Below are positions 1 through 64,000 of a stretch of 64,000 bases of DNA, piece after piece. The DNA is from Verrucomicrobia bacterium S94. Lineage in GTDB: Bacteria; Verrucomicrobiota; Kiritimatiellia; Kiritimatiellales; Pontiellaceae. Below the pieces are notes generated by a model. That model saw only the letters and a list, made by a program, of their open reading frames with translations. It was not told where the DNA came from and did not search any database. The stretch is from contig CP036201.1 in assembly GCA_004299845.1 (NCBI GenBank), forward strand, positions 2,232,001 to 2,296,000, given 5' to 3'. Position numbers and translations under genes: made by a program. The stretch's first letter is position 1, and each line of letters starts with the position of its first letter.

Positions 1-185
1 TTTAAGCGGCTCACCTTATGCCACTTGATTTCCGATCCAAAACCGCATTCCTCACACACGCGCCGGAAAGCTTTGGACAAAACCGGTTTGTCCTCACGAG
101 GGAGCCAGAGCCCGCCAATGGCCATATAAGGATTGGCGCCATGGCCGTCGTGACGGCTCTCGTCACAATAAACAACCATCTTCAT
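1..185 (-). CDS. DUF3800 domain protein, N-terminal part (cut by window edge)
   Basis: The reading frame starts at an ATG at 185 and runs off the window start, leaving about 61 residues. It opens MKMVVYCDESRHDGHGANPY, followed by an AIGGLWLP segment and EIKWHK. The early YxDES and later EIKWxK fit the DUF3800 family, which has a proposed RNase H-like fold with an acidic active site. A GGAGGG ribosome site lies just before the ATG, and the start overlaps the end of the upstream methyltransferase by 23 bases, so the two are translationally coupled. DUF3800 genes are often found beside restriction and defence genes. The specific role here is unknown. Confidence 0.7.
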   Translation of the reverse strand, partial: MKMVVYCDESRHDGHGANPYMAIGGLWLPREDKPVLSKAFRRVCEECGFGSEIKWHKVSRL

Positions 186-3100
186 TAGAACCCTCCCCGG
201 GGAACATGCGGAGCATGAATTCTTCTTCGATGAGGCGGACTTTCCAGGTCTGCTCGTCCTTGCGCAGGTTTTCGAGGTGATTGTCGCCGTTGACGTAGAT
301 GATGTCGAACTCCATGTCTTTGGTGCTGTAGCCCTGTTTCACAAACCAGTCGTTCAGGGCTTCGCTGTCTGTTTCGGCCACCCTGCGCCAGAGCACGAGA
401 ATTTTTTCGCCCGCCAGATTTTCACCGGTCAGCACGGTGACGCCCTTAATGAGATCCTGCGTCTGCACCTTGAGGCCGATCAGGTAATTGAAGGTTTCGA
501 TCAGATCCACGTTGACGGGTTTTGTTTCGCCGACGGAGCCGGTCGCCACCTTGAGCGAGTACGAAAACGGATCGGCGAACGCGCTTACATTGAGCAGGCT
601 GCCTTTGCACTCCACATCGAGCATATAGTGCAGCGTGTAGTCTTCCTTAAGCGCCGCATTCTTTTTGAGCAGATCGTCCTGTTCCGCCGTCCGCTTCAGC
701 TCCAGATTGTTCAGACAGTCCTCATACGATTCGAGGCGCAGGTATTTAAAGCAATGGGAAATTCCAGACTTTGGATCGGTCGGCTTACCTTTTTTCCAAT
801 CTTTGGAAAAGACCACTTTCTGAATGCGCGGCTTGAGCACCGTATCGAAATAATCGCCCATTTCAATGAGTATGAATTTACGCTGGCCGGGATACTCTCG
901 ATTCAAAGACATTAGTCCATGGCCTGCTGTGCCTGAACCAGCAAAACAATCCAAAACAAAACCTTCTTTTTCCTCAACTGAGTAAAAGATCCACTCAGCA
1001 AGCTTTACGGGTTTTGGATAATCGATCATTCCTCCTAAACCCAAATTTTCGAGCTGAATGCTTCCATCACTTTTCAGACTGATAATTGAGCGGAGTAAAA
1101 ATGATTCTACTTCTTTCAGATAGTTGATTGAACTCGGCTGAATTGTTTCTTTGGGAGAATACCAAATCCGTCCTTTGAGAACGCTGCCGTCTGGAAGTTT
1201 GTATGTAGGACCATCCGCTTCTGCCTTACGGAATGTATCCTCCTTCCAGCGCCAGCCACGATCTGGGATGGGGACTGGTTTCCCAGTTGCGGGACTGATG
1301 ACTTCATATCGGGGCCCTTCTGTTTTTGCATTTGGCCACGACATATTAATTTTTCCAAATATTTCATAGTTGGGATCGAGCTCACAATAGAGGGTGATTC
1401 CGCGATCAAAGCCCTGCTTTTTGTAGAATTTCTTAAGTGCCTTCTGGGCAGAAATTAAATCCCTTTTTGCGGATTTCTCCTTACGGATAAGCTCATAGAT
1501 ATCCTCGAGAGCATCCTTTCTCATCACGAAACCGCGATCTTTAGAACGTCGCAGCTTTTGGTCTTTGGCAAACAAATAGATGTACTCATGAATGTTCCCA
1601 ATTCCTTTGTCGTTTTTGGGAACACGCTTATTCCAAGTAATAGTTTCCACATGATTTTCTTCACCAAATACGGACTGAAGAATGTGTCCAAAATTCAAAA
1701 ACTCATTCTCATCGCAATTCGCAAAGAGCGAACCTTCAGCATCTAAAAACCAATACAGATTACCAACTGCTTGGTTCATCATAGTTGCCCACGATGAGGA
1801 CTGATAATTGTCTTTGTAAGCAAACCCATCATCACCAGTATTATAGGGTGGGTCAAAATAGACACATTTAACCTGTTCTCGGTAACGCTCCTGTAAAAGA
1901 TTCAACGCCTGGAAGTTTTCTGAATGAATGAGAAGTCCATCGGTCTGCTCGTCGATGTTGTCGATGGCTGCGAGCAGCTTTTGCTTAAATTCGGCATCGT
2001 AAAACGCGGTGTCGATCACCATGTAGGGAAACGCCTTCAGGTATTCGACCGTTCCAAGGTCTGGAACTGTGTTGTCGCCCAGTCCCAATTCATCCTGCCC
2101 GTTTTTTGTGTCTTTTTGTGCCTTTTCGCGGCCAACTAAAAATCCCAGCTTTTCCCACTCGGCCCATTGCGCTTTGTTGGCCGCAATTTCGGGATACAGG
2201 TTTTCCGGCACGCGGTCGAGCGTGATGCACCAGTTGGATTCGACGACGAATTTTTTCTTGAGCCAGAGTTTTTTCTGGAACTCTTCCAACTGGGCAAGAA
2301 AATCAATCAGTTTGTGGGCAATGCCGCGCAGCACGCGGATCTGGACAAGATAGCTTTCGACGCGCGGCGCGGTTTCGTGCTCGATGTCGTCGAGGTGCAT
2401 GACCTCGTTTTTGATGTAGAAGTCAAGCTCGCGCCGCAGGAATCCGCCGAGGTCCTTGTGGATGAAATAGTCCATGGAGTTCTTGGCGGTGTAGTCGACC
2501 AAATGTTTTTCGAGCACCGTACGATCCTTGCGCTTTTCTGTGGGCTTGGGCGCCAGCAGTTTGGGCGCAAAAGCACCGAAGTCGGCGGCGTGCTCCTTCA
2601 CATAATCGACACAGGCGGTAATGAAAGCTTCCTGCTTGCGGTTGTCGGGGTCGGCGCGGTATTCAAAGCCGAGCACCACTTCATTTTCCAGAATCTCTGT
2701 TTTTTCGGGATTGAAGATGAAAAGGCGCTTTTTGTCGTCGGCCGCTTTGCGGTTGTCTTTTTCGATGTCGGCTTCGACGAGTTTGAAGTGCAGGCGGGGC
2801 GCGTCGTCGCCTTCGGCCAGCCGGACGGTGTAGTCGCGCAGGTTTTCGGAGGATTTGATGTAGTACTGGTCTTTGTTGGCCCAATGCAGCACCACTTCTT
2901 CGCCTTCGTAGGGAATGGCATAGACGCCCTCTTTGTAGCGGCGCATGGAAATGAAGTCGCCGGCGTCGTAATAGCGGGAAAAAAAGCGGATCAGGTGGGA
3001 ATAGATCGCGTCCTCGGTCTTGGCCAGATCAACCGGTTCGCCCAGCCTGGCCTTCAGTTCCTGCACCTTGGGCACGGTGTCGGGATCGACGCCCAGCGCC

Positions 3101-3318
3101 TCGGCCTGCTTGATGGCCTCAGCCAGTTCGGCGCTGCCATTATCTTTGAGTGCGGCCAGTCCGGCCTTTACCTGCGGTAGCAGATCTTTATCGAGAAAGG
3201 TTTCAATTTCAGCCTGTTTGGCGTGCATGACGCGGTAGAAACCGAAATCGAGATCGGGGCGGTCGAGCTGAAAGAGCTCCCGCAGTTTGCTTTTGAGTTG
3301 GTCGAGTTTCGTTGCCAT
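163..3318 (-). CDS. Large beta-class adenine-specific DNA methyltransferase (Mod/COG2189 type)
   Basis: Predicted N6-adenine DNA methyltransferase of 1051 residues. The catalytic DPPY motif is at about 489-492 (FDPPYNTG) and the S-adenosylmethionine motif FAGSG at about 792-796. This order (IV before I) is the beta class used by type III Mod subunits. About 480 residues precede the catalytic core, and about 250 follow it, which is much longer than a normal Mod (roughly 600-700). The N-terminal part has charged helical segments and may bind a partner or DNA. The gene follows the helicase gene by 13 bases, with an AAGGA ribosome site, and overlaps the DUF3800 gene downstream. The context suggests modification in a restriction-like system. 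A Res subunit is not visible and could lie beyond position 1. Confidence 0.88.
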   Translation of the reverse strand: MATKLDQLKSKLRELFQLDRPDLDFGFYRVMHAKQAEIETFLDKDLLPQVKAGLAALKDNGSAELAEAIKQAEALGVDPDTVPKVQELKARLGEPVDLAKTEDAIYSHLIRFFSRYYDAGDFISMRRYKEGVYAIPYEGEEVVLHWANKDQYYIKSSENLRDYTVRLAEGDDAPRLHFKLVEADIEKDNRKAADDKKRLFIFNPEKTEILENEVVLGFEYRADPDNRKQEAFITACVDYVKEHAADFGAFAPKLLAPKPTEKRKDRTVLEKHLVDYTAKNSMDYFIHKDLGGFLRRELDFYIKNEVMHLDDIEHETAPRVESYLVQIRVLRGIAHKLIDFLAQLEEFQKKLWLKKKFVVESNWCITLDRVPENLYPEIAANKAQWAEWEKLGFLVGREKAQKDTKNGQDELGLGDNTVPDLGTVEYLKAFPYMVIDTAFYDAEFKQKLLAAIDNIDEQTDGLLIHSENFQALNLLQERYREQVKCVYFDPPYNTGDDGFAYKDNYQSSSWATMMNQAVGNLYWFLDAEGSLFANCDENEFLNFGHILQSVFGEENHVETITWNKRVPKNDKGIGNIHEYIYLFAKDQKLRRSKDRGFVMRKDALEDIYELIRKEKSAKRDLISAQKALKKFYKKQGFDRGITLYCELDPNYEIFGKINMSWPNAKTEGPRYEVISPATGKPVPIPDRGWRWKEDTFRKAEADGPTYKLPDGSVLKGRIWYSPKETIQPSSINYLKEVESFLLRSIISLKSDGSIQLENLGLGGMIDYPKPVKLAEWIFYSVEEKEGFVLDCFAGSGTAGHGLMSLNREYPGQRKFILIEMGDYFDTVLKPRIQKVVFSKDWKKGKPTDPKSGISHCFKYLRLESYEDCLNNLELKRTAEQDDLLKKNAALKEDYTLHYMLDVECKGSLLNVSAFADPFSYSLKVATGSVGETKPVNVDLIETFNYLIGLKVQTQDLIKGVTVLTGENLAGEKILVLWRRVAETDSEALNDWFVKQGYSTKDMEFDIIYVNGDNHLENLRKDEQTWKVRLIEEEFMLRMFPGEGSNEDGCLL

Positions 3319-3331
3319 ATCTTTTATCCTT

Positions 3332-6205
3332 TTAAATCACGCGCCATCGAATCGTAAAAAGACGCTGTTTTTCTGTCTTCTGAGAAAGGCGCTTTTCCAA
3401 GTCTTCGATCAGAAGGTCTCTTTTTTGCTCTATTTCGTCTTCCACATCAAAAATCTTCTGCCGCTGCCGGCGTTTTTTCTTTTCGAACTCACGGATTTTC
3501 ATCTGGAGCGCTTCCTGCTCTTCGAGCGTAACCGCTTTGCGGGCTTCGCGGTTAAGCGCCTTGATCTGATCTTTTGTTTTCTGGAGTTCTTTCTGGGCAG
3601 CGAGCTCCAAATCTTCCGCCCATTTCCAGAGCCGTTCGCGAGCTTCGTTGAAATGTTCACTGTTTCGCTCCAGTGATTGTGCGAGTACGCCGTTGGCATG
3701 GCGTTCAGCTTCTTTATCGAGGCGCTCGACAACGGCATCCGGCATTGAGGACAGGGGTGCCGAATTTCCGCTGCACTGAAACAGTTTTTCAAATTCTTCC
3801 TGAGACAAGGCGGGGCCGTCATCAACAAACCCGGAAAAGAGCAGGTGTTCTTCTATGTCGCAACTGTCAATGATGAGCTGCTCAAGCACCAGCCAGCCGC
3901 TTTTCCCTTTCAGCACCTCCACCTGCGAAATTTTGACGGGATGGCTGGAAACATCAAACGTGACTTGAGCTTCAGGCGTTTCAATGGTACGCCCCTGTTC
4001 TATCACATATTCTCCCAGCGGATGGGACAGTCGGTAGAGGAATTCGCCGGGCAGATTAGTCTGCTTTTTTGAGATCAAACAGTATTCCCCGGGACGGATA
4101 CCGTCTTGGGGCGGTTTATCCAGCTGAAACTTCAGGGCGGTTTCATCAAAGGATGCACAAGAATGCAGAACGTATCTGCTCAACGCCCAAAACATACGCG
4201 AGAAACGATCTAAAAACTCCTGCGAGTCCAGAAGATGCACGCGTAGGCGCTCGTGCACATCGGCATCGAAATTTTCCAGCAAGACCCGGCGCGTATTCGT
4301 CATGCGAACCTGTATGCTTTCCTCAAATTCATCCTGGAGACGATCAAATGCCGCCTGGATTTCTTCGGGTGATCGGCACTCCTGGTAGATCTCCAGTATA
4401 CGGCGCTCAAAATCGATTCCGGATTCTATGACACCCAGAACTTCGTCCGAAGCGCCGAAAACGCCTTCGAACAGATTGAATTTGTGTTGAAGCAGCTCAT
4501 AAACACGGCAATCGGCTTCATTCTTTTTATTCAGAAAGTTGACCACAACAACATCATGTCTCTGTCCGTAGCGGTGGCAGCGCCCAATGCGCTGCTCAAC
4601 CCGTTGCGGATTCCACGGAAGATCGTAGTTGACAACCAAAGAACAGAATTGAAGGTTGATCCCTTCTGCTCCGGCTTCTGTAGCAATTAAAATTTCCGCC
4701 TGTTCTTTAAATCGATCCAGCAATGCCGTGCGCACGTCGACGGCCCGCGATCCCGTGACACGTCCTGTTGTTCGATTCACTTTTTTCCAGTCTTCGTAAT
4801 ACGCGCTGGCCTCCGCGTCGGAATTGGTTCCATTAAAAGAAACCACCTTTCCCTTAAAACCGTTGTTTTCCAAAAATGTTTTTACATAATCCTGCGTACG
4901 GCGGGACTCTGTAAAAATAACGGCTTTACGGGCAGCCCCCGATTTTGCCATTTGCTCAAATCCGACATCCAGCGCCGTGAGTAACGATTTTGCTTTGGTA
5001 TCCACGCCGATATTTTGCGCCCATTCAATGAAGCGACCCAGCTCATCGATTTCAGATTGGAGCTTTACCAGATCAATTTTTTCCATGCTCCGGGAACAAT
5101 CCCCTTCAAAATCGATAAGACTCTGCTCATCACCCAGAACATCTTCGAGAATTTCGTTTTCCAGCTCTTCTTCCTGAAGGATGCTTTCAATGATCGGCGT
5201 ATCCTGTTCGGTTTCCTTTAAGGCAATGAGCCGTTTACGCATGGCCTCCAGAGTTCCGGCCACGGCCAGCGGCGAAGAGGCCAGCAGCTTGCGAACAATC
5301 AGCGCTGTCAGGTGCTTTTGCCGGTACGGCATGGCATAGGTGTCTTTGCGCTGAAGGAATGCCGATACTGCTTTGTATAGTTTCTGCTCCTGATCGGTCG
5401 GTTCAAACGGGCGGGTAATCAGTTTCCGGTTGGTATAGGGCACATATTCCTGGACCTGTTCACGCAATGTGCGTTTACAAAACGAACCCAGACGCTGCTT
5501 CAGACCGAGCAAGTCGCCATCCGAGTTCATGTATTGAGTTCGAAATGAAGGAACATCCGCAAAAATTCGCTCATCGAGCAGTGAACAAAGTCCATACAGT
5601 TCCAGCAATGAATTTTGCAACGGTGTTGCGGTCAGTAAAATTTTTCGAGCATCCTCCAAAGCAAATCGGATATTCTGCCCGATGCGGTTGCTCTCACGAT
5701 AGGAATTCCGCAGTTTGTGCGCCTCATCAATCACCGTCATGTCCCACTGTACAGCCTGGACCAAATCCGCATTTCGGGCGGCGAAGTGCATGGAGCAGAT
5801 AATGATTCTTTTTCCGTCAAACGGATTAATCGATCCGTCTTTCTGCGCATCCCGAAATGATTTTGAATCGAGCACAATGGACGGCAAATTAAATTTTTCA
5901 TCCAGTTCCAAAGACCACTGTTTACGCAAAGCGGCGGGACAAATAATCAGCAGCTTGCGCTTACGTTCTGCCCATAACTGGCAAAGTACCAGACCGGCCT
6001 CAATGGTTTTTCCTAATCCGACCTCATCGGCCAGCAAAACGCCTTTGGTCAGCGGAGAGCGCAGCGCAAACAGCGCAGCATCGATCTGATGCGGGTTCAG
6101 ATCAACGGCGGCATCAAAAAGAGAACGCGAAAGGCGCTCAACTCCCTCTCCGCCCTGCTTCATAAGCTCGTAAGCATAGTATTTTGCGTGATATCCGGTT
6201 AACAT
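3332..6205 (-). CDS. SNF2/RapA-like superfamily 2 helicase
   Basis: 957-residue ATPase/translocase. Visible motifs are Walker A DEVGLGKT (about 60-67), the DEAH box (160-163), motif III LTATP (about 191-195) and a C-terminal helicase lobe with GAEGINLQ (about 512-519) and QRIGRCHRYGQ (about 538-548). An acidic insert lies near 340-370. The last 110 residues form a strongly charged predicted coiled coil. SNF2 proteins of this kind act as DNA or nucleoprotein translocases. As first gene of the operon with a large methyltransferase and a DUF3800 protein, it is probably the motor of a phage-defence or restriction complex. DrmD of DISARM class 1 is also SNF2-like, but DISARM partners are not visible here. 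Confidence 0.88.
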   Translation of the reverse strand: MLTGYHAKYYAYELMKQGGEGVERLSRSLFDAAVDLNPHQIDAALFALRSPLTKGVLLADEVGLGKTIEAGLVLCQLWAERKRKLLIICPAALRKQWSLELDEKFNLPSIVLDSKSFRDAQKDGSINPFDGKRIIICSMHFAARNADLVQAVQWDMTVIDEAHKLRNSYRESNRIGQNIRFALEDARKILLTATPLQNSLLELYGLCSLLDERIFADVPSFRTQYMNSDGDLLGLKQRLGSFCKRTLREQVQEYVPYTNRKLITRPFEPTDQEQKLYKAVSAFLQRKDTYAMPYRQKHLTALIVRKLLASSPLAVAGTLEAMRKRLIALKETEQDTPIIESILQEEELENEILEDVLGDEQSLIDFEGDCSRSMEKIDLVKLQSEIDELGRFIEWAQNIGVDTKAKSLLTALDVGFEQMAKSGAARKAVIFTESRRTQDYVKTFLENNGFKGKVVSFNGTNSDAEASAYYEDWKKVNRTTGRVTGSRAVDVRTALLDRFKEQAEILIATEAGAEGINLQFCSLVVNYDLPWNPQRVEQRIGRCHRYGQRHDVVVVNFLNKKNEADCRVYELLQHKFNLFEGVFGASDEVLGVIESGIDFERRILEIYQECRSPEEIQAAFDRLQDEFEESIQVRMTNTRRVLLENFDADVHERLRVHLLDSQEFLDRFSRMFWALSRYVLHSCASFDETALKFQLDKPPQDGIRPGEYCLISKKQTNLPGEFLYRLSHPLGEYVIEQGRTIETPEAQVTFDVSSHPVKISQVEVLKGKSGWLVLEQLIIDSCDIEEHLLFSGFVDDGPALSQEEFEKLFQCSGNSAPLSSMPDAVVERLDKEAERHANGVLAQSLERNSEHFNEARERLWKWAEDLELAAQKELQKTKDQIKALNREARKAVTLEEQEALQMKIREFEKKKRRQRQKIFDVEDEIEQKRDLLIEDLEKRLSQKTEKQRLFTIRWRVI

Positions 6206-6215
6206 AGGTATAATT

Positions 6216-6230
6216 TTCCAATGGTTGGAA
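6216..6230. repeat. Palindrome TTCCAA-TGG-TTGGAA upstream of helicase gene
   Basis: A perfect 6-bp inverted repeat with a 3-base spacer, 11 bases before the helicase start codon and flanked by A/T-rich DNA. Similar palindromes occur at 6647-6665 and 52245-52261, and inside coding sequence at 16481-16495 and 56739-56756. It could be an operator, a hairpin in the leader, or a dispersed repeat of this genome. No other gene is supported between 6206 and 6673. Confidence 0.5.
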
Positions 6231-6646
6231 CTATTTTACATAAAAGTTCCGAGCTTTGGATAAGGAAATAAAAAGAAGATCCAACCCGGCACTGTCAATA
6301 TTCGTGTTAAACGGGTCAAGGATCAGAGCCGCCCAAGCTCTACCTGGATAAAATACCGACCTGTTTTTCTGTAATCAGCGGCAAAAAGGTAGGATTCGAC
6401 GGTCTGAGAGCACTCGAAGAGCCCTCACAGAGTCTGCTATACCGGTTCTGGTTCCGTCCCGTATGATGATCCGCCAAAGCTCCGGAACATCTAAAGCGAC
6501 AGACGCATCTATAGCGTTAGATCGGTTCCAGATAGCTCTTTAAATCGTCCACCGCCCTTATTACTCCCCAAGAATAAAACTAATGCAACAGTCAGGAAGA
6601 CACAAAAGCAGTGCTGCGGCAAACCAGAGCTCTGTGCCCTTGGAAT

Positions 6647-6665
6647 TTTCCCAACCTTTGGGAAA
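6647..6665. repeat. Palindrome TTTCCCAA-CCT-TTGGGAAA after thiE
   Basis: An 8-bp perfect inverted repeat with a 3-base loop, starting 8 bases after the thiE stop codon on the minus strand. It could cap or end the thi transcript, but no U tract follows. The sequence belongs to the same TTCCAA-type palindrome group as the element before the helicase gene. Confidence 0.5.
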
Positions 6666-6673
6666 TTTTTCTC

Positions 6674-7321
6674 TCAGCGGACCGGGTGCAAAGCCTGATC
6701 GATTTGACCCCTGATTTGGCGGGCGGCCTGTTTGGGGTCGGGGGCCTGGCAGATGGCGGAGACGACGGCGAGGCAGTCGGCGCCGGCGCGGATGACGTCG
6801 GCGGCGTTGTCGGCGCTGATGCGGCCGATGGCGATGAGGGGTTTGTCGGTGCGCTGACGGATAGTGCGGATGCCGTCGAGGCCCCATTCGGTGATGGTAT
6901 CGGTTTTGGTCGGCGTCTTAAAGACGGGGCTGATGCCGAAGCAGTCGGAAAGTTCCGCGTCCTGCGTTTCAAGCTGATCGAGGTGCTCAATGGAATAGCC
7001 GAGCGAGCCGCAATCCGCCCAGACGGAGCGAATGTGAGCGGGGGCAATATCGCTGCGGCCGACGTGAATGCCGAAGGCACCGGACTGCATGGCGACATCG
7101 AGATTATCGTTGATGATCAGGGGAACATCATAGGACTGCAGCATCGTCTGCAGGCGTTCTGCTTTGTGGAGAAATTCGTCGGGCGCGGCGTGTTTTTCGC
7201 GCAGCTGCACGAGATCGACACCGCCCTGTACCGCCTGCTCGGCGACCTCAACAAAATCGCGCCCGGAGCAGTCGGCCTCGGAGATCACCAGATATAAGCG
7301 ATAGGGAAACGGATCGGCCAT
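6674..7321 (-). CDS. thiE: Thiamine-phosphate synthase
   Basis: ThiE joins hydroxymethylpyrimidine diphosphate and thiazole phosphate to give thiamine phosphate in the cytosol. The 215-residue TIM-barrel shows VQLREK near the N-terminus, IINDN for substrate binding, GIHVGRSD, SPVFKTPTKT for diphosphate contact, and a late AIGRISADN segment. I place the start at the ATG two bases after the thiM stop; a GTG nine bases earlier overlaps thiM. The tight spacing shows one transcript with thiM. Thiazole salvage plus coupling can therefore be made from this operon. No thiD is present in the window. Confidence 0.93.
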   Translation of the reverse strand: MADPFPYRLYLVISEADCSGRDFVEVAEQAVQGGVDLVQLREKHAAPDEFLHKAERLQTMLQSYDVPLIINDNLDVAMQSGAFGIHVGRSDIAPAHIRSVWADCGSLGYSIEHLDQLETQDAELSDCFGISPVFKTPTKTDTITEWGLDGIRTIRQRTDKPLIAIGRISADNAADVIRAGADCLAVVSAICQAPDPKQAARQIRGQIDQALHPVR

Positions 7322-7323
7322 GG

Positions 7324-8118
7324 TCAGCACGCGATGCGCAGGGTGTTTTTGAATTCGTCTTCGGTCAGATTGTAAAGTTTATCAAGCAGGTTCATCTGCA
7401 GACTGCCGGGACCGCTACTGGATTTTTCGGCGAGTTCACCGGCGATGCTCAGCAATGCAACTGCCGCAGTCATCGCTTCAATTTTACTTTCAGTCACCGC
7501 GAGAAAGGCGCCGATCAGGGCAGTGGCGGAACAGCCGAGTCCGGTAACGCGTGTCATCAGCGGTGTACCGTTGTGAATCTGAATAACGGACTGGTCGGAG
7601 ACTATAAAATCGGTTTCGCCGGAAATGCCCACCACCGCTCCGGTGAGTTTATGGAGGGCCCGCGCGGCATCCAGTGCCTCCTGACTCTGCGCGGTGCTGT
7701 CGACCCCTTTGGTTTTGCTTTGATTCGCATTGGCCAGCGCCAGAATTTCGGAGGCGTTGCCGCGAATCGCCGTCGGGCGCAGGGCGATGAGCCGCGATAA
7801 TACCTCATCGCGATACGAAGTGGCTCCGGCACCGACGGGATCGAGAATCCACGGTTTTTTAAGCGCCCGCGCCCGGCAGGCCGCCTGCAGCATGGCATCG
7901 GACCACGCATGATCCAAGGTTCCGATATTCACCACAAGTGCGCTGCAGAGCGCAACCATTTCATCTATTTCCTGGAGGGCATGAGCCATGATCGGCGAGG
8001 CCCCGACCGCCAGCAATGCATTGGCGGTATTATTCATCACCACATAGTTGGTAATATTGTGTACCAGCGGAGACTGAGTGCGAACGGTAGAAATATGTTT
8101 CCAAAGTTTTTCTTTCAT
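7324..8118 (-). CDS. thiM: Hydroxyethylthiazole kinase
   Basis: ThiM phosphorylates hydroxyethylthiazole in thiamine salvage. The 264-residue protein has the family start SPLVHNITNYVVMN, then NTANALLA and GASPIMAH, DPVGAGAT near the middle, and the catalytic GLGCSATALIGAF near residue 200. Length is normal. The gene is first in a two-gene operon with thiE. The start ATG sits only 7 bases from the end of a long inverted repeat, with no clear Shine-Dalgarno sequence outside it, so translation may depend on leader folding. Confidence 0.94.
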   Translation of the reverse strand: MKEKLWKHISTVRTQSPLVHNITNYVVMNNTANALLAVGASPIMAHALQEIDEMVALCSALVVNIGTLDHAWSDAMLQAACRARALKKPWILDPVGAGATSYRDEVLSRLIALRPTAIRGNASEILALANANQSKTKGVDSTAQSQEALDAARALHKLTGAVVGISGETDFIVSDQSVIQIHNGTPLMTRVTGLGCSATALIGAFLAVTESKIEAMTAAVALLSIAGELAEKSSSGPGSLQMNLLDKLYNLTEDEFKNTLRIAC

Positions 8119-8125
8119 CGTTTTC

Positions 8126-8194
8126 GATCCGGCAAAGGTTAATCATAAAAAAAGCGTAACCCTTAAAGAGCTACGCTTTAACCTTCACCGGATC
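8126..8194 (-). promoter_or_regulatory. Nested-hairpin leader of thiM with internal terminator
   Basis: Read on the minus strand, arms of 17 bases at 8178-8194 and 8126-8142 pair completely if two G-U pairs are allowed. They enclose a second hairpin (AGCGTA pairing with TACGCT, 8153-8178 region) followed by seven T (8147-8153). The inner hairpin plus T tract resembles an intrinsic terminator for the upstream small gene, or an attenuator. The outer stem ends 7 bases before the thiM ATG and would hide its ribosome site. I do not see the conserved TPP-riboswitch core. Confidence 0.6.
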
Positions 8195-8222
8195 AACTCC
8201 GGAAACGGAATAATCCGTTCAT

Positions 8223-8543
8223 TCAGCGGTTCCGGGAATCGGACTGCAGTCCCGGCGGCACAAAGTGCGGCAGCCGCTCCGGATCGCGGCGGTTATAACC
8301 GATCCGTTTCCGCATCGGATTCCGGGTCTGTACGGTCCACCGGATCAATTCCCCGACAATACAAATCGGTGCAACCGCCAGCAGCGAGACAAACAGGACC
8401 TCAGAGAAACGGGCATCGATCATCCGATGCGCAACCAGGGCCACAATCAGCCCGACGGCCGGTGCCAGCAGCAATGCGCCAAACGTGATGGCATCGCCTG
8501 CAGTTCTATCGCTTTCTCGTTCTTTCATGATGTTCGTTTTCAT
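8223..8543 (-). CDS. Small two-helix membrane protein of unknown function
   Basis: A 106-residue protein with two predicted transmembrane segments (about 20-42 and 50-72 from the chosen start) and a basic, proline-rich C-terminal tail. I start at the ATG at 8543 because AAGGA lies about 10 bases before it; an upstream in-frame TTG has no such site. It lies upstream of thiM on the same strand, separated by a terminator-like hairpin. I recognise no family. Confidence 0.6.
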   Translation of the reverse strand: MKTNIMKERESDRTAGDAITFGALLLAPAVGLIVALVAHRMIDARFSEVLFVSLLAVAPICIVGELIRWTVQTRNPMRKRIGYNRRDPERLPHFVPPGLQSDSRNR

Positions 8544-8868
8544 GGTCTGTTTTCCTTTCTTCAAAAATTAAAAATTTCATTCACCGGAATCACGGCACCG
8601 GCTTTATCCGGCACCGACGAATCTTCATCTTTCTTTCAGTATAAATATTAAATCTTTTTATTTTTATTTAAGATAAAACCCGTTCTTCCGTTCAATTGCC
8701 CCGGCTTATAGATCATCCTGAGCGGACACTGCAGTATTTTTTTTGTTTTATTTTCATGTGATTTAGTGATATATTGTAAGGTTTTTTTGCTTTCTGGCTT
8801 ATTTAGAGCGACTTACAACATCGGCACAACCATTGCCCCAACCCGCGTAAAGCTCGAATTCCACATTT

Positions 8869-8901
8869 CAAACCGGTTTCTAAAGCTAGATTACCGGTTT
8901 G
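8869..8901. repeat. Hairpin CAAACCGGT / ACCGGTTTG downstream of efflux operon
   Basis: Perfect 9-bp arms enclose a second small stem (TCTA/TAGA). It lies about 50 bases beyond the stop of the outer-membrane efflux gene and may end that transcript, although no U tract follows on the minus strand. The rest of 8544-8951 is A/T-rich and holds no supported gene. Confidence 0.45.
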
Positions 8902-8951
8902 GAGCTGTTTTATTCTCGCTTCGGAAACTGAAAAAGTGCCCTCGAAATCCC

Positions 8952-10295
8952 TTAGTAGATCCCCAGCGATTTATAGAGCCGGACCACACTTTTCGCCTGT
9001 TCCGCCTCGGCGGCCGCCAGTGCGGAATCGGCATTATTCGCCGTGCGCTGCGCATCGAGCACATCAAGGAACGAAACCTCGCCCTCGCGAAACAGCATTT
9101 CCGAAAGCTTCAGTGCCCGTGCGGAATTTTCATATGCCTTCTCAAGTGAACCGCGCCGCTCACGGATGCGGGCATAGTCGGTCATGGCACTCTCCACATT
9201 AGCCACCGCCTGCAGCACCGTCTGCCGCATCTGTTCATAGGCCTGCTTTTCACGTGCTTCCGCAGCATCAATCCGTCCTTCAATACGGCCGAAATCAATC
9301 AGGTTGACCGCCCCGTCAACAGCCCCCTGCCAGATTCGGGCGGAATCGAACAGAACGCCGTCAGCAAAACCGAAAAAACCGCTCAGACTGATCGTCGGAT
9401 AGAGCTCCGCCACTGAAACATCGACCAGTGCAGAATCGGCTTCAAGCACCGCAGCGGCGCGGCGGATATCCGGACGTCCGGCCATCACATCAGCCGGAGC
9501 CAGCAGCAAAGCATTAACATCGGCCCCCGGAATCTCCACCCCTGCCTCCCGGTTCAGCTCAGGCATCTCCTGCGGAAGAAGCCCCAGCAGTACAGCCAGC
9601 TGAAGCCGCGCATTTTCCGCCAGCCGCTGAAATTCAGGAATCGACGCACGCGTCGTATTCACCAGACTCTCCGAACGCTCCACATCCAGCCGCGGTGCTT
9701 CACCGTGGGTATGCTGCTGTTCCACCAGCTTCAGCGTATCCTCCTGCGCCTTCAGGTTCTTTTCCGCAATAGCACGCTGTTTTTCGGCGGAGCGGAAATC
9801 GATATACGTGCGGACCACCTCCGCCGCAAGCGAAAGTTCCACCCACTGGAGATCGGCCTCCAGCGCCCGCAGCTGCGCATCCGCCGCATCCAGCGTATTC
9901 CGGTTTCTGCCGAACAGATCAACTTCGTAGGAAGCATCAAAACCTGCCGTATAAAAATTGCCGGTTGATTCCGTAAGTGCCTCACGCTCGCGTCCCGCAT
10001 CCCCACTGATTCCAAAGCCAGGAAAAAGACCGGCTCTGGCCGATCGGCGTATCCCGCGCGCCTCACGAATGCGCGCAGCGGCAATACGCTGCTGCGGACT
10101 GTTGGTCAGCGCGGTTTCCACCAGGTCGGCCAACACCGGATCGTTAAACGAAGTCCACCAGACCGAAAGCTCATTCGTACTCACCGTCGCGGCGGAGACC
10201 TCCCATTTTCCGGGCTGTTTCAGTTCGGGCAGTTCCTGCCGGGTCACACAGCCGGTAAGCAGCAGCGGCAATATCCAAAGTATGTTTAGTTTCAT
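8952..10295 (-). CDS. Outer-membrane efflux lipoprotein (OprM/NodT type)
   Basis: 447 residues, the outer-membrane channel of a tripartite RND pump. It has a lipoprotein signal with lipobox LLTGC near residue 16, followed by two repeats of the outer-membrane efflux domain rich in long alpha helices (AEKNLKAQEDTLKLVEQQHTHGE region, and REKQAYEQMRQTVLQAVANVE later). The start overlaps the end of the inner-membrane pump gene by 4 bases, so the three pump genes are cotranscribed. The substrate is not predictable from sequence. Confidence 0.92.
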   Translation of the reverse strand: MKLNILWILPLLLTGCVTRQELPELKQPGKWEVSAATVSTNELSVWWTSFNDPVLADLVETALTNSPQQRIAAARIREARGIRRSARAGLFPGFGISGDAGREREALTESTGNFYTAGFDASYEVDLFGRNRNTLDAADAQLRALEADLQWVELSLAAEVVRTYIDFRSAEKQRAIAEKNLKAQEDTLKLVEQQHTHGEAPRLDVERSESLVNTTRASIPEFQRLAENARLQLAVLLGLLPQEMPELNREAGVEIPGADVNALLLAPADVMAGRPDIRRAAAVLEADSALVDVSVAELYPTISLSGFFGFADGVLFDSARIWQGAVDGAVNLIDFGRIEGRIDAAEAREKQAYEQMRQTVLQAVANVESAMTDYARIRERRGSLEKAYENSARALKLSEMLFREGEVSFLDVLDAQRTANNADSALAAAEAEQAKSVVRLYKSLGIY

Positions 10296-13200
10296 GCAAT
10301 CCGTTCCTTCTTTTTCGACCGGCGGATCTCGCCCTGCCGTAGCACGATGTAAAAAATCGGGGTAAAAACCAGCCCGAACAGGGTCACGCCGACCATGCCC
10401 GAAAAGACCGCCAGACCGATGGCGCGGCGCATTTCCGAACCGGCCCCTGTACTGAGCATCAGCGGCAGCACCCCGGCGATAAACGAAACGGAGGTCATCA
10501 GAATCGGCCGCAGCCGCATGCGCGAGGCATTGACGGCGGCCTGCACGATGGTCTCTCCCTGCCGCTCCAGCTCGCGGGCAAATTCCACAATCAGGATGGC
10601 GTTTTTACTCGCAAGACCCGCGAGCACAAACAACGCAATCTGCGTGAAGATATTGTTATCCGCCCCGGTGACCCATAACCCGAACATCGCCGAAAGCATA
10701 CTCATCGGAACAATCAGAATCACCGCCAGCGGCATCGTCAGGCTTTCATACTGGGCCGCCAGAATCAGGAAGATCAGCAGCAGGCAGAGGGGAAAAATAT
10801 AGATCGCCGTATTACCGGCCAGCTTTTCCTGATAAGTCATCTCGGTCCAGTCATAATCCATGCCCTGCGGGAGGGTTTCGTCCAGAATCTGCGTGATGGC
10901 ATCCTGCGCCTGTCCCGAAGAATAGCCGGGTGCCGCATTGCCGTTAATATCGGCGGCCAGAAAGGAATTGTAGCGCATTGCTGTTTCGGGCCCGTAGGAT
11001 TCCTGCACATCCACCATCGCCCCGAGCGGCACCATATTGCCGTCCAGATTACGGGTCTGCAGCCGGGCAATATCACCCGGCTGAGAGCGGAAGCGTTTAT
11101 CCGCCTGTGCGATCACCTGATACGTGCGACCGAACTGATTGAAATCATTCACGTAAAGTGACCCCAGATACACCTGCATCGTGCGGAACAATTCATCCAC
11201 CGGCACACCGAGCTGCTCGGCCTTGGTCCGGTCCACCTCCACCATCAGTTGCGGGAAATTAACATTATAACTCGAAAACACCCCGGTCAGCGCCGGATGG
11301 GCATTGGCTTTTTTCAGTACCGCCTGCACCGCGTCGTCCAAAGCCCGGGTGCCCTGATCGGCGCGGTCTTCAATCTGGAGTTTAAAACCGCCCAGTCTAC
11401 CAAGGCCGCGCACGGGCGGCGGCGGGAAGACCGCAATATAGGCTCCGTCGATTTCATTGAACCGCTGTTGCAGTCTGGCGGCAATCGATTTTGCGTCCAG
11501 CCCTTCGTCTTTGCGGTCTTCAAAGTCCTCCAGAGGAATAAATGAAATCCCCGCACCGGGAGAATTCACAAAGCCGTTGATCGACAGCCCCGGGAACATC
11601 ACGGCATGTTTCACACCTTCTTCAGTTTTCATGATCGCATGCATTTCGCGCAGCACATCCTCGGTCCGCTCCAGCGTGGCCCCCGGCGGAAGCACGGCGA
11701 AACTGATCAGATACTGCTTGTCCTGCAAGGGCACAAAACCTTTCGGCACCAGTTTGAACGAGAAGACGGCCAGAACCACAAGCAGAGCGTAGATCACCAT
11801 CGAAACCGTTTTATGCCGGGTCACACCTTTCAGCGTTTTTTCATAGTCCCGCTGATTGCGGTCGAACATCCGGTTGAAACCGCGGAAAAACCAGCCGAAA
11901 GCAAAATCCATAAACCGGGTAAACCGGTCCCGGGGCGCATCCGGCGACCGCAGCAGCAGTGCCGACATGGCCGGGCTTAATGTGAGTGAATTAAACGTGG
12001 AGATGAATGCCGCAATGGCAATGGTCAGTGCAAACTGGCGATAGAACTGACCGGTCAGTCCGCTGATAAACGCAATCGGAATAAATACGCCGGCCAGCAC
12101 CATCGTGGTGGCAATCACAGGACCGGTCACCTCTTTCATTGCTTTAATCGTCGCCTCGCGCGGCGGCAGCCCTGCAGCTACATTCCGGTCGACGTTTTCC
12201 ACCACCACAATTGCATCATCGACGACAATCCCGATGGCCAGAATCAACCCGAACAGCGAGAGGACATTAATCGAAAATCCGAACATCAGCATAAAGGCAA
12301 AGGTTCCGATAATGGAAACCGGAACGGCAAACAGCGGAATGATGGAGACACGCCAGTTCTGCAGAAAGATGATCACCACCAGTGCCACCAGCAGGACCGA
12401 TTGAAACAGACTGCTGATCACCGAGTCGATGGATTTACGAACAAAAACCGTCGGGTCGTAGACAATCGAATAGGTTACACCCTCGGGCATATCTTCCTGC
12501 AGCCGCTCCATCGCGGCGCGTACATCTGCGGAAATCTGCAGCGCATTGGCTCCCGGTGAGGCAAAAATGGGAATAGCCACAGCCTGACTGCCGTCGAGCA
12601 GCGACCTCAGGGAATAGCTCTGGGCATCCAGCTCAATCCGCGCCACATCGTTCAACCGTGTAACCACACCGTCTTCACTGCGTTTGATGATGACCCGGCC
12701 GAACTCCTCTGCCGACTGCAAACGGCCCTTTACATTTACCGGCATCTGCACCTGCACCGAATCGTCGTACGGCGGACCGCCAATCAGTCCGGCCGCCACC
12801 TGCACGTTCTGGCGACGGATGGCATCCACCACTTCAGATGGCGTCATGCCGAGTTCAGCCACCCGGTTCGGATCGAGCCATACGCGCATCGCATAATCCC
12901 CTGCCCCGAATGCACGGACCTCACCAACGCCGCCGATCTTGGCCAGCTCGTCTTTGATGTGCAGGCTGGCATAGTTCCGAAGGTAAAGCATGTCATAGCG
13001 GTCATCCGGCGAGTGCAGATGAATCACCATCGTCAGATCAGGCGAACTCTTCGTGACCGTGACCCCAAGCGAGCGCGTAACATCCGGCAGACGCGGCATC
13101 GCCTGAGTCACCCGGTTCTGTACCAGCTGCTGCGCCAGGTCCGGATCGGTTCCGATGGCAAAGGTCACGCGCAGCGTCAACGAACCGTCGGAAGTCGCGA

Positions 13201-13447
13201 GCGAATTCATGTACAGCATGTTTTCAACGCCGTTGATCTGCTCCTCGAGCGGCGTCGCCACCGTTTCGGCAATTTCTGTAGGGTTCGCCCCCGGGAACGA
13301 GGCATTCACCACCACCGACGGCGGCGTGACTTCCGGATATTCCGCCACGGGCAGTTTGAACATGGCGAGCAGGCCGCCGATTAAAACAAGCAGGGAAAGA
13401 ACCGATGCAAAAATCGGACGGTCTACAAAATAACGGGAAAGATTCAT
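10292..13447 (-). CDS. RND efflux transporter, HAE1 family (AcrB/MexB-like)
   Basis: 1051-residue inner-membrane proton/drug antiporter. It opens MNLSRYFVDRPIFASVLSLL, typical of AcrB. The fourth transmembrane helix carries the paired aspartates in GIVVDDAIVVVENV (about residue 405-410), and helix ten carries GLASKNAILIVEFA with the conserved lysine. Twelve helices and two large periplasmic loops are expected from length and pattern. It is flanked by the adaptor gene (35-base gap) and the channel gene (4-base overlap). A TetR-type palindrome upstream of the operon suggests control by the TetR protein at 21279. Confidence 0.95.
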   Translation of the reverse strand: MNLSRYFVDRPIFASVLSLLVLIGGLLAMFKLPVAEYPEVTPPSVVVNASFPGANPTEIAETVATPLEEQINGVENMLYMNSLATSDGSLTLRVTFAIGTDPDLAQQLVQNRVTQAMPRLPDVTRSLGVTVTKSSPDLTMVIHLHSPDDRYDMLYLRNYASLHIKDELAKIGGVGEVRAFGAGDYAMRVWLDPNRVAELGMTPSEVVDAIRRQNVQVAAGLIGGPPYDDSVQVQMPVNVKGRLQSAEEFGRVIIKRSEDGVVTRLNDVARIELDAQSYSLRSLLDGSQAVAIPIFASPGANALQISADVRAAMERLQEDMPEGVTYSIVYDPTVFVRKSIDSVISSLFQSVLLVALVVIIFLQNWRVSIIPLFAVPVSIIGTFAFMLMFGFSINVLSLFGLILAIGIVVDDAIVVVENVDRNVAAGLPPREATIKAMKEVTGPVIATTMVLAGVFIPIAFISGLTGQFYRQFALTIAIAAFISTFNSLTLSPAMSALLLRSPDAPRDRFTRFMDFAFGWFFRGFNRMFDRNQRDYEKTLKGVTRHKTVSMVIYALLVVLAVFSFKLVPKGFVPLQDKQYLISFAVLPPGATLERTEDVLREMHAIMKTEEGVKHAVMFPGLSINGFVNSPGAGISFIPLEDFEDRKDEGLDAKSIAARLQQRFNEIDGAYIAVFPPPPVRGLGRLGGFKLQIEDRADQGTRALDDAVQAVLKKANAHPALTGVFSSYNVNFPQLMVEVDRTKAEQLGVPVDELFRTMQVYLGSLYVNDFNQFGRTYQVIAQADKRFRSQPGDIARLQTRNLDGNMVPLGAMVDVQESYGPETAMRYNSFLAADINGNAAPGYSSGQAQDAITQILDETLPQGMDYDWTEMTYQEKLAGNTAIYIFPLCLLLIFLILAAQYESLTMPLAVILIVPMSMLSAMFGLWVTGADNNIFTQIALFVLAGLASKNAILIVEFARELERQGETIVQAAVNASRMRLRPILMTSVSFIAGVLPLMLSTGAGSEMRRAIGLAVFSGMVGVTLFGLVFTPIFYIVLRQGEIRRSKKKERIA

Positions 13448-13482
13448 GAATTAATCCTGGTTAATGCGATGCAGCGGCCGGG

Positions 13483-14709
13483 TCAGTTACTGACCGAAAG
13501 CCTGCGGTCGGTATCGGCGGTCAGTTCCGCCGTTTTAATTCTGGGTTCAACGGGCATGCCCGGACGGATACGCATCAGTCCGGCGGTGATGACCATTTCG
13601 CCTTCTTCCAGCCCGCTTTCAATCACACGGCGGCCGGCAATATGTTCTCCCAGAATAACCTCCCGGTATTCCGCAACGTTGTCCTGATTCACCACATAGA
13701 CATACTTACGGCTCTGATTGGTTCCGATCGCCTTTTCATTCAGCAGAATATGCTCCTGCTTTTCCGGTGACCCCAGGTTCACGCGGACAAACATCCCCGG
13801 AACCAGCTCAGCATTTTCATTCGGAAAAAAGGCGCGGCCGCGAATCGTGCCTGAGGAAGCATCAATCTGATTATCCAGACTGTGGACGAAACCTTCATAA
13901 CGGTTCTGCCCGGCCCCGATAGTAATCTCTACCGGAATGTTGATCTCTCGGTTCCGAATCCCTGTGGCAATGTGGATATGGTCCATATAGGTTTTTTCAT
14001 CGACCTCAAATTCAGCATAAATGCCCTCATCAGAAACCAGTGTCGTCAGCAACGGCGCGGTCGGCCCTGCAGAGACCAGATTGCCCAGCGTAATTTCGGC
14101 GCGGCTGAGTCGGCCGGAAAAAGGGGCCTTGATATAGGCATAGTCCAGGTTAAGACGGGCCTGCTCCAGACGGGCTTCAGCTGCCAGGACCGCCGCTTTG
14201 GTCAATTGCGCATTGCTGGCGCGTTCGTCATACAACCGCTGTGCGATTGCAGATTCCTTAATCAACGCTTCCGCCCGCTCCAGCAGGGTCTGCGCAAGTT
14301 CACTCTGGGCCCGGGCCGATGAAAGCTCCGCTTCCGCCTGCTGCACGGCCGCCGCATAGGGACGCGGATCGATGACAAAAAGAACATCACCCTTTTCCAC
14401 CCGCTGTCCGTCCGTAAAACGGATTTCTGTTACAGCCCCGCTGACCTGCGGGCGGATTTCCGCGCGGTCTACCGCCGCCAGACGACCGGAAAATTCACGC
14501 CACGTCCGCGTCAGTGTTTTCGTCACAAGGCCCACCTCAACCTCCCGGGCCGGTGGTACGGCGACCGGTGCTTCCGTATCTGCCTGCGCCTGCCGCGCGG
14601 CGAAAAAGATGCCCCCAACCACCAGAATACCAAAGACGGCCAATGAAATAACAACTGGCTTACGCCGAGATGCTGCCACCGCCTGCTCTTCTTTTTCAGT
14701 CATGCTCAT
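13483..14709 (-). CDS. RND efflux periplasmic adaptor (AcrA/MexA-like)
   Basis: 408 residues. A cytosolic stub precedes one N-terminal membrane anchor (VVISLAVFGILVVGGIFFAA), then a biotinyl-lipoyl-like half (VSGAVTEIRFTDGQRVEKGDVLFVID), a long alpha hairpin (about 110-165), the second lipoyl half (AYIKAPFSGRLSRAEITLGNLV), and beta-barrel and membrane-proximal domains. It links pump and outer-membrane channel. It is first in the operon. An in-frame ATG two codons later is an equally possible start. Upstream DNA 14710-14894 contains the near-palindrome at 14781-14796. Confidence 0.93.
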   Translation of the reverse strand: MSMTEKEEQAVAASRRKPVVISLAVFGILVVGGIFFAARQAQADTEAPVAVPPAREVEVGLVTKTLTRTWREFSGRLAAVDRAEIRPQVSGAVTEIRFTDGQRVEKGDVLFVIDPRPYAAAVQQAEAELSSARAQSELAQTLLERAEALIKESAIAQRLYDERASNAQLTKAAVLAAEARLEQARLNLDYAYIKAPFSGRLSRAEITLGNLVSAGPTAPLLTTLVSDEGIYAEFEVDEKTYMDHIHIATGIRNREINIPVEITIGAGQNRYEGFVHSLDNQIDASSGTIRGRAFFPNENAELVPGMFVRVNLGSPEKQEHILLNEKAIGTNQSRKYVYVVNQDNVAEYREVILGEHIAGRRVIESGLEEGEMVITAGLMRIRPGMPVEPRIKTAELTADTDRRLSVSN

Positions 14710-14780
14710 TTTCAGTCTCCGTTAAAAAAATTTCCCTAACAAGGGTTTTGTCATCTGTTGGGTGTGGCTTTTAGTTTTTC

Positions 14781-14796
14781 TTGAAGGACCATTCAA
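14781..14796. promoter_or_regulatory. Putative TetR-family operator before RND operon
   Basis: TTGAAGGACCATTCAA matches 13 of 16 bases of the ideal palindrome TTGAATGATCATTCAA seen near tetR at 21107-21146. It lies about 70 bases before the first pump gene, where a repressor would block transcription. Assignment is by similarity to those sites only. Confidence 0.5.
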
Positions 14797-14894
14797 GTTC
14801 TATTTATAAGTCATTTTGGACCGCATCGGTCTGAAAACATTCAGATTAAGTTTCTACACCCTGATAAAACGTAAGATACGCAAGGGTCAGCACG

Positions 14895-15542
14895 TTAAAA
14901 CTGCCCCCTGAAATCATCCAGTATATCGCCATATACGGAAGCCGGCTGTGCACCGTTGAGTACGACCGCCTGATTAAAGATCATGGTGGGCACGCCGGAA
15001 ACGCCCCGTTCAACCCAGAATTTCTCCTGCCCGCGAATTCGCTGTCGGATCTCATCATCCCGCAAGACCCGCAAGGCCTCACCGGCATTGAAATCCAGTT
15101 GCTCCAGCTCACCCTTCAGCACTTCCCGGTCGGCGATATCTTTATACTCCGAAAAATAGGCGGCAAACAGACGCCTCTGCAACTCCGTCTGACGCCCCTG
15201 CCCTTTTGCATAATCGAGCAGGATATGGGCATCCCGCGTATTGACAATGTTCATGTCATCGAAAAAGCGGAACGTAAAATCCAGCTCAGCCCCGCGTTCG
15301 GCCAGCTCCGCACGAAAGCGATGTCCCTGCTCCGGGACCGACCCATATTTCCGTGCCATGTGCACCAACAGATTTTCCCCTTCGGGCGGCATGTCGGGGT
15401 TTAGCTCAAACGGATGCCATTCAAATTGAACCGCCTTTTCCATGCCCCGATCCGCAATCGCTTTTTCCAATCGCCGGAAACCGATCACACACCACGGACA
15501 GACCACATCCGAAAGAATATCCACTTTAATTGCTGCACACAT
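14895..15542 (-). CDS. DsbA-family oxidoreductase, FrnE-like
   Basis: 215-residue thioredoxin-fold protein with the active-site CPWC near residue 15 (DVVCPWCVIG) and the later cis-proline loop SGVPTMIF. No signal peptide is visible, so it is probably cytosolic, as is usual for FrnE-like proteins, which have been linked to oxidative-stress tolerance. It is the last gene of a seven-gene minus-strand series and starts 6 bases after the preceding stop. Substrate is unknown. Confidence 0.85.
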   Translation of the reverse strand: MCAAIKVDILSDVVCPWCVIGFRRLEKAIADRGMEKAVQFEWHPFELNPDMPPEGENLLVHMARKYGSVPEQGHRFRAELAERGAELDFTFRFFDDMNIVNTRDAHILLDYAKGQGRQTELQRRLFAAYFSEYKDIADREVLKGELEQLDFNAGEALRVLRDDEIRQRIRGQEKFWVERGVSGVPTMIFNQAVVLNGAQPASVYGDILDDFRGQF

Positions 15543-15548
15543 ACTGTT

Positions 15549-16592
15549 TCAGATCCAGGAAGGGTCCGCAACGCGGATAACGAGCTTCCCGTTATTCCGG
15601 CCTTCCAGCAGCCCGATAAACGCTTCCGGGGCATGCTCAAGCCCATCAATCATATCCTCGCGAACCTTGATCTTACCGGCCTTAACCCATTCGGTCATTT
15701 CGGCGGCAAATTCGGGGTAGCGCGGAGCGTAGTCATCAAAAATTATGAAGCCCTGCATTTTTATGCGCTTGATCAGAAGCGTTTTCGTCAGCAACGGCAG
15801 ACGGTTCGGACCGGGTGGCAGTTCGGTATCGTTGTAATGGGCAATCAGGCCGCAAAGCGGAACGCGTGCTTTCGTATTGAGTAACGGAAGAACGGCATCA
15901 AAAACTCTGCCGCCGACATTTTCAAAATAGACATCGATCCCGTCCGGACAGACTGCGGCAAGCTGTTCGTTCAAATCGTCAGCGCGATGATCGATACACG
16001 CGTCAAATCCGAGTTCTTCAACAGCGATGCTGCACTTTTCAGCGCCGCCGGCAATGCCGACCACACGGCAGCCCTTGAGTTTGGCAATCTGTCCGACGAC
16101 CGATCCAACCGCACCGGTGGCAGCAGCCACAGCCACGGTTTCGCCGGGCTGCGGCCGTCCGATATCGAGCAGCCCCATATAGGCGGTGAACCCCGGCATG
16201 CCCAGCATACCGAGCGCCAGCGACGGGCGCTCCATCCCCGAATCGAGCTTCATCAGCCCGGTACCGTCCGAAACAGCATAGTCCTGCCAGCCGCTGTAAC
16301 CGAGCACGAGATCGCCCTCACTATAATCCGGATGCCGGGACTGCTCCACACGGCTGACCGTACCGCCGATCATGACGGCATTGAGCTCAACCGGCGGCGC
16401 ATAAGACGGCCCTTCGCTCATCCGGCCGCGCATGTAGGGATCCAGCGACAGATAAAGGGTGCGCAACAGCACCTCCCCTTTTCCAGGCATTGGAACTTCT
16501 GTTTCTTCCAAACGAAAGTCCGTCGGTTTGGGGGCACCATGGGGGCGGGCATTCAAGAGAATCCGGCGGTTGGATGTTTTGCTTTGTGTCAT
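15549..16592 (-). CDS. NADPH-dependent enone/alkenal reductase (CurA-like MDR)
   Basis: 347 residues of the zinc-free medium-chain dehydrogenase family. Features are LSLDPYMRGRM near residue 50, the nucleotide loop AATGAVGSVVGQIAKLKG (about 155-172) and YFENVGG, all typical of leukotriene B4 dehydrogenase/CurA-type enzymes that reduce alpha,beta-unsaturated carbonyls. It lies between an aldehyde reductase-like gene and an FrnE-like gene, which supports a role in electrophile detoxification. The physiological substrate is not known. Confidence 0.88.
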   Translation of the reverse strand: MTQSKTSNRRILLNARPHGAPKPTDFRLEETEVPMPGKGEVLLRTLYLSLDPYMRGRMSEGPSYAPPVELNAVMIGGTVSRVEQSRHPDYSEGDLVLGYSGWQDYAVSDGTGLMKLDSGMERPSLALGMLGMPGFTAYMGLLDIGRPQPGETVAVAAATGAVGSVVGQIAKLKGCRVVGIAGGAEKCSIAVEELGFDACIDHRADDLNEQLAAVCPDGIDVYFENVGGRVFDAVLPLLNTKARVPLCGLIAHYNDTELPPGPNRLPLLTKTLLIKRIKMQGFIIFDDYAPRYPEFAAEMTEWVKAGKIKVREDMIDGLEHAPEAFIGLLEGRNNGKLVIRVADPSWI

Positions 16593-16612
16593 AATAGATT
16601 TTCCCCGATCGG

Positions 16613-17776
16613 TTATGCTTTCAGGCTGCGCTGGAGAATCCGCCGGCTGACGGCAGGTGTAATGTCCTGCTGTTCGCCCAGCGAAGTCATGCCGTGCGCT
16701 TCCAGCTGTTCAACAACAGCATCAATCGCCTCTTCACCGAGATCATATGCACCCAGATGCGTAGAAAGTCCTAAGCCTTCAAAAAAAGCTTCTGTTTTTA
16801 CGATGGCTTCATCGATGCGGGCGTCGGCATCGCCTTCATTGATATGCCATACCCGTTCGGCAAACTGCAGCAGTTTTTCCGCTTTGGCAGCGCGCTGTTC
16901 GCGCAGCAGCGACGGAAGAACAACCGCCAGCGTCCGGGCGTGATCGATACCGTACAATGCGGTCAGCTCGTGACCGATCATATGCGTGGCCCAGTCCTGC
17001 GGCACGCCGGCGCCGATCATGCCGTTCAGCGCCCAGGTGGTGGTCCACATAAAATTGGCTCGTACCGTGTAGTCATTCTCACCCTCTTTAACCTGCGGAG
17101 CCAGTTCGACCAAAGTCTGCAGCAGCCCTTCAGCAAAACGATCCTGCACCATGGCCCCGGCGGGCCGGGTCAGATACTGCTCCACAATATGTACAAACGC
17201 ATCTGCCACCCCGTTAGATAGCTGCCGCTGCGGCAGCGTGTAGGTTTTGGTCGGATCCAGCACGGAGAACTGCGGAAACACATGCGGACTCATAAAAGCC
17301 AGTTTGGCATGAAGTGCCGCCCGGGTAACTACCGCTCCGTGATTCATTTCCGAACCGGTGGCAGGCAGGGTCAGCACAGTACCGAAAGGCATAGCCGAAT
17401 GCACGTTGGCGCCGTGCTCGGTCAGAATGCTCCAGGGATCGCCTTCAAACGGAATGGCCGCAGCCACAAATTTGGTGCCGTCAATCACGGAACCGCCACC
17501 GACCGCCAGCAGAAAATCGACACGCTCCGCCCGGGCGGTTTCCACAGCCCGCATCAGGGTCTCAAACTGCGGGTTTGCCTCAATGCCGCCGAACTCGACT
17601 GCAGGACGCCCTTCCAGTGCCTGGCGCACTTCGTCGAGCGTACCGGTACGCCGTGCGCTCTCGCCGCCGTAAAGTACCATCACGCGGGCGTCACCCGGAA
17701 TATGTTCATCGATCGAAGCCGTGCGGTTTTCCCCGAAAAGAATCCGGGTCGGGTTGTAAAAGTCAAAATGATTCAT
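16613..17776 (-). CDS. Iron-containing alcohol dehydrogenase, YqhD-like
   Basis: 387 residues with the YqhD-style opening FDFYNPTRILFGE, the nucleotide motif GGGSVIDGTKF (about 93-103), and metal-ligand segments GVADAFVHIVEQYLT (Asp, His) and HMIGHELTALYGIDHA (two His). YqhD enzymes are NADPH-dependent reductases of short aldehydes produced by lipid peroxidation or sugar breakdown. The start overlaps the dehalogenase gene by 14 bases and has AAGGA before it, so the genes are translationally coupled. Confidence 0.92.
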   Translation of the reverse strand: MNHFDFYNPTRILFGENRTASIDEHIPGDARVMVLYGGESARRTGTLDEVRQALEGRPAVEFGGIEANPQFETLMRAVETARAERVDFLLAVGGGSVIDGTKFVAAAIPFEGDPWSILTEHGANVHSAMPFGTVLTLPATGSEMNHGAVVTRAALHAKLAFMSPHVFPQFSVLDPTKTYTLPQRQLSNGVADAFVHIVEQYLTRPAGAMVQDRFAEGLLQTLVELAPQVKEGENDYTVRANFMWTTTWALNGMIGAGVPQDWATHMIGHELTALYGIDHARTLAVVLPSLLREQRAAKAEKLLQFAERVWHINEGDADARIDEAIVKTEAFFEGLGLSTHLGAYDLGEEAIDAVVEQLEAHGMTSLGEQQDITPAVSRRILQRSLKA

Positions 17777-18577
17777 AAGTTTTTCCTTTCGTTGAAGAGG
17801 TGTTCAGGAGGATAGACGCGAGTTCAGACAGATTGTTCACGACATAATCCGGCCGCGCGGCATTCGGATAAAGGGTCTTTCCCGGCCGCGCGATAAAAGC
17901 GGTCTGCAGGCCGACGTTATCCGCACCCGCCAGATCCCAGGCATGCGCGGCCACCATCAGCACGTCTTCCGGTTGCAGGCCGAGATCGTCGAGCACCATA
18001 CGATACGTATCCGGATGGGGTTTATATTTCCGGAGCGCCTCAACGGTGTAGAGCGCGTCAAATTGATCGACTAAGCCGGCTTTGGTTAATTTGGTTCGTG
18101 CTCCGGCATCATTGGAGTTGGTCAGTGTGACCAGTTTAAACCGCCCGTCCTGCTTGAGCGCCTTCAATCCTTCCAGCACATCCGGATGCGGCGGCAGCGA
18201 ACGGAGCGGCGGAATGATGGCCTCCCGGGCTTCATCAACCGTCATTTCTATGTCCTGGGTTTCAGCCACCATCATCAGCGCAGCCGTCCCGATTTCTCCA
18301 AAACTGTGATAGCTATCCGACAACGTTTCCACCAGTGAATAGTGCAGCATCGTTGAAAACCAGAGCGGCAGCAGATCCTCCCGGCCGCCGAGGGCTTCAC
18401 CCACCGATTTCTTCAGCGGATCCAGGCTCAGCAGCGTTTCGTTAACATCAAAAATAATAACCTTGGGGGCGGCATACTGTTCTCCTGATTTTCCGGGGTT
18501 ATCTGAGCACGGGCAACGGTTAATGCGGCGGCCAAAAAGACACCGGCAAAACCTGGGTTTAATCGTGAGTAAATCAT
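17763..18577 (-). pseudogene. Exported haloacid dehalogenase (HAD type II), single-base frameshift
   Basis: From an ATG at 18577, preceded by a strong AGGAGAT site, the frame encodes a signal peptide (PGFAGVFLAAALTVARA) and then stops. The HAD domain continues in another frame, with motif I FDVNETLL, motif II LTNSN, the lysine in RKYKPHPDTY and motif IV VAAHAWDLAGADN. Adding one base to the five-G run at 18465-18469 (plus strand) joins both parts into a 271-residue protein. No ATG, GTG or TTG in the HAD frame would include motif I. So this is a recent pseudogene, a phase-variable gene, or a homopolymer sequencing error. The last is plausible because all catalytic motifs are intact. Confidence 0.8.
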
Positions 18578-18638
18578 TTTTATCTCCTGCTTACTTCATA
18601 TAAGTTTCCCGGCCGTACTGATGCCGGGGTTATTCTTT

Positions 18639-19577
18639 TTATTTGCCTGCAGCACTTCCGACGGAACCGCCGGCACGGAGTTTGAGAGCGGCATAAATAA
18701 ACTGATTCACAGGCGTTTCTACACCGTATGTTTTACCGAGCCGCACCAGCGTTCCATGCATCGCTTCAAGTTCCAGCGGCTTGCCGCACTCCAGATCCTG
18801 AAGCATGGACGCTTTGACTGCGGGAGGATATGAATCAATGGTGCGCATCGCGTTTTCCTGTGCGTCGTCCGGCAGGTTGACGCCGCCCGCCCGGGCGACG
18901 GTGTCCACTTCACGCAGGCAGGCGAGGTACATCGCCCGCGTGTCGGGATCTTCGCGGGTTGGCCCGATGGAACATCCGGTGACCGACTGGACGCCCATGG
19001 TGCAAATGGCCAGCATGTATTTCATCCAGAGCGCAACGCGAATATCGGCGGGACGTTCGGCCGCGATATTCGCTTTTTGCAATACGGACAAGGCGGTCCG
19101 GCCGGCCGCTTCATCGGCCTCATTCAGTGGACCGAGCAGTATCGGTTTTTCAACGCCTGATTGCCGCACCACGCCGGGAGTTATGGTTGAGACGGGTAAA
19201 TAAGTCAGTCCACCCAGAATATGTTCAGAACCAGCGAGCGCTCCAAGGCGTTCGGCGCTGTCGACTCCGTTCTGCAGGGGAAGAACAATGGTGTCGGGAC
19301 CTTTGAGTGCGCGCAACACCGGGGCGATTGCTTCAAAGGCATAGCTTTTGGTCGCAACGATCAATAACTCCACCGGCCCGACGTTATCCGCCCGGTCGGT
19401 CGCAAGGAAATCGGAAACGCTGAACGGCCCGTCATCGCGATGAACCGTCACGCCCTTCGAGCGCAGTGCCTGAAGCGTTGCGCCGCGGGCGATAAAATGA
19501 ACGGCCGCTCCGCTGCGCGCCAATTTCGCGCCGTAATAACAGCCCAGCGCACCCGCTCCAATGATTCCTATTTTCAT
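18639..19577 (-). CDS. 2-dehydropantoate 2-reductase family (ApbA/PanE)
   Basis: 312 residues with the N-terminal Rossmann motif GIIGAGALGCYYGAKL and the C-terminal ApbA/PanE domain (LWMKYMLAICTMGVQSVTGCS, then PDDAQENAMRTIDSYPP and ELEAMHGTLVRLGKTYGVETP). The start is the ATG at 19577 because the Rossmann motif begins there. The family includes ketopantoate reductase (coenzyme A synthesis), but many paralogs reduce other 2-keto acids. Placement in a stress/redox cluster rather than with panB/panC argues against a firm panE call. Confidence 0.82.
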   Translation of the reverse strand: MKIGIIGAGALGCYYGAKLARSGAAVHFIARGATLQALRSKGVTVHRDDGPFSVSDFLATDRADNVGPVELLIVATKSYAFEAIAPVLRALKGPDTIVLPLQNGVDSAERLGALAGSEHILGGLTYLPVSTITPGVVRQSGVEKPILLGPLNEADEAAGRTALSVLQKANIAAERPADIRVALWMKYMLAICTMGVQSVTGCSIGPTREDPDTRAMYLACLREVDTVARAGGVNLPDDAQENAMRTIDSYPPAVKASMLQDLECGKPLELEAMHGTLVRLGKTYGVETPVNQFIYAALKLRAGGSVGSAAGK

Positions 19578-19657
19578 AAGTTTTCCCGTTTTGCTTATTG
19601 CGCCGCACCGTTCCCTCCGGCGGACATTCACCATGTTCAGATCCGTTTCACGGCCGC

Positions 19658-20392
19658 CTATGAAAAGTCGGCCATAACAATTTCGTCCGCAAAGTGCTGA
19701 TAGGCCGCGCCGATCATCTGCCCTCCCGGGTCGGGGTAGACGAAAAAGTCGCCGTTAGCCAGCGCATCCACCAAGGCTTCTCCGACCACCGAAGCCGGAG
19801 TCGAAGTCGTCACATCGCAGGCTTCCGCCATATCCGTTACCACGCCGCCGGGGTGTACACTGACCACCTGTACGCCCTTTTTGCTCAGATCTTCACGCAG
19901 TGCCTGGGTCAGCGAATACGCCGCCGCCTTGGAGGCGGAATAGGTTGCGATGTCGGCAAAGTCGCGGAACGACGCCACCGAATTCAGCTGAACCAGCGCC
20001 CCGTTATTTTTTTCCAGTATGCCGGCAAAAGCGTGTGCCACATTCAGCAGACCGAATACATTGACCTGCAGCTCATCAACCAGATTGGGTTCGGCACGTT
20101 CATCAAGCACCCGGCTGTTCGGAATCGCAATCCCGGCATTATTGACCACCACATCCACATCCGCGGCCTGTTTGGCCAGCGCCTCGATCGAAACCTTATC
20201 AGCCACATCCGCGCGGATGGTTACCACCTTGTCGCCATACTGCGCTTCCAGTTCCGCGGTCGATTCCGGACGGCGAACCGCCAGATAAACCTTCTCTGCA
20301 CCGTGGTTGATAAATGATTCGACAATCGCCCTGCCGATGCCCCGGTTGGCCCCGGTCACCAGCGCGACTTTATTTTCAATAGAAATTCCCAT
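19658..20392 (-). CDS. Short-chain dehydrogenase/reductase (SDR)
   Basis: 244 residues with classical SDR features: TGANRGIGRA (about 14-23), NNAGIA (about 87-92), a serine in QLNSVASF and the catalytic YSASK (about 151-155). Arginine at the end of the first strand region suggests NADP(H). Substrate is unknown. The gene is second in the series starting at 21031. A short perfect palindrome (GTGCCGGTCCGGCAC, 20424-20438) lies in the 84-base gap before it. Confidence 0.88.
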   Translation of the reverse strand: MGISIENKVALVTGANRGIGRAIVESFINHGAEKVYLAVRRPESTAELEAQYGDKVVTIRADVADKVSIEALAKQAADVDVVVNNAGIAIPNSRVLDERAEPNLVDELQVNVFGLLNVAHAFAGILEKNNGALVQLNSVASFRDFADIATYSASKAAAYSLTQALREDLSKKGVQVVSVHPGGVVTDMAEACDVTTSTPASVVGEALVDALANGDFFVYPDPGGQMIGAAYQHFADEIVMADFS

Positions 20393-20476
20393 GATTCACT
20401 TCCTCCATTCATATGCGTTCATTGTGCCGGTCCGGCACCGCTCCCGTCCAGCACCGACCTGAAACAGGACTGCCGA

Positions 20477-21031
20477 TTATTTTTTCTTCTCCCAGATCAG
20501 CTTCTGAAACGGTTCATCGACCGGCGTGTGCGCAAGGTGATTCACATAGTTGCTGATGATTTTCTGCGACAGACCGAGTACCACTTCCAGCAGCTGACGC
20601 TGCGTGTAACCCGCAGCAAAAAAGGCCTCCATTTCATCATCAGTCAGCCGTCCGCGGTTCCGGACCAAGGACAACGTGGTCTCACGAAGCACCTGCAGCT
20701 TTTCGGTCGGCAGCTCCGTCTCGTTCCGCAGCGCCTCCGTAATGACCGGATCAACCTGCATCATGCCCGCAATCGCCGTATGCGCCGGAACACAGTAGTG
20801 ACACTCATGTTCCACATTGATCGTCTGCCACACCACCGTCAGCTCTTCCGCATTGAACGATGAATGCTCAAAAAGGCTGTGCAGTTGCGTATACGCATCC
20901 AGCACACCGGGCGCTTCCGCCAGTACCGCCAGCAGATTCGGCACCATGCCGAATGTTCGCTGCGCCTCCTCCAGCATCGGCTTACTCTCTTCCGGTGCGG
21001 ACTTGATTGTATGAATTTTAAACGTGCTCAT
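20477..21031 (-). CDS. Carboxymuconolactone decarboxylase/AhpD-like protein
   Basis: 184 residues from the ATG at 21031, which has GGAG/GAGG about 8 bases upstream. The core EHECHYCVPAHTAIA contains the E-x-x-C-x-x-C-x-x-x-H arrangement of AhpD-like peroxidase folds. Such proteins reduce peroxides or act as disulfide partners. It is the first gene of the minus-strand cluster and divergent from tetR, so it is probably the most directly regulated target. Confidence 0.85.
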   Translation of the reverse strand: MSTFKIHTIKSAPEESKPMLEEAQRTFGMVPNLLAVLAEAPGVLDAYTQLHSLFEHSSFNAEELTVVWQTINVEHECHYCVPAHTAIAGMMQVDPVITEALRNETELPTEKLQVLRETTLSLVRNRGRLTDDEMEAFFAAGYTQRQLLEVVLGLSQKIISNYVNHLAHTPVDEPFQKLIWEKKK

Positions 21032-21106
21032 TGTCCTCTCCATTCGGGGTTTACTGTCAGCCTTTCCAGACCGTTTCGTGTCAATACGTCCGGGTTATAG
21101 GCCTCC

Positions 21107-21122
21107 TGGAATGATCATTCAA
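21107..21122. promoter_or_regulatory. Putative TetR operator 1
   Basis: Contains the perfect 12-bp palindrome GAATGATCATTC (21109-21120), 78 bases before the AhpD-like gene start on the minus strand. It is repeated 24 bases away in operator 2. Such paired palindromes between a TetR gene and a divergent operon are normally the repressor targets. Confidence 0.65.
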
Positions 21123-21130
21123 GTTTTATT

Positions 21131-21146
21131 TTGAATGATCATTCCA
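21131..21146. promoter_or_regulatory. Putative TetR operator 2
   Basis: Second copy of GAATGATCATTC (21133-21144), extended on the left to TTGAATG. The A/T-rich DNA between and beside the two sites probably contains the divergent promoters. Confidence 0.65.
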
Positions 21147-21196
21147 TATATGCATCTAATCATCTCATTTTACGCCGTTTACAATGAATAATCTTT

Positions 21197-21212
21197 TTGA
21201 ATGACTATTCAA
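21197..21212. promoter_or_regulatory. Putative TetR operator 3
   Basis: TTGAATGACTATTCAA is a near-perfect 16-base palindrome (14 of 16 symmetric positions), 67 bases before the tetR start, consistent with autoregulation. Confidence 0.6.
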
Positions 21213-21278
21213 TCTGATCTGCTATATTACTCATCAGATGCCCGAATAAACAAAATTCGGAAGACAAAGGAGCATACG

Positions 21279-21854
21279 ATGGCCAAGGCGCAATTTGATC
21301 GGAACGAAGTCATAGAGAATGCAATCCGGCTGTTCTGGCAGCACGGCTACAGCGCATCGTCCATGCAGCAGGTAGTCAAAGCCACCGGTCTTCAGCCGGG
21401 CTCCATCTACCTGGCCTTCAAAAACAAAGAGGGCCTCTACCGGGAAGCACTCGATGCCTATGCCGCAAACTCAAAAAAGCGGATCAAAGCCGCGCTTGAG
21501 GGACCGGACGGCATGCTCAAAGGAATCTGCACGGTGCTGGAATCGATGATCGAGCAATCCACGAAGGAAGATTATAACAGCTGTTTCCTGATCAAAACCC
21601 AGCTCGAACTGGCCGCCGAAGGCAACTCGCTGCACGAACTGGCCTCGGAAAAACTCGATGAAATCGAGGCTCTCTTCCGCAGTTACCTCGAACAGGAATT
21701 CGACACCGAAACCGCAAGGAAACGAGCCGCCTCCATTATGGTTCATATTTTCGGACTGCGCGTGTACGGCTATAAAGACAATGCCGCCGAACGCATGCGC
21801 GAAAGTCTGCGCCAGGGCCTACCCTGGCTCCCCTGGAATCAAACCGGCAGTTAA
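21279..21854 (+). CDS. TetR/AcrR-family transcriptional regulator
   Basis: 191 residues. The N-terminal helix-turn-helix reads AIRLFWQHGYSASSMQQVVKATGLQPGSIYLAFKNKEGLY (given here only to mark residues about 14-53 in outline; key residues are GYSASS and GSIYLAF). The C-terminal half is a TetR-type ligand domain resembling YcdC/AcrR relatives (NSCFLI segment). An AAAGGAG site before the ATG at 21279 fixes the start; an upstream in-frame ATG lies inside operator 3. It is divergent from the redox gene cluster and probably represses that cluster, itself and perhaps the RND pump, responding to a reactive small molecule. Confidence 0.9.
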   Translation: MAKAQFDRNEVIENAIRLFWQHGYSASSMQQVVKATGLQPGSIYLAFKNKEGLYREALDAYAANSKKRIKAALEGPDGMLKGICTVLESMIEQSTKEDYNSCFLIKTQLELAAEGNSLHELASEKLDEIEALFRSYLEQEFDTETARKRAASIMVHIFGLRVYGYKDNAAERMRESLRQGLPWLPWNQTGS

Positions 21855-22033
21855 GCAACCGTCATCAACAATCCTTATTGAATTCAGACTCATTTTTCTC
21901 TTCAGCCAACGAAAAAAGAGATTCGGCATCCCGATCATGATACCGTTCACCGACCGGAACCGGGACATTACCGTAACCTAATATACGCCATTTGCAGGTA
22001 AGCGTCTTTTCCTTCACCCCGTAGTCAGCCCCG

Positions 22034-22375
22034 ATGACGCCTGATAATTTCTCTGGCATGGATACGAATGAAAACAATGTGTCGGGGCGGGCTTCTTATA
22101 TGGAGGATGAACGCCGGGAATTGATGGAGGAGTTTTATTCGTCGAGGCTGACCCGGGCGCCGTTCTGCCGGGAGTGGAACATCAACCCGAAAACGCTGGC
22201 CCGGTGGCAGAAGGTGGTACGAGAGGAGGCCGCGGTTTCATTCTGCGAGGTAGACATTCAGTCAGAATCTCCTCCGGTGGATGATCTGAGGATCTGCCTG
22301 CCGAACGGGATTGAGGTGCAGCTTCGAATTTCCTGTCTCAGCGAACTGGGCACAGTTCTACAGGAGGAATGTTGA
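22034..22375 (+). CDS. IS66 accessory protein TnpA-like
   Basis: 113 residues. The N-terminal half has a helix-turn-helix pattern (FYSSRLTRAPFCREWNINPK, then LARWQKVVREE), and the C-terminal part LPNGIEVQLRISC is typical of IS66 Orf1. An internal ATG eight codons later could be the true start. The frame is intact, but the rest of the element is not, so it probably has no transposition role now. Confidence 0.72.
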   Translation: MTPDNFSGMDTNENNVSGRASYMEDERRELMEEFYSSRLTRAPFCREWNINPKTLARWQKVVREEAAVSFCEVDIQSESPPVDDLRICLPNGIEVQLRISCLSELGTVLQEEC

Positions 22376-22429
22376 ACCGGGCTCTGCCCTATTTCTTTCA
22401 GAAATTATCTGCGCTTCGCTTCGGGGATT

Positions 22430-22924
22430 AAGCCATTCGATCCGGGTGTTTCTTGCGGTGGAGCCGGTAGATCTGAGAAAAAGCTTCAACGGATTGCATG
22501 GCATCGTCCTGGATCGACCCAACGCAGATCCCTGTTCAGGAGCATTATACCAAACGTTAAAACTATCCGGTATAAATTTGATCCCTCGCAAAGGCGCTGA
22601 GGACGCAGAGAAATTCAGATATAAACGGCTCCGCGCTCTCTGCGTCGCTGCGCGGAATAACGCAGTCATTAAGACCGGAATGTTTTAGTAAATGGTATTA
22701 TTCGTGTTTACGAACAAACGGCGGAACCGGATCAAGACGCTGTACTGGGACGGCACCGGGATGTGGGTGGCAATCAAACGGCTGGAGCAGGCCGTTTCAC
22801 CTGGCCGAAGGGCATTGCCGAAAATGAAAAGCCTGAACTCGCCCCCGAGGCGCTGGCCTTGCTGCTCGACGCTTTGTCGACCATGCAGCAGCCCGAAGTT
22901 TCGAACTGGACACCAGCCCGCTGA
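22430..22924 (+). pseudogene. IS66 Orf2 (TnpB) remnant, interrupted by MITE and frameshift
   Basis: Before the insert the frame reads RVFLAVEPVDLRKSFNGL and ends at GAL. After the insert it resumes [20 protein letters not shown] and IKRLEQ, all hallmark Orf2 sequence. A MITE of 150 bp occupies 22548-22697. After IKRLEQ one G is missing near 22793; restoring it gives [14 protein letters not shown] and a normal end at 22924. No ATG opens the frame. The IS66 Orf2 function is not well understood, and this copy is inactive. Confidence 0.8.
22548..22697 (-). mobile_element. MITE copy A, 150 bp, inserted in IS66 tnpB
   Basis: Begins TACCAAACGTTAAAAC and ends in the reverse complement of TACCATTTACTAAAAC. 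The ends form an imperfect inverted repeat of about 25 bases sharing TACCA, TAAAAC and TCCGGT. It is flanked by TTA on both sides (22545-22547 and 22698-22700); removing the element and one TTA restores the tnpB frame. It codes for nothing and its centre contains CCGCGC/GCGCGG hairpin arms. Confidence 0.85.
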
Positions 22925-23000
22925 GCCGCCGCCCGGAAGCAAACCGCATAGCCGTTGACAATAGGGTGATAGAAAAGACGCATACTCTCCAACACACGAA

Positions 23001-23026
23001 AAAGGCCATTCCGAAGAATGGCCTTT
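23001..23026 (-). terminator. Intrinsic terminator of the autotransporter gene
   Basis: On the minus strand, an 11-bp perfect stem AAAGGCCATTC/GAATGGCCTTT closes a TTCG tetraloop and runs into a T-rich stretch. It lies about 35 bases beyond the autotransporter stop codon. Confidence 0.85.
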
Positions 23027-23059
23027 CTGCGACAGGCAAAGTCCCCGTGATTCCTGCTC

Positions 23060-26000
23060 TTAGAAGCGATGCAGGATTTTACCACTGACCATTACGTTGT
23101 GGTAATCCTCACCGAATGCACCGTCCAGATCCAGGCTGAACTCGGTGGTATCATTTTCCCACTCGGAGAAGCGGATTCCGGTACCCAGACGAATCAGATC
23201 CTCTTCGCGGGCCTGCAACGCCACAGCAATCGGATCACCGGTTCCTCCAACCATGACGTAGCTGTCATCATCCATATCCGCATTGAATTCATGCAGCCAA
23301 TGTGCCCGGAATTCCGGCTGGAACTCCAGCTCAGTGTCGAAGCTTTCAATCACACCGATCATCGACAGCGTAGCACCGATGGTTGTCAGGTGAGACCACT
23401 CATCGTAAGAGTCATAGTCTTTATCCGGGAACGGCGTCGTCAGGCTGGATTCCTCCGTATAGGAACCCCGGCTGTAGAACGAACCGAGATAGGAGGCTTC
23501 CGGTGTCAGCAGCCATTTGTCCTTCATGAAAGAAATTCCGTAACCGATACCTACTCCAATACCCAGTGTATGTGCATCATAATCCGCTTCATACCCAATG
23601 GTATCGACACCTTCCGTCGAAACATCGTTATAGGCATACGTCACACTGGCATCAATATAAAGCGACTCACTGTTATGCGCCCAGTAGGCCGAGGCATGCA
23701 ATGTATCCGCATCACCATCATTACCTTCACGGCCATCCACCATGGTACGGGCATAACCGGCACCAAGACCGACCAGCATTTTTTCAAAACGCTTATCCAT
23801 ACCCACCATACCGCCGGCAATCGTTGCATCGTACCCGGCATGACCCGTCGTACTGTCCCGACTGATTGCCGAACCATAGGCTCCGCCCCAGGTCTGCCAG
23901 GTTTCAGGCATTTCAATCGGCTCATCCACCCCCGGCGTGCGCTCTCTGAGCCCGATCTGGAAGTCCCGATATCCACTGCCCTTTCCGCCGGTTCCTGAAT
24001 GATAGACCTTATCTACAGCGGAAGAAATATCCTCTTGATCGAGCGTGGGCGCGTTATCCGATACTTTGCGGACGTCTTTCTGGATATCCCACGACGGCAG
24101 TACATCTTTTGTCCACTGCACCGTATTGTCGTACCACTCCTGCGGACCACGCGGTCCGGACGGTGCATACGTGGTTTTACTGCCAAAGTTTTTATAACGC
24201 AGATTGGTCCGGGTACGGCTTCTGATCTGATCCGCAAATACGCCCTGCAGTCCCATCAATGCATTAGCCATTTCCGGTGTACGGGCAAATCCCTGCTCCA
24301 TATCAATCGCCGCTTCCTCTTTGCTGCTCCACTCAGCTCCCACATAAGCCGACAGATTGGAGTCAGCAGAAACAATCGGAGCAAGCTGCGTCATTGCATC
24401 CTGCATATCCGTATAGTCTTCGAAGATTTTATCCAGTGCAAGCTGACCATAGGTTGCTTCCAGCACATAACGCGAACCATCGTTGTAGTTCGTAACCCCA
24501 TTGATACCGAGCAGCCACTCCGGATTATTCTCCAGCGTGAAATCGGTATATTCCAGCGAATGCGTAATATTGGATTCCGTGGCCGATGCCAGCAGAATAC
24601 CGTCTGACAGATGATCGGCCGTCATATTGGTGTCCGTATTCACCACCGTCCACGACACTCCATCCTCAATCGTAGCAGATCCCGTATTGATCATACCGCC
24701 TGTAACGCCGGCACCATCCGTTTCAATGGAAGTCATCAGTTCAGTGCCGGACTTCACCGTCAGATTGGAGGACACATTCATAGTACCCAGACCTACATCC
24801 AACAACCCGGAAATCTCTGCACTCTGCTCAACATTCACTTCAGCATTCTGATCCAGCAGCACAAGAGACGATCCGCTCTGAAGATTAAAGTTCTGATTAA
24901 CAAAACGAATGGAACCATCACTTACCGAGGTATTTACAAAATGCTCGTCGCTCCATTCCTCTATCGTGGAGTCTCCTCCTTGAACAACCACATTTCCACT
25001 GCTCGCAACTCCATTTGAAATAGCGAGGTAGTTCGTTGCCGTTCCGCCCAGATACAAATCACCGAATTCAAATGCAGAGCCTAGCCTGATGTAATTTTCA
25101 CCGGATCCCTGAAGGAATAAATCCTCAGCTATACCATCAAGAATAACCCCGTCACTACCCGCAACACCCTCAACAATAATGTCTCCAAATGTTCCATCCT
25201 CAATCGTGAATACATTCTGCATTGGAACAGCTGCTGCAAATTCAGACGGAACAAACGATGTGAAAGTCGCCTGAGAATAACTGCCGCTTTTAATCAGCGT
25301 CTCGCTGGGAAGACCTGTTGCATTCACCAAAAGACCACGGCCGGTTACAGTAATGCCGGACAGTTCACTCGATGAAGCCGCCAACAAAAGGCCATAACCC
25401 TCTTCACCCTCTTCACCGTTGGCACTCCCTGCCGCTCCACCTTCGAAAGTACCTCCGGTAATTTCCAGAGAACCTCCCGCTCCGGTATTGGCAAACCAGA
25501 CCTCTGCACCATTTCCACCATTAGCCTGAGCAGAATCACCGGTGGCGATTCCACCATCTCCACCGGAGAAAACACCATTACTGATGCTTACAGTTCCTCC
25601 ACCGGCAATCAACATGCCCATTCCGCCATCCGCAATAGCTTCAATACCTGCAGAGGTTCCTCCTGATCCCCCCGCATATACTCCGCCATCCACGGTAATC
25701 GAATTAGGGTTAAAGGATCCTAGATTCCAGTTCAGATTCAACCCATTCCCGCCGGTCGTATCCGATAACTCCGCGGTAAGTTCGTTGGCCACTCCACCGT
25801 TACCGCCAACCGCTGTAACATCGGAATCGAGAGTGCCGATTGCGGCTGTGGAGATATTGAGATCGATGGCATTTCCGCCTAACGCAACAAGACTTTCTGC
25901 GCCCGCACCGGATGCCGTACCGCCATCCCCCCCAGTCAGCAGTCCGGCTTCAATATTAACAGTCCCGGATTCCGCATATAGCGCACTGCCGCCACTTGCC

Positions 26001-26503
26001 TCCAACGAGTTGGCAGACAGCCCTATTGCAACACCGCCGTCGCCTCCGGCAATATAACCATCAGTAACCTGCAGCATATGAGAGCCCGTGGTTCCTGAAA
26101 ATTCGACCCCATAGCCTCCATTGGCCACTCCTGCCCGGATACCACTTTGAGTTATACTGACCGTAGCACCGTTACCACCTTGAATTTTTTCGGATTCGAC
26201 CTGCTGATTGTTAATATCCACCGAAGCAACACTTGTAATCGACAAACCGGAACCGGCAACAACCGTAAGATTCGCCGCAGAATCCTGATCCACCCCGTCC
26301 CCACCGGAAAACGAAGCATTCTGAACCTGAAGATCAGCTATATTCGATACCGTTGCCGCATTTTCTCCAGCAGAGCCGAGATAATTTGTGCCCGAAAGCA
26401 GCGCGGGATCCGGAGCTCCACTGTTTACATAGTTCGTTACCGCACCGTACGAAATCGAGCTAACGGCTGTGAGAGCAAATATTGTTTTAACGATATGGTT
26501 CAT
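23060..26503 (-). CDS. Autotransporter (type Va) with Gly/Ala/Ser-rich passenger
   Basis: 1147 residues. A signal peptide (IVKTIFALTAVSSISYGA) is followed by a long passenger with irregular GGDGG..A/GNG..-type repeats predicted to form a beta-helix (about 25-750). A linker leads to a C-terminal autotransporter barrel of about 270 residues (from TWQTWGGAYGSAIS near 880) that ends in phenylalanine, ILHRF, as expected for outer-membrane assembly. The passenger is displayed outside the cell; its ligand is unknown and no protease triad is evident. An AGGGGG site lies before the start. It may be cotranscribed with the lipoprotein gene upstream (180-base gap). Confidence 0.9.
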   Translation of the reverse strand: MNHIVKTIFALTAVSSISYGAVTNYVNSGAPDPALLSGTNYLGSAGENAATVSNIADLQVQNASFSGGDGVDQDSAANLTVVAGSGLSITSVASVDINNQQVESEKIQGGNGATVSITQSGIRAGVANGGYGVEFSGTTGSHMLQVTDGYIAGGDGGVAIGLSANSLEASGGSALYAESGTVNIEAGLLTGGDGGTASGAGAESLVALGGNAIDLNISTAAIGTLDSDVTAVGGNGGVANELTAELSDTTGGNGLNLNWNLGSFNPNSITVDGGVYAGGSGGTSAGIEAIADGGMGMLIAGGGTVSISNGVFSGGDGGIATGDSAQANGGNGAEVWFANTGAGGSLEITGGTFEGGAAGSANGEEGEEGYGLLLAASSSELSGITVTGRGLLVNATGLPSETLIKSGSYSQATFTSFVPSEFAAAVPMQNVFTIEDGTFGDIIVEGVAGSDGVILDGIAEDLFLQGSGENYIRLGSAFEFGDLYLGGTATNYLAISNGVASSGNVVVQGGDSTIEEWSDEHFVNTSVSDGSIRFVNQNFNLQSGSSLVLLDQNAEVNVEQSAEISGLLDVGLGTMNVSSNLTVKSGTELMTSIETDGAGVTGGMINTGSATIEDGVSWTVVNTDTNMTADHLSDGILLASATESNITHSLEYTDFTLENNPEWLLGINGVTNYNDGSRYVLEATYGQLALDKIFEDYTDMQDAMTQLAPIVSADSNLSAYVGAEWSSKEEAAIDMEQGFARTPEMANALMGLQGVFADQIRSRTRTNLRYKNFGSKTTYAPSGPRGPQEWYDNTVQWTKDVLPSWDIQKDVRKVSDNAPTLDQEDISSAVDKVYHSGTGGKGSGYRDFQIGLRERTPGVDEPIEMPETWQTWGGAYGSAISRDSTTGHAGYDATIAGGMVGMDKRFEKMLVGLGAGYARTMVDGREGNDGDADTLHASAYWAHNSESLYIDASVTYAYNDVSTEGVDTIGYEADYDAHTLGIGVGIGYGISFMKDKWLLTPEASYLGSFYSRGSYTEESSLTTPFPDKDYDSYDEWSHLTTIGATLSMIGVIESFDTELEFQPEFRAHWLHEFNADMDDDSYVMVGGTGDPIAVALQAREEDLIRLGTGIRFSEWENDTTEFSLDLDGAFGEDYHNVMVSGKILHRF

Positions 26504-26683
26504 TATCCCCCTAAAAAATTTGGATTAGGTCACAACAAAAAAAGCTCTCATAAAGGAAAACCAATGTCATGGAAAAAAGTATTTTTTTGCCCCTTGATTA
26601 ATCGTCATCACAATCACCGCCTTCATAACCGGGCTATTAACCCTCCTCACACCACACAATAACGGCCACTACCATCTCGCACA

Positions 26684-27544
26684 TCAATAGTTATGCAGAT
26701 AGGAATCAAAAACCGCCATAGCAAGCACAGTGGTATGCGAACGCGGGGATGAAACTACAGTAGAGGCCCCGTCAAAACGAATCCGGGTTCTGGAAAGCGG
26801 CCAGGAACCGTCATCCAGCTGCAGATCAATAATCCGCTCTATCCATTTTCGCACAGCACGCCGATCAATCTCCTCATACCGGCCGTACCGCAGCACAAGT
26901 GCTACACGCTCCACATAAAGATCAATGGAATCAACCCCGTTCGTCGAACACTGCTCGATGTATACACGCCGCCAAAGCTCCCGCCTGCGCAACCACATTT
27001 CATCACTCAGCGGCAAACCCGCCTGCTCCGCCCAGATCAAACTAAGCAGTTGATGCGTCAGAATATAACCGCTTTCCTCGGATGATATAAAATCCTGAAT
27101 CCAGGACAGGGCCCGCTCTTCCGGACCACCGAAAGCAGCCTGCAGATAGTGAATAAATTTTCCGATACCGCGATCCGGATATTCCGGCAGGTTCACCCGC
27201 GGCAAATCGGGAAACACCCCCGGAACATAATAAGGATTAAAGACCTTTTTTTTCGCTTCATCTGCAAATGACATCAGCTCCGCATCATCCTCCGCAAACT
27301 GCCGCAACACCCAGAGCACATCAGCCTGAACCGCCACCTCACGAAGCATTGAAGCACGAGCTTTGCTATACGCCTCCCGAACCGTTTTTTTATGCTCATC
27401 GGACACAACAGCATCCCGGTGCTCAACCATCCGCACCTCTTCCGACGACAGCTCACCCGTTTTGCAACCGGATACACACAGCCCGGAAAAAAGAACCAGA
27501 CACACGCTCACCGCATTTATACGCACTCCACCCAGAATGATCAT
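26684..27544 (-). CDS. Lipoprotein of unknown function
   Basis: 286 residues with a lipoprotein signal ending in the lipobox VSGC (about residue 24-27). The body is helical and charged. Near the C-terminus is LQLDDGSWPLSRT, resembling the QW-type repeat of alpha-toroid proteins such as terpene cyclases, but only one such motif is seen. It lies upstream of, and on the same strand as, the autotransporter. A role in its export or surface attachment is a guess from position. No family recognised. Confidence 0.65.
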   Translation of the reverse strand: MIILGGVRINAVSVCLVLFSGLCVSGCKTGELSSEEVRMVEHRDAVVSDEHKKTVREAYSKARASMLREVAVQADVLWVLRQFAEDDAELMSFADEAKKKVFNPYYVPGVFPDLPRVNLPEYPDRGIGKFIHYLQAAFGGPEERALSWIQDFISSEESGYILTHQLLSLIWAEQAGLPLSDEMWLRRRELWRRVYIEQCSTNGVDSIDLYVERVALVLRYGRYEEIDRRAVRKWIERIIDLQLDDGSWPLSRTRIRFDGASTVVSSPRSHTTVLAMAVFDSYLHNY

Positions 27545-27643
27545 GCTATCCTTATAACCCCGTTTTCGAACCGCTTCAAGCCCTCAACACATAGACCGGA
27601 AACCTCAGACCACACCCCACCGGCGACAACATGATAACAAAAC

Positions 27644-29014
27644 GGCCTCTTCAGCAAAATCTGTGGGTTGCTTCCGGCTCCGGGAGGTCGCCCATCGTGT
27701 GAAACAGGGCGATTTCAAGCACTTCGTAGCTTCGAAAGCCGTATGCTTTTCTCGTTACCAGATTTACTTTGCGGTTCAGGCCCTCGACGACGCCTGATGA
27801 ATAGGCCTTCTTGGCTTTGAACCAGTTCAGGATCAGCGGCTGATGCCGCCGGATCGTTCCGACAAATTTTTTCATAGGATCGAGTCGCGAGCGCATGGCT
27901 CGGGTGCTCCATTTCTTGAGATACCATTCTGCCCAGTATGGGCTCGTGTAGTTCCAGAAGAGCTGGAAGCTTTCCTTGAGCAGATAGGCCCGGACGCTCT
28001 TCAGGTCGTAGGTGAGCACATCATTGAGTTTGAGTGCCTGTTTCTCGGTGAGGTTTTCCGGGTTTTTGAGCAGGCAGTATTTCGTATGTTTAAGCACCTC
28101 GTCATCGCAGCCCTCCTGCCGTAAGCGTTTGACCTCGTCGATACGAACCTGGTTCACGGCTTTGTTCAGATGCTGAATGATGTGGAAGCGGTCGAGCACA
28201 TGCAATGCCTGCGGGGCCTTTTTAGCGATGACCTTGAGGTAGGCCCTCCACATGTCGGAGCAGACGAACTCCAGCCGGGCGCAGCGATCCCGGCCGAAGG
28301 CCCGGAAGATCCGCAGCAGGGTTTTGGCCGTACGGTCTTTACCGACGAACAGCAGGCGGCGCATCCCCGCATCGATCCGGTAGACCACGGTAAGGTATTG
28401 GTGTCCCTTGCCGTATTGGATTTCGTCCACGCCGATGGCCATCACGCCGTCAAGGTTGCGGTGCGCCAGCCCATAGTTGACAATGGCTTTGACCGAGCGG
28501 TAGACCGTGTCCCAGCTTGTGTGGAACGATTCGGCGGTTTCCTTCCACGAGAGTCTGCGTGCCCAGCGGGCAAGAAACAGCTGAAACGCTTTGGTTGTAT
28601 GCGACTTTCCATCCGCCCACGGAACCTTTTCGACCTTCACACCGCATTCGGGGCAGTTGACTCGGCGCATTCGGTATTCAAGTTGGACGGGAATATTCCA
28701 AAGCGGAACGAATTCGAATTGCCGCACCGATTGGCGGTCGTAGCATTTCCTTGGCTTGCCGCACCCCGAGCAAAGCACCTTGCCGTTGAGTCGGGGCCTG
28801 ATTTCCGCCACCAACGCCGGACCGGCATTACGCAGTTCCAGACGGCAGGCGGAGTAAACAAATGATTTGAGCGGATGAACTCTGTTGAGTAGGGTCTGGA
28901 TTCGCACCGGGCATACCTCTTCTGTGTTGTGCAGTTCTGGTAGACCACACATTACAGATAAGTTGCCCGGTGCGTTAATCATTATTTTTTACCCACAGAT
29001 TCAGCAGAAGACCC
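27644..29014 (-). mobile_element. ISL3-family insertion sequence, complete
   Basis: The ends are GGCCTCTTCAGC on the left and, read inward, GGGTCTTCTGC on the right; both continue to AATCTGTGGGT, giving imperfect inverted repeats of about 24 bases. The flanks carry the direct repeat ACAAAAC (27637-27643 and 29015-29021), close to the 8-bp target duplication usual for ISL3. One intact transposase fills the element, which suggests recent arrival. Confidence 0.8.
27651..28982 (-). CDS. ISL3-family transposase (DDE)
   Basis: 443 residues. The N-terminal zinc-finger region has CSGCGKPRKC and CPECGVKVEKVPW, followed by a helix-turn-helix. The DDE domain shows IGVDEIQYGKGHQYLTV (first Asp), VCSDMWRAYL (second Asp) and SSGVVEGLNRKVNLV (Glu). 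Length and motif order are those of IS204/IS1001/IS1096/IS1165 transposases. The frame is intact, so the element could still move. Confidence 0.93.
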   Translation of the reverse strand: MINAPGNLSVMCGLPELHNTEEVCPVRIQTLLNRVHPLKSFVYSACRLELRNAGPALVAEIRPRLNGKVLCSGCGKPRKCYDRQSVRQFEFVPLWNIPVQLEYRMRRVNCPECGVKVEKVPWADGKSHTTKAFQLFLARWARRLSWKETAESFHTSWDTVYRSVKAIVNYGLAHRNLDGVMAIGVDEIQYGKGHQYLTVVYRIDAGMRRLLFVGKDRTAKTLLRIFRAFGRDRCARLEFVCSDMWRAYLKVIAKKAPQALHVLDRFHIIQHLNKAVNQVRIDEVKRLRQEGCDDEVLKHTKYCLLKNPENLTEKQALKLNDVLTYDLKSVRAYLLKESFQLFWNYTSPYWAEWYLKKWSTRAMRSRLDPMKKFVGTIRRHQPLILNWFKAKKAYSSGVVEGLNRKVNLVTRKAYGFRSYEVLEIALFHTMGDLPEPEATHRFC

Positions 29015-29361
29015 ACAAAACGCAGATCTCCGGTCAGCACCGCCTTAAAACAAATGACACACAACCGGAAAAAACCTTCTGCCCCCAACGTTTCCCTTCC
29101 GGGTAAACGTTCTCTACACCCCGAAGAACGGACTCTCACGGCACTGCAACCCCTCTGCCTGAAAAGAAGAGCAATAAAAGTCCATTGCAGTACCGAGCCT
29201 ACTAAACGGAAAACGTCGGCGACCCACCTTTCGCTCAACAACTCCGGCTGAAGCTCAGGACCACCCGCAAACCCGGCCGCGTTGACCTGAAACGAACTCC
29301 AGGCAATCACGGACACGACGGCCGCAATCCCAGTGCCTATCCCGATGTAGATATACAAAAA
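29015..29361. other. Gap between ISL3 element and PEP-CTERM terminator; no supported gene
   Basis: A minus-strand frame here would start at a TTG inside the terminator at 29362-29388 and run into the IS end. Its second half is low-quality, arginine- and cysteine-rich sequence. I do not accept it as a gene. The stretch may be a remnant of a gene cut by the IS. Confidence 0.5.
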
Positions 29362-29388
29362 AAAAGAGCCCGCATAAGCGGACTCTTT
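29362..29388 (-). terminator. Intrinsic terminator of the PEP-CTERM gene
   Basis: On the minus strand AAAGAGTCCGC pairs with GCGGGCTCTTT around a short loop and is followed by a run of T. It begins about 25 bases after the PEP-CTERM stop codon. Confidence 0.85.
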
Positions 29389-29412
29389 TTCAAACCTCTG
29401 TTAATCGATAGA

Positions 29413-29970
29413 TTAACGACGTACTTTGCGGCGGGCCAGGAACATACCCAGACCCGCAATACCCATCAGACCGATTGTAGCCGGTTCCGGAACAACATAG
29501 GTACCGTTCTGATTAATGTTCAACACACCAGTGAAAGTATTATCAGAGAATGTTGTATTCAAGACCGATGGATCATAAACGAAATCATCTCCGTCACCCA
29601 TAGGGATATCAAGGAAAAACTCTCCATCAGCACCATCACTCTCGAAAATACGGGTGAAAAATTCTCCGCCGGTATAATCACCAACGTAAATCCCACCTAA
29701 ACCTGTCCAGGAACTGTTTTCCCCAGTGATTCCAGAATCGAGAAGCACTTCTCCAGGAAGAAGCGCTCCTCCAATCACTTCATAGCCACCGCTGATCGTT
29801 TGAGCCCCATCAGGACTCCAAATCAACTGAATTGTAGAACCTACCAGATAATTAGGCGCACCTTCAGGTGCGGTCACTCCACCAGCCAGACTCCTCCAAT
29901 CAATGGAAAGATCCGCAGTTGCCACACCAACTGCCAGTGCCGCAACCGCAATCGTCACAACTTTTTTCAT
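29413..29970 (-). CDS. PEP-CTERM exported protein
   Basis: 185 residues from the ATG at 29970, which follows an AAAGGAG site; a longer frame upstream has no ribosome site. A signal peptide (KKVVTIAVAALAVGVATA) comes first, the middle is unrecognised beta-rich sequence, and the end is the sorting signal VPEPATIGLMGIAGLGMF then RRKVRR. Such proteins are processed by an exosortase and linked to the outer surface or extracellular matrix. No exosortase gene is in the window. The gene follows the NIVGY-type gene by 56 bases. Confidence 0.85.
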   Translation of the reverse strand: MKKVVTIAVAALAVGVATADLSIDWRSLAGGVTAPEGAPNYLVGSTIQLIWSPDGAQTISGGYEVIGGALLPGEVLLDSGITGENSSWTGLGGIYVGDYTGGEFFTRIFESDGADGEFFLDIPMGDGDDFVYDPSVLNTTFSDNTFTGVLNINQNGTYVVPEPATIGLMGIAGLGMFLARRKVRR

Positions 29971-30026
29971 GTTATTTCTCCTTTGTTTATATACCGCTCT
30001 CAAGCCGAGAACGGTAGAGCAATTAA

Positions 30027-30677
30027 TCAAAAAGGTTTAGCCTCAACCCAAACATTCGTCGTACCAGCATTATTTTCATACCAGAAACCTTCACCAACTG
30101 CAAAGACAAGGTCGGCACTCCAAGCATCTCCAGAAAGAAAAATGGTTTGATATTCAGCAATATTCCCAATATAACCGGTTTCCGGATCATATTTGTATAT
30201 TTTATCACCCAAAGCCGGAGTCAAATCCAAATCATTGATCGAAACCTCCACGGGCCAGGGATAGCGTTGCAGACTCAACCCTGGAGGAAGCGAATTTGTT
30301 ATGGAATCAGCCGAAGGTACTTCGCCAGAAAAGATATTGGTGGAAGCAACCGTTGTCTCAACCCAGAAGGAACCTTCGGACAGGTCGAGCTCAGCACTCC
30401 ACGCATCCCCGGACAAAAATATGGTCTGGTATTCAGCAATATTTCCAATATACCCACTCACCGGGTCATATTTGTAAATTTTAGAACCCAGGGGCAAAGA
30501 ATCTCCAAAGAGTCCCGTCGGCGTAGCATCCGATCCTTCAAACTGCTGGGAAGCAATGACCAGACCCGGTACAGTTTCTACTTTAGTATACCCCACAATA
30601 TTAGCACTGGTGACGGTCTGCGCAGTAACCACTGCTGCACAGGCTGCCATTGCGGCTGTTGCAATAATTTTTTTCAT
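30027..30677 (-). CDS. Secreted NIVGY-type protein with internal duplication
   Basis: 216 residues. A signal peptide ending near residue 19 is followed by TSANIVGYTKVE, an opening seen in many exported PVC-group proteins. Two copies of a unit of roughly 45 residues, each containing KIYKYDP then GYIGNIAEYQTIFLSGDAWS, lie at about 65-110 and 155-200; the central 20 residues are identical. Function is unknown. The duplication and export suggest a surface or matrix protein. It is probably cotranscribed with the PEP-CTERM gene. Confidence 0.75.
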   Translation of the reverse strand: MKKIIATAAMAACAAVVTAQTVTSANIVGYTKVETVPGLVIASQQFEGSDATPTGLFGDSLPLGSKIYKYDPVSGYIGNIAEYQTIFLSGDAWSAELDLSEGSFWVETTVASTNIFSGEVPSADSITNSLPPGLSLQRYPWPVEVSINDLDLTPALGDKIYKYDPETGYIGNIAEYQTIFLSGDAWSADLVFAVGEGFWYENNAGTTNVWVEAKPF

Positions 30678-31011
30678 TTTATTACTCCTTCATTTTAAGT
30701 GAACCCATTCCACTTATGTTTAAACTTTTTACCGCAGGTCCCGGGAAGCGGCAATAGATTTTTCGGGTTATTTGTCCAACATCCACAGATTGCACGGATT
30801 TACTGGATTTTATTCCCTTCAACGGTCAAACCTCCAACGGCTGATTCCGTTTCCTGAAGTATGCAACGGGGAACCGCCCGCCGCAACCGGCGTGTATAAC
30901 GTCATAAAAACAGCATTTTTTCAAGTTTGGATTTGGTTAAGTCCAGTGATAAACCGCGAACAGCTATAAACCCATGCGCCCGCCTTCGTGTATTTGGTGC
31001 ACTGCCCCTAA
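30678..31011. other. Non-coding stretch with a degenerate dispersed repeat
   Basis: No gene is supported. The segment at 30971-31000 (CCATGCGCCCGCCTTCGTGT and following TATTTGGT) resembles 31401-31428 (CCATACGCCCTTTTGTGTAT and following TTCGTTG), so it is probably one of a family of degenerate intergenic repeats. Confidence 0.4.
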
Positions 31012-31144
31012 TACCAAACGTTAAAACTACCCGGTATAAATTTGATCTCTCGCAGAGTACGCAGAGTAATTCAGTCATAAATGGCTCTGCGTCGCTGCGC
31101 GGAATAACGCTATCGTTAAGATCGGAATGTTTTAGTAAATGGTA
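31012..31144 (-). mobile_element. MITE copy B, 133 bp
   Basis: Same orientation as copy A: begins TACCAAACGTTAAAAC and ends in TGGTA. It is flanked by TAA on both sides (31009-31011, 31145-31147). It is the shortest of the five copies, lacking part of the centre. Confidence 0.85.
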
Positions 31145-31214
31145 TAAGAGCATTTCCTTACACTCATTTAGCCCCGATAATTCGTCTCCTTTTCAGATTC
31201 CGATTGCGGGGCGC

Positions 31215-31310
31215 GCCCGGTCAGGGACCGGGCCTACAGATCCGGCAGTTCCCTGCAGGCCGGGTGCCCCACCCGGCGCATACCGCACGGTGCCCGGTCA
31301 GAGACCGGGC
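31215..31310. repeat. Cluster of GC-rich palindromes (REP-like)
   Basis: GCCCGGTCAGGGACCGGGC at 31215-31233 and GCCCGGTCAGAGACCGGGC at 31292-31310 differ by one base and are both followed by CTACA. Between them lies another inverted repeat, GCCGGGTG/CACCCGGC-like (about 31259-31277). Such units resemble REP sequences; they code for nothing. Confidence 0.6.
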
Positions 31311-31561
31311 CTACACCTTATTCAAAATAAATTCTGCTGAGCCACCTTCACTCCGTAAGATTCGCCCAACCGAGACCGCCATAGATCCCACGAAAAAATC
31401 CCATACGCCCTTTTGTGTATTTCGTTGTTTCAGGCCTTTCGGAAATCGATCCCGCACCCCGCGTCGCCACCCCCTGCACGGAATCACCGGACCTGTAATC
31501 TTGATTTCAGCCCAGCATTCCCTTATTAACGCGGTGACATAATATCCCGAAAGGTAAACTC

Positions 31562-32455
31562 ATGAAAAACCCGTTGTTTTTTCTGACCGTACTGACAACT
31601 GCACTCTGTATCTCCGGCACAGCACAACCCGCTGTTACAAACTCCCCGACATCCATACAGGAAATGCTTATCAGCGGAACCCCTCAATATAAAATGCATT
31701 TTCTGGCTATGATCTCTCAAGGTAAAGTCAAAGTTAATGAGAGCTATATTCCCGGACTTGAAACCTGTGCAACACATCCATCAATCCCGCTCCGCAGCCT
31801 TTCAGCCAAACTCCTGGGCCAGTATTTTATCCGGGAAAAGGATGCGCCGAATGAAGAAGCTCTGGCCATTCTACTGAAACTCGCCCATGACCCGGAAGCA
31901 GACGTCCGTTTCAATGCAATCTTTTACGGCCTGACACAGGTGAAATACAAAACCCCGGAACTGGCCGAGCAGCTGATTGATATTGCGGCGAAAGAACGTA
32001 ATCCGGCCCTGCAGGACCGCATCATCGTCTCGCTGGCCAATTATCAGCCCCAGGTGGAGGAGATTCTGAATAAAAAGCTGAACGGTGAACATGCGATTGC
32101 CTATTATGAAATTTACGAGGATTTCACCGGCAAGGAACCGCCGCATGAGGAAAAATTTCTTAATATGCCCTCCTCGCGGCCGCGCCTGTTGGTAATCAAA
32201 GCGAACGAATCCAACCCGGAAGTTTCAAAACCGGCTCTGATCCAGTTGCTGAAACAGGGCGGCCTGAAAAATCCGACGGTTGAAACCTCAGGAACGGGCG
32301 AAAGCTATGTCCTGATGCTGACCACCTATATCACCCGTGACTATAAAAATGTCCGGGAGGTGCTGTCAGCAAATGATGATTTTTCGATCACTCAGGATCT
32401 CTGGCTGACTCCGGAACTGGAAATTCAGATTGAAGCCATGCGAAAAGCGCAGTAG
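31562..32455 (+). CDS. Secreted HEAT-repeat-like protein
   Basis: 297 residues with a signal peptide (FFLTVLTTALCISGTAQPA). Helical repeats follow, for example LRSLSAKLLGQYFI, LAILLKLAHDPEADVRFNAI and LAEQLIDIAAKERNPALQD, matching the HEAT/armadillo pattern with the typical D-x-x-VR. These are usually protein-binding scaffolds. The gene stands alone between repeat-rich gaps. No specific family recognised. Confidence 0.72.
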   Translation: MKNPLFFLTVLTTALCISGTAQPAVTNSPTSIQEMLISGTPQYKMHFLAMISQGKVKVNESYIPGLETCATHPSIPLRSLSAKLLGQYFIREKDAPNEEALAILLKLAHDPEADVRFNAIFYGLTQVKYKTPELAEQLIDIAAKERNPALQDRIIVSLANYQPQVEEILNKKLNGEHAIAYYEIYEDFTGKEPPHEEKFLNMPSSRPRLLVIKANESNPEVSKPALIQLLKQGGLKNPTVETSGTGESYVLMLTTYITRDYKNVREVLSANDDFSITQDLWLTPELEIQIEAMRKAQ

Positions 32456-32865
32456 GGCCCGCAAGGCACTCTGCGGTTAAAGCCCCGGATTTCGGAGGAG
32501 ATGCTAAACGCCGTTGTTTTTTTTGCGGCGGGCTTCATACGCGGAGATTTCTCAGAGCAAACTTTGTTTAATTGACCGCACAGCAGCTCCTCCGCCGGCA
32601 ATGCGTATCGCAGGCGGCCTGCCTGCCGGAACCCAAGCATGAATGCCAGGTGAACCTGGCGAAATGCATCAATGCTGAACAACGCCCGGTCTATTCATCG
32701 AATAACGGCCCATGAGTCAATACGCAGGCTCGATATCACTTAACCCAACTCAATTACACCCCGCAAATGCACCCCAGAGCGGCATTCATTGACGTCGATC
32801 TGCGGTTCCTTACGTATAGCCATTGATTTATATCCGCGGTTTTTCTTACATTCGTCGCCACACAC
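32456..32865. other. Non-coding gap with small palindromes
   Basis: No gene is convincing. Visible structure includes GCCAGG-TGAA-CCTGGC (32645-32660), GCAGGCGGCCTGC (about 32610-32622) and CCGCA...TGCGG just after the preceding stop (32459-32476). The minus-strand open frame here shows no family features. Confidence 0.4.
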
Positions 32866-33738
32866 ATGAACTATTACATCCATAACATTAATCCGATCGT
32901 GCTGGATCTGCCGGGAGAGCTGGCGGTGCGGTGGTACGGTATTTCGTATCTGCTGGGTTTCATTGCCTGCATACTGCTGCTGCGGCACTGGTCGAAACAG
33001 GGCGATTTTGAAGTTCCGGAAAAGGAGGTCAGCAATTTTGTGGTGCTGCTGGCCTTTTTCGGGGTGTTTATCGGCGGCCGCGTCGGCTATGTGCTGTTTT
33101 ATAATTTCAGGGAATTTCTGCAGCATCCGCTTTATCTCGTGCAGGTCTGGAAAGGCGGCATGGCAAGCCACGGCGGCTTCATCGGCGTCATTCTGTTTAT
33201 TTACTGGTACGCACGCAAAAACCGGCACTCCTTCTGGAACCTGACGGATAACATGGCGGTCACGACTTCGCTGGGCTTTGCCTTCGGCCGGCTCGCCAAC
33301 TTTATCAACGGGGAGCTGTGGGGCCGGATCACCGATGTAAAATGGGCGGTGATTTTCCCGCAGGAGCTCGGCCTGCAGTACGGACAGTATGATCTGCCCA
33401 TGATTTCCAGCCTGATGAACGCGGGCGAACTGCATCCGCGGCATCCATCGCAGCTCTATCAGGCCTTTGCAGAGGGATTTTTTGTTTTCGGCATCATGCT
33501 GCTGCTCCGCAAAACCCGCTGGGGGAAAAAGCCGGGGGCGCTGAGCGCCTCCTACCTTGTACTGTATGCCCTTGCGCGTATTGCCATGGAATTTTTCCGC
33601 GAACCGGACAACGGCGAATTCTTCATCGCCTGGATCACCAAAGGACAGTTTTACTCAGCGCTTATGCTCATCGGCGCAGCCGTCATTGCCGGAAAAATGG
33701 ATTTATTCTCGCGCAGAGACACTGTGAACACGAAGTAA
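32866..33738 (+). CDS. lgt: Prolipoprotein diacylglyceryl transferase
   Basis: Lgt moves a diacylglyceryl group from phosphatidylglycerol to the lipobox cysteine of prolipoproteins in the inner membrane. The 290-residue protein has several membrane spans, the HGGFIGV segment, the signature GRLANFINGELWGRITD (about 143-159) and the late HPSQLYQA. Length is normal. It can serve the lipoproteins of this window, such as the efflux channel and the one at 26684. A MITE lies 16 bases after the stop. Confidence 0.95.
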   Translation: MNYYIHNINPIVLDLPGELAVRWYGISYLLGFIACILLLRHWSKQGDFEVPEKEVSNFVVLLAFFGVFIGGRVGYVLFYNFREFLQHPLYLVQVWKGGMASHGGFIGVILFIYWYARKNRHSFWNLTDNMAVTTSLGFAFGRLANFINGELWGRITDVKWAVIFPQELGLQYGQYDLPMISSLMNAGELHPRHPSQLYQAFAEGFFVFGIMLLLRKTRWGKKPGALSASYLVLYALARIAMEFFREPDNGEFFIAWITKGQFYSALMLIGAAVIAGKMDLFSRRDTVNTK

Positions 33739-33754
33739 CCGTCCAACCGCTTTA

Positions 33755-33897
33755 TACCATCTTACTAAAACATTCCGGGCTTAACGACAGCGTTATTCCG
33801 TGCAGAGAGCGCGGAGCCGTTTATGACTGAATTTCTCTGCGTCCTCGGTGCCTCTGCGCGGGATCAAATTTATACCGGATCGTTTTAACGTTTGGTA
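33755..33897 (+). mobile_element. MITE copy C, 143 bp, downstream of lgt
   Basis: Opposite orientation to A and B: begins TACCATCTTACTAAAAC and ends TTTTAACGTTTGGTA. TTA flanks it on both sides (33752-33754, 33898-33900). Confidence 0.85.
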
Positions 33898-34180
33898 TTA
33901 TAAGTAGATTTTTAGCATTTTTTCTGCGCTCCCTGCGCCTCCGCGCGCGACTGAGCAGCTCACAGCTAAATAGATCATCATCCCCAGCGGGAGGATCAGA
34001 CCGAGGTTGGCGATATTGGAGACGACGAGCGCATCGAGGACTTCCTGCGCGAAGCATTGCCCGCATGGACTACGCCGCCGCTGAAATACAGCAATACGGC
34101 TCAAAACCGGCCAAACACGACTATTTCCATTTTGAGTCGGAACCGACCAGCTCGTATTAGCAACCGCTGAAGGACAACAC
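33898..34180. other. Decayed coding region
   Basis: Short gene-like stretches occur on both strands, for example a minus-strand helix VVSNIANLGLILPLGMMIYL and a plus-strand end HDYFHFESEPTSSY before a stop, but no complete frame. This is best read as remnants of one or more lost genes. Confidence 0.35.
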
Positions 34181-35286
34181 TTATGACCGGTGCGCCGTTG
34201 CCCGGCGATACATAAACACCAGACCGGCGGAAAGGCCCATCAAGGTAATCGTTGCCGGTTCCGGAATCACGTGCAGTTTTCCGGTGGTATAGAGCTCCGA
34301 CATATCCCACTCCAGTCCGGCGGCAGCAATGGGCGTAACAGAGTTGAATGCCCCGGAAACACTGCCCTGAATTTCGAAAATCTGTACAAAATCGCCGTAT
34401 TCCGGAACCTCAAATTCGTCAAACAGAACATTCAGCTCCCCATCGAATACCACGTCTCCGGTAATCGTCAACGTGTTCGTGGCACAGATATCAAGTGTTC
34501 CCTGATCGGTAAGCTGCAGATCACCCTCTATGACCCCGTCGGCCGATCCGGTCGAAAAACAACCGTTGACCAGCAGGTTTCCGATAACATGGCCCGCCTC
34601 AACCGCACACCCGGCATCCACCACATCAAGTCCGCGCAGGGTCCCTCCCACCGAAACCGTACTGCCGGAATGCAGAACGAGATTATCGTCAGCAGCATTG
34701 AGGTCGGATTCAACCGTCAACGTTCCGCCCGATTCAACAGACACCCAGCTGCCGTTGGTTACCGAAAGAGATCCGGCACGGACTTCGCCGCCGGACGAAA
34801 CCTGCAGATAGGCCGGAATTTCCCGGGGTTCTTCAAACTGCCCCGGTCCCCCGGAGCATCCGGCGACCAGATGGTGAGCCGGCCTGCAATATCCAGCAGC
34901 GAACCGGCTCCTGTAACCGTTACCAAATTGAGCAGTGAAGAATAAACAATGCCCTCCGTTACATCGCCGTACAGATTAAAATCCGTCGCAGTAAGAACAC
35001 CGCCGTTATTCAGGACCAGCCCGCAGCCTCGTGATGAACTGCCGACATACACCCTATTCACAGCAACTGCCCCGCCGTCGACCACCGCAACCGAATCATA
35101 GCAGTTATCCCCAACAATCAGCCCGCCGGCCTCCAAAGTACCCTGAACCAGCAACTGATTGTTGTTGGAATACGGCGAAATGACCACATTGCCCTCAGAA
35201 TGGCTGATGGTACCAACCGGAACTTCCAGAGCCTGGACTGCACAGGCGGCGAAAACCGCCGACCCAATAAGTAAAGAACTACGCAC
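34181..35286 (-). pseudogene. PEP-CTERM beta-rich surface protein, single-base frameshift
   Basis: The first frame (from 35286) has a signal peptide (SLLIGSAVFAACAVQA) and beta-helix-like repeats (VVDGGAVAVNRVYVGS, LVLNNGGVLTATDFNLYG) up to DIAGRLTIWSPDAPG. The second frame carries on (EIPAYLQVSSGGEVRAGS, SVESGGTLTVES) to the sorting signal HVIPEPATITLMGLSAGLVF then YRRATA. One extra base in the five-C run at 34848-34852 (plus strand) would join them into 368 residues. Repeats are of the autotransporter-associated type. It is either disrupted, phase-variable or a sequencing error, as with the dehalogenase at 17763-18577. Confidence 0.8.
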
Positions 35287-35369
35287 CCTCTTCCTCCAAT
35301 CCAGACAACATTAACACCATTTACGGATTTTACCGCAACAATTCTTAACCGGATTCTTCAAGTCATAAA

Positions 35370-36107
35370 TCAATAGCCAAGCAGCTTACGAAAATGATTC
35401 ATTCCTTCAAGATCGTGCGCATCCAGCTTGTGATGCACGGAATTATCAAGATAATCGAGCCAGAATGCATGCGAACCGCCCAACTGATCGGCATAGCGCT
35501 CGGCGATCGCTTCCATATCCAGAAAACCGGCGGCATATGATTTATGGGCAATTTCCGAAACCGCCTCATAATGCTCAAAATCCTTACGCACCGCCCAGAC
35601 CGCAAAAACAAAAGGCAGTCCGGTCCATTTCATCCAGGCTTCGGCCAGATCAATATCCCCCGCCGGGGCCGGCTCTGCACAGAGGGCGCGATCGCCGATG
35701 ACCACCGCGGCATCCGGCTTTTCCAGATCCTGTAAATCATACATCTCGATCTTCTGTTTGAAGTAACGGGTCATCAGCAGCTCGGCCAAAGCGTTCGACG
35801 TTGCTGAAGCCGGGTCTTTCACAATGGTTTTAATCCGGCCCATCTTCTTATTGCACTTCAGCAGCACACTCTGCACCGGACCATCCGCCGCAACGCCCAG
35901 CCCTTCAATCATCTTCAGCTCGGGATGCGCAAAAAAATGGGCCACCGGAATCAGGGCCACATCACATTTTCCGTCTTTCAAATCACGGACCAGACACGCC
36001 GGATGATCATTAATCACCGTCACCCGCGAATCCACTTCTGTCAGTTTATCCACCAACGGCGCGGAATTACTGTACGGCGCACCTGCAAAAACAAACGAAT
36101 CTTTCAT
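35370..36107 (-). CDS. mqnA: Chorismate dehydratase, futalosine pathway
   Basis: MqnA removes water from chorismate to give 3-enolpyruvylbenzoate, the entry to futalosine-type menaquinone synthesis. The 245-residue protein has the substrate-binding-protein fold with APYSNSAPL near the N-terminus, CDVALIPVAHFF (about 54-65), then VKDPASATSNALAELLM and AVVIGDRALC and GLPFVFAVWA, all typical of MqnA. It begins 2 bases after the menG stop, so they share a transcript. Confidence 0.9.
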   Translation of the reverse strand: MKDSFVFAGAPYSNSAPLVDKLTEVDSRVTVINDHPACLVRDLKDGKCDVALIPVAHFFAHPELKMIEGLGVAADGPVQSVLLKCNKKMGRIKTIVKDPASATSNALAELLMTRYFKQKIEMYDLQDLEKPDAAVVIGDRALCAEPAPAGDIDLAEAWMKWTGLPFVFAVWAVRKDFEHYEAVSEIAHKSYAAGFLDMEAIAERYADQLGGSHAFWLDYLDNSVHHKLDAHDLEGMNHFRKLLGY

Positions 36108-36109
36108 CT

Positions 36110-36829
36110 CTACTTCTTACCTGAAAATATACAAACCGTTCCCATCGTCAGGGCTTTATACTGCACATTCGAAAACTCCGCAGCACTGAACATGTCGGTC
36201 ACGGTATCGGGGCGCGGAAAATCTTCAATCGAATCCATCAGATATTTATACGCCGAACCGCCGCCAAGGATTTTACCGATCATGGGAACCAGCGGCGTAT
36301 ACAGTTTATAACCCGCCCGTACCCAGGCCTTATCCGGATAGGTCGCCTCCAGGACCACCAGCATACCGCCGGGCTTCAGTACACGCCGCATTTCCTCCAG
36401 CGCTTTCTGCCGGCGCTCGATATTGCGGAAACAGAAACCCGACACAATCCCGTCATACGTATCATTTTCCATCGGGAGATCCAGCGCATCGGCTGTAAAA
36501 AAAGAGACCGAATCTCCGACCTTCCTTTTTTCCGCTTTATCCTTGGCAATGGCCAGCATCTGCTCCGACGGATCAATCCCGTCAACCCGCACCCCGGCCG
36601 ACTGATCGATAATTTCAAAAACCAGATCGCCTGTGCCGGTACCGATGTCCAGATAACGCCCGCTGCGGAAAGGTTTCAGCAACTGAACCGTTTTTTTCCG
36701 CCAGCCCTTATCCATGCCCATGGAAATCGCCCGGTTCGCCACATCATAATTTTTTGCGATGCGGTCAAACATGGCACGGTTTTCCTCCGCAGAAATCAGG
36801 GTATCTCGATCTGTAGAATGCCTAGTCAT
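36110..36829 (-). CDS. menG: Demethylmenaquinone methyltransferase
   Basis: Final C-methylation of menaquinone by the UbiE/MenG family, using S-adenosylmethionine. 239 residues with MFDRIAKNYDVANRAISMGMD, the cofactor motif YLDIGTGTGDLVFEI (about 59-73), DALDLPMENDTYDGIVSGFCFRN, and LKPGGMLVVLE. All UbiE signature regions are present. It lies between ubiX and mqnA within the menaquinone gene group. Confidence 0.92.
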   Translation of the reverse strand: MTRHSTDRDTLISAEENRAMFDRIAKNYDVANRAISMGMDKGWRKKTVQLLKPFRSGRYLDIGTGTGDLVFEIIDQSAGVRVDGIDPSEQMLAIAKDKAEKRKVGDSVSFFTADALDLPMENDTYDGIVSGFCFRNIERRQKALEEMRRVLKPGGMLVVLEATYPDKAWVRAGYKLYTPLVPMIGKILGGGSAYKYLMDSIEDFPRPDTVTDMFSAAEFSNVQYKALTMGTVCIFSGKK

Positions 36830-36845
36830 TTAAAAATGTTAACAA

Positions 36846-36907
36846 CGAATGAATGGAAAGCAACGAATAGTTAGGTCGTATTGGATTCGCAGCTTTCCAT
36901 TCATTCG
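36846..36907. repeat. Large palindrome, solo copy of GxxExxY-cassette ends
   Basis: CGAATGAATGGAAAGC (36846-36861) and its exact complement (36892-36907) extend to 23-base arms with two mismatches and a 16-base loop. The arm sequence recurs around the GxxExxY remnant at 37499-37523 and 37804-37830. It lies between menG and ubiX. Confidence 0.7.
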
Positions 36908-36917
36908 CTGCCCATCC

Positions 36918-37478
36918 CTATCGGATGTCCTCCCAGGTCTTCGGTGCGGCCTGGCCGAACAGCGAGAGCACGTGGTCGCAATAGTATCCCAGCATTTCGG
37001 TCATTGAAACCGACTCCGGATCACGATCCTTTGCCATATAATACGGCGGCGACATCGGCATAATCGTTCCGCCCGCTTCCGCCACACGCGCCGCATTCTG
37101 CGTATTGATCAGTGTCCACGGCGCCTCCCGGATACACAGCACCACTTTGCGCCCCTCCTTCAACTGACAATGCGCCGCCCGCGTCACCAGCGAATCGGCA
37201 ATGCCGGAAGCCACTTTCCCCAGGGTGTTGGCGGAACACGGCATAATCACCATCCCGACTGTCGGAACTGATCCCGAAGCAATCGTGGCGCTGAGATCGC
37301 CGTCTTTCCAGACTTCAGACGCCAGAGCTTCAAGCCCCTCAAACGACCCGGCCTCCTGCTCATATACATAACGGCCCATACGACTCGCAACCAGCGTCAC
37401 CGGCCACTGCGATTTTTCAATCAGCAGTTTCGTGGCCAGCGCTCCCGAAGCACCTGTCATGGCAACAATCAGTTTCAT
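36918..37478 (-). CDS. ubiX: Flavin prenyltransferase
   Basis: UbiX makes prenylated FMN, the cofactor of UbiD-type decarboxylases. 186 residues from the ATG at 37478, beginning MKLIVAMTGASGA with the FMN/phosphate loop. MPCSANTLGKVASGIADSL, REAPWTLINTQN and MPMSPPYYM are family motifs. In the futalosine pathway a UbiD-like decarboxylase (MqnL) needs this cofactor, which explains its presence here. The partner decarboxylase is not in the window. Confidence 0.92.
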   Translation of the reverse strand: MKLIVAMTGASGALATKLLIEKSQWPVTLVASRMGRYVYEQEAGSFEGLEALASEVWKDGDLSATIASGSVPTVGMVIMPCSANTLGKVASGIADSLVTRAAHCQLKEGRKVVLCIREAPWTLINTQNAARVAEAGGTIMPMSPPYYMAKDRDPESVSMTEMLGYYCDHVLSLFGQAAPKTWEDIR

Positions 37479-37498
37479 AAACAACCTTCTACTATTTG

Positions 37499-37832
37499 CA
37501 ACGAATGAATGGAAAGCAGCGAATTCATCGAACAACTCTCCGGAGAAAAACCTCAGGTCCTGATCTATCGATCAGAACACCCTGCCCGACTCCTGAATGT
37601 CTCATGTATGACTTTAAACGACTGAGATCCGTAGCGCTGGATAAAGCCGACACCTGCACCAATACGGTTTTGTTGATGAGGAGGACATCCAACTCCCGGG
37701 GCTCAAACTCCCGACCGGCACCGGGTTCATTATAAGCCTCCATACCGGCACCGATGATCGAATAGGATAATTCCGGATATATCAGCCCTTTATTCACAAA
37801 GCCCCATTCGTTGCTTTCCACCCGTTCATTAT
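37499..37832. repeat. Inverted-repeat-bounded cassette holding the GxxExxY remnant
   Basis: The left arm CGAATGAATGGAAAGCAGCG (from 37503) and the right arm ATTCGTTGCTTTCCAC (37806-37821) share TGGAAAGCARCGAAT in inverted orientation, matching the solo palindrome at 36846-36907. The ORF between reads through part of the right arm. This looks like a small mobile or once-mobile unit inserted between ubiX and the mqnB-mqnP gene. Confidence 0.5.
37525..37821 (-). pseudogene. GxxExxY protein remnant (PDDEXK-like), internally deleted
   Basis: About 98 residues from a GTG at 37821. It has YPELSYSIIGAGMEAYNEPG, matching the GxxExxY start region, and ELDVLLINKTVLVQVSA with LSRLKSYMRHSGVGQGVLID, matching the nuclease-like core end. 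About 30 residues usually between these are missing, and the catalytic lysine position reads VQVSA rather than V-E-x-K. It is thus a decayed copy of this widespread family of unknown function. Confidence 0.6.
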
Positions 37833-39229
37833 TAAATCCCCAGCAGTACCACCAGTGCTCCGGCAATACCCGCAATCGCGGAAATCGGGAAGAATCTAAC
37901 GGGAACCGGAATGGCCGGCAAGTAGGCCGCACCGAAGGCAAGAAACGCCGCCAGCAGCGCAACGAACGCCGCCGCACCGCCGCCCAGCGTCAGCCAGAGC
38001 ATCACCAGCAGCGCAAAAGCAATCAGATGAGTACACGCCGCCACCAGCTGGCCGCCGCGGGCACCGAGTGTCGCCGGCACCGACCGCACCCCATGTGCGC
38101 GGTCGAATTCGATATCCAGCAGCGCATAGATAATATCGAATCCGCTGATCCAGAAAAAGGCAAACAGCGCCAGCAGCATCAGCGGCGGCGGAAAATCCAC
38201 CGAATTGGTGACGGCAATATACGACGCCAGCGGGGCCACGCCCAGACAAACCCCGATACCGTAATGACACAGTGGCGTAAACCGCTTCAGCAGCGAATAG
38301 ACCGCCAGCGGAATGAGCGGAAAGAGCGACAGTTTCAGCACCAGCGGACCCAGCAGAAAACAGGCCGCAAAATAGAGCACCAGACCGGTCAGTGCCACGC
38401 CCCGGCCCTGCGCCATGGAAAGCGCACCGCTCGCCAGTTCGCGGTTTTTCGTCCTCGGATTCTGCGCATCGATGTTTTTATCGAAAATACGGTTCACCGC
38501 CATGCCGAACGTCCGCGCCCCTACACCGGCCAGCGTAATGAGCAGCAGCACGTTGACCGACGGCATGCCCTGCGCTCCGATCCATGCCCCCGCAAACAGC
38601 AGCGGCAGACTGAAAACCGTGTGCTCCACTTTGGTAAACGAGTGAATCCTGCTCCAGAGACCGGACGATTTCTCTTTATCCGGCTCCGCCTCTTCTGCAA
38701 GTCCGTCCAGACACTGAAAAACCGCTGCAGCCACCGTTTCCGAAACCGGGCCGATATGTTTCTGAATATCCTCTTTTCCGTTCACATCGCCGAAGTCGGT
38801 CACCCCTTTAAGCAGAATACAGGGAATGGAATGGTCTTCGCAGACGCGGGCCACCGCATAGCCTTCCATATCGACCAGTTCGCCGTATTTTGAAAGTGCC
38901 TTTTTCCGTGCCGGCTCAAACACCGGTTCCTGCACACTCACCAGTCGTTTCAGGCCGATCCCGACGCCGACATTTACCGCCGCCTTCAGCTCCTCCATAC
39001 TGACCATGGAAACCCGATACACCGCGCCGCGTTCCAGCCGGTTGTTCAGCGCCCCGCAGACCCCGGCATTGATGATCGTTGTACAGCCCCGCTCCACCAG
39101 CTTTTCAGCAGCAATACGGGCGGCCTCAAGCCCCATTTCGCCGGAAATCTCCACCACACATCCGTCCGGTACGCCCCGGTCCAGAAACGGCTTCGCCTCC
39201 ATCGGCGTCGCAAAATGAATTCCAATCAT
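37832..39229 (-). CDS. Fusion of futalosine hydrolase (MqnB) and UbiA prenyltransferase (MqnP)
   Basis: 465 residues. The first 175 or so are a nucleoside phosphorylase-like hydrolase: MIGIHFATPMEAKPFL, INAGVCGALN, LVDMEGYAVARVC and LKGVTDFGD, matching MqnB-type futalosine nucleosidases. After a charged linker, about 195-465 are a UbiA membrane prenyltransferase with the Asp-rich motifs NRIFDKNIDAQNPRTKNR and DIIYALLDIEFDRA and about eight membrane spans, matching MqnP. The protein would join base release from futalosine with the later side-chain addition, which are not consecutive steps. The start overlaps the end of mqnD by 4 bases. I see no frame break, so the fusion seems real. Confidence 0.85.
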   Translation of the reverse strand: MIGIHFATPMEAKPFLDRGVPDGCVVEISGEMGLEAARIAAEKLVERGCTTIINAGVCGALNNRLERGAVYRVSMVSMEELKAAVNVGVGIGLKRLVSVQEPVFEPARKKALSKYGELVDMEGYAVARVCEDHSIPCILLKGVTDFGDVNGKEDIQKHIGPVSETVAAAVFQCLDGLAEEAEPDKEKSSGLWSRIHSFTKVEHTVFSLPLLFAGAWIGAQGMPSVNVLLLITLAGVGARTFGMAVNRIFDKNIDAQNPRTKNRELASGALSMAQGRGVALTGLVLYFAACFLLGPLVLKLSLFPLIPLAVYSLLKRFTPLCHYGIGVCLGVAPLASYIAVTNSVDFPPPLMLLALFAFFWISGFDIIYALLDIEFDRAHGVRSVPATLGARGGQLVAACTHLIAFALLVMLWLTLGGGAAAFVALLAAFLAFGAAYLPAIPVPVRFFPISAIAGIAGALVVLLGI

Positions 39230-40014
39230 TGAATGACTCCCGCGTCCTTCGCCATCTTCTGCAGGGTATCAATCGCCGCCCGGCCTTCGTCGCCGAGATC
39301 GAGCGTGAAATGATTTACATAGGTTTTAATATGCTCCGTCGCCACCTCATCGGCGAGCTCCTGCGCATGACTTCTCACATACTCCATCGTGGATTCCGGC
39401 TCGTCAAATGCATGCTGAATGGAAGCTTTGAGCCACTTTTCAATTGCTGCTATTTTCTCCGCACCGAGCCGTTTATGCGCGGCAATACAACCCAGCGGAA
39501 TCGGTTGTCCGGTTGCGCTTTCCCACCAGTCGCCCAGATCCTCCAGACACTGGAAACCCTGCTCCTTGTAGACAAAACGCCCCTCGTGAATAATCACACC
39601 GGCGTCGGCCGTCCCCGATTCCACCGCATCCATGATCTGATCGAAGGGCATAAAGATCCGGTTTTTCAGCTTCGGATTCCACAGCCGCAACAGCAGGTGC
39701 GCCGTGGTGTATTCGCCCGGAACTGCAACGACCGATTTTTCAGTCAGAATTTTCCCGTTTTCTGTAATCACCAGCGGTCCGCAGCCGCGGCCCAGCGCCG
39801 AACCGCACTGCAGCAGTTGATAGTTTTCCTGCACCAGCAGCCAGGCATGATACGACAGCTTGGTCACATCCAGCTTTTCTTCAAATGCCCATTCGTTCAG
39901 CGTCTCTACGTCGTGCAAATGCGTATAAATGTCTGCTTGTTTTGCTAATTTGTAAAAGATGAATGTGTCATTCGGACACGTAGAATAGCCAATATTTACG
40001 GGGTCGTTTTGCAT
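39226..40014 (-). CDS. mqnD: 1,4-dihydroxy-6-naphthoate synthase
   Basis: MqnD cleaves cyclic dehypoxanthinyl futalosine to 1,4-dihydroxy-6-naphthoate. 262 residues with GYSTCPNDTFIFY at the N-terminus, KLSYHAW, the GSALGRGCGPL phosphate/substrate loop, and VPGEYTTAHLLL followed by ADAGVIIHEGRF, as in known MqnD. It is first in the minus-strand menaquinone group and divergent from cysJ across 176 bases. Confidence 0.93.
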   Translation of the reverse strand: MQNDPVNIGYSTCPNDTFIFYKLAKQADIYTHLHDVETLNEWAFEEKLDVTKLSYHAWLLVQENYQLLQCGSALGRGCGPLVITENGKILTEKSVVAVPGEYTTAHLLLRLWNPKLKNRIFMPFDQIMDAVESGTADAGVIIHEGRFVYKEQGFQCLEDLGDWWESATGQPIPLGCIAAHKRLGAEKIAAIEKWLKASIQHAFDEPESTMEYVRSHAQELADEVATEHIKTYVNHFTLDLGDEGRAAIDTLQKMAKDAGVIQ

Positions 40015-40190
40015 ATACTTACAATTTTACAGGTGTTTAAATCGCTTAATTTACGTACATTAATTTAAATTTATGATTGATCCGATCGCCTTTCCGGTTA
40101 TTATCCGCGCCATCCATTTCGGAAACCGAAGAACAGAACAACCGGAAAATCATTCGATTCGAAAGTATAGAAACAAGGATTTAGGAAAAA

Positions 40191-41999
40191 ATGTCAACAC
40201 AACCTACACCAAACACGGGGCTTGATGCCCAACTCGTCGGTCAGTTGAATGCGCTGGCCGCTTCGCTCACCCCGGCCCAGCTCGCCTGGGTTGGCGGATA
40301 TTTCACCGGCCTCAGCGCCCAGGGTGCCGGTGCCGCCCTTCCGGTCGGTGCCGCCGCAGGCGGGGGCGATCCGGATGCGGTTCTGACCATTCTCTACGGT
40401 TCCCAGACCGGCCACGCCCGCTCTGTGGCGGAGGAACTGCGCGATGCCGCGCAGGAAGCGGGCCTTGCCGTTGACTGTGTTTCCATGGGTAAATTTAAAG
40501 AGAAAAACCTCAAAAAGCTCAAATATGTCGCCGTCGTCACCTCCACTCAGGGCGAAGGCGATCCGCCGGATGATGCCCTCAATCTGGTCGAATACATGAA
40601 TTCCAACAAGGCGCCGAAACTCGAAAACTTCAAGTTCGCGGTGCTCGGCCTAGGCGACAGCTCCTACGAATTCTACTGCAAAACCGGTAGGGATTTTGAT
40701 GCCCGCCTCGAAGAGCTGGGCGGCGAACGTATTCTGGACCGCACCGATCTGGACGTCGATTTTGACGACGGCGCCGAAGCCTGGATTCCTAAAGCGATTG
40801 AAGCGTTCAAAGCAATCATTCCGGCGGGCGGCGCAACGGCAGCAGCTCCGGCCCCCGGCAATTTCGGAGCGACCGCACCGGCCGTTCATTACAGTCGTAA
40901 AAAACCGTTACAGACCCGTCTGCTCACCTGCCAGAAAATCACCGGGCGCCATTCCGAAAAGGATATCCGCCACATCGAAATTGATATCGAAGGTTCGGGC
41001 CTCACCTATCAGCCGGGCGATGCGCTGGGCATTTACTTTAAAAATGATGAAGAACTCGTTGATGATCTGCTGAAACTGCTGGAGATCGATCCGACCGAAA
41101 CCGTGCACGTGAACGACGAGCCGAAACCGGTGAAAGACGCGCTGCTGGAAAACTACGAACTCACCCAGTTGCATCCGGCTTTTGTAACAGGATATGCGGA
41201 ACTCACCGAAGCCGCGGAACTGATGAAAATCGCCGCCGAAACCGACACGCTGCGCGAATATGTCGAGACGCGCCAGATCATTGACGTAGTCCGCGAATAT
41301 CCCGATGCCCTGGCGGCGGAAACTTTTACCGGCCTGCTGCGCAAACTGACGCCGCGCCTTTATTCCATTGCCTCAAGCCAGAGCGAAGTGGAAGACGAAG
41401 TCCACCTGACGGTCGGCGTCGTGGAATATGAAGCACACGGCTATCCGCATCTCGGCGGCGCGTCGGGCTACCTCGGCCACCGCCTGAACGAAGGCGAGGA
41501 TGTGCTGATTTATGTGGAGTCCAATGACAACTTCCGCCTGCCCGAAGATCCGGACAAACCGATCATTATGATCGGCCCCGGCACCGGCGTTGCCCCGTTC
41601 CGAGCTTTTGTACAGGAACGCGCCGCACAGGAGGCTCCCGGCGATAACTGGCTCTTTTTCGGAAATCCCCACTTTACCGAGGATTTTCTCTATCAGACGG
41701 AATGGCAGGAGTACCTCGCCGACGGTACACTGACGAAGATCGACCTCGCCTTTTCTCGCGATCAGGATCATAAAATTTATGTCCAGCACCGCATTACCGA
41801 ACAGGCCCGGGAAATCTGGAACTGGATTCAGCGCGGGGCCCATATTTATGTCTGCGGCGATGAATCCCGTATGGCACACGATGTCCACCAGGCCCTGCTC
41901 GACGTAGTCGCCGAAAAAGGCGGATACAGCCCGGAAGAAGCCGAGGAATATCTCGTCCAGCTCCGCAAAGACGGACGCTATCAGAAAGACGTATACTAA
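40191..41999 (+). CDS. cysJ: Sulfite reductase flavoprotein subunit
   Basis: 602 residues. A flavodoxin domain (TILYGSQTGHARSVAEEL, about 66-205) is followed by an FAD/NADPH reductase domain with PRLYSIASSQSE, GGASGYLGHRL, GPGTGVAPFRAF and YVCGDESRMAHDV, ending QKDVY as in CysJ. It passes electrons from NADPH to the hemoprotein CysI in assimilatory sulfite reduction. AGGA lies 6 bases before the ATG. It is the first gene of cysJIH. Confidence 0.95.
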   Translation: MSTQPTPNTGLDAQLVGQLNALAASLTPAQLAWVGGYFTGLSAQGAGAALPVGAAAGGGDPDAVLTILYGSQTGHARSVAEELRDAAQEAGLAVDCVSMGKFKEKNLKKLKYVAVVTSTQGEGDPPDDALNLVEYMNSNKAPKLENFKFAVLGLGDSSYEFYCKTGRDFDARLEELGGERILDRTDLDVDFDDGAEAWIPKAIEAFKAIIPAGGATAAAPAPGNFGATAPAVHYSRKKPLQTRLLTCQKITGRHSEKDIRHIEIDIEGSGLTYQPGDALGIYFKNDEELVDDLLKLLEIDPTETVHVNDEPKPVKDALLENYELTQLHPAFVTGYAELTEAAELMKIAAETDTLREYVETRQIIDVVREYPDALAAETFTGLLRKLTPRLYSIASSQSEVEDEVHLTVGVVEYEAHGYPHLGGASGYLGHRLNEGEDVLIYVESNDNFRLPEDPDKPIIMIGPGTGVAPFRAFVQERAAQEAPGDNWLFFGNPHFTEDFLYQTEWQEYLADGTLTKIDLAFSRDQDHKIYVQHRITEQAREIWNWIQRGAHIYVCGDESRMAHDVHQALLDVVAEKGGYSPEEAEEYLVQLRKDGRYQKDVY

Positions 42000-42013
42000 T
42001 TTTGGAGAACCCC

Positions 42014-43741
42014 ATGAGCCACGACGAAAAACAATTGAGCGAAAACGAACACATTAAAGCCCGTAGCCGCCATCTGCGCGGAACCATTGAAGAAGGGCTG
42101 AAGGATGCCACCACCGGCGGCCTATCCCCGGACGATACACAGCTGACCAAATTCCATGGATTTTATCAGCAGGATGACCGCGATCTCCGCGACGAACGCC
42201 GCCATCAGAAACTGGAGCCGCTCCATAGTTTCATGCTCCGCGCCCGGCTGCCGGGCGGAGTCATCACCGCCGAACAATGGAAAGCCATTGATGAAATTTC
42301 GCGGAACCTCACCGGCGGCGGCATTCGCCTCACCACGCGTCAGACCTTCCAGTATCATGGTATTCTGAAACGCAACATCAAAGAACTGATCCAGAACATC
42401 AATAAGGTCATGATCGATTCCATCGCCGCCTGCGGCGATGTGAACCGCAACGTGCTCTGCAACACCAATCCGGTGGAATCGGAACTGCACGAAACGATTT
42501 ATAAAGACGCGATCGCCGTCAGTAAACACCTGCTGCCGAAAACGGCCGCCTATCATGAGATCTGGCTCGATCAGGAAAAAATCGTGGACTTCAAAGAAGA
42601 GTCCGAACCGATTCTCGGCGACACCTATCTGCCGCGTAAATTCAAAATCGCCATCGCCGTCCCGCCCCATAACGATGTGGATGTCAACGGCAACGACCTG
42701 AGCTTTGTCGCCATTGTCAAAGACGGAAAACTGCTGGGCTATGACGTACTCGCCGGCGGCGGCATGGGCGCTTCCCATGGTGAACCCGAAACCTATCCGC
42801 AGATTGCGAAAAACTTCGGGTTTATTGAACAGCAGGATCTCTGCACCTTTGCAGAGGCCTTCGTTACCACCCAGCGTGATTTCGGGGACCGCCTGAACCG
42901 TAAACATGCACGTTTGAAATACACGATCGATGATATGGGTGTGGAAACCTTCAAAAAACACGTCGAAGAGCGCACCGGTAAAAAATTCAAAAAAGCCAAA
43001 CCCTTTGAATTCACCATGCACTCCGACCGGTTCGGCTGGGTGAAGAATGCCGACGGCACCTGGAACCTGACGATGTTCATCGAGCACGGCCGCATCAAAG
43101 ATTACGACGACGGCCCGAAAATGCTGCAGGGACTGCTGAAAATCGCGGATCTCCATAAAGGAAATTTCCGCATCACTGCCACACAGAACCTGATCGTGGC
43201 TCAGGTGGCCGAAAGTAAAAAGGCCGACATTGAAAAACTGGCGGTTGAACACGGCCTCTACCGTCAAGGCATCAGCCTGCTGCGCCGGAACAGTATGGCC
43301 TGTGTGGCACTGCCGACCTGCGGACTGGCCATGGCGGAAGCCGAACGCTATCTGCCGGACCTGATCACCAAACTGGAGGGGATCGTTGACAAACACGGTT
43401 TATCCGATCAGCCGATCGTGGTCCGTATGACCGGATGTCCGAACGGCTGTGCCCGCCCCTATCTGGCGGAAATCGCCTTTATCGGCAAGGCACCGGGAAA
43501 ATACAACCTCTACCTCGGCGGTGACGGTAAAGGCACGCGGCTGGTGAAACTCTACAAGGAGAACATCGGCGAAGAGGAAATTCTCCAGACCCTGGAACCC
43601 CTGATTGAAAAATATGCCAACGAGCGGAAAAAAGGCGAAGGTTTCGGCGATTTCTGTGTCCGGACCGCCGTCGTTCCGCCGGTCTACGACGGCCGCGATT
43701 TCCATAAAAATCCGGAAGGATTCATTTCCAGCGGCATTTAA
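42014..43741 (+). CDS. cysI: Sulfite reductase hemoprotein subunit
   Basis: 575 residues that reduce sulfite to sulfide at a siroheme-[4Fe-4S] centre. Visible are the substrate-binding GGIRLTTRQTFQYHG, CNTNPVE, and the cluster-ligand segments CVALPTCGLAMAEAERYLP and MTGCPNGCARPYLAEIAF (four cysteines). GGAG lies just before the ATG at 42014, which is preferred to an upstream TTG. It is 14 bases after cysJ. Confidence 0.95.
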   Translation: MSHDEKQLSENEHIKARSRHLRGTIEEGLKDATTGGLSPDDTQLTKFHGFYQQDDRDLRDERRHQKLEPLHSFMLRARLPGGVITAEQWKAIDEISRNLTGGGIRLTTRQTFQYHGILKRNIKELIQNINKVMIDSIAACGDVNRNVLCNTNPVESELHETIYKDAIAVSKHLLPKTAAYHEIWLDQEKIVDFKEESEPILGDTYLPRKFKIAIAVPPHNDVDVNGNDLSFVAIVKDGKLLGYDVLAGGGMGASHGEPETYPQIAKNFGFIEQQDLCTFAEAFVTTQRDFGDRLNRKHARLKYTIDDMGVETFKKHVEERTGKKFKKAKPFEFTMHSDRFGWVKNADGTWNLTMFIEHGRIKDYDDGPKMLQGLLKIADLHKGNFRITATQNLIVAQVAESKKADIEKLAVEHGLYRQGISLLRRNSMACVALPTCGLAMAEAERYLPDLITKLEGIVDKHGLSDQPIVVRMTGCPNGCARPYLAEIAFIGKAPGKYNLYLGGDGKGTRLVKLYKENIGEEEILQTLEPLIEKYANERKKGEGFGDFCVRTAVVPPVYDGRDFHKNPEGFISSGI

Positions 43742-43835
43742 ATGAATGATGGAGGTCTGATTCCCCGCTGACGTTTCGTACATCACCGGTTCACTCAGCT
43801 TCTGCCGATTAATACTACCTAATAAGACTAAATCA

Positions 43836-44558
43836 ATGACTGAATACCAACATCTATTCTCCGGCATAGAGCCCAAGGATTCCCTCGAAGTGCTGTCGCG
43901 GGCCATTGACCATTTCGGGGATGAAATCTGCATGGCGACCAGCTTTCAGCTCGGCGGACTTGTGCTGCTGGACATGCTGCATCAGGTCAATAAACCGGTG
44001 CGCGTTTTTTCCATCGATACCGGCCGCCTTCCCGAGGAAACCTACGAATGCGCCGATGCGGTCCGCTACAAATACGGCATCAACGTTGAATGGGTTTTCC
44101 CTAAGTACGAAGCCGTCGAAAAGCTGGAAACCGAAAAAGGCCTGTTCTCGTTTAAGGAGAGTACTGAAAACCGGCGGGAATGCTGCAGCATTCGTAAAGT
44201 TGAACCGCTCGGCCGTGCGCTTGAAGGCTACAGCGCCTGGATTACCGGCCGCCGGAAGGAGCAGAGCGAAACGCGCGGCGGACTTGAATTTATTGAAAGC
44301 GACCCGGTGCACGAGGGCCTGATGAAAATCAATCCGCTGATCCATTGGTCAAAAGGCGATCTCTGGTATTATGCCGAAGAGCACAAGGTTCCCCATAACC
44401 GCCTCTACGACGAAGGCTACCTTTCCATCGGCTGCGCCCCCTGCACCCGCCCCTGCCGCGAAGGCGAGGACGAGCGCGCCGGACGCTGGTGGTGGGAAAG
44501 CCCCGAACACAAGGAATGCGGACTGCACCTTAACTTCAAAAACGGCGGCGGTATTTGA
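43836..44558 (+). CDS. cysH: Assimilatory adenylyl-sulfate/PAPS reductase
   Basis: 240 residues reducing activated sulfate to sulfite. It has the PP-loop-like ATSFQLGGLVLLDML, SIDTGRLPEET, and two cysteine pairs, RRECCSIRKVEPL and GCAPCTRPC, plus a late ECGLH carrying the catalytic cysteine. The CC...CxxC pattern is the [4Fe-4S] type that usually acts on APS rather than PAPS. Third gene of the cys group; no sulfate adenylyltransferase is in the window. Confidence 0.93.
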   Translation: MTEYQHLFSGIEPKDSLEVLSRAIDHFGDEICMATSFQLGGLVLLDMLHQVNKPVRVFSIDTGRLPEETYECADAVRYKYGINVEWVFPKYEAVEKLETEKGLFSFKESTENRRECCSIRKVEPLGRALEGYSAWITGRRKEQSETRGGLEFIESDPVHEGLMKINPLIHWSKGDLWYYAEEHKVPHNRLYDEGYLSIGCAPCTRPCREGEDERAGRWWWESPEHKECGLHLNFKNGGGI

Positions 44559-44772
44559 CGCTGCGATAAGGCCGGCACTCCGCGTCTTATTCAGATCTTA
44601 TCAGACCTGCGCTTTTCCCCGCTCCTGACACTCGTGGTTTTTTGCACGGAATCGAAGCGGGTCCTTTATTAAATCTATAAAAAGGCCGGGATATCCGTCT
44701 TTCCGTGCATGAGGTTCACATCTTCAGGAAAAGTTCTCATCTCTGACGGCCGACGAGGTGCGCCGCATATAA
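44559..44772. other. Non-coding gap downstream of cysH
   Basis: No gene. A 9-base inverted repeat TGCACGGAA (44643-44651) / TTCCGTGCA (44701-44709) is visible; its role is unclear. Confidence 0.4.
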
Positions 44773-44923
44773 TAACCATTTAATAAAACATTCCGGTCTT
44801 AACGACAGCGTTATTCCGCGCAGAGACGCAGAACGCGCGGAGCCCTTTATGACTGAATTTCCCTGCGTCCTCAGTGCCTCTGCGAGGGATCAGATTTATA
44901 CCGGATCGTTTTAACGTTTGGTA
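44773..44923 (+). mobile_element. MITE copy D, 151 bp
   Basis: Same orientation as copy C. The left end is slightly altered (TAACCATTTAATAAAAC) and the right end is TTTTAACGTTTGGTA. Flanking TA-rich bases do not form a clear duplication, so it is likely an older copy. Confidence 0.8.
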
Positions 44924-45052
44924 TACTCCGACAGAATTTTCTGCATAAAACAAGCGATGCTCTTTCGCCGGCTCTGCTCCGGCGGCAGATCCGTCCACTT
45001 GGCATACGGTTTGCATGTAAATCAAAAGGGTGCGTGACCGCTGGATCATCCG

Positions 45053-47464
45053 ATGATATTCATCAGACGAAATTTAACCCGGAAGGGCCTGCGGTTGATT
45101 ATGAACCGGAAAAATAAAAACAGGTTGAGCAGTGATAACCTTGAACAGAATCTGATGTCTGCTCTGAAACCCGGGGCGGAACAAACCGGTTTTGCTGCAG
45201 CCCCGAAAGAGGAACCGGTGAAAGGGATCCCCGCCGTCCGCGCTTTATCCAACTCGCTCAGCATTGCCCTGTTCTGTTGCGGACTGCTTCTTTTCGGTGC
45301 CATGCTCTGGGCAATCGAGCTGCATTTTAAACCGCTGAGCGAACGGAATCTGAACCAGAGCGTACAGCAGCTCAGCACACGTATTGACACGTTTCTGAAT
45401 GACCGCATTCAGATCCTGCACGATTATGCGAGCCTGCCGCTCATTGGTCTGGCCCTCCAGCATCCCGAAAACAGCAGGACCTACCTTGAAGATGTGATGG
45501 GTAATCTGCCCCTGCTTGGCAGGAACCACAAAACGGTACTGCTCGACCTTAACGGGCAGCCGATTTATTCGACCAAAGGAGCCCCGGTTTTCGATTATGG
45601 CCACGCATCATTTATCAATAGCTTCCGGAAAAATGCAGCCGATCATCACTCCTCCGTCAGCGGTAACGGGACGAATACCTTCTGGCGCCTGGCGGTCCCC
45701 GTCCACCTCAATGAGAAACTGCTCGGCACCTTGCTGACAGAAATGCCCCTCTCGGAACTTGATGAGTCCCTTCACCTTTCATCCATGCTGGAGAATGAAC
45801 AGGTGCAGCTGATTAAACACGGCAAACTGATCGCCTCGTACGGCCCGGAAATCAGTGCATCCCCCCATATCGCCTATCTCGACCGGCATGATCTCCAGCT
45901 GTTTTACAGGGTTCGTTTCCGCCCCCTGATCGGCTTCCAGAAAGAGCTGATCATCACCACAGGCATTATCCTGCTGCTGAGCGCACTCTTCACGCTCCGT
46001 CTCACCACCCGCCTCAGTCTCCGCTCGTTTGTAAACCCGCTCGAAAGTCTGCGCGAAATGGCCACGGCAATGGCAAACGGAAAAACCGCTGAGCAGCCCC
46101 CCGCCATCCATTCCAACATCCTCGAAATTCAGCTCCTTTTCCGCGATTTCAACCTGATGGCCGATACCATCAGAAAACGCGAATTCCAACTCCGAAGCGC
46201 CCACGAAAGCATGGAGCTGCGGGTCATTGAACGCACCAGGGATCTTAAGGAAAGTCATCGGAGAATCGCCTCCATTCTGGGCAATATTCAGTCCGGCATC
46301 ATGGTGGTCGATCCGGATTCAAATAAAATCATCGAAGCCAATGCCGCCTGTGCCGCCATTCTCGGCGTTCCGGAAGACGATCTTCCCGGAAAATCAGGAA
46401 AAATCTTCACAGAAAACACCGCCCATTACACGACACAGAATTTAACCCCGGGTTATCTGGAACAGAATAAAGAATGTACGATCACCAACGCACAGGGCCA
46501 AACCATCACCATTCTCAAAAACACTGTTCCAATTGACTATGCCGGCAAAGTTCATCTGCTGATCAGTTTCATTGATATTTCCGAGCGCAAACAGGCACTC
46601 AACGAACTTGAAAAAGCCCGGAAAAAAGAGGTCAACCTGGCGGCCCATATTCAGGAAACGCTGCTGATCGGCACGCCGCCCGCCATGATCGGAAACCTTA
46701 AAATCAGTGCCCTGAGCGTTCCATCGCAAACCGTTTCAGGTGACTTTTATGACTACCATTGCTGGAGCGGCAGCAAAAACTGTCTGGACCTCATTATCGG
46801 TGATGTCATGGGCAAAGGCATTAACGCCGCCCTGCTCGCCGCGGGCATTAAAACCGCCTGGCATCAGGCGCTGATTTCCGCCCTCGAGAGCGAATCCCAT
46901 GCCGGCCTTCCACCCACCGGCGAAATCGTATATCAGCTGCACCTGCGTATTGTTCCCGAACTGATTGCCTTCGAATCCTTCATTACCCTCTGCTACGCCC
47001 GGCTCAACATCGAACAGCAGCTGCTTGAATTCGTACACTGCGGACACACTGAAATCATCCGCTGGAATGACTACGACAAACGCTGCACGCTGCATGTCGG
47101 CACCAGCCCGCCCATGGGTATGCTTGAAGACGAAGAATACACCACCCTCTCCCTTCCGTTTAAAGCCAATGACTGTTTCCTCTTTTTCTCGGACGGCCTC
47201 ACGGAAACCCGGAATCCGGAAGGCGAAATGTTCGGAACCGAACGCCTGTGTCGGATCATCGGAAAAAACCATAAAAAATCCGCGGCGGAAATACTCGATA
47301 TCATTGAAAACTCCATCCGGCAGTTCTGCGCTGGCGGCGACTTCGCCGACGATCTTTCCTGTATTCTGATCAAGGTGGATCCCCTCTCCCAACCGCCCCG
47401 CCAACTGCCGGGCATCAGTTTATCCCAAAAAACGGAACATTCCCGCACAACACCGGAATCCTGA
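45053..47464 (+). CDS. Membrane-bound sensor with PAS and SpoIIE/RsbU-type PP2C phosphatase
   Basis: 803 residues. TM1 is near 65-90, an extracytoplasmic sensor region near 95-290, TM2 near 297-320, then HAMP-like sequence, a PAS domain (ILGNIQSGIMVVDPDSNKII region, about 405-515), a short coiled coil and a C-terminal PP2C domain. The metal-binding motifs are VSGDFYDYH, IGDVMGKGINAALL, FFSDGLTETRN and FADDLSCILIKV. Such enzymes dephosphorylate anti-sigma-factor antagonists in partner-switching pathways. No such partner genes are adjacent. A start at the ATG at 45101 is possible. The nearest repeat, MITE D, ends 129 bases upstream. Confidence 0.88.
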   Translation: MIFIRRNLTRKGLRLIMNRKNKNRLSSDNLEQNLMSALKPGAEQTGFAAAPKEEPVKGIPAVRALSNSLSIALFCCGLLLFGAMLWAIELHFKPLSERNLNQSVQQLSTRIDTFLNDRIQILHDYASLPLIGLALQHPENSRTYLEDVMGNLPLLGRNHKTVLLDLNGQPIYSTKGAPVFDYGHASFINSFRKNAADHHSSVSGNGTNTFWRLAVPVHLNEKLLGTLLTEMPLSELDESLHLSSMLENEQVQLIKHGKLIASYGPEISASPHIAYLDRHDLQLFYRVRFRPLIGFQKELIITTGIILLLSALFTLRLTTRLSLRSFVNPLESLREMATAMANGKTAEQPPAIHSNILEIQLLFRDFNLMADTIRKREFQLRSAHESMELRVIERTRDLKESHRRIASILGNIQSGIMVVDPDSNKIIEANAACAAILGVPEDDLPGKSGKIFTENTAHYTTQNLTPGYLEQNKECTITNAQGQTITILKNTVPIDYAGKVHLLISFIDISERKQALNELEKARKKEVNLAAHIQETLLIGTPPAMIGNLKISALSVPSQTVSGDFYDYHCWSGSKNCLDLIIGDVMGKGINAALLAAGIKTAWHQALISALESESHAGLPPTGEIVYQLHLRIVPELIAFESFITLCYARLNIEQQLLEFVHCGHTEIIRWNDYDKRCTLHVGTSPPMGMLEDEEYTTLSLPFKANDCFLFFSDGLTETRNPEGEMFGTERLCRIIGKNHKKSAAEILDIIENSIRQFCAGGDFADDLSCILIKVDPLSQPPRQLPGISLSQKTEHSRTTPES

Positions 47465-47532
47465 TTCCGGCCGGACGATCCAAGACGTTTAAGCATTGAA
47501 CGGCAGTCGTTACTGCTCTCTAATATTTCACC

Positions 47533-48189
47533 ATGCAACGGATTCTTATACAGCTTTTATTTATCCTCCTGCTGCTTCCCGCTGCGGCCATGAATACGGC
47601 AGAGCTGGTGAATAACCCGGATGCCGAAGCCGTTCTCACGCGAAACTGTATCCGGCTGGGCACCGCCGAGATTCTACCCATAAAATTCAAAACAGCGGTC
47701 ACGGTGCTGAATAATCCCGACCTCGTCACCGCCGTACAGGATGAGTTCGCCCGCTCCGTTTCAGAAAACGGCACCGTTGATTTTCCCGTCTTTGAAATCG
47801 GGGAGCACCGCTATTACTACATCAATGAATACGGAAATCGTACCGACATAACCGAACTCTACAGAAAACAGACCGATGAAACCACCTACGACTACATCGT
47901 CATGGCTGGCGGAAAACGCAAATTCGGCTACTACGACGTCATCATCCATCTGCGGATAACCGACCTCGACGATCTGGGCATTCTCTACTCTGTCAAGGTG
48001 CACGCCTGGCCCCACAGCTGGTTCACCCGTACCGCAAACCGGATCGGCCTCACCCGCAGTTATTTCAAAAACAACATGCAGTTTATCTCCTGGGTCGCCC
48101 GCAAGGTCGCCATCGGTCTGTGCAAACAGGAAGAGCAGAAGCAGGCCCTTGCCGAAGTTCACACCCCCACAGCCCTGAACAGAAAATAA
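47533..48189 (+). CDS. Exported protein of unknown function
   Basis: 218 residues with a hydrophobic signal peptide (ILIQLLFILLLLPAAAM). The mature part contains EIGEHRYYYINEYGNRTDITELYRKQ and aromatic-rich HAWPHSWFTRTANRIGLTRSYF segments. I recognise no family. It follows the phosphatase gene by 68 bases on the same strand and could be in the same transcript; it ends 8 bases from the convergent ThuA-ankyrin gene. Confidence 0.7.
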   Translation: MQRILIQLLFILLLLPAAAMNTAELVNNPDAEAVLTRNCIRLGTAEILPIKFKTAVTVLNNPDLVTAVQDEFARSVSENGTVDFPVFEIGEHRYYYINEYGNRTDITELYRKQTDETTYDYIVMAGGKRKFGYYDVIIHLRITDLDDLGILYSVKVHAWPHSWFTRTANRIGLTRSYFKNNMQFISWVARKVAIGLCKQEEQKQALAEVHTPTALNRK

Positions 48190-48197
48190 AGGATCGT

Positions 48198-49511
48198 CTA
48201 CTTCAGAATCCGCTGCGCCGGTTCGTTTCCGAGTTCGACCGCATAATCCAGAGCTGTCATGCCGTTGGTTGCCGCAATCGACGGATCCGCACCATGGTCC
48301 AGCAGCAGGTTGACCATTTCAGGGCTCGCGGAAGCCGAGGCCTCGATCAGCGGCGTCCCCCCCCGCTTACTGATTGCATTCACCTCGGCACCCTGCGCTA
48401 CCAGATACGCCGCCACGTCAACACGGTCCTTTTCGGCCGCATAATGCAATGGCGTCCATCCCTCATCATCCTCTGCCCCGAGATCCGCTCCGCTTTCCGC
48501 CAGCAGTTTAACGATTTCAAGGTATCCGCGATCCGCCGCAAGATGCAACGGCGTTTTCAGCGTTCCCGTACGTTCGTCGAGTTCCGCACCTTTGGCCACC
48601 AGCACCTCAGCACATTCGGTCTGACCGCGCACAGTTGCAAAATGCAGCGGCGTCCAGCCCTGTTTGTTTTTCCGGTTCACATCGGCACCCAGCAGCAGAT
48701 GATTTTTCACATCCACCGGATCCCCTTTGGCAATGGCATGCAGTATCGTTTTATTTTTAACCACAATAGGCTCCGCCGACTCAATCCCCTCATCCGGGAC
48801 CTCAAGTCCGGCCGACCAGACAATCGCATTCAGTACCATTTTACGGAAATTCGGCTCGGCCCAGTTCCGATGGAAATGCCCGCCGGTAAACCCGAAGGCA
48901 TTATCACCGAAGGTCCAGGCCAGCGTATGCACCTTCTCCTCCTCCGGCGGTTTAGCCATCATAACCGGGATCACATCACCGAAACGCAGATTAAAATACC
49001 ACTCATCCTTCAGTTCATACGGCTTGAGCCCCCGCGTAACCGGATGATTGGCCGCAAAGAAAGGATCCTTCACCGTCCAGAGCGGGTTCGCGGATTCTTC
49101 GTCATGATAATATCCGCCGACCACCTTCATCAGGGTTTCATCCAACAGTCCATCCGTTCCGTCAAGCGCATAGTGCAGCACCACCATACCCACCCCTTCA
49201 TTGGACAGTTTCAGCAGTTCGCCCTCATGACCGATCGCCAGATGATCCGCATTACCGTCGCAATAGAGTACCAGCGAATCGATATCCTCCAGCTCCACAG
49301 CAATCGGCCATTTTTCCACACAGACCGAAGCCCGGAGCGGCTGCCCGGATTCATTCAGCGCTTTAGCCAGCAGTTCCGCCCCGGCCGGAAATTCATGTTC
49401 CCCCGGCCCGTGGCTCGGTTTTCCGGCCACAATCAATACCTGCTTCGGCGTACCCGCAAAAACCGCACCGGCCAGCATCAGCCCCGCCATCAAACTCTGT
49501 ATTCTCATCAC
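48198..49511 (-). CDS. Exported ThuA-domain/ankyrin-repeat fusion protein
   Basis: 437 residues with a signal peptide (SLMAGLMLAGAVFA). Residues about 22-235 form a ThuA-like domain: VLIVAGKPSHGPGEHEFPAG, GVGMVVLHYAL and FGFTGGHFHRNW, typical of glutamine amidotransferase-like ThuA proteins in PVC bacteria. Residues about 250-437 hold roughly six ankyrin repeats (for example GWTPLHFATVRGQ, KTPLHLAADRGYLEIVKLL, GWTPLHYAAEKDR). ThuA domains are implicated in sugar handling, ankyrins in protein contacts. It follows the cNMP-binding gene by 5 bases, so the two are cotranscribed. Confidence 0.85.
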   Translation of the reverse strand: MMRIQSLMAGLMLAGAVFAGTPKQVLIVAGKPSHGPGEHEFPAGAELLAKALNESGQPLRASVCVEKWPIAVELEDIDSLVLYCDGNADHLAIGHEGELLKLSNEGVGMVVLHYALDGTDGLLDETLMKVVGGYYHDEESANPLWTVKDPFFAANHPVTRGLKPYELKDEWYFNLRFGDVIPVMMAKPPEEEKVHTLAWTFGDNAFGFTGGHFHRNWAEPNFRKMVLNAIVWSAGLEVPDEGIESAEPIVVKNKTILHAIAKGDPVDVKNHLLLGADVNRKNKQGWTPLHFATVRGQTECAEVLVAKGAELDERTGTLKTPLHLAADRGYLEIVKLLAESGADLGAEDDEGWTPLHYAAEKDRVDVAAYLVAQGAEVNAISKRGGTPLIEASASASPEMVNLLLDHGADPSIAATNGMTALDYAVELGNEPAQRILK

Positions 49512-49516
49512 GTTTC

Positions 49517-50011
49517 CTATTTTCTTCCCAATGCGTAATGCAGCATCACTTCTTCCGTTCGGTTTAAACGCCGGCTGGCTTCACGCGCAATATTCATCAT
49601 AAGCATACCGAACAGTTTCGGATCGCGTTCGTACAGCGCAAACAGCTTTTCCCGCGGCACCACCAGCAGATCCGTATCCTCCAGTGCCAGCGCATCCGCG
49701 GTATGAGGGTGAATCGCCAGCACCGAGGTTTCGCCGAAACAATCGCCCGGACCGAATTCAAACAATTCCATCGGCGTGCCGTCCACATTTTCAACCAGCC
49801 GAATCCGACCCTTTTCAATAATCCGGATATGATCCGGCGCATCGCCCTGACGAAACACAAACTCGCCCTTGCGATACTGCTCGGTTTCCAGCATCCGGAA
49901 AACCGTATACAACTGCGTATCATCCAATGCCCCGAACAACGAAATCCGGTTCAGGATCGGAAGCACCTTCTCCACCTCCAGCAACGGAGGCCTGTATTTC
50001 TCAGTCGCCAT
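49517..50011 (-). CDS. Cyclic nucleotide-binding domain protein
   Basis: 164 residues from the ATG at 50011; ATGs at 50023 and 50170 are possible because no clear ribosome site is seen. One CRP-like sensor domain is present: YRKGEFVFRQGDAPDHIRIIEKGRIRLV, FGPGDCFGETSVL and LLVVPREKLFALYERDP. There is no helix-turn-helix, so it is not a CRP-type regulator and may modulate a partner instead. Its operon partner is the exported ThuA-ankyrin protein. Confidence 0.82.
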   Translation of the reverse strand: MATEKYRPPLLEVEKVLPILNRISLFGALDDTQLYTVFRMLETEQYRKGEFVFRQGDAPDHIRIIEKGRIRLVENVDGTPMELFEFGPGDCFGETSVLAIHPHTADALALEDTDLLVVPREKLFALYERDPKLFGMLMMNIAREASRRLNRTEEVMLHYALGRK

Positions 50012-50229
50012 ATCAGCAACCATACTAAATGAACGTCGCGGGACGGAACCGGAAATTTCATTTTCCCGCAACAGAACATGGACAGCAGAGATTTCTTTAT
50101 CAGCACCGGATGCTATTAATCGGAAAAACGTCACATCCCGACAACACAGCTCTTTCAGACAGCAAGACATTGCAAAGAAGGTCCGGATGCGATATCCATC
50201 CCGGACACAATCTAAAAGCGATCTGTAAT

Positions 50230-50367
50230 ACCATTTACTAAAACATTCCGGTCGTAACGACAGCGTTATTCCGCGCAGCGACGCAGAGAGCGCGGAACCA
50301 TTTATAACTGAATTTCTCTGCGTCGCGAGGGATCTAATTTATACCGGATAGTTTTAACGTTTGGCAC
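50230..50367 (+). mobile_element. MITE copy E, 138 bp
   Basis: Same orientation as C and D: TACCATTTACTAAAAC at the left and TTTTAACGTTTGGCA at the right. TAA precedes it (50227-50229) and CAA follows, an eroded duplication. It ends only 16 bases before the methyltransferase ATG, so it supplies much of that gene's upstream DNA. Confidence 0.85.
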
Positions 50368-50383
50368 AACTTTAAAAGACAGC

Positions 50384-51073
50384 ATGAGTTTCAAACTGGA
50401 AAATGCGGTCCCGTGGGGACGCACCTATACAGAATACGTATCGATGTTCAACCTGTCTGCATCCGACCTGCAGGGCCGCGTGCTCGGTTGCGGTGACGGA
50501 CCGGCATCGTTTAATGCCACCCTGACCCAACAGGGCGGAGATGTCATTTCCATCGATCCGATCTACCGCTTTTCCGCCGAGGAAATCCGGGAAAGAATCA
50601 ACGAAACCTACGACACGGTGATGGAGCAGACCCGGAATAACCGCCAGGAATTTGTCTGGAAAAATATCCGGTCGCCGGAAGAGCTGGGCAAAATCCGCAT
50701 GGAAGCAATGCATGCCTTCCTTTCGGACTATCCGAACGGGAAAGAGGCGGGGCGTTATATCGCCGGTATGCTCCCGGAGCTGCCGTTTGCTGATGGATCG
50801 TTCGACCTCGCACTCTGCTCCCATTTTCTGTTTCTCTACAGTGCCCATTTTTCGAAAACCTTCCATTTCAAATCCGTTCGCGAACTCTGCCGTGTCGCCC
50901 GGGAAGTCCGGATTTTTCCTCTGCTGGAACTTGGGGCGGTTCCGTCGCGACACCTCCGGCCGCTGATTGACCGACTGGAACGGGAAGGCTTCCACGCCGT
51001 CATTGAACCCGTGCCCTATGAATTTCAGAAAAACGGGAACCGAATGCTGAAAATCCGCAGCGAAGAACCATAA
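50384..51073 (+). CDS. SAM-dependent methyltransferase-like protein
   Basis: 229 residues. VLGCGDGPASFN (about 33-44) matches the glycine-rich cofactor loop, followed by ISIDPIYRF for the acidic ribose contact and LPFADGSFDLALCSHFLFLY, the usual motif after strand 4. The substrate is unknown. A MITE lies immediately upstream. It is followed by the CobW-like gene after 103 bases. Confidence 0.75.
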   Translation: MSFKLENAVPWGRTYTEYVSMFNLSASDLQGRVLGCGDGPASFNATLTQQGGDVISIDPIYRFSAEEIRERINETYDTVMEQTRNNRQEFVWKNIRSPEELGKIRMEAMHAFLSDYPNGKEAGRYIAGMLPELPFADGSFDLALCSHFLFLYSAHFSKTFHFKSVRELCRVAREVRIFPLLELGAVPSRHLRPLIDRLEREGFHAVIEPVPYEFQKNGNRMLKIRSEEP

Positions 51074-51176
51074 GCAGGTGATCGCCCGCCTTAATACAGT
51101 CCGCGGCAGACCGGAATAAACACACATACATTTTCCGTGACACGAAACGGATGCTGAAGATATACGAGAACGCATT

Positions 51177-52181
51177 ATGGAAAATAAAAAACCAATCCAC
51201 CGCGTACCCACCAACATCATTACCGGCTTTCTCGGCACCGGAAAAACTTCGGCGATTCTACATCTGCTGAAAAATAAACCGCCCTCCGAAAAATGGGCGG
51301 TTCTGGTGAATGAGTTCGGCGAAATCGGGATCGATGGAAGCCTTTTTGAAGGACAGCACAGCCAGGAACAGGGCGTTTTTATCCGTGAAGTTCCCGGGGG
51401 CTGCATGTGCTGTACCGCCGGCCTGCCCATGCAGATTGCGTTGAATATGCTGCTCACCACAGCTCGTCCCGACCGGCTGCTGATTGAACCGACCGGACTC
51501 GGACACCCGGTTGAAGTACTCGGCGTGCTCTCCGGAGAACATTATCAGGAAAGTCTCGCCATCCAGAAAATTGTCACCCTTGTGGATGCCCGGCACCTTT
51601 CCGATTCTCGCTACACGGATCACCAGACCTTCAATCAGCAGATCGCCATTGCCGATCTCATTGTGGGGAATAAATCAGATCTGTATGAGGAAAAGGACCG
51701 ACGGGCTCTGGAGCGCTACGCAAAACAGCACGGTGCGGCTCATGTAAAACTCCTGATCACCGAACAGGGCATGCTGGAACCCTCCGCACTGGAAGGCCGG
51801 ACCCGCGCAACCGAAGCGGAAACGCATCATCACCATCATCACGAAAATCGGAACCCCTCCATTTCCGAGATACCGATTCCGGAAGCGGGATACCTTAAAG
51901 CGGAGAATGAGGGCGAAGGCTTCCAGAGTGTCGGCTGGCGCTTCACACCGCATCGGGTATTTGACCATAGCAGACTGTTTTCATTTTTCAGCGGACTGGA
52001 CGCGGAACGGATGAAAGGCGTATTTATTACCGACAAAGGTATTTTCGGGTATAACCTGACGGCAGACGGCTTAACCGAAATACCCATTGATGAATGTGCG
52101 GAAAGCCGGGTTGAAATCATCGCCCCGAAAATTGAGCCCGTCTGGGAAGAACAGCTCTTGAATTGTATTATGCCGAATTAA
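51177..52181 (+). CDS. G3E-family metallochaperone GTPase (CobW/YjiA-like)
   Basis: 334 residues. Walker A is GFLGTGKTS (about 18-26), the metal-binding C-x-C-C is in GGCMCC (about 74-79), EPTGLGHP follows and VGNKSDL is the guanine motif. A His-rich loop, THHHHHHENRN, lies near residue 217-227, before the CobW C-terminal domain (SVGWRFTPHRVFDHSRLFSFF). Such proteins deliver zinc or other metals. A 7-bp stem GGACGCC/GGCGTCC (52200-52217) follows the stop and may end transcription. Confidence 0.9.
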   Translation: MENKKPIHRVPTNIITGFLGTGKTSAILHLLKNKPPSEKWAVLVNEFGEIGIDGSLFEGQHSQEQGVFIREVPGGCMCCTAGLPMQIALNMLLTTARPDRLLIEPTGLGHPVEVLGVLSGEHYQESLAIQKIVTLVDARHLSDSRYTDHQTFNQQIAIADLIVGNKSDLYEEKDRRALERYAKQHGAAHVKLLITEQGMLEPSALEGRTRATEAETHHHHHHENRNPSISEIPIPEAGYLKAENEGEGFQSVGWRFTPHRVFDHSRLFSFFSGLDAERMKGVFITDKGIFGYNLTADGLTEIPIDECAESRVEIIAPKIEPVWEEQLLNCIMPN

Positions 52182-52244
52182 GCCCGGTATACCATCTCTG
52201 GACGCCTTCAGGCGTCCGTTCGCAATTCCTTCCGGTCTTTCTGC

Positions 52245-52261
52245 TTTCCAACCGATGGAAA
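52245..52261. repeat. Palindrome TTTCCA-ACCGA-TGGAAA before uup
   Basis: A short inverted repeat related to the TTCCAA...TTGGAA units at 6216-6230 and 6647-6665. It lies 38 bases before the chosen uup start. Confidence 0.4.
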
Positions 52262-52299
52262 ATCTGGAGAATGCGCGGTTCTTTTGTTTGGGAAAGAAT

Positions 52300-54060
52300 A
52301 TGGCACTGCTCAGTTTACAGAATATTCAGAAAGCCTTCGGCGGTCCCCTGCTGCTGAACAACGCTACGCTGCAGATCGAACGCGGCGAACGAATCTGCCT
52401 AGTCGGCCGAAACGGTGAAGGCAAATCAACGCTTTTGAAAATCATCGACGGCTCCATCGAACCCGACGACGGCGAAATCATCCGGCAGCCCGGGCTCAAA
52501 GTCCGTCGTCTGCGTCAGAATGTGCCGAATGATATTCCGCACACCATTGAGGAACTGGTTTTCCAGGGACTGGACAATCCGCACGACGACTATGTTTCGC
52601 ATCAGGCGGTCGACAAAGCGGTTTCATTGGTAAATCTTGAAAACCATCTTAAATTCAATGAACTGTCGGGCGGACAGAAACGCCGCGCTCTGCTGGCGCA
52701 GGCGCTGGTCTGCGAACCGGATATTCTCGTACTCGATGAACCGACCAACCATCTCGATATTGAATCAATCAACTGGATGGAAAATTTTCTCCAGCGGTAT
52801 CGGGGCACCGTCGTCTTTGTAACCCATGACCGCTCCTTTCTGCGTAGACTGGCAACGCGCATTGTTGAACTGGACCGCGGCCACCTGCATTCGTGGGCCT
52901 GCGATTATAACACCTACCTGAAACGCAAACAGCAGCTGCTGGAGGGCGAACAGGAACAATGGGCGCAGTTTGATAAAAAACTGGCTCAGGAGGAAATCTG
53001 GATCCGGAAAGGCATCAAGGCACGGCGCACTCGGAACGAGGGGCGCGTCCGGGCTCTGGAAAAAATGCGGGACGAGCGGCGCGCACGACGGATGCAGTCT
53101 GGGACGGTGAACATGAAGGCGGTCGAAGCCGGAGTTTCGGGCCGAAAAGTCATTACGGCGGAAAATGTTTCCTATAACTACGATGGAGAACCTCTGATTC
53201 AGAACTTCAATGTCGAAATCATGCGCGGAGACAAAATCGGCATCATCGGGCCGAACGGCTGCGGAAAATCCACCCTGATTAAACTGCTGCTGAAACAGCT
53301 GGAACCTGAAACCGGTACGGTAAAACACGGCACCAAACTGGAGGTGGCCTATTTTGACCAGCACCGGGCCATTCTCGACGAAGACAAAACCGTGGCCGAA
53401 AATATTGCTCCCGATGAAACCATCACCATCGGCAACCGGAAAAAACATGTGCTCGGCTACCTCCAGGATTTTCTCTTTTCGCCCGACCGCGCACGCTCGC
53501 CGGTGTCTATTCTGTCCGGCGGAGAACGCAACCGCCTCCTGCTGGCCAAACTGTTCACGAAACCCTGCAATGTACTGGTGCTCGACGAACCGACCAACGA
53601 CCTGGATGTTGAAACCCTCGAACTGCTGGAAGAACTGCTGGCGGCCTATGAAGGCACACTCCTGCTGGTCAGCCACGACCGCGCCTTTCTGAACAACGTA
53701 GTGACCGGCACCATGGTTTTCGAGGGTGAAGGACGGATCGGAGAATATGCCGGCGGGTATGATGACTGGCTGGCCCAACGTTCAGCAACCGGGGAAACAA
53801 AGGCCGAAACCCCGAAAACCGCTGAAAAAAAGGTTACAACCCGGAAACTGACCAATAAAGAGCGGGAGGAACTGAAAAATCTGCCGAAACGCATCGAACA
53901 GCTGGAGGCGGAACTTGAGGAGCTGCAGCAGGCCATGACCGATCCGGCTTTCTATCAGAAACCGCCGGAGGAAATTCAGGCCGCCACGGCCCGGGCCGAA
54001 GCCATTCCTCAGGAACTTGAAAAAAGTTTTGAACGCTGGGACGAACTGGAACGTCTATGA
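52300..54060 (+). CDS. uup: ABC-F ATPase, Uup type
   Basis: 586 residues with no membrane spans. Two ATP-binding domains show Walker A GRNGEGKST (about 36-44) and GPNGCGKST (about 322-330), signatures LSGGQKRR and LSGGERNR, and Walker B LVLDEPTNHLD and LVLDEPTNDLD. The linker between them is basic. The C-terminal 80 residues form a coiled-coil (KLTNKEREELKNLPKRIEQL), the DNA/ribosome-binding tail that marks Uup. ABC-F proteins act on ribosomes; Uup is also tied to DNA transposition frequency. The start is placed at MALLSLQN, where homology begins, with GGGAAAG before it. Confidence 0.9.
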   Translation: MALLSLQNIQKAFGGPLLLNNATLQIERGERICLVGRNGEGKSTLLKIIDGSIEPDDGEIIRQPGLKVRRLRQNVPNDIPHTIEELVFQGLDNPHDDYVSHQAVDKAVSLVNLENHLKFNELSGGQKRRALLAQALVCEPDILVLDEPTNHLDIESINWMENFLQRYRGTVVFVTHDRSFLRRLATRIVELDRGHLHSWACDYNTYLKRKQQLLEGEQEQWAQFDKKLAQEEIWIRKGIKARRTRNEGRVRALEKMRDERRARRMQSGTVNMKAVEAGVSGRKVITAENVSYNYDGEPLIQNFNVEIMRGDKIGIIGPNGCGKSTLIKLLLKQLEPETGTVKHGTKLEVAYFDQHRAILDEDKTVAENIAPDETITIGNRKKHVLGYLQDFLFSPDRARSPVSILSGGERNRLLLAKLFTKPCNVLVLDEPTNDLDVETLELLEELLAAYEGTLLLVSHDRAFLNNVVTGTMVFEGEGRIGEYAGGYDDWLAQRSATGETKAETPKTAEKKVTTRKLTNKEREELKNLPKRIEQLEAELEELQQAMTDPAFYQKPPEEIQAATARAEAIPQELEKSFERWDELERL

Positions 54061-54065
54061 TCACG

Positions 54066-54174
54066 AACCACGGAATTGCAGGAAAAGCCGTCCCCCTTAC
54101 GGCAGTAGCCTGTGCTGAAGTGCGGCACTTGGGGCCACGAGGTCAGGTCGCATTTTTAAATCCGTGGTTTTTTT
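54066..54174 (+). ncRNA. Candidate structured RNA or long terminator after uup
   Basis: The arms AACCACGGA (54066-54074) and TCCGTGGTT (54161-54169) are perfectly complementary and the second runs into T7. The 86 bases between them form further hairpins such as GCCGT/ACGGC (54087-54102) and AAGT-GCGGC-ACTT (54118-54130). This could be the terminator of uup with a long, structured loop, or a small RNA that ends with its own terminator. I match it to no known RNA family. Confidence 0.4.
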
Positions 54175-54267
54175 GTGCCCCCGTTGCGGCGATTATGGGT
54201 TAATGGTTGGCAGACAGACAGAATATGCCGGTTGACCATTAACGATTGAACTGAAAAGGTTCAAACT

Positions 54268-54555
54268 ATGAAACGGCTCATCAGGAACAAACATGCCAGG
54301 CTCATTGCGAAACACATCGCGGGCTGGTTCTGTATCGTCGTCGGCATCATCATGTGCATCACGCCCGGTCAGGGACTGCTGAGCATTCTGCTGGGCATCT
54401 ACCTGCTGGCCGATGAAGTTCCCCTGTTTGGCAGAATCCGCGACGGGCTCGAACGCCGCTTTCCCAAAGCGACAACCTTTGTCAACCGGCAGAAGCAGAA
54501 ACTGCACAACAGGTTTCAGAAGGAAAAGCCGGGAACCCCGGCTAAGGACGAATAA
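54268..54555 (+). CDS. Small PGPGW-like membrane protein
   Basis: 95 residues. A basic N-terminus is followed by one or two hydrophobic helices ([20 protein letters not shown], then [19 protein letters not shown]), resembling the PGPGW putative transmembrane family, and a charged C-terminal tail. Function unknown. Its end overlaps the convergent sugar transporter by 14 bases. Confidence 0.65.
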
Positions 54556-55942
54556 ATTCCTTTTCCAGCTCTTCGATCGTCCGGCCTTTGGTTTCGGGCA
54601 GAAAGAAAAAGTAAAACGGTAATGATACCGCCACGACAGCCGCAAAGATGAAAAAGATGAAATGCGTCGGCATCGTCGCCTGCATCATAGGAAACAACTG
54701 GGTAACCAGAGCACTGGTCAGCCAGATAGCGATGCTCGCCACCGAAATCGCCATTCCCCGGATCCGATTCGGAAAAACCTCTGAAATAAAAACAAATTTT
54801 ACAGGACCGATTGCACAGGCAAATGAAGCAATGAACGCATTTACCGCAATCACAACCGGAATACCCATGTTGTCCCTGAAAAACAGGGTCCCCAGTATCA
54901 GATGGGAAATCAGCATGCCGACAGAGCCGATAATCAACAGCTTCCGGCGGCCGAGCAGATCCATAAAAAAGAGCGCAAAAACAGTAGCGCCCATATTGGC
55001 GAGACCGATGGTAAGCGAACTGCCCAGTGCCGCACCGGTGGTGAAACCGGCCGCTTCAAAAATCTTCGGCGCATAATAGAGCACAGCGGCAATTCCACAG
55101 GCCTCGGCAAAAAAACAGACCAGCATGGAGAGCACCAGCGGCCGACAGAGTCGGGCGGTAAACAGGTCGTAGAGATGAACATCAGACTCCATCCGAATGG
55201 CTTCCTGAATCTCTGAAGCCACCTCCTGCCCCCGCTCCGGACCGTTGATCCGCTGTAGAACCGTCAGCCCTTTTTGTACGCGATCATTTTTGATCAGCCA
55301 GCGCGGGGTTTCCGGCAGAAAGGCCGTACAGCCCAGAAACAGAATGCCGGGAATGGCTTCCGCCGCAAACATAAACCGCCAGTACTGATCCACCGCAAAC
55401 CATTTCCATATTCCGGAAAGCGTCGTATCCTCGGCATGACCCTCGGCATAGCCGAAAATTTTCCAGTTCACGAGCAGACAGACCACAATACCGATAGTGA
55501 TGGTAAACTGATACAACGTCACCAGTCCGCCACGGTATTTTTCCGGTGCCACTTCCGATATATACAGCGGACAGACCATTGTCGCTGCACCAATCCCCAT
55601 GCCGCCGATAACGCGGGCCAGAATCAGCTGGACCGCACCGCCGGCCAGACCGCTCCACACCGCAGATATAAAAATCAGTACCGATGCGATAATAATCAGC
55701 GCTTTCCGGCCGAATTTATCCGCAATAAAACCGGAACAGAATGAACCGATACCACAGCCCAGTAAGGTGCTGCTGACAAAGAAGCCGGTCTGGGTTGGCG
55801 TAAATGCAAACAGGTCGGTCACCTCTGAGGTGGTGCCGGATACCACGATCACATCATAACCGAACAGGATGCCTCCCGCTCCCGCCACCAGGCAGATAAA
55901 CCACAGATACAGTTTCGACCCGGCTTCTTTGACTTCATTCAT
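54542..55942 (-). CDS. Sugar porter-family MFS transporter
   Basis: 466 residues with twelve predicted membrane helices. Sugar-porter marks are GYDVIVVSG in helix 1, [10 protein letters not shown] between helices 2 and 3, the R-x-x-x-G-x-G in [28 protein letters not shown], and the final [15 protein letters not shown]. It likely imports a monosaccharide or uronate by proton symport. It is last of a group with the URO-D-like enzyme and the fucosidase, suggesting uptake of the released sugar. Confidence 0.9.
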
Positions 55943-55943
55943 T

Positions 55944-56978
55944 TCATTTCCCCTTTACGGCATTCAGCAGCGCTTCAATATTGGCCGGTGGAATGTCCGG
56001 AAGAATCGCCTCATGACTGGGCGAAATCACCAGACCGGTCGGAAAGATCGACTTCAGCTCCATCACTTTGGCCGCCACCTCTTCGGGTGTTCCGTTCACC
56101 AGCAGATTCTGCGCATCAACCCCGCCGCAGAACGAAACCTTGTCGCCGAACCGGTCCTTCAACCCCTGCGGCTCCATACCGGCGGCCAGCGCCTGGATCG
56201 GATGCACCACATCCACACCGCTTTCAATCAGATCCGGAATAATATCCGCAACCGCACCGCACGAATGGTAAATAACTTTCAGACCATACGACTTGGCCTG
56301 TTCAATCAGCCGAACATTACTCGGAGTTACAAACTCATGCAGCAGTTCCGGCGAAACCATCAGCCCCTGCTGGCTGCCCATATCATTACCGATCAGCACC
56401 GCGTGGATTTTATCGGCCACCGCTTCATAGAAAATCTTATTCGCTTCCAGGTAGAAATCGGTGCAGCGGTTAATGACTGCATGGTACATCTCCGGCGAAT
56501 CGTACATCATCATCATCGCCTCCTCCATACCGAACGCCGCGTTGGTATCCTGAAAATGCGATGACCAGAGAATCGCCATCCGTGCACGGTCCTGCGGAAG
56601 CTCATCCACCAATTTCCGGCAGAGATCCGGATCTATATATTTCGACGGATCCGGCCAGTCGAAATCGTCCACGCGCGCCGGGTCCTCCACCCCTTTGAAA
56701 AATCCGGTCTCACCCAGTGTACGCTCTTCATTTCCGACTTTTCCATGGTTGGAAAAATCGAGTGCCATATGGATGGCATCGGCCGTCGGCGAATGATACG
56801 GCATCTCCAGCGTCACGACATCGTCGTCCAGCTTCAGGCTCATCTCCGTGATACTGCCGACGCCGAAATAGCTGAACAGCCCCTCAAGTGCCGCCTCGGT
56901 CGGCTGCCCCATCCAGCTCGCCGGACGGTCAACGGGTTTACGTTCAATAGTATTAATAAATCGTTCAATATGATCCAT
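55944..56978 (-). CDS. Uroporphyrinogen decarboxylase-family protein
   Basis: 344 residues in the URO-D/MtaA superfamily (TIM barrel): [36 protein letters not shown] and [20 protein letters not shown] are its typical segments. The true HemE N-terminal substrate loop is absent. Such paralogs are common in sugar gene clusters of PVC bacteria, with an unproven role as methyl or carbon transferases. It sits between the transporter (1-base gap) and the fucosidase (29-base gap), so it is not likely to be a heme gene. Confidence 0.8.
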
Positions 56979-57007
56979 CTGATTTCCCTTTCCCCTGGTT
57001 GTTCAAG

Positions 57008-58486
57008 TTAACGCATGATGCGGAACACAAACGCGTGCTCGCACGGTTTCCTTTTCGGAAGCCGGATATCCAGCGAAAACGTCTTCCGCTCCCATTTCAG
57101 TCCGCCCCGGTGCCCGATCAGTTCCACACCCTTGATTTCGGTGTTGTAAAATGCACGCCCGAAAGTCTCGATCGAAAGCGTTCCTGACGCCGGCCATCCG
57201 AATGCAATGGCATACAGCTGCCCGTCGCGCTCCGTAAACCGGATATCCTGCTCCGTAAAGCCATCGAAATGCCGGTCCGCCAAATGGCCCACCTTGGTTT
57301 CTGTCGGCCCCTCCCCGTAATAAATCCACGGTCGGCTCTCATAAATGGCTTCACCGTTCAGTTTCAGCCACGCGCCCATTTCCCGCAGAATCCGCCGCTG
57401 CTCTGCCGGAATTGATCCATCCGGATGCGGCGCAATATTCAGCAGCAGACATCCGTTTTTACTGACGATATCCACCAGATCATGAATCAGCCGGTCGGTG
57501 CTGTAATATTCAATATCCCGCGACCACGACCATGTTCCCGGGGAAATAGAGGTGTCGGTCAGCCACGGTTCCGGATAAATCTCAGGCATACGGGAACGCT
57601 CCAGATCAACGGTGCCGACGCCCAGCGGGAAATCGGGGCGTTTAAAGGTCAGCACAAACTCCTGCTCGCGTGCATCGGCTTTGTTGTATGCAAAAGCGAG
57701 CATCTCCTGACGGATGTTCTCTGAAAGAATCCGGACGCGGTTATCAAACCAGAGCAGATCCGGGGAATACCCCTCGACCACTTCCTTCACCTTTTCCAGC
57801 CACACCTGTTCCCACTCGGGATACGGCAACGGCAACGCGCCGTTCGATCTGCCCTTTGCTTTTTTCAGCTGCTGTGCGGTTTCCGGCACTTTCGGTCCGT
57901 AGAGCGAAGCATTCGCCGGATCGGCGCAATCGGTACCTTTCTGCCAGGTCGGAAACCAGCCCCACAGCCACGAATGATGCAGACTCACCACATATTTCAG
58001 GCCGCGCTTGCGAACCGCCTTTTCCAGTTCACCCACGACATCACGTTTCGGCCCCATATCAACCGCATTCCACGGATTGACCTTCGAAGCCCACATGGAA
58101 AAACCATCAGCATGTTCACCCGCCGGACCGCCGAACCGGGCACCGGCTTCCACCATCAGCTCCGCCCATTCGTCAGCATCGAACTTTTCGCCGGTGAACA
58201 TGGGCACAAAATCCTTATAGCCGAATTCATCCAGCGGCCCGTAATGCTCTTCATGAAAACGACGGTTGGGATGACCGGCCTTATACATATTCCGACCATA
58301 CCAGTCGCTGTTCCCCGGAGCTCCCGGAACCGAATAAACTCCCCAGTGCGCATAAATGCCGAATTTTGCATCCTGAAACCATTCCGGACATTCATACTGC
58401 CGCAGTGAATCCCACGTCGGCTCAAATTTTTCAGCACCGGCCGTCAAAGCCAGACCTGCCAGAGCAAGTCCCACAAATACCCTCAT
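57008..58486 (-). CDS. Secreted alpha-L-fucosidase, GH29
   Basis: 492 residues with a signal peptide ([15 protein letters not shown]). The catalytic half has [26 protein letters not shown]-like contacts, [26 protein letters not shown] and [10 protein letters not shown], where the aspartate is the GH29 nucleophile position. [16 protein letters not shown] follows, then a beta-sandwich. It releases fucose from algal or host glycans in the periplasm or outside. GGAG precedes the start, which lies just after a terminator-like hairpin, so its transcription is likely separated from uxaC. Confidence 0.92.
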
Positions 58487-58501
58487 TCAACTTCTCCATA
58501 A

Positions 58502-58528
58502 AAAACAGGCGGGCCGGTCGGCCCACCA
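58502..58528 (-). terminator. Terminator or attenuator between uxaC and fucosidase gene
   Basis: On the minus strand GGTGGGCC pairs with GGCCCGCC (one G-U) around GACC and is followed by a run of T with one G. It lies only about 15 bases before the fucosidase start, so it may stop read-through from the uronate genes. Confidence 0.6.
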
Positions 58529-58660
58529 CTGATTAATTAACGGAAAAGTGTCCGGCAATTTGCGGCTTTTGTCTATATCCGCTACTGTTGCGGTTATGTC
58601 CGATTCTGTCAGAACCGTTCACTCAGGATCCGGATCATGGCTCTTTCGGCCTGGACGAAT

Positions 58661-60067
58661 TTATACGTCGATCCCAAAATATTCGACCGCGTTGTTATAA
58701 CAGATATTTTCCACCATCTGCCCCAGCAGCTCCATATCCGCCGGGATCTCCCCGTTTTCCACATCGCTTCCGAGCAGGTTGCAGAGAATACGCCGGAAAT
58801 ATTCATGACGCGGATACGACAGGAAACTGCGTGAATCCGTCAGCATGCCGACAAAACGGCTCAGCAGCCCCAGCAGCGACAGTGCATTCATCTGCTTTTC
58901 CATCCCGTCTTTCTGATCCAGGAACCACCATCCGGAACCGAACTGCATTTTGCCCGGAACCGAACCGTCCTGATAATTCCCGATCATGGTGGCGAACAGC
59001 TCATTATCGGCCGGATTAATGTTATACAGAATGGTCCGGGCCAGCTGATCGGAAGCATCAAGCCGGTCCAGCAGACGAATCAGCCCCGGCCCCTGGCGGT
59101 AGTCTGCAATCGAGTCAAAACCGGTATCCGGACCCAGCGCATTGAACAGCCGCGTATTGTTATTACGGAACACGCCCACATGGAACTGCTGTGCCCAGCC
59201 GCGTGCATGGTGCATTTTCGCCACTTCATATAAAAACACCGCCAGAAACTGATCCTGCTCACCCTGTGTCGCCGGACCTCCGGTCATCACCTTGTTAAAA
59301 ATCGTATCGAGCTCCGCCCCCGTTGCATCGGCATCCGGCACATAATCCAGTCCGTGATCCGAAAGGCGGCAGCCCACTGAATGGAAATAAGCATGGCGCT
59401 TATCAATCGCCGCAACCAGATCCTCAAAACCGTTAATCTCCTGATCCGCCGCTTTTTCCAGTGTCTGAATATATGCTTTATACGCTTCGGGGTCCGCCAG
59501 TTTGGCGGCTTTATCCGGCCGGAATGTCGGCAGCATTCGGATCTCAAAACCATCGGCCGCCACCTGTTTATGATAATCCAGGTTATCCACCGGATCATCC
59601 GTCGTGCAGACCACCTTAACCTTCATTTTACGCATCAGATTACGCGCGCTGAATTCCGGCGTCTGCAGCTTGGCCGTGCACTCTTCATAAATCGCATCCG
59701 CCGTCGCCGGGCTCAGCAGCGTATCAATGTCAAAATAACGCCGCAGCTCAAGATGCGTCCAGTGATAGAGCGGATTACGCAGCGTATGCGGCACCGTCGC
59801 CGCCCAGGCATCGAATTTTTCCTTCCACGATGAATCACCCGTGCAGTATTTTTCCTTCACTCCGTTCGACCGCATGGCCCGCCATTTGTAATGGTCGCCG
59901 CCCAGCCAGATTTCCGCCAGGTTTTCATACTGCTTATCCTCCGCCACCTCCTGCGGCGGCAGGTGGCAGTGATAATCATAAATCGGCATATCTTTTGCAT
60001 GATCGTGATACAGCTTAATTGCCGTCTTCGTTCTGAGGAGAAAATCCTCGTCCATGAATTTTTTCAT
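58661..60067 (-). CDS. uxaC: Glucuronate/galacturonate isomerase
   Basis: 468 residues converting D-glucuronate to D-fructuronate or D-galacturonate to D-tagaturonate. Family regions are YDYHCHLPPQEVAED (metal-binding histidines near residue 30), WKMRAMRSNGV-like WRAMRSNGV, LEKAADQEINGFEDLVAAID, and SDHGLDY with KMHHARGWAQQFHVGVFRNNN. Length is normal for UxaC. It begins 3 bases after the LarA-family gene and is part of the uronate transcript. Confidence 0.94.
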   Translation of the reverse strand: MKKFMDEDFLLRTKTAIKLYHDHAKDMPIYDYHCHLPPQEVAEDKQYENLAEIWLGGDHYKWRAMRSNGVKEKYCTGDSSWKEKFDAWAATVPHTLRNPLYHWTHLELRRYFDIDTLLSPATADAIYEECTAKLQTPEFSARNLMRKMKVKVVCTTDDPVDNLDYHKQVAADGFEIRMLPTFRPDKAAKLADPEAYKAYIQTLEKAADQEINGFEDLVAAIDKRHAYFHSVGCRLSDHGLDYVPDADATGAELDTIFNKVMTGGPATQGEQDQFLAVFLYEVAKMHHARGWAQQFHVGVFRNNNTRLFNALGPDTGFDSIADYRQGPGLIRLLDRLDASDQLARTILYNINPADNELFATMIGNYQDGSVPGKMQFGSGWWFLDQKDGMEKQMNALSLLGLLSRFVGMLTDSRSFLSYPRHEYFRRILCNLLGSDVENGEIPADMELLGQMVENICYNNAVEYFGIDV

Positions 60068-60070
60068 CGT

Positions 60071-61351
60071 CTACTCCTTAAATTTGTCCTTAAACGCCCA
60101 GAGCCCCAGTGCCGGATTGGAAATATAATAGATCTCTTCCCCGTCCGGCAGAATGTTCCAGCCGTCCTTAAGAACAGCGGGATCATACCGCCCGGCCATT
60201 TCTTCATAGGATACCGCATCAAATCCGACCGACCGTACTTCATCGAGCGTCACATCCCGGCCCGGGCAATACGTAATATGAAAACGCCCCTCCGACGAAC
60301 CATGAATCAGATGCGCTGCCGCCCCCAGATTGGACCGCAGTTCTTCATCCTCTTCCACATGCTTCAGCGTCGCCGGTGTACCGCAATAGCCGAACTTCCG
60401 AATCAGTTTATCAATCGTCGGATCCTCGCCGAATTCCTTCAGCGCCGGTGCCAGTACAATGAGTTCACCGCCGTCCGCAATCGCCATGCGCGTGCGGTAA
60501 ACCGACTTATTCCCCAGCCAGGTACTTTGAAATTCGTGCGGATCGAGATAGACCACCACTTTCTTCGGCTCGCGATCCAGCAGCGTGATGTTCACCGCAC
60601 GCGCCAGTTTGCAGGCCTCCTCGAAAACAGCCGCATCCCGACCGGCATAAAATCCGCGCATATGCATTTCGCCGGTATCATAATTCTGCTCCATCACCGT
60701 CAGAATATAGGTGATCGGAAGATCCGACAGATACGTATCCACCGCATGATTAAACAGCCGGCGCACCGGCGAATCCGTCTGTCCCAGAATATGTTCAATA
60801 CCGGCCACCGCACCGAGAAAGTGCGACTTATTAATGATATCTGAACCGCCGGCCCCCACCACGATATTTTTCGTGTAGTTGGCCATACCCACGACCTCAT
60901 GCGGCACCACCTGACCGACCGAAAGAATCAGATCATAACCGTCAAACAGCATCCGGTTGACTTCAACCCCAACGGTATAATTCACCTTTCCAGCGGACAG
61001 TTCTGCAAGCATATCGCCGGAAATTTCGCCTTTGCGCACCACGTCATTCCGCCAGTCGTGCACCCGGAACCGGTCCAGAGGAATTTTATCCCCGAACATC
61101 ATCCGCAGCTGCGCATCCGTCATCGGATTATGCGTCCCGAGCGTGGGCAGAATATCCACCTCCACCCCGTCAGCGGTCAGCTGTTCATAAACCATTTCCG
61201 TAATCGGACCGGCCATGGAATTCAGCCGCGTATGATCCGGCGGCAGAATAAGAACGCGCTTCAGAACCCCGGTATGTTCCAGACATTGCGAAACCAGTTC
61301 ACGGAGCTCTTCACCGGAAATGGAAACCTGCTCGCCGAATCTGCCGATCAT
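60071..61351 (-). CDS. LarA-family racemase/epimerase (DUF2088)
   Basis: 426 residues. ILPPDHTRLNS (about 37-47), LPTLGTHNPMTDAQLRMMFG (about 83-102) and ANYTKNIVVGAGG are typical of the LarA family, which uses a nickel-pincer cofactor to invert the hydroxyl at C2 of hydroxy acids. Members of the family act on lactate and on larger sugar acids. Placement between gnd and uxaC suggests a sugar-acid substrate rather than lactate. LarB/C/E cofactor genes are not in the window. Confidence 0.82.
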   Translation of the reverse strand: MIGRFGEQVSISGEELRELVSQCLEHTGVLKRVLILPPDHTRLNSMAGPITEMVYEQLTADGVEVDILPTLGTHNPMTDAQLRMMFGDKIPLDRFRVHDWRNDVVRKGEISGDMLAELSAGKVNYTVGVEVNRMLFDGYDLILSVGQVVPHEVVGMANYTKNIVVGAGGSDIINKSHFLGAVAGIEHILGQTDSPVRRLFNHAVDTYLSDLPITYILTVMEQNYDTGEMHMRGFYAGRDAAVFEEACKLARAVNITLLDREPKKVVVYLDPHEFQSTWLGNKSVYRTRMAIADGGELIVLAPALKEFGEDPTIDKLIRKFGYCGTPATLKHVEEDEELRSNLGAAAHLIHGSSEGRFHITYCPGRDVTLDEVRSVGFDAVSYEEMAGRYDPAVLKDGWNILPDGEEIYYISNPALGLWAFKDKFKE

Positions 61352-61377
61352 AACAACTCCCGTTTGTTGACGGAGTA

Positions 61378-61414
61378 TCCGGCGCTGTACCCGGTTTCCC
61401 GGTACAACGCCGGA
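61378..61414. repeat. Strong hairpin between gnd and LarA-family gene
   Basis: TCCGGCG-x-TGTACC pairs with GGTACA-x-CGCCGGA across 61378-61391 and 61401-61414 with a single mismatch and a small loop. No U tract follows, so it is more likely an RNA-processing or mRNA-protecting element of the operon than a terminator. Confidence 0.6.
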
Positions 61415-61422
61415 AATTTCAC

Positions 61423-62874
61423 TTACACGATATAAGTGGACGCAGACGTATCGCCGCCGCGTCCGGTCCAGTTGGTGTGGAAGAATTCCCCGCGCGGCTT
61501 ATCGAGGCGTTCATAGGTATGTGCACCGAAATAGTCGCGCTGCGCCTGCAGCAGATTCGCCGGAAGCCGCGCCGAACGATAGCCGTCAAAATAGGCCAGC
61601 GCCGCACTGATCGCCGGCATCGGAATACCCAGCTCAGCGGATTTCATAACCACCCGCCGCCACGATGCCTGCGCATTTTCAACCGCGTCTTTAAAGAACG
61701 GATCCAGCAGCAGATTCACGAGATCCGGATTGGCATCGAACGCTTCCTTGATTTTTCCAAGGAAGACCGAACGGATAATACAGCCGCCGCGCCACATCAG
61801 TGCAATCTCACCGTTGTTTAATGTCCACCCATACTCTTCCGCCGCTGCACGCATGAGCTGATATCCCTGAGCATACGAAACAATCTTGGAAGCATAGAGC
61901 GCCTGTTTGAGATCCTCAATCATCGCCGCTTTATCCCCTTCGAACACCGTATCCGGACCGTTCAGCACCTTCGAGGCAGCCACACGCTCCTCTTTCAGCG
62001 CCGAAAGACAACGTGCAAAAACCGCTTCGCCGATCAGCGTCAGCGGCTGACCGAAGTCCAGCGCCGAAACCGCTGTCCATTTTCCGGTCCCTTTCTGCCC
62101 GGCGGTATCGAGAATCGAGTCGATCACCGCTTCGCCTTCTTCGGTTTTATAGCCGAGAATATCGCGGGTGATTTCAATCAGATACGAATCCAGCTCACTC
62201 TCATTCCACGCTTTAAAGACATCGTGCATCTCTTCGTTACTGAGGCCGAGTCCCTCTTTCATCATCTGGTAGGTTTCGCAGATCATCTGCATGTCGCCGT
62301 ATTCGATCCCGTTGTGCACCATCTTAACAAAATGGCCGGCACCGTCGGAGCCCACCCATTCGCAGCAGGGTTCTCCGGTCTCCGTATGGGCGGAAATTTT
62401 CTGAAAAATCGGTTTAACCGATGCCCACGCCGCTTCGGAACCACCGGGCATAATGGACGGGCCGAGCAGTGCCCCTTCTTCCCCGCCGGAAACCCCGGTG
62501 CCGATGTAGAGCAGCCCTTTGCTTTCCACATATTCCGTCCGGCGGATCGTATCCGGATAATGGCTGTTTCCGCCATCGATGATAATATCGCCTTCTTCAA
62601 GATGCGGCAGAACCTGCTCAATCAGCGCATCCACCGCCGCACCGGCTTTCACCAGCATCATCACTTTACGCGGACGCTCCAGACTGGCACAGAACTCTTC
62701 GATGCTCTTGCATCCGATAAAGTTTTTTCCGGCTCCGCGACCTTCAATAAATTTATCCACTTTTTCCACCGTGCGGTTGAAAACCGCCACGGTGAACCCC
62801 TTGCTCTCCATGTTGAGAACAAGATTCTCGCCCATCACTGCCAGGCCGATCAGGCCGATATCTGCTTTTGCCAT
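61423..62874 (-). CDS. gnd: 6-phosphogluconate dehydrogenase (decarboxylating)
   Basis: 483 residues from the ATG at 62874, with GGAG about 10 bases before it. The opening [21 protein letters not shown] is the NADP Rossmann loop. [45 protein letters not shown] and the C-terminal helical domain [14 protein letters not shown] are the family marks. It oxidises 6-phosphogluconate to ribulose 5-phosphate. Being with uronate genes, it may instead serve gluconate made there. It follows the kinase gene by 22 bases. Confidence 0.94.
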
Positions 62875-62896
62875 TTTATGTCTCTCCATTTTAAAA

Positions 62897-63970
62897 TTAA
62901 CGTTTAACCCGGGCATTGCCCTCCCAGATGCTCCAGAGCTGATCTTCATCAGCCGGTTGCGCGTAATCGGTGAGCATAGTAGCGGCGAGTGCGCCGCTTG
63001 CCCAACCGAACCGCGCACATTTTTTCACATCCCAGCCTTTCAGAATACCATAGAGCAGCCCGCCCACAAAACCGTCGCCGCCGCCGATCCGGTCCAGCAC
63101 ACCGATCTCCCGCGGCCGGATGATTTCCCAGTCGCTGGAATCCGTAACCAGCGCCCCCCACATATGGGCGTTGGCCGAAAGCACTTCACGCAGGGTCGTG
63201 GCAAAATACTTCGCATTCGGATAGGCCTGTTGCACGCGGCCGATCATCTCCTTAAACCCGTCGATCTTGGAATCCAGTCCCGCGCCGCCCGCTTCCGGAC
63301 CCTCAATACCCAGACACAGCTGAAAATCCTCTTCGTTACCGATCAGAATATCGCTGGCATCGGCAATTTCGTGAAAGGCGCTGCGCAGCTCCTCTTCACG
63401 CCCTTTCCAGAAGCTGGCCCGGTAATTGAGATCAAACGAAATTCTTGATCCGTGCGCTTTGGCCGCACGCGCCACATCCAGACAGAACCGACTGGTCTTG
63501 GGCGACAGCGCGGCAATCAGACCGGAAAGGTGAACAATCTCCACGCCTTCTTGCCCGAATATCCGGTCGAGATCAAAATCAGCAGCACTCAGCTCCCGGC
63601 CGACTTCGCCGGCGCGGTCGTTCTGCACACGAGGCCCGCGCGATCCCCACCCGCTGTCGGCCATATTGATCTGATGACGGAATCCCCACGGATTGTCCTG
63701 CTCAAATTCAGGCCCCTCAAAATCCATCCGCCGGCTTTTCAGATTATCCTTAATGAAATGCGCCACCGGACTCCCCTTTACGAAAGCCGTCAGCACCTTT
63801 ACCGGCAGACCGAGATAGGACGAAATGCTGGCCACATTGCTCTCCGCACTGGTCGCCTGCATCTTAAAGGTATCGCTGCAATGGAACGGCTGCGAATCCA
63901 CCGGCGTGAGCCGGATTCCCATACTGGTAGGCACCAAAAGGGCATATTTTTTAAATCCGTTCTCGGTCAT
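62897..63970 (-). CDS. PfkB-family sugar kinase, 2-keto-3-deoxygluconate kinase-like
   Basis: 357 residues of the ribokinase/PfkB fold. [13 protein letters not shown] near residue 40, [13 protein letters not shown] (about 173-185), [11 protein letters not shown], and the catalytic [17 protein letters not shown] (about 295-311) with the aspartate general base are visible. The DxNxR segment and GGGD rather than GAGD match KDG kinases that phosphorylate 2-keto-3-deoxygluconate in uronate breakdown. It heads the visible operon; its own promoter lies at or beyond the window edge. Confidence 0.85.
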
Positions 63971-64000
63971 TTTTTATCCTCCATCGGTTATTTCACAATC

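Follow-up and report, generated by a model that had tools for sequence, protein, structure and literature searches.

The conserved part of the leader that precedes thiM in a Pontiella-type bacterium, presumably a member of the phylum Kiritimatiellota, is probably the promoter of thiM-thiE, and the hairpin formed around it would both terminate transcription and cover the ribosome site, insulating thiM from the neighbouring gene. The window, the whole 64-kb stretch of DNA analyzed, comes from a single-contig 4.1-Mb genome (G000), which was compared with its relatives; among these, G001, G009 and G022 are taken to be B1224, B12219 and Pontiella sulfatireligans, respectively. The locus illustrates how a single genome can suggest a flawless RNA switch when the conserved positions probably belong to promoter DNA. 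The features discussed below are as follows.

6674 to 7330, minus strand: thiE, thiamine phosphate synthase, overlapping the end of thiM (TIGR00693, 185 bits, cut-off 145.1)
7324 to 8118, minus strand: thiM, hydroxyethylthiazole kinase (TIGR00694, 274.4 bits, cut-off 256.4)
8126 to 8142, minus strand: 3′ arm of the outer stem (sequence and fold), holding GGA (8130-8128) with a putative SD role
8147 to 8153, minus strand: run of seven T (U-tract) in the sequence, the first three of which pair within the inner hairpin
8151 to 8179, minus strand: inner hairpin, from a scan for U-tract hairpins, a putative intrinsic terminator
8160 to 8164, minus strand: predicted thiM transcription start, inside the inner loop or immediately past it, placed from the position of the −10 hexamer
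8168 to 8173, minus strand: predicted −10 hexamer TAGCTC, from the alignment; TAGCT is invariant in all five leaders, with an invariant G ahead of it
8178 to 8194, minus strand: 5′ arm of the outer 17-pair stem (sequence and fold), overlapping the −35 hexamer and most of the promoter spacer
8191 to 8196, minus strand: predicted −35 hexamer TTGATC of the thiM promoter, from the alignment, invariant in five of five leaders
8223 to 8564, minus strand: small ORF co-oriented with thiM, the presumed source of read-through, with its stop codon 28 nt upstream of the hairpin

Genomic context of thiM

The small ORF gave no match in Pfam or NCBIfam, has a counterpart at the same site in G027, and is followed farther out by an OEP/TolC-type gene and an AcrB-type gene. 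G027 is the closest relative, with a ThiM identity of 93%, and the nearest named ThiM relatives are those of Pontiellaceae bacteria B1224 and B12219 and of Pontiella sulfatireligans F21. Among the 28 genomes of the genus, thiM was found in five, namely G000 and four of the 27 others. The ThiM proteins of the genus are closer to those of Bacteroidota (up to 67% identity) than to those of their own class (36-59%), which suggests horizontal transfer of thiM. Elsewhere in the window, positions 163-6205 hold two large minus-strand genes, named by eye from their translations as DNA methyltransferase-like (1051 aa) and helicase-like (957 aa), which may perhaps form a restriction or defence system.

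A strand-specific nested hairpin upstream of thiM

On the minus strand, GATCCGGTGAAGGTTAA (8194-8178) pairs with TTAACCTTTGCCGGATC (8142-8126) to give an outer stem of 17 pairs, including two G-U pairs, inside which lies an inner hairpin, AAAGCGTAGCTCTTTAAGGGTTACGCTTT (8179-8151), whose 3′ arm enters the seven T (8153-8147). The base of the outer stem stands 7 nt from the thiM ATG (8118), and the GGA within its 3′ arm provides the sole SD-like bases ahead of that codon. The original prediction had described this same arrangement, with its 17-pair stem, two G-U pairs, enclosed second hairpin, seven T and 7 bases to the ATG, and was correct by sequence on every point; it was also right that the full stem exists only in the minus-strand RNA, where the two G-U pairs can form. 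Over 81 nt, the minus-strand RNA folds at −41.4 kcal/mol (z −8.57), a value reached by none of 200 shuffles, and over 104 nt at −51 (z −8.03), whereas the plus-strand fold is weaker (−32.9, z −5.34). Equal or greater stability was found in only 5 of 10,656 segments of 69 nt taken from both strands of the 64-kb window at a step of 12, and all five contain 75-80% G+C, against 42% for the hairpin. The hairpin is a real, strand-specific structure.

The inner hairpin has 13 pairs, five of them G-C, and a U-run directly after the stem-loop; in a simple scan, it ranks fifth strongest among the U-tract hairpins of the window. Such hairpins at or below −12 kcal/mol number 24 in the window, against a mean of 6.25 in eight dinucleotide shuffles, and on account of this excess the organism appears to use intrinsic terminators. 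The element resembles an intrinsic terminator in having a hairpin and U-tract after an upstream gene, but differs in being enclosed by a second stem of 17 pairs and in overlapping the predicted promoter of the next gene.

Between G000 and G027, the 69 bases of the hairpin differ at four places: two are G-U/G-C exchanges that leave the pair intact, one disrupts a pair, and one lies in the loop. These changes would fit selection on the RNA stem in both genomes, and are too few for proof.

Conservation of the leader in the genus

An alignable leader of about 80 nt precedes thiM in all five thiM-bearing genomes of the genus. The hairpin is restricted to two of them: fold z-scores are −8.57 in G000 and −8.31 in G027, and +0.32, −0.70 and +0.11 in the group of B1224, B12219 and P. 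sulfatireligans, whose leaders fold no better than shuffles. Within that group, the leaders are 72-85% identical, against 53-65% at the fourfold sites of thiM and 11-28% over the 80 bases farther upstream. Between the group and G000/G027, leader identity is 58-63%, about that of the fourfold sites (52-63%), and the next 80 bases upstream are 28-41% identical. P. sulfatireligans, which lacks the thiM hairpin, carries a long inverted repeat of the form AGGTCTCAACATTCAATA...TATTGAATATTGAGACCT upstream of its leader, between a sulfatase gene and thiM (L025, 2770-2850).

The original prediction had taken the G-U pairs as a hint of an RNA function, and this gained little from the relatives: conservation of the paired arms is largely absent, the strong fold being confined to two of five thiM leaders, and covariation across the thiM upstream regions showed no excess over shuffles. 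When the predicted structure was applied to the five-sequence alignment, one pair had changed on both sides, against a mean of 2.4 in shuffles, and the covariation score was equalled by 411 of 500 shuffles, five sequences giving the test low power. Pairing cells amounted to 76.3%, against 76.2% in shuffles; sliding the arms lowered pairing to 28-43%, which is a weak control, the structure having been derived from one of the aligned sequences. A covariance model built from the five leaders (R1) exceeded 80 bits only at those same five leaders in the 28 genus genomes, the next match reaching 25.7 bits. Across 387 genomes of the phylum, it recovered four of the five leaders (without G022) and nothing else above 28 bits, and in a set of 90 loci only thiM leaders scored above 23 bits. 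A conserved structured RNA was therefore rejected, since R1 finds thiM leaders alone and the strong fold occurs in two of five.

R1 matches in G004 and G015 were viewed by eye, and neither has the thiM hexamers. The best of the other genus matches (25.7 bits; L272, G004:C114:1252-1325) comes from a genome that lacks thiM and likewise forms one hairpin within another, an outer CATCCGGCA...TGCCGGATG stem surrounding a run of T; nested terminators of this kind may occur elsewhere in the genus.

Predicted promoter hexamers within the conserved leader

Common to the five leaders is the pattern TTGATC, 17 free bases, TAGCT(C/G). The hexamers are invariant in 11 of 12 columns, compared with 24 of the 67 remaining columns of the leader (Fisher p 4e-4, an optimistic value, the hexamers having been picked after viewing the alignment), while the 17-bp spacer is constant in length and invariant in only 3 of 17 columns. 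When all placements of two blocks of six columns, 17 apart, were considered, at least 11 invariant columns were obtained only here and at a shift of one column (12 of 12). In all five leaders, the site ends 47-49 nt ahead of the ATG. Together, this hexamer pattern, like that of a bacterial promoter, suggests that the conserved half of the element is the thiM promoter.

Similar promoters occur elsewhere in the genus. In G000, G027, G001 and G009, lepA is preceded by TTGAC(C/G)-17-TAGCTT with a drifting spacer; in G022, a site of this kind precedes a different gene, and rplU of G000 has TTGACA-17-TAGTTT (lepA and rplU were named from their translated starts rather than by family search). The distance from the lepA −10 hexamer to the ATG is 53 and 50 nt at the two loci with a script-picked ATG. 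Two further candidate sites had no clear housekeeping gene downstream. The thiM hexamer, TAGCTC or TAGCTG, departs from these genus examples in having no T at the final −10 position.

A promoter reference set was drawn from regions upstream of RNAs and genes with a known or constrained start. Of 41 regions upstream of TPP riboswitches, 21 carry TTGAC(T)-16/17-TA(G/A)NNT or close to it and 20 do not; both thiC copies of this genome are among the 21, with TTGACT-16-TAGATT and TTGCAA-17-TAGCTT. By eye, tmRNA promoters resemble TTGACG-17-TTCTCT, and RNase P upstream regions, which showed no clear common promoter, were left out. Nineteen of the 41 riboswitch regions (L181, L182, L185-L189, L193-L201 and L203-L205) share another block, mostly CTTCCCGCTTTACTTC...TGGCA(A/G), unlike the TTGACT-TAGATT class and perhaps another promoter type or an operator.

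Scored with a profile of the 21 thiC-type sites, the thiM site reached 4.5 bits, a value equalled at 245 of 127,948 positions of the window, and as good a site arose in 1023-1703 of 5000 shuffles per leader. With a one-per-family profile, it scored 7.2, equalled at 60 of 127,946 positions, although this profile is biased, seven of its 15 families having been chosen by pattern. Over five genomes, TTGAC-N17/18-TAGNNT gave fewer matches than its reversed control and TTGAT-N17/18-TAGCT about as many. By score, the promoter match is thus of moderate strength. A scan of 6500-9000 with the sigma70 consensus found no promoter (1.7 expected on the minus strand); such a scan would miss the thiM promoter, because the −10 hexamer in this genus apparently differs from TATAAT. 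The promoter assignment leans on the conserved hexamers with a free spacer, the orthologous promoters of the same form, and the distance to the ATG, and less on the score. The genus thereby gains candidate promoter hexamers.

Proposed insulation of thiM from read-through

Since the invariant positions fall on −35 and −10 hexamers of a type that the genus appears to employ, the own transcript of thiM should start inside the hairpin. From these comparisons we infer promoter activity, a start site, termination of read-through and occlusion of translation, which would combine in the following manner. In G000 and G027, the thiM-thiE promoter (TTGATC, 17 bp, TAGCTC) would lie within the 5′ arms of the hairpin, and RNA made from it would start at about 8160-8164, inside the inner loop or slightly past it, and would carry a leader of roughly 43 nt. 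Because it starts past the 5′ arms, this short RNA could form neither the outer nor the inner stem, and thiM would be translatable. Polymerase arriving from the small ORF would instead transcribe the entire hairpin; most of the resulting RNA would end at the inner U-tract hairpin, and in any surviving long RNA the 17-pair stem would cover the GGA ahead of the thiM ATG. The net effect would be to insulate thiM from transcription of its neighbour.

The computed probability that the SD region is unpaired is 0.00 in the long RNA of the two hairpin-bearing genomes. For the short RNA that the promoter reading predicts, it rises to 0.70 in G027, a clear release of the ribosome site in these models, but only to 0.18 in G000, a weak one. 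The corresponding values for long and short RNA are 0.51 and 0.29 in B1224, 0.17 and 0.53 in B12219, and 0.72 and 0.73 in P. sulfatireligans. The presence of the hairpin goes along with the neighbouring gene: in both hairpin-bearing genomes, a co-oriented ORF ends close upstream (in G000, with its stop at 8223 and the hairpin from 8194), whereas among the genomes without it the neighbour is divergent in B1224, a co-oriented gene ends 500 nt away in P. sulfatireligans, and the thiM neighbourhood of B12219 is cut by a contig end. This link amounts to one evolutionary contrast between two clades, not five.

A comparable arrangement has been described in T4-like phages, where I-TevI, I-TevII, I-TevIII, segB and Aeh1 mobE have hairpins that hide the ribosome-binding site and carry a promoter in the 5′ arm, and the ribosome site was measured to be paired in read-through RNA and not in RNA from the internal promoter (PMC2988022). 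The likeness to the I-TevI type lies in the promoter within the 5′ side of a stable hairpin, predicted here and measured in T4; the thiM element differs in belonging to a chromosomal thiamine gene, in having no phage late promoter, and in its additional nested U-tract terminator. A literature search for promoters placed within hairpins returned only PMC2988022, from which absence from print is not claimed, and a search for Pontiella with thiamine found no paper. If the mechanism holds, a chromosome would here be using the device known from phage T4, with a single DNA segment acting as promoter for one gene and terminator for the adjoining one while also blocking translation of read-through RNA.

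Alternative explanations of the leader

It is conceivable, if unlikely, that the element serves the small upstream ORF solely as its intrinsic terminator; the outer stem would then be incidental, and thiM would be expressed from another promoter or by read-through. The inner hairpin and its U-tract, placed 28 nt past the upstream stop codon, agree with this, but it leaves unexplained both the invariant spaced hexamers in genomes that lack the hairpin and a 17-pair outer stem that ends at the ribosome site.

A cis-acting RNA switch or attenuator of a non-TPP kind, confined to G000 and G027 and with its fold chosen by a thiamine precursor or a protein, is quite unlikely. It would account for a very strong, minus-strand-specific fold ahead of a thiamine gene in two genomes, where two of the three stem changes between them preserve the pair by G-U/G-C exchange, and for the contrast with the nearest ThiM relatives: in all 11 Bacteroidota loci scanned, a TPP riboswitch lies directly before thiM, as one also lies upstream of thiM in four of nine loci from other genomes of the class (about 900 nt away in one). 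Its precedent would be the HMP-PP riboswitches (thiS motif), in which an aptamer is embedded in a terminator before thiazole genes and which, across many species, combine a conserved loop with a pseudoknot and an alternative fold stabilised by the ligand (PMC6478431). The thiM hairpin shares with them the position of a terminator-like hairpin before a thiazole-side thiamine gene, but its fold is seen in two genomes and a further stem surrounds its U-tract. Against a switch stand the missing fold in three of five thiM leaders, the covariation no higher than in shuffles, the conserved letters, which match the −35 and −10 hexamers and not stems or loops, and the lack of any Rfam riboswitch match. 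Of the proposal that this hairpin is an RNA element, what is supported is a strand-specific structure with its terminator-like core directly before thiM; a leader RNA that senses a thiamine compound is not supported, and such a sensor confined to these two genomes is likewise unlikely and unsupported. The more elaborate version, in which the TPP riboswitch of thiM-thiE would have been replaced in two Pontiella-type species by a private terminator-embedded sensor for HET, HET-P or HMP-PP, built from the older promoter and with a ligand-bound fold that breaks the inner terminator and frees the ribosome site, is very unlikely.

The Rfam scans bear most directly on the TPP riboswitch (RF00059, cut-off 54.3 bits). 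No family reached its gathering score anywhere in the window, and among weak matches up to E 10 for the hairpin region and for the relatives there was neither TPP nor any other riboswitch. The search with the TPP covariance model bore out the original statement that the element is unlike the classical TPP riboswitch: the model matched the thiM leader neither at gathering score nor up to E 10, and the likeness is one of position, TPP riboswitches standing ahead of the thiM of the closest protein relatives. At other sites of the same genome, TPP riboswitches precede two thiC-like genes and a thiG-thiH operon, genes that were named from their translations. It is highly improbable that a truncated or derived TPP riboswitch remains at thiM in the form of the pyrophosphate-binding half (TGATC...GCGTAG). 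The leader core GTTGATC-N14-GCGTAGC has an 11-base resemblance to CCTGATC-N12-GCGTAGG of TPP riboswitches, and the thiM of the nearest protein relatives does bear them; this half-riboswitch was rejected because a two-block profile of the TPP core was equalled by 215, 211, 34, 165 and 792 of 2000 shuffles for the five leaders, respectively, and the Rfam model found nothing even on the leader alone, and the promoter hexamers account for the resemblance.

A mobile palindromic repeat of REP or MITE-like type, which a long inverted repeat adjoining a gene might bring to mind, is scarcely credible and was dismissed, since the 4.1-Mb genome has the hairpin only once (among 15 matches, the runner-up shares 17 identical bases, E 0.08) and G027 has it at the same location; the single copy gives no sign of a known transposable repeat. 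A leader peptide was likewise dismissed, the recurrent frame ending in KA/KQ-stop having, by eye, no start codon in B12219.

Elsewhere in the window, another strong hairpin, TCCGGCGCTGTACCCGG...CCGGTACAACGCCGGA (61378-61415; at least 14 pairs, region z −4.17), lies in the gap between the ORF at 61423-63018, which by eye resembles 6-phosphogluconate dehydrogenase, and the next minus-strand ORF at 60071-61351.
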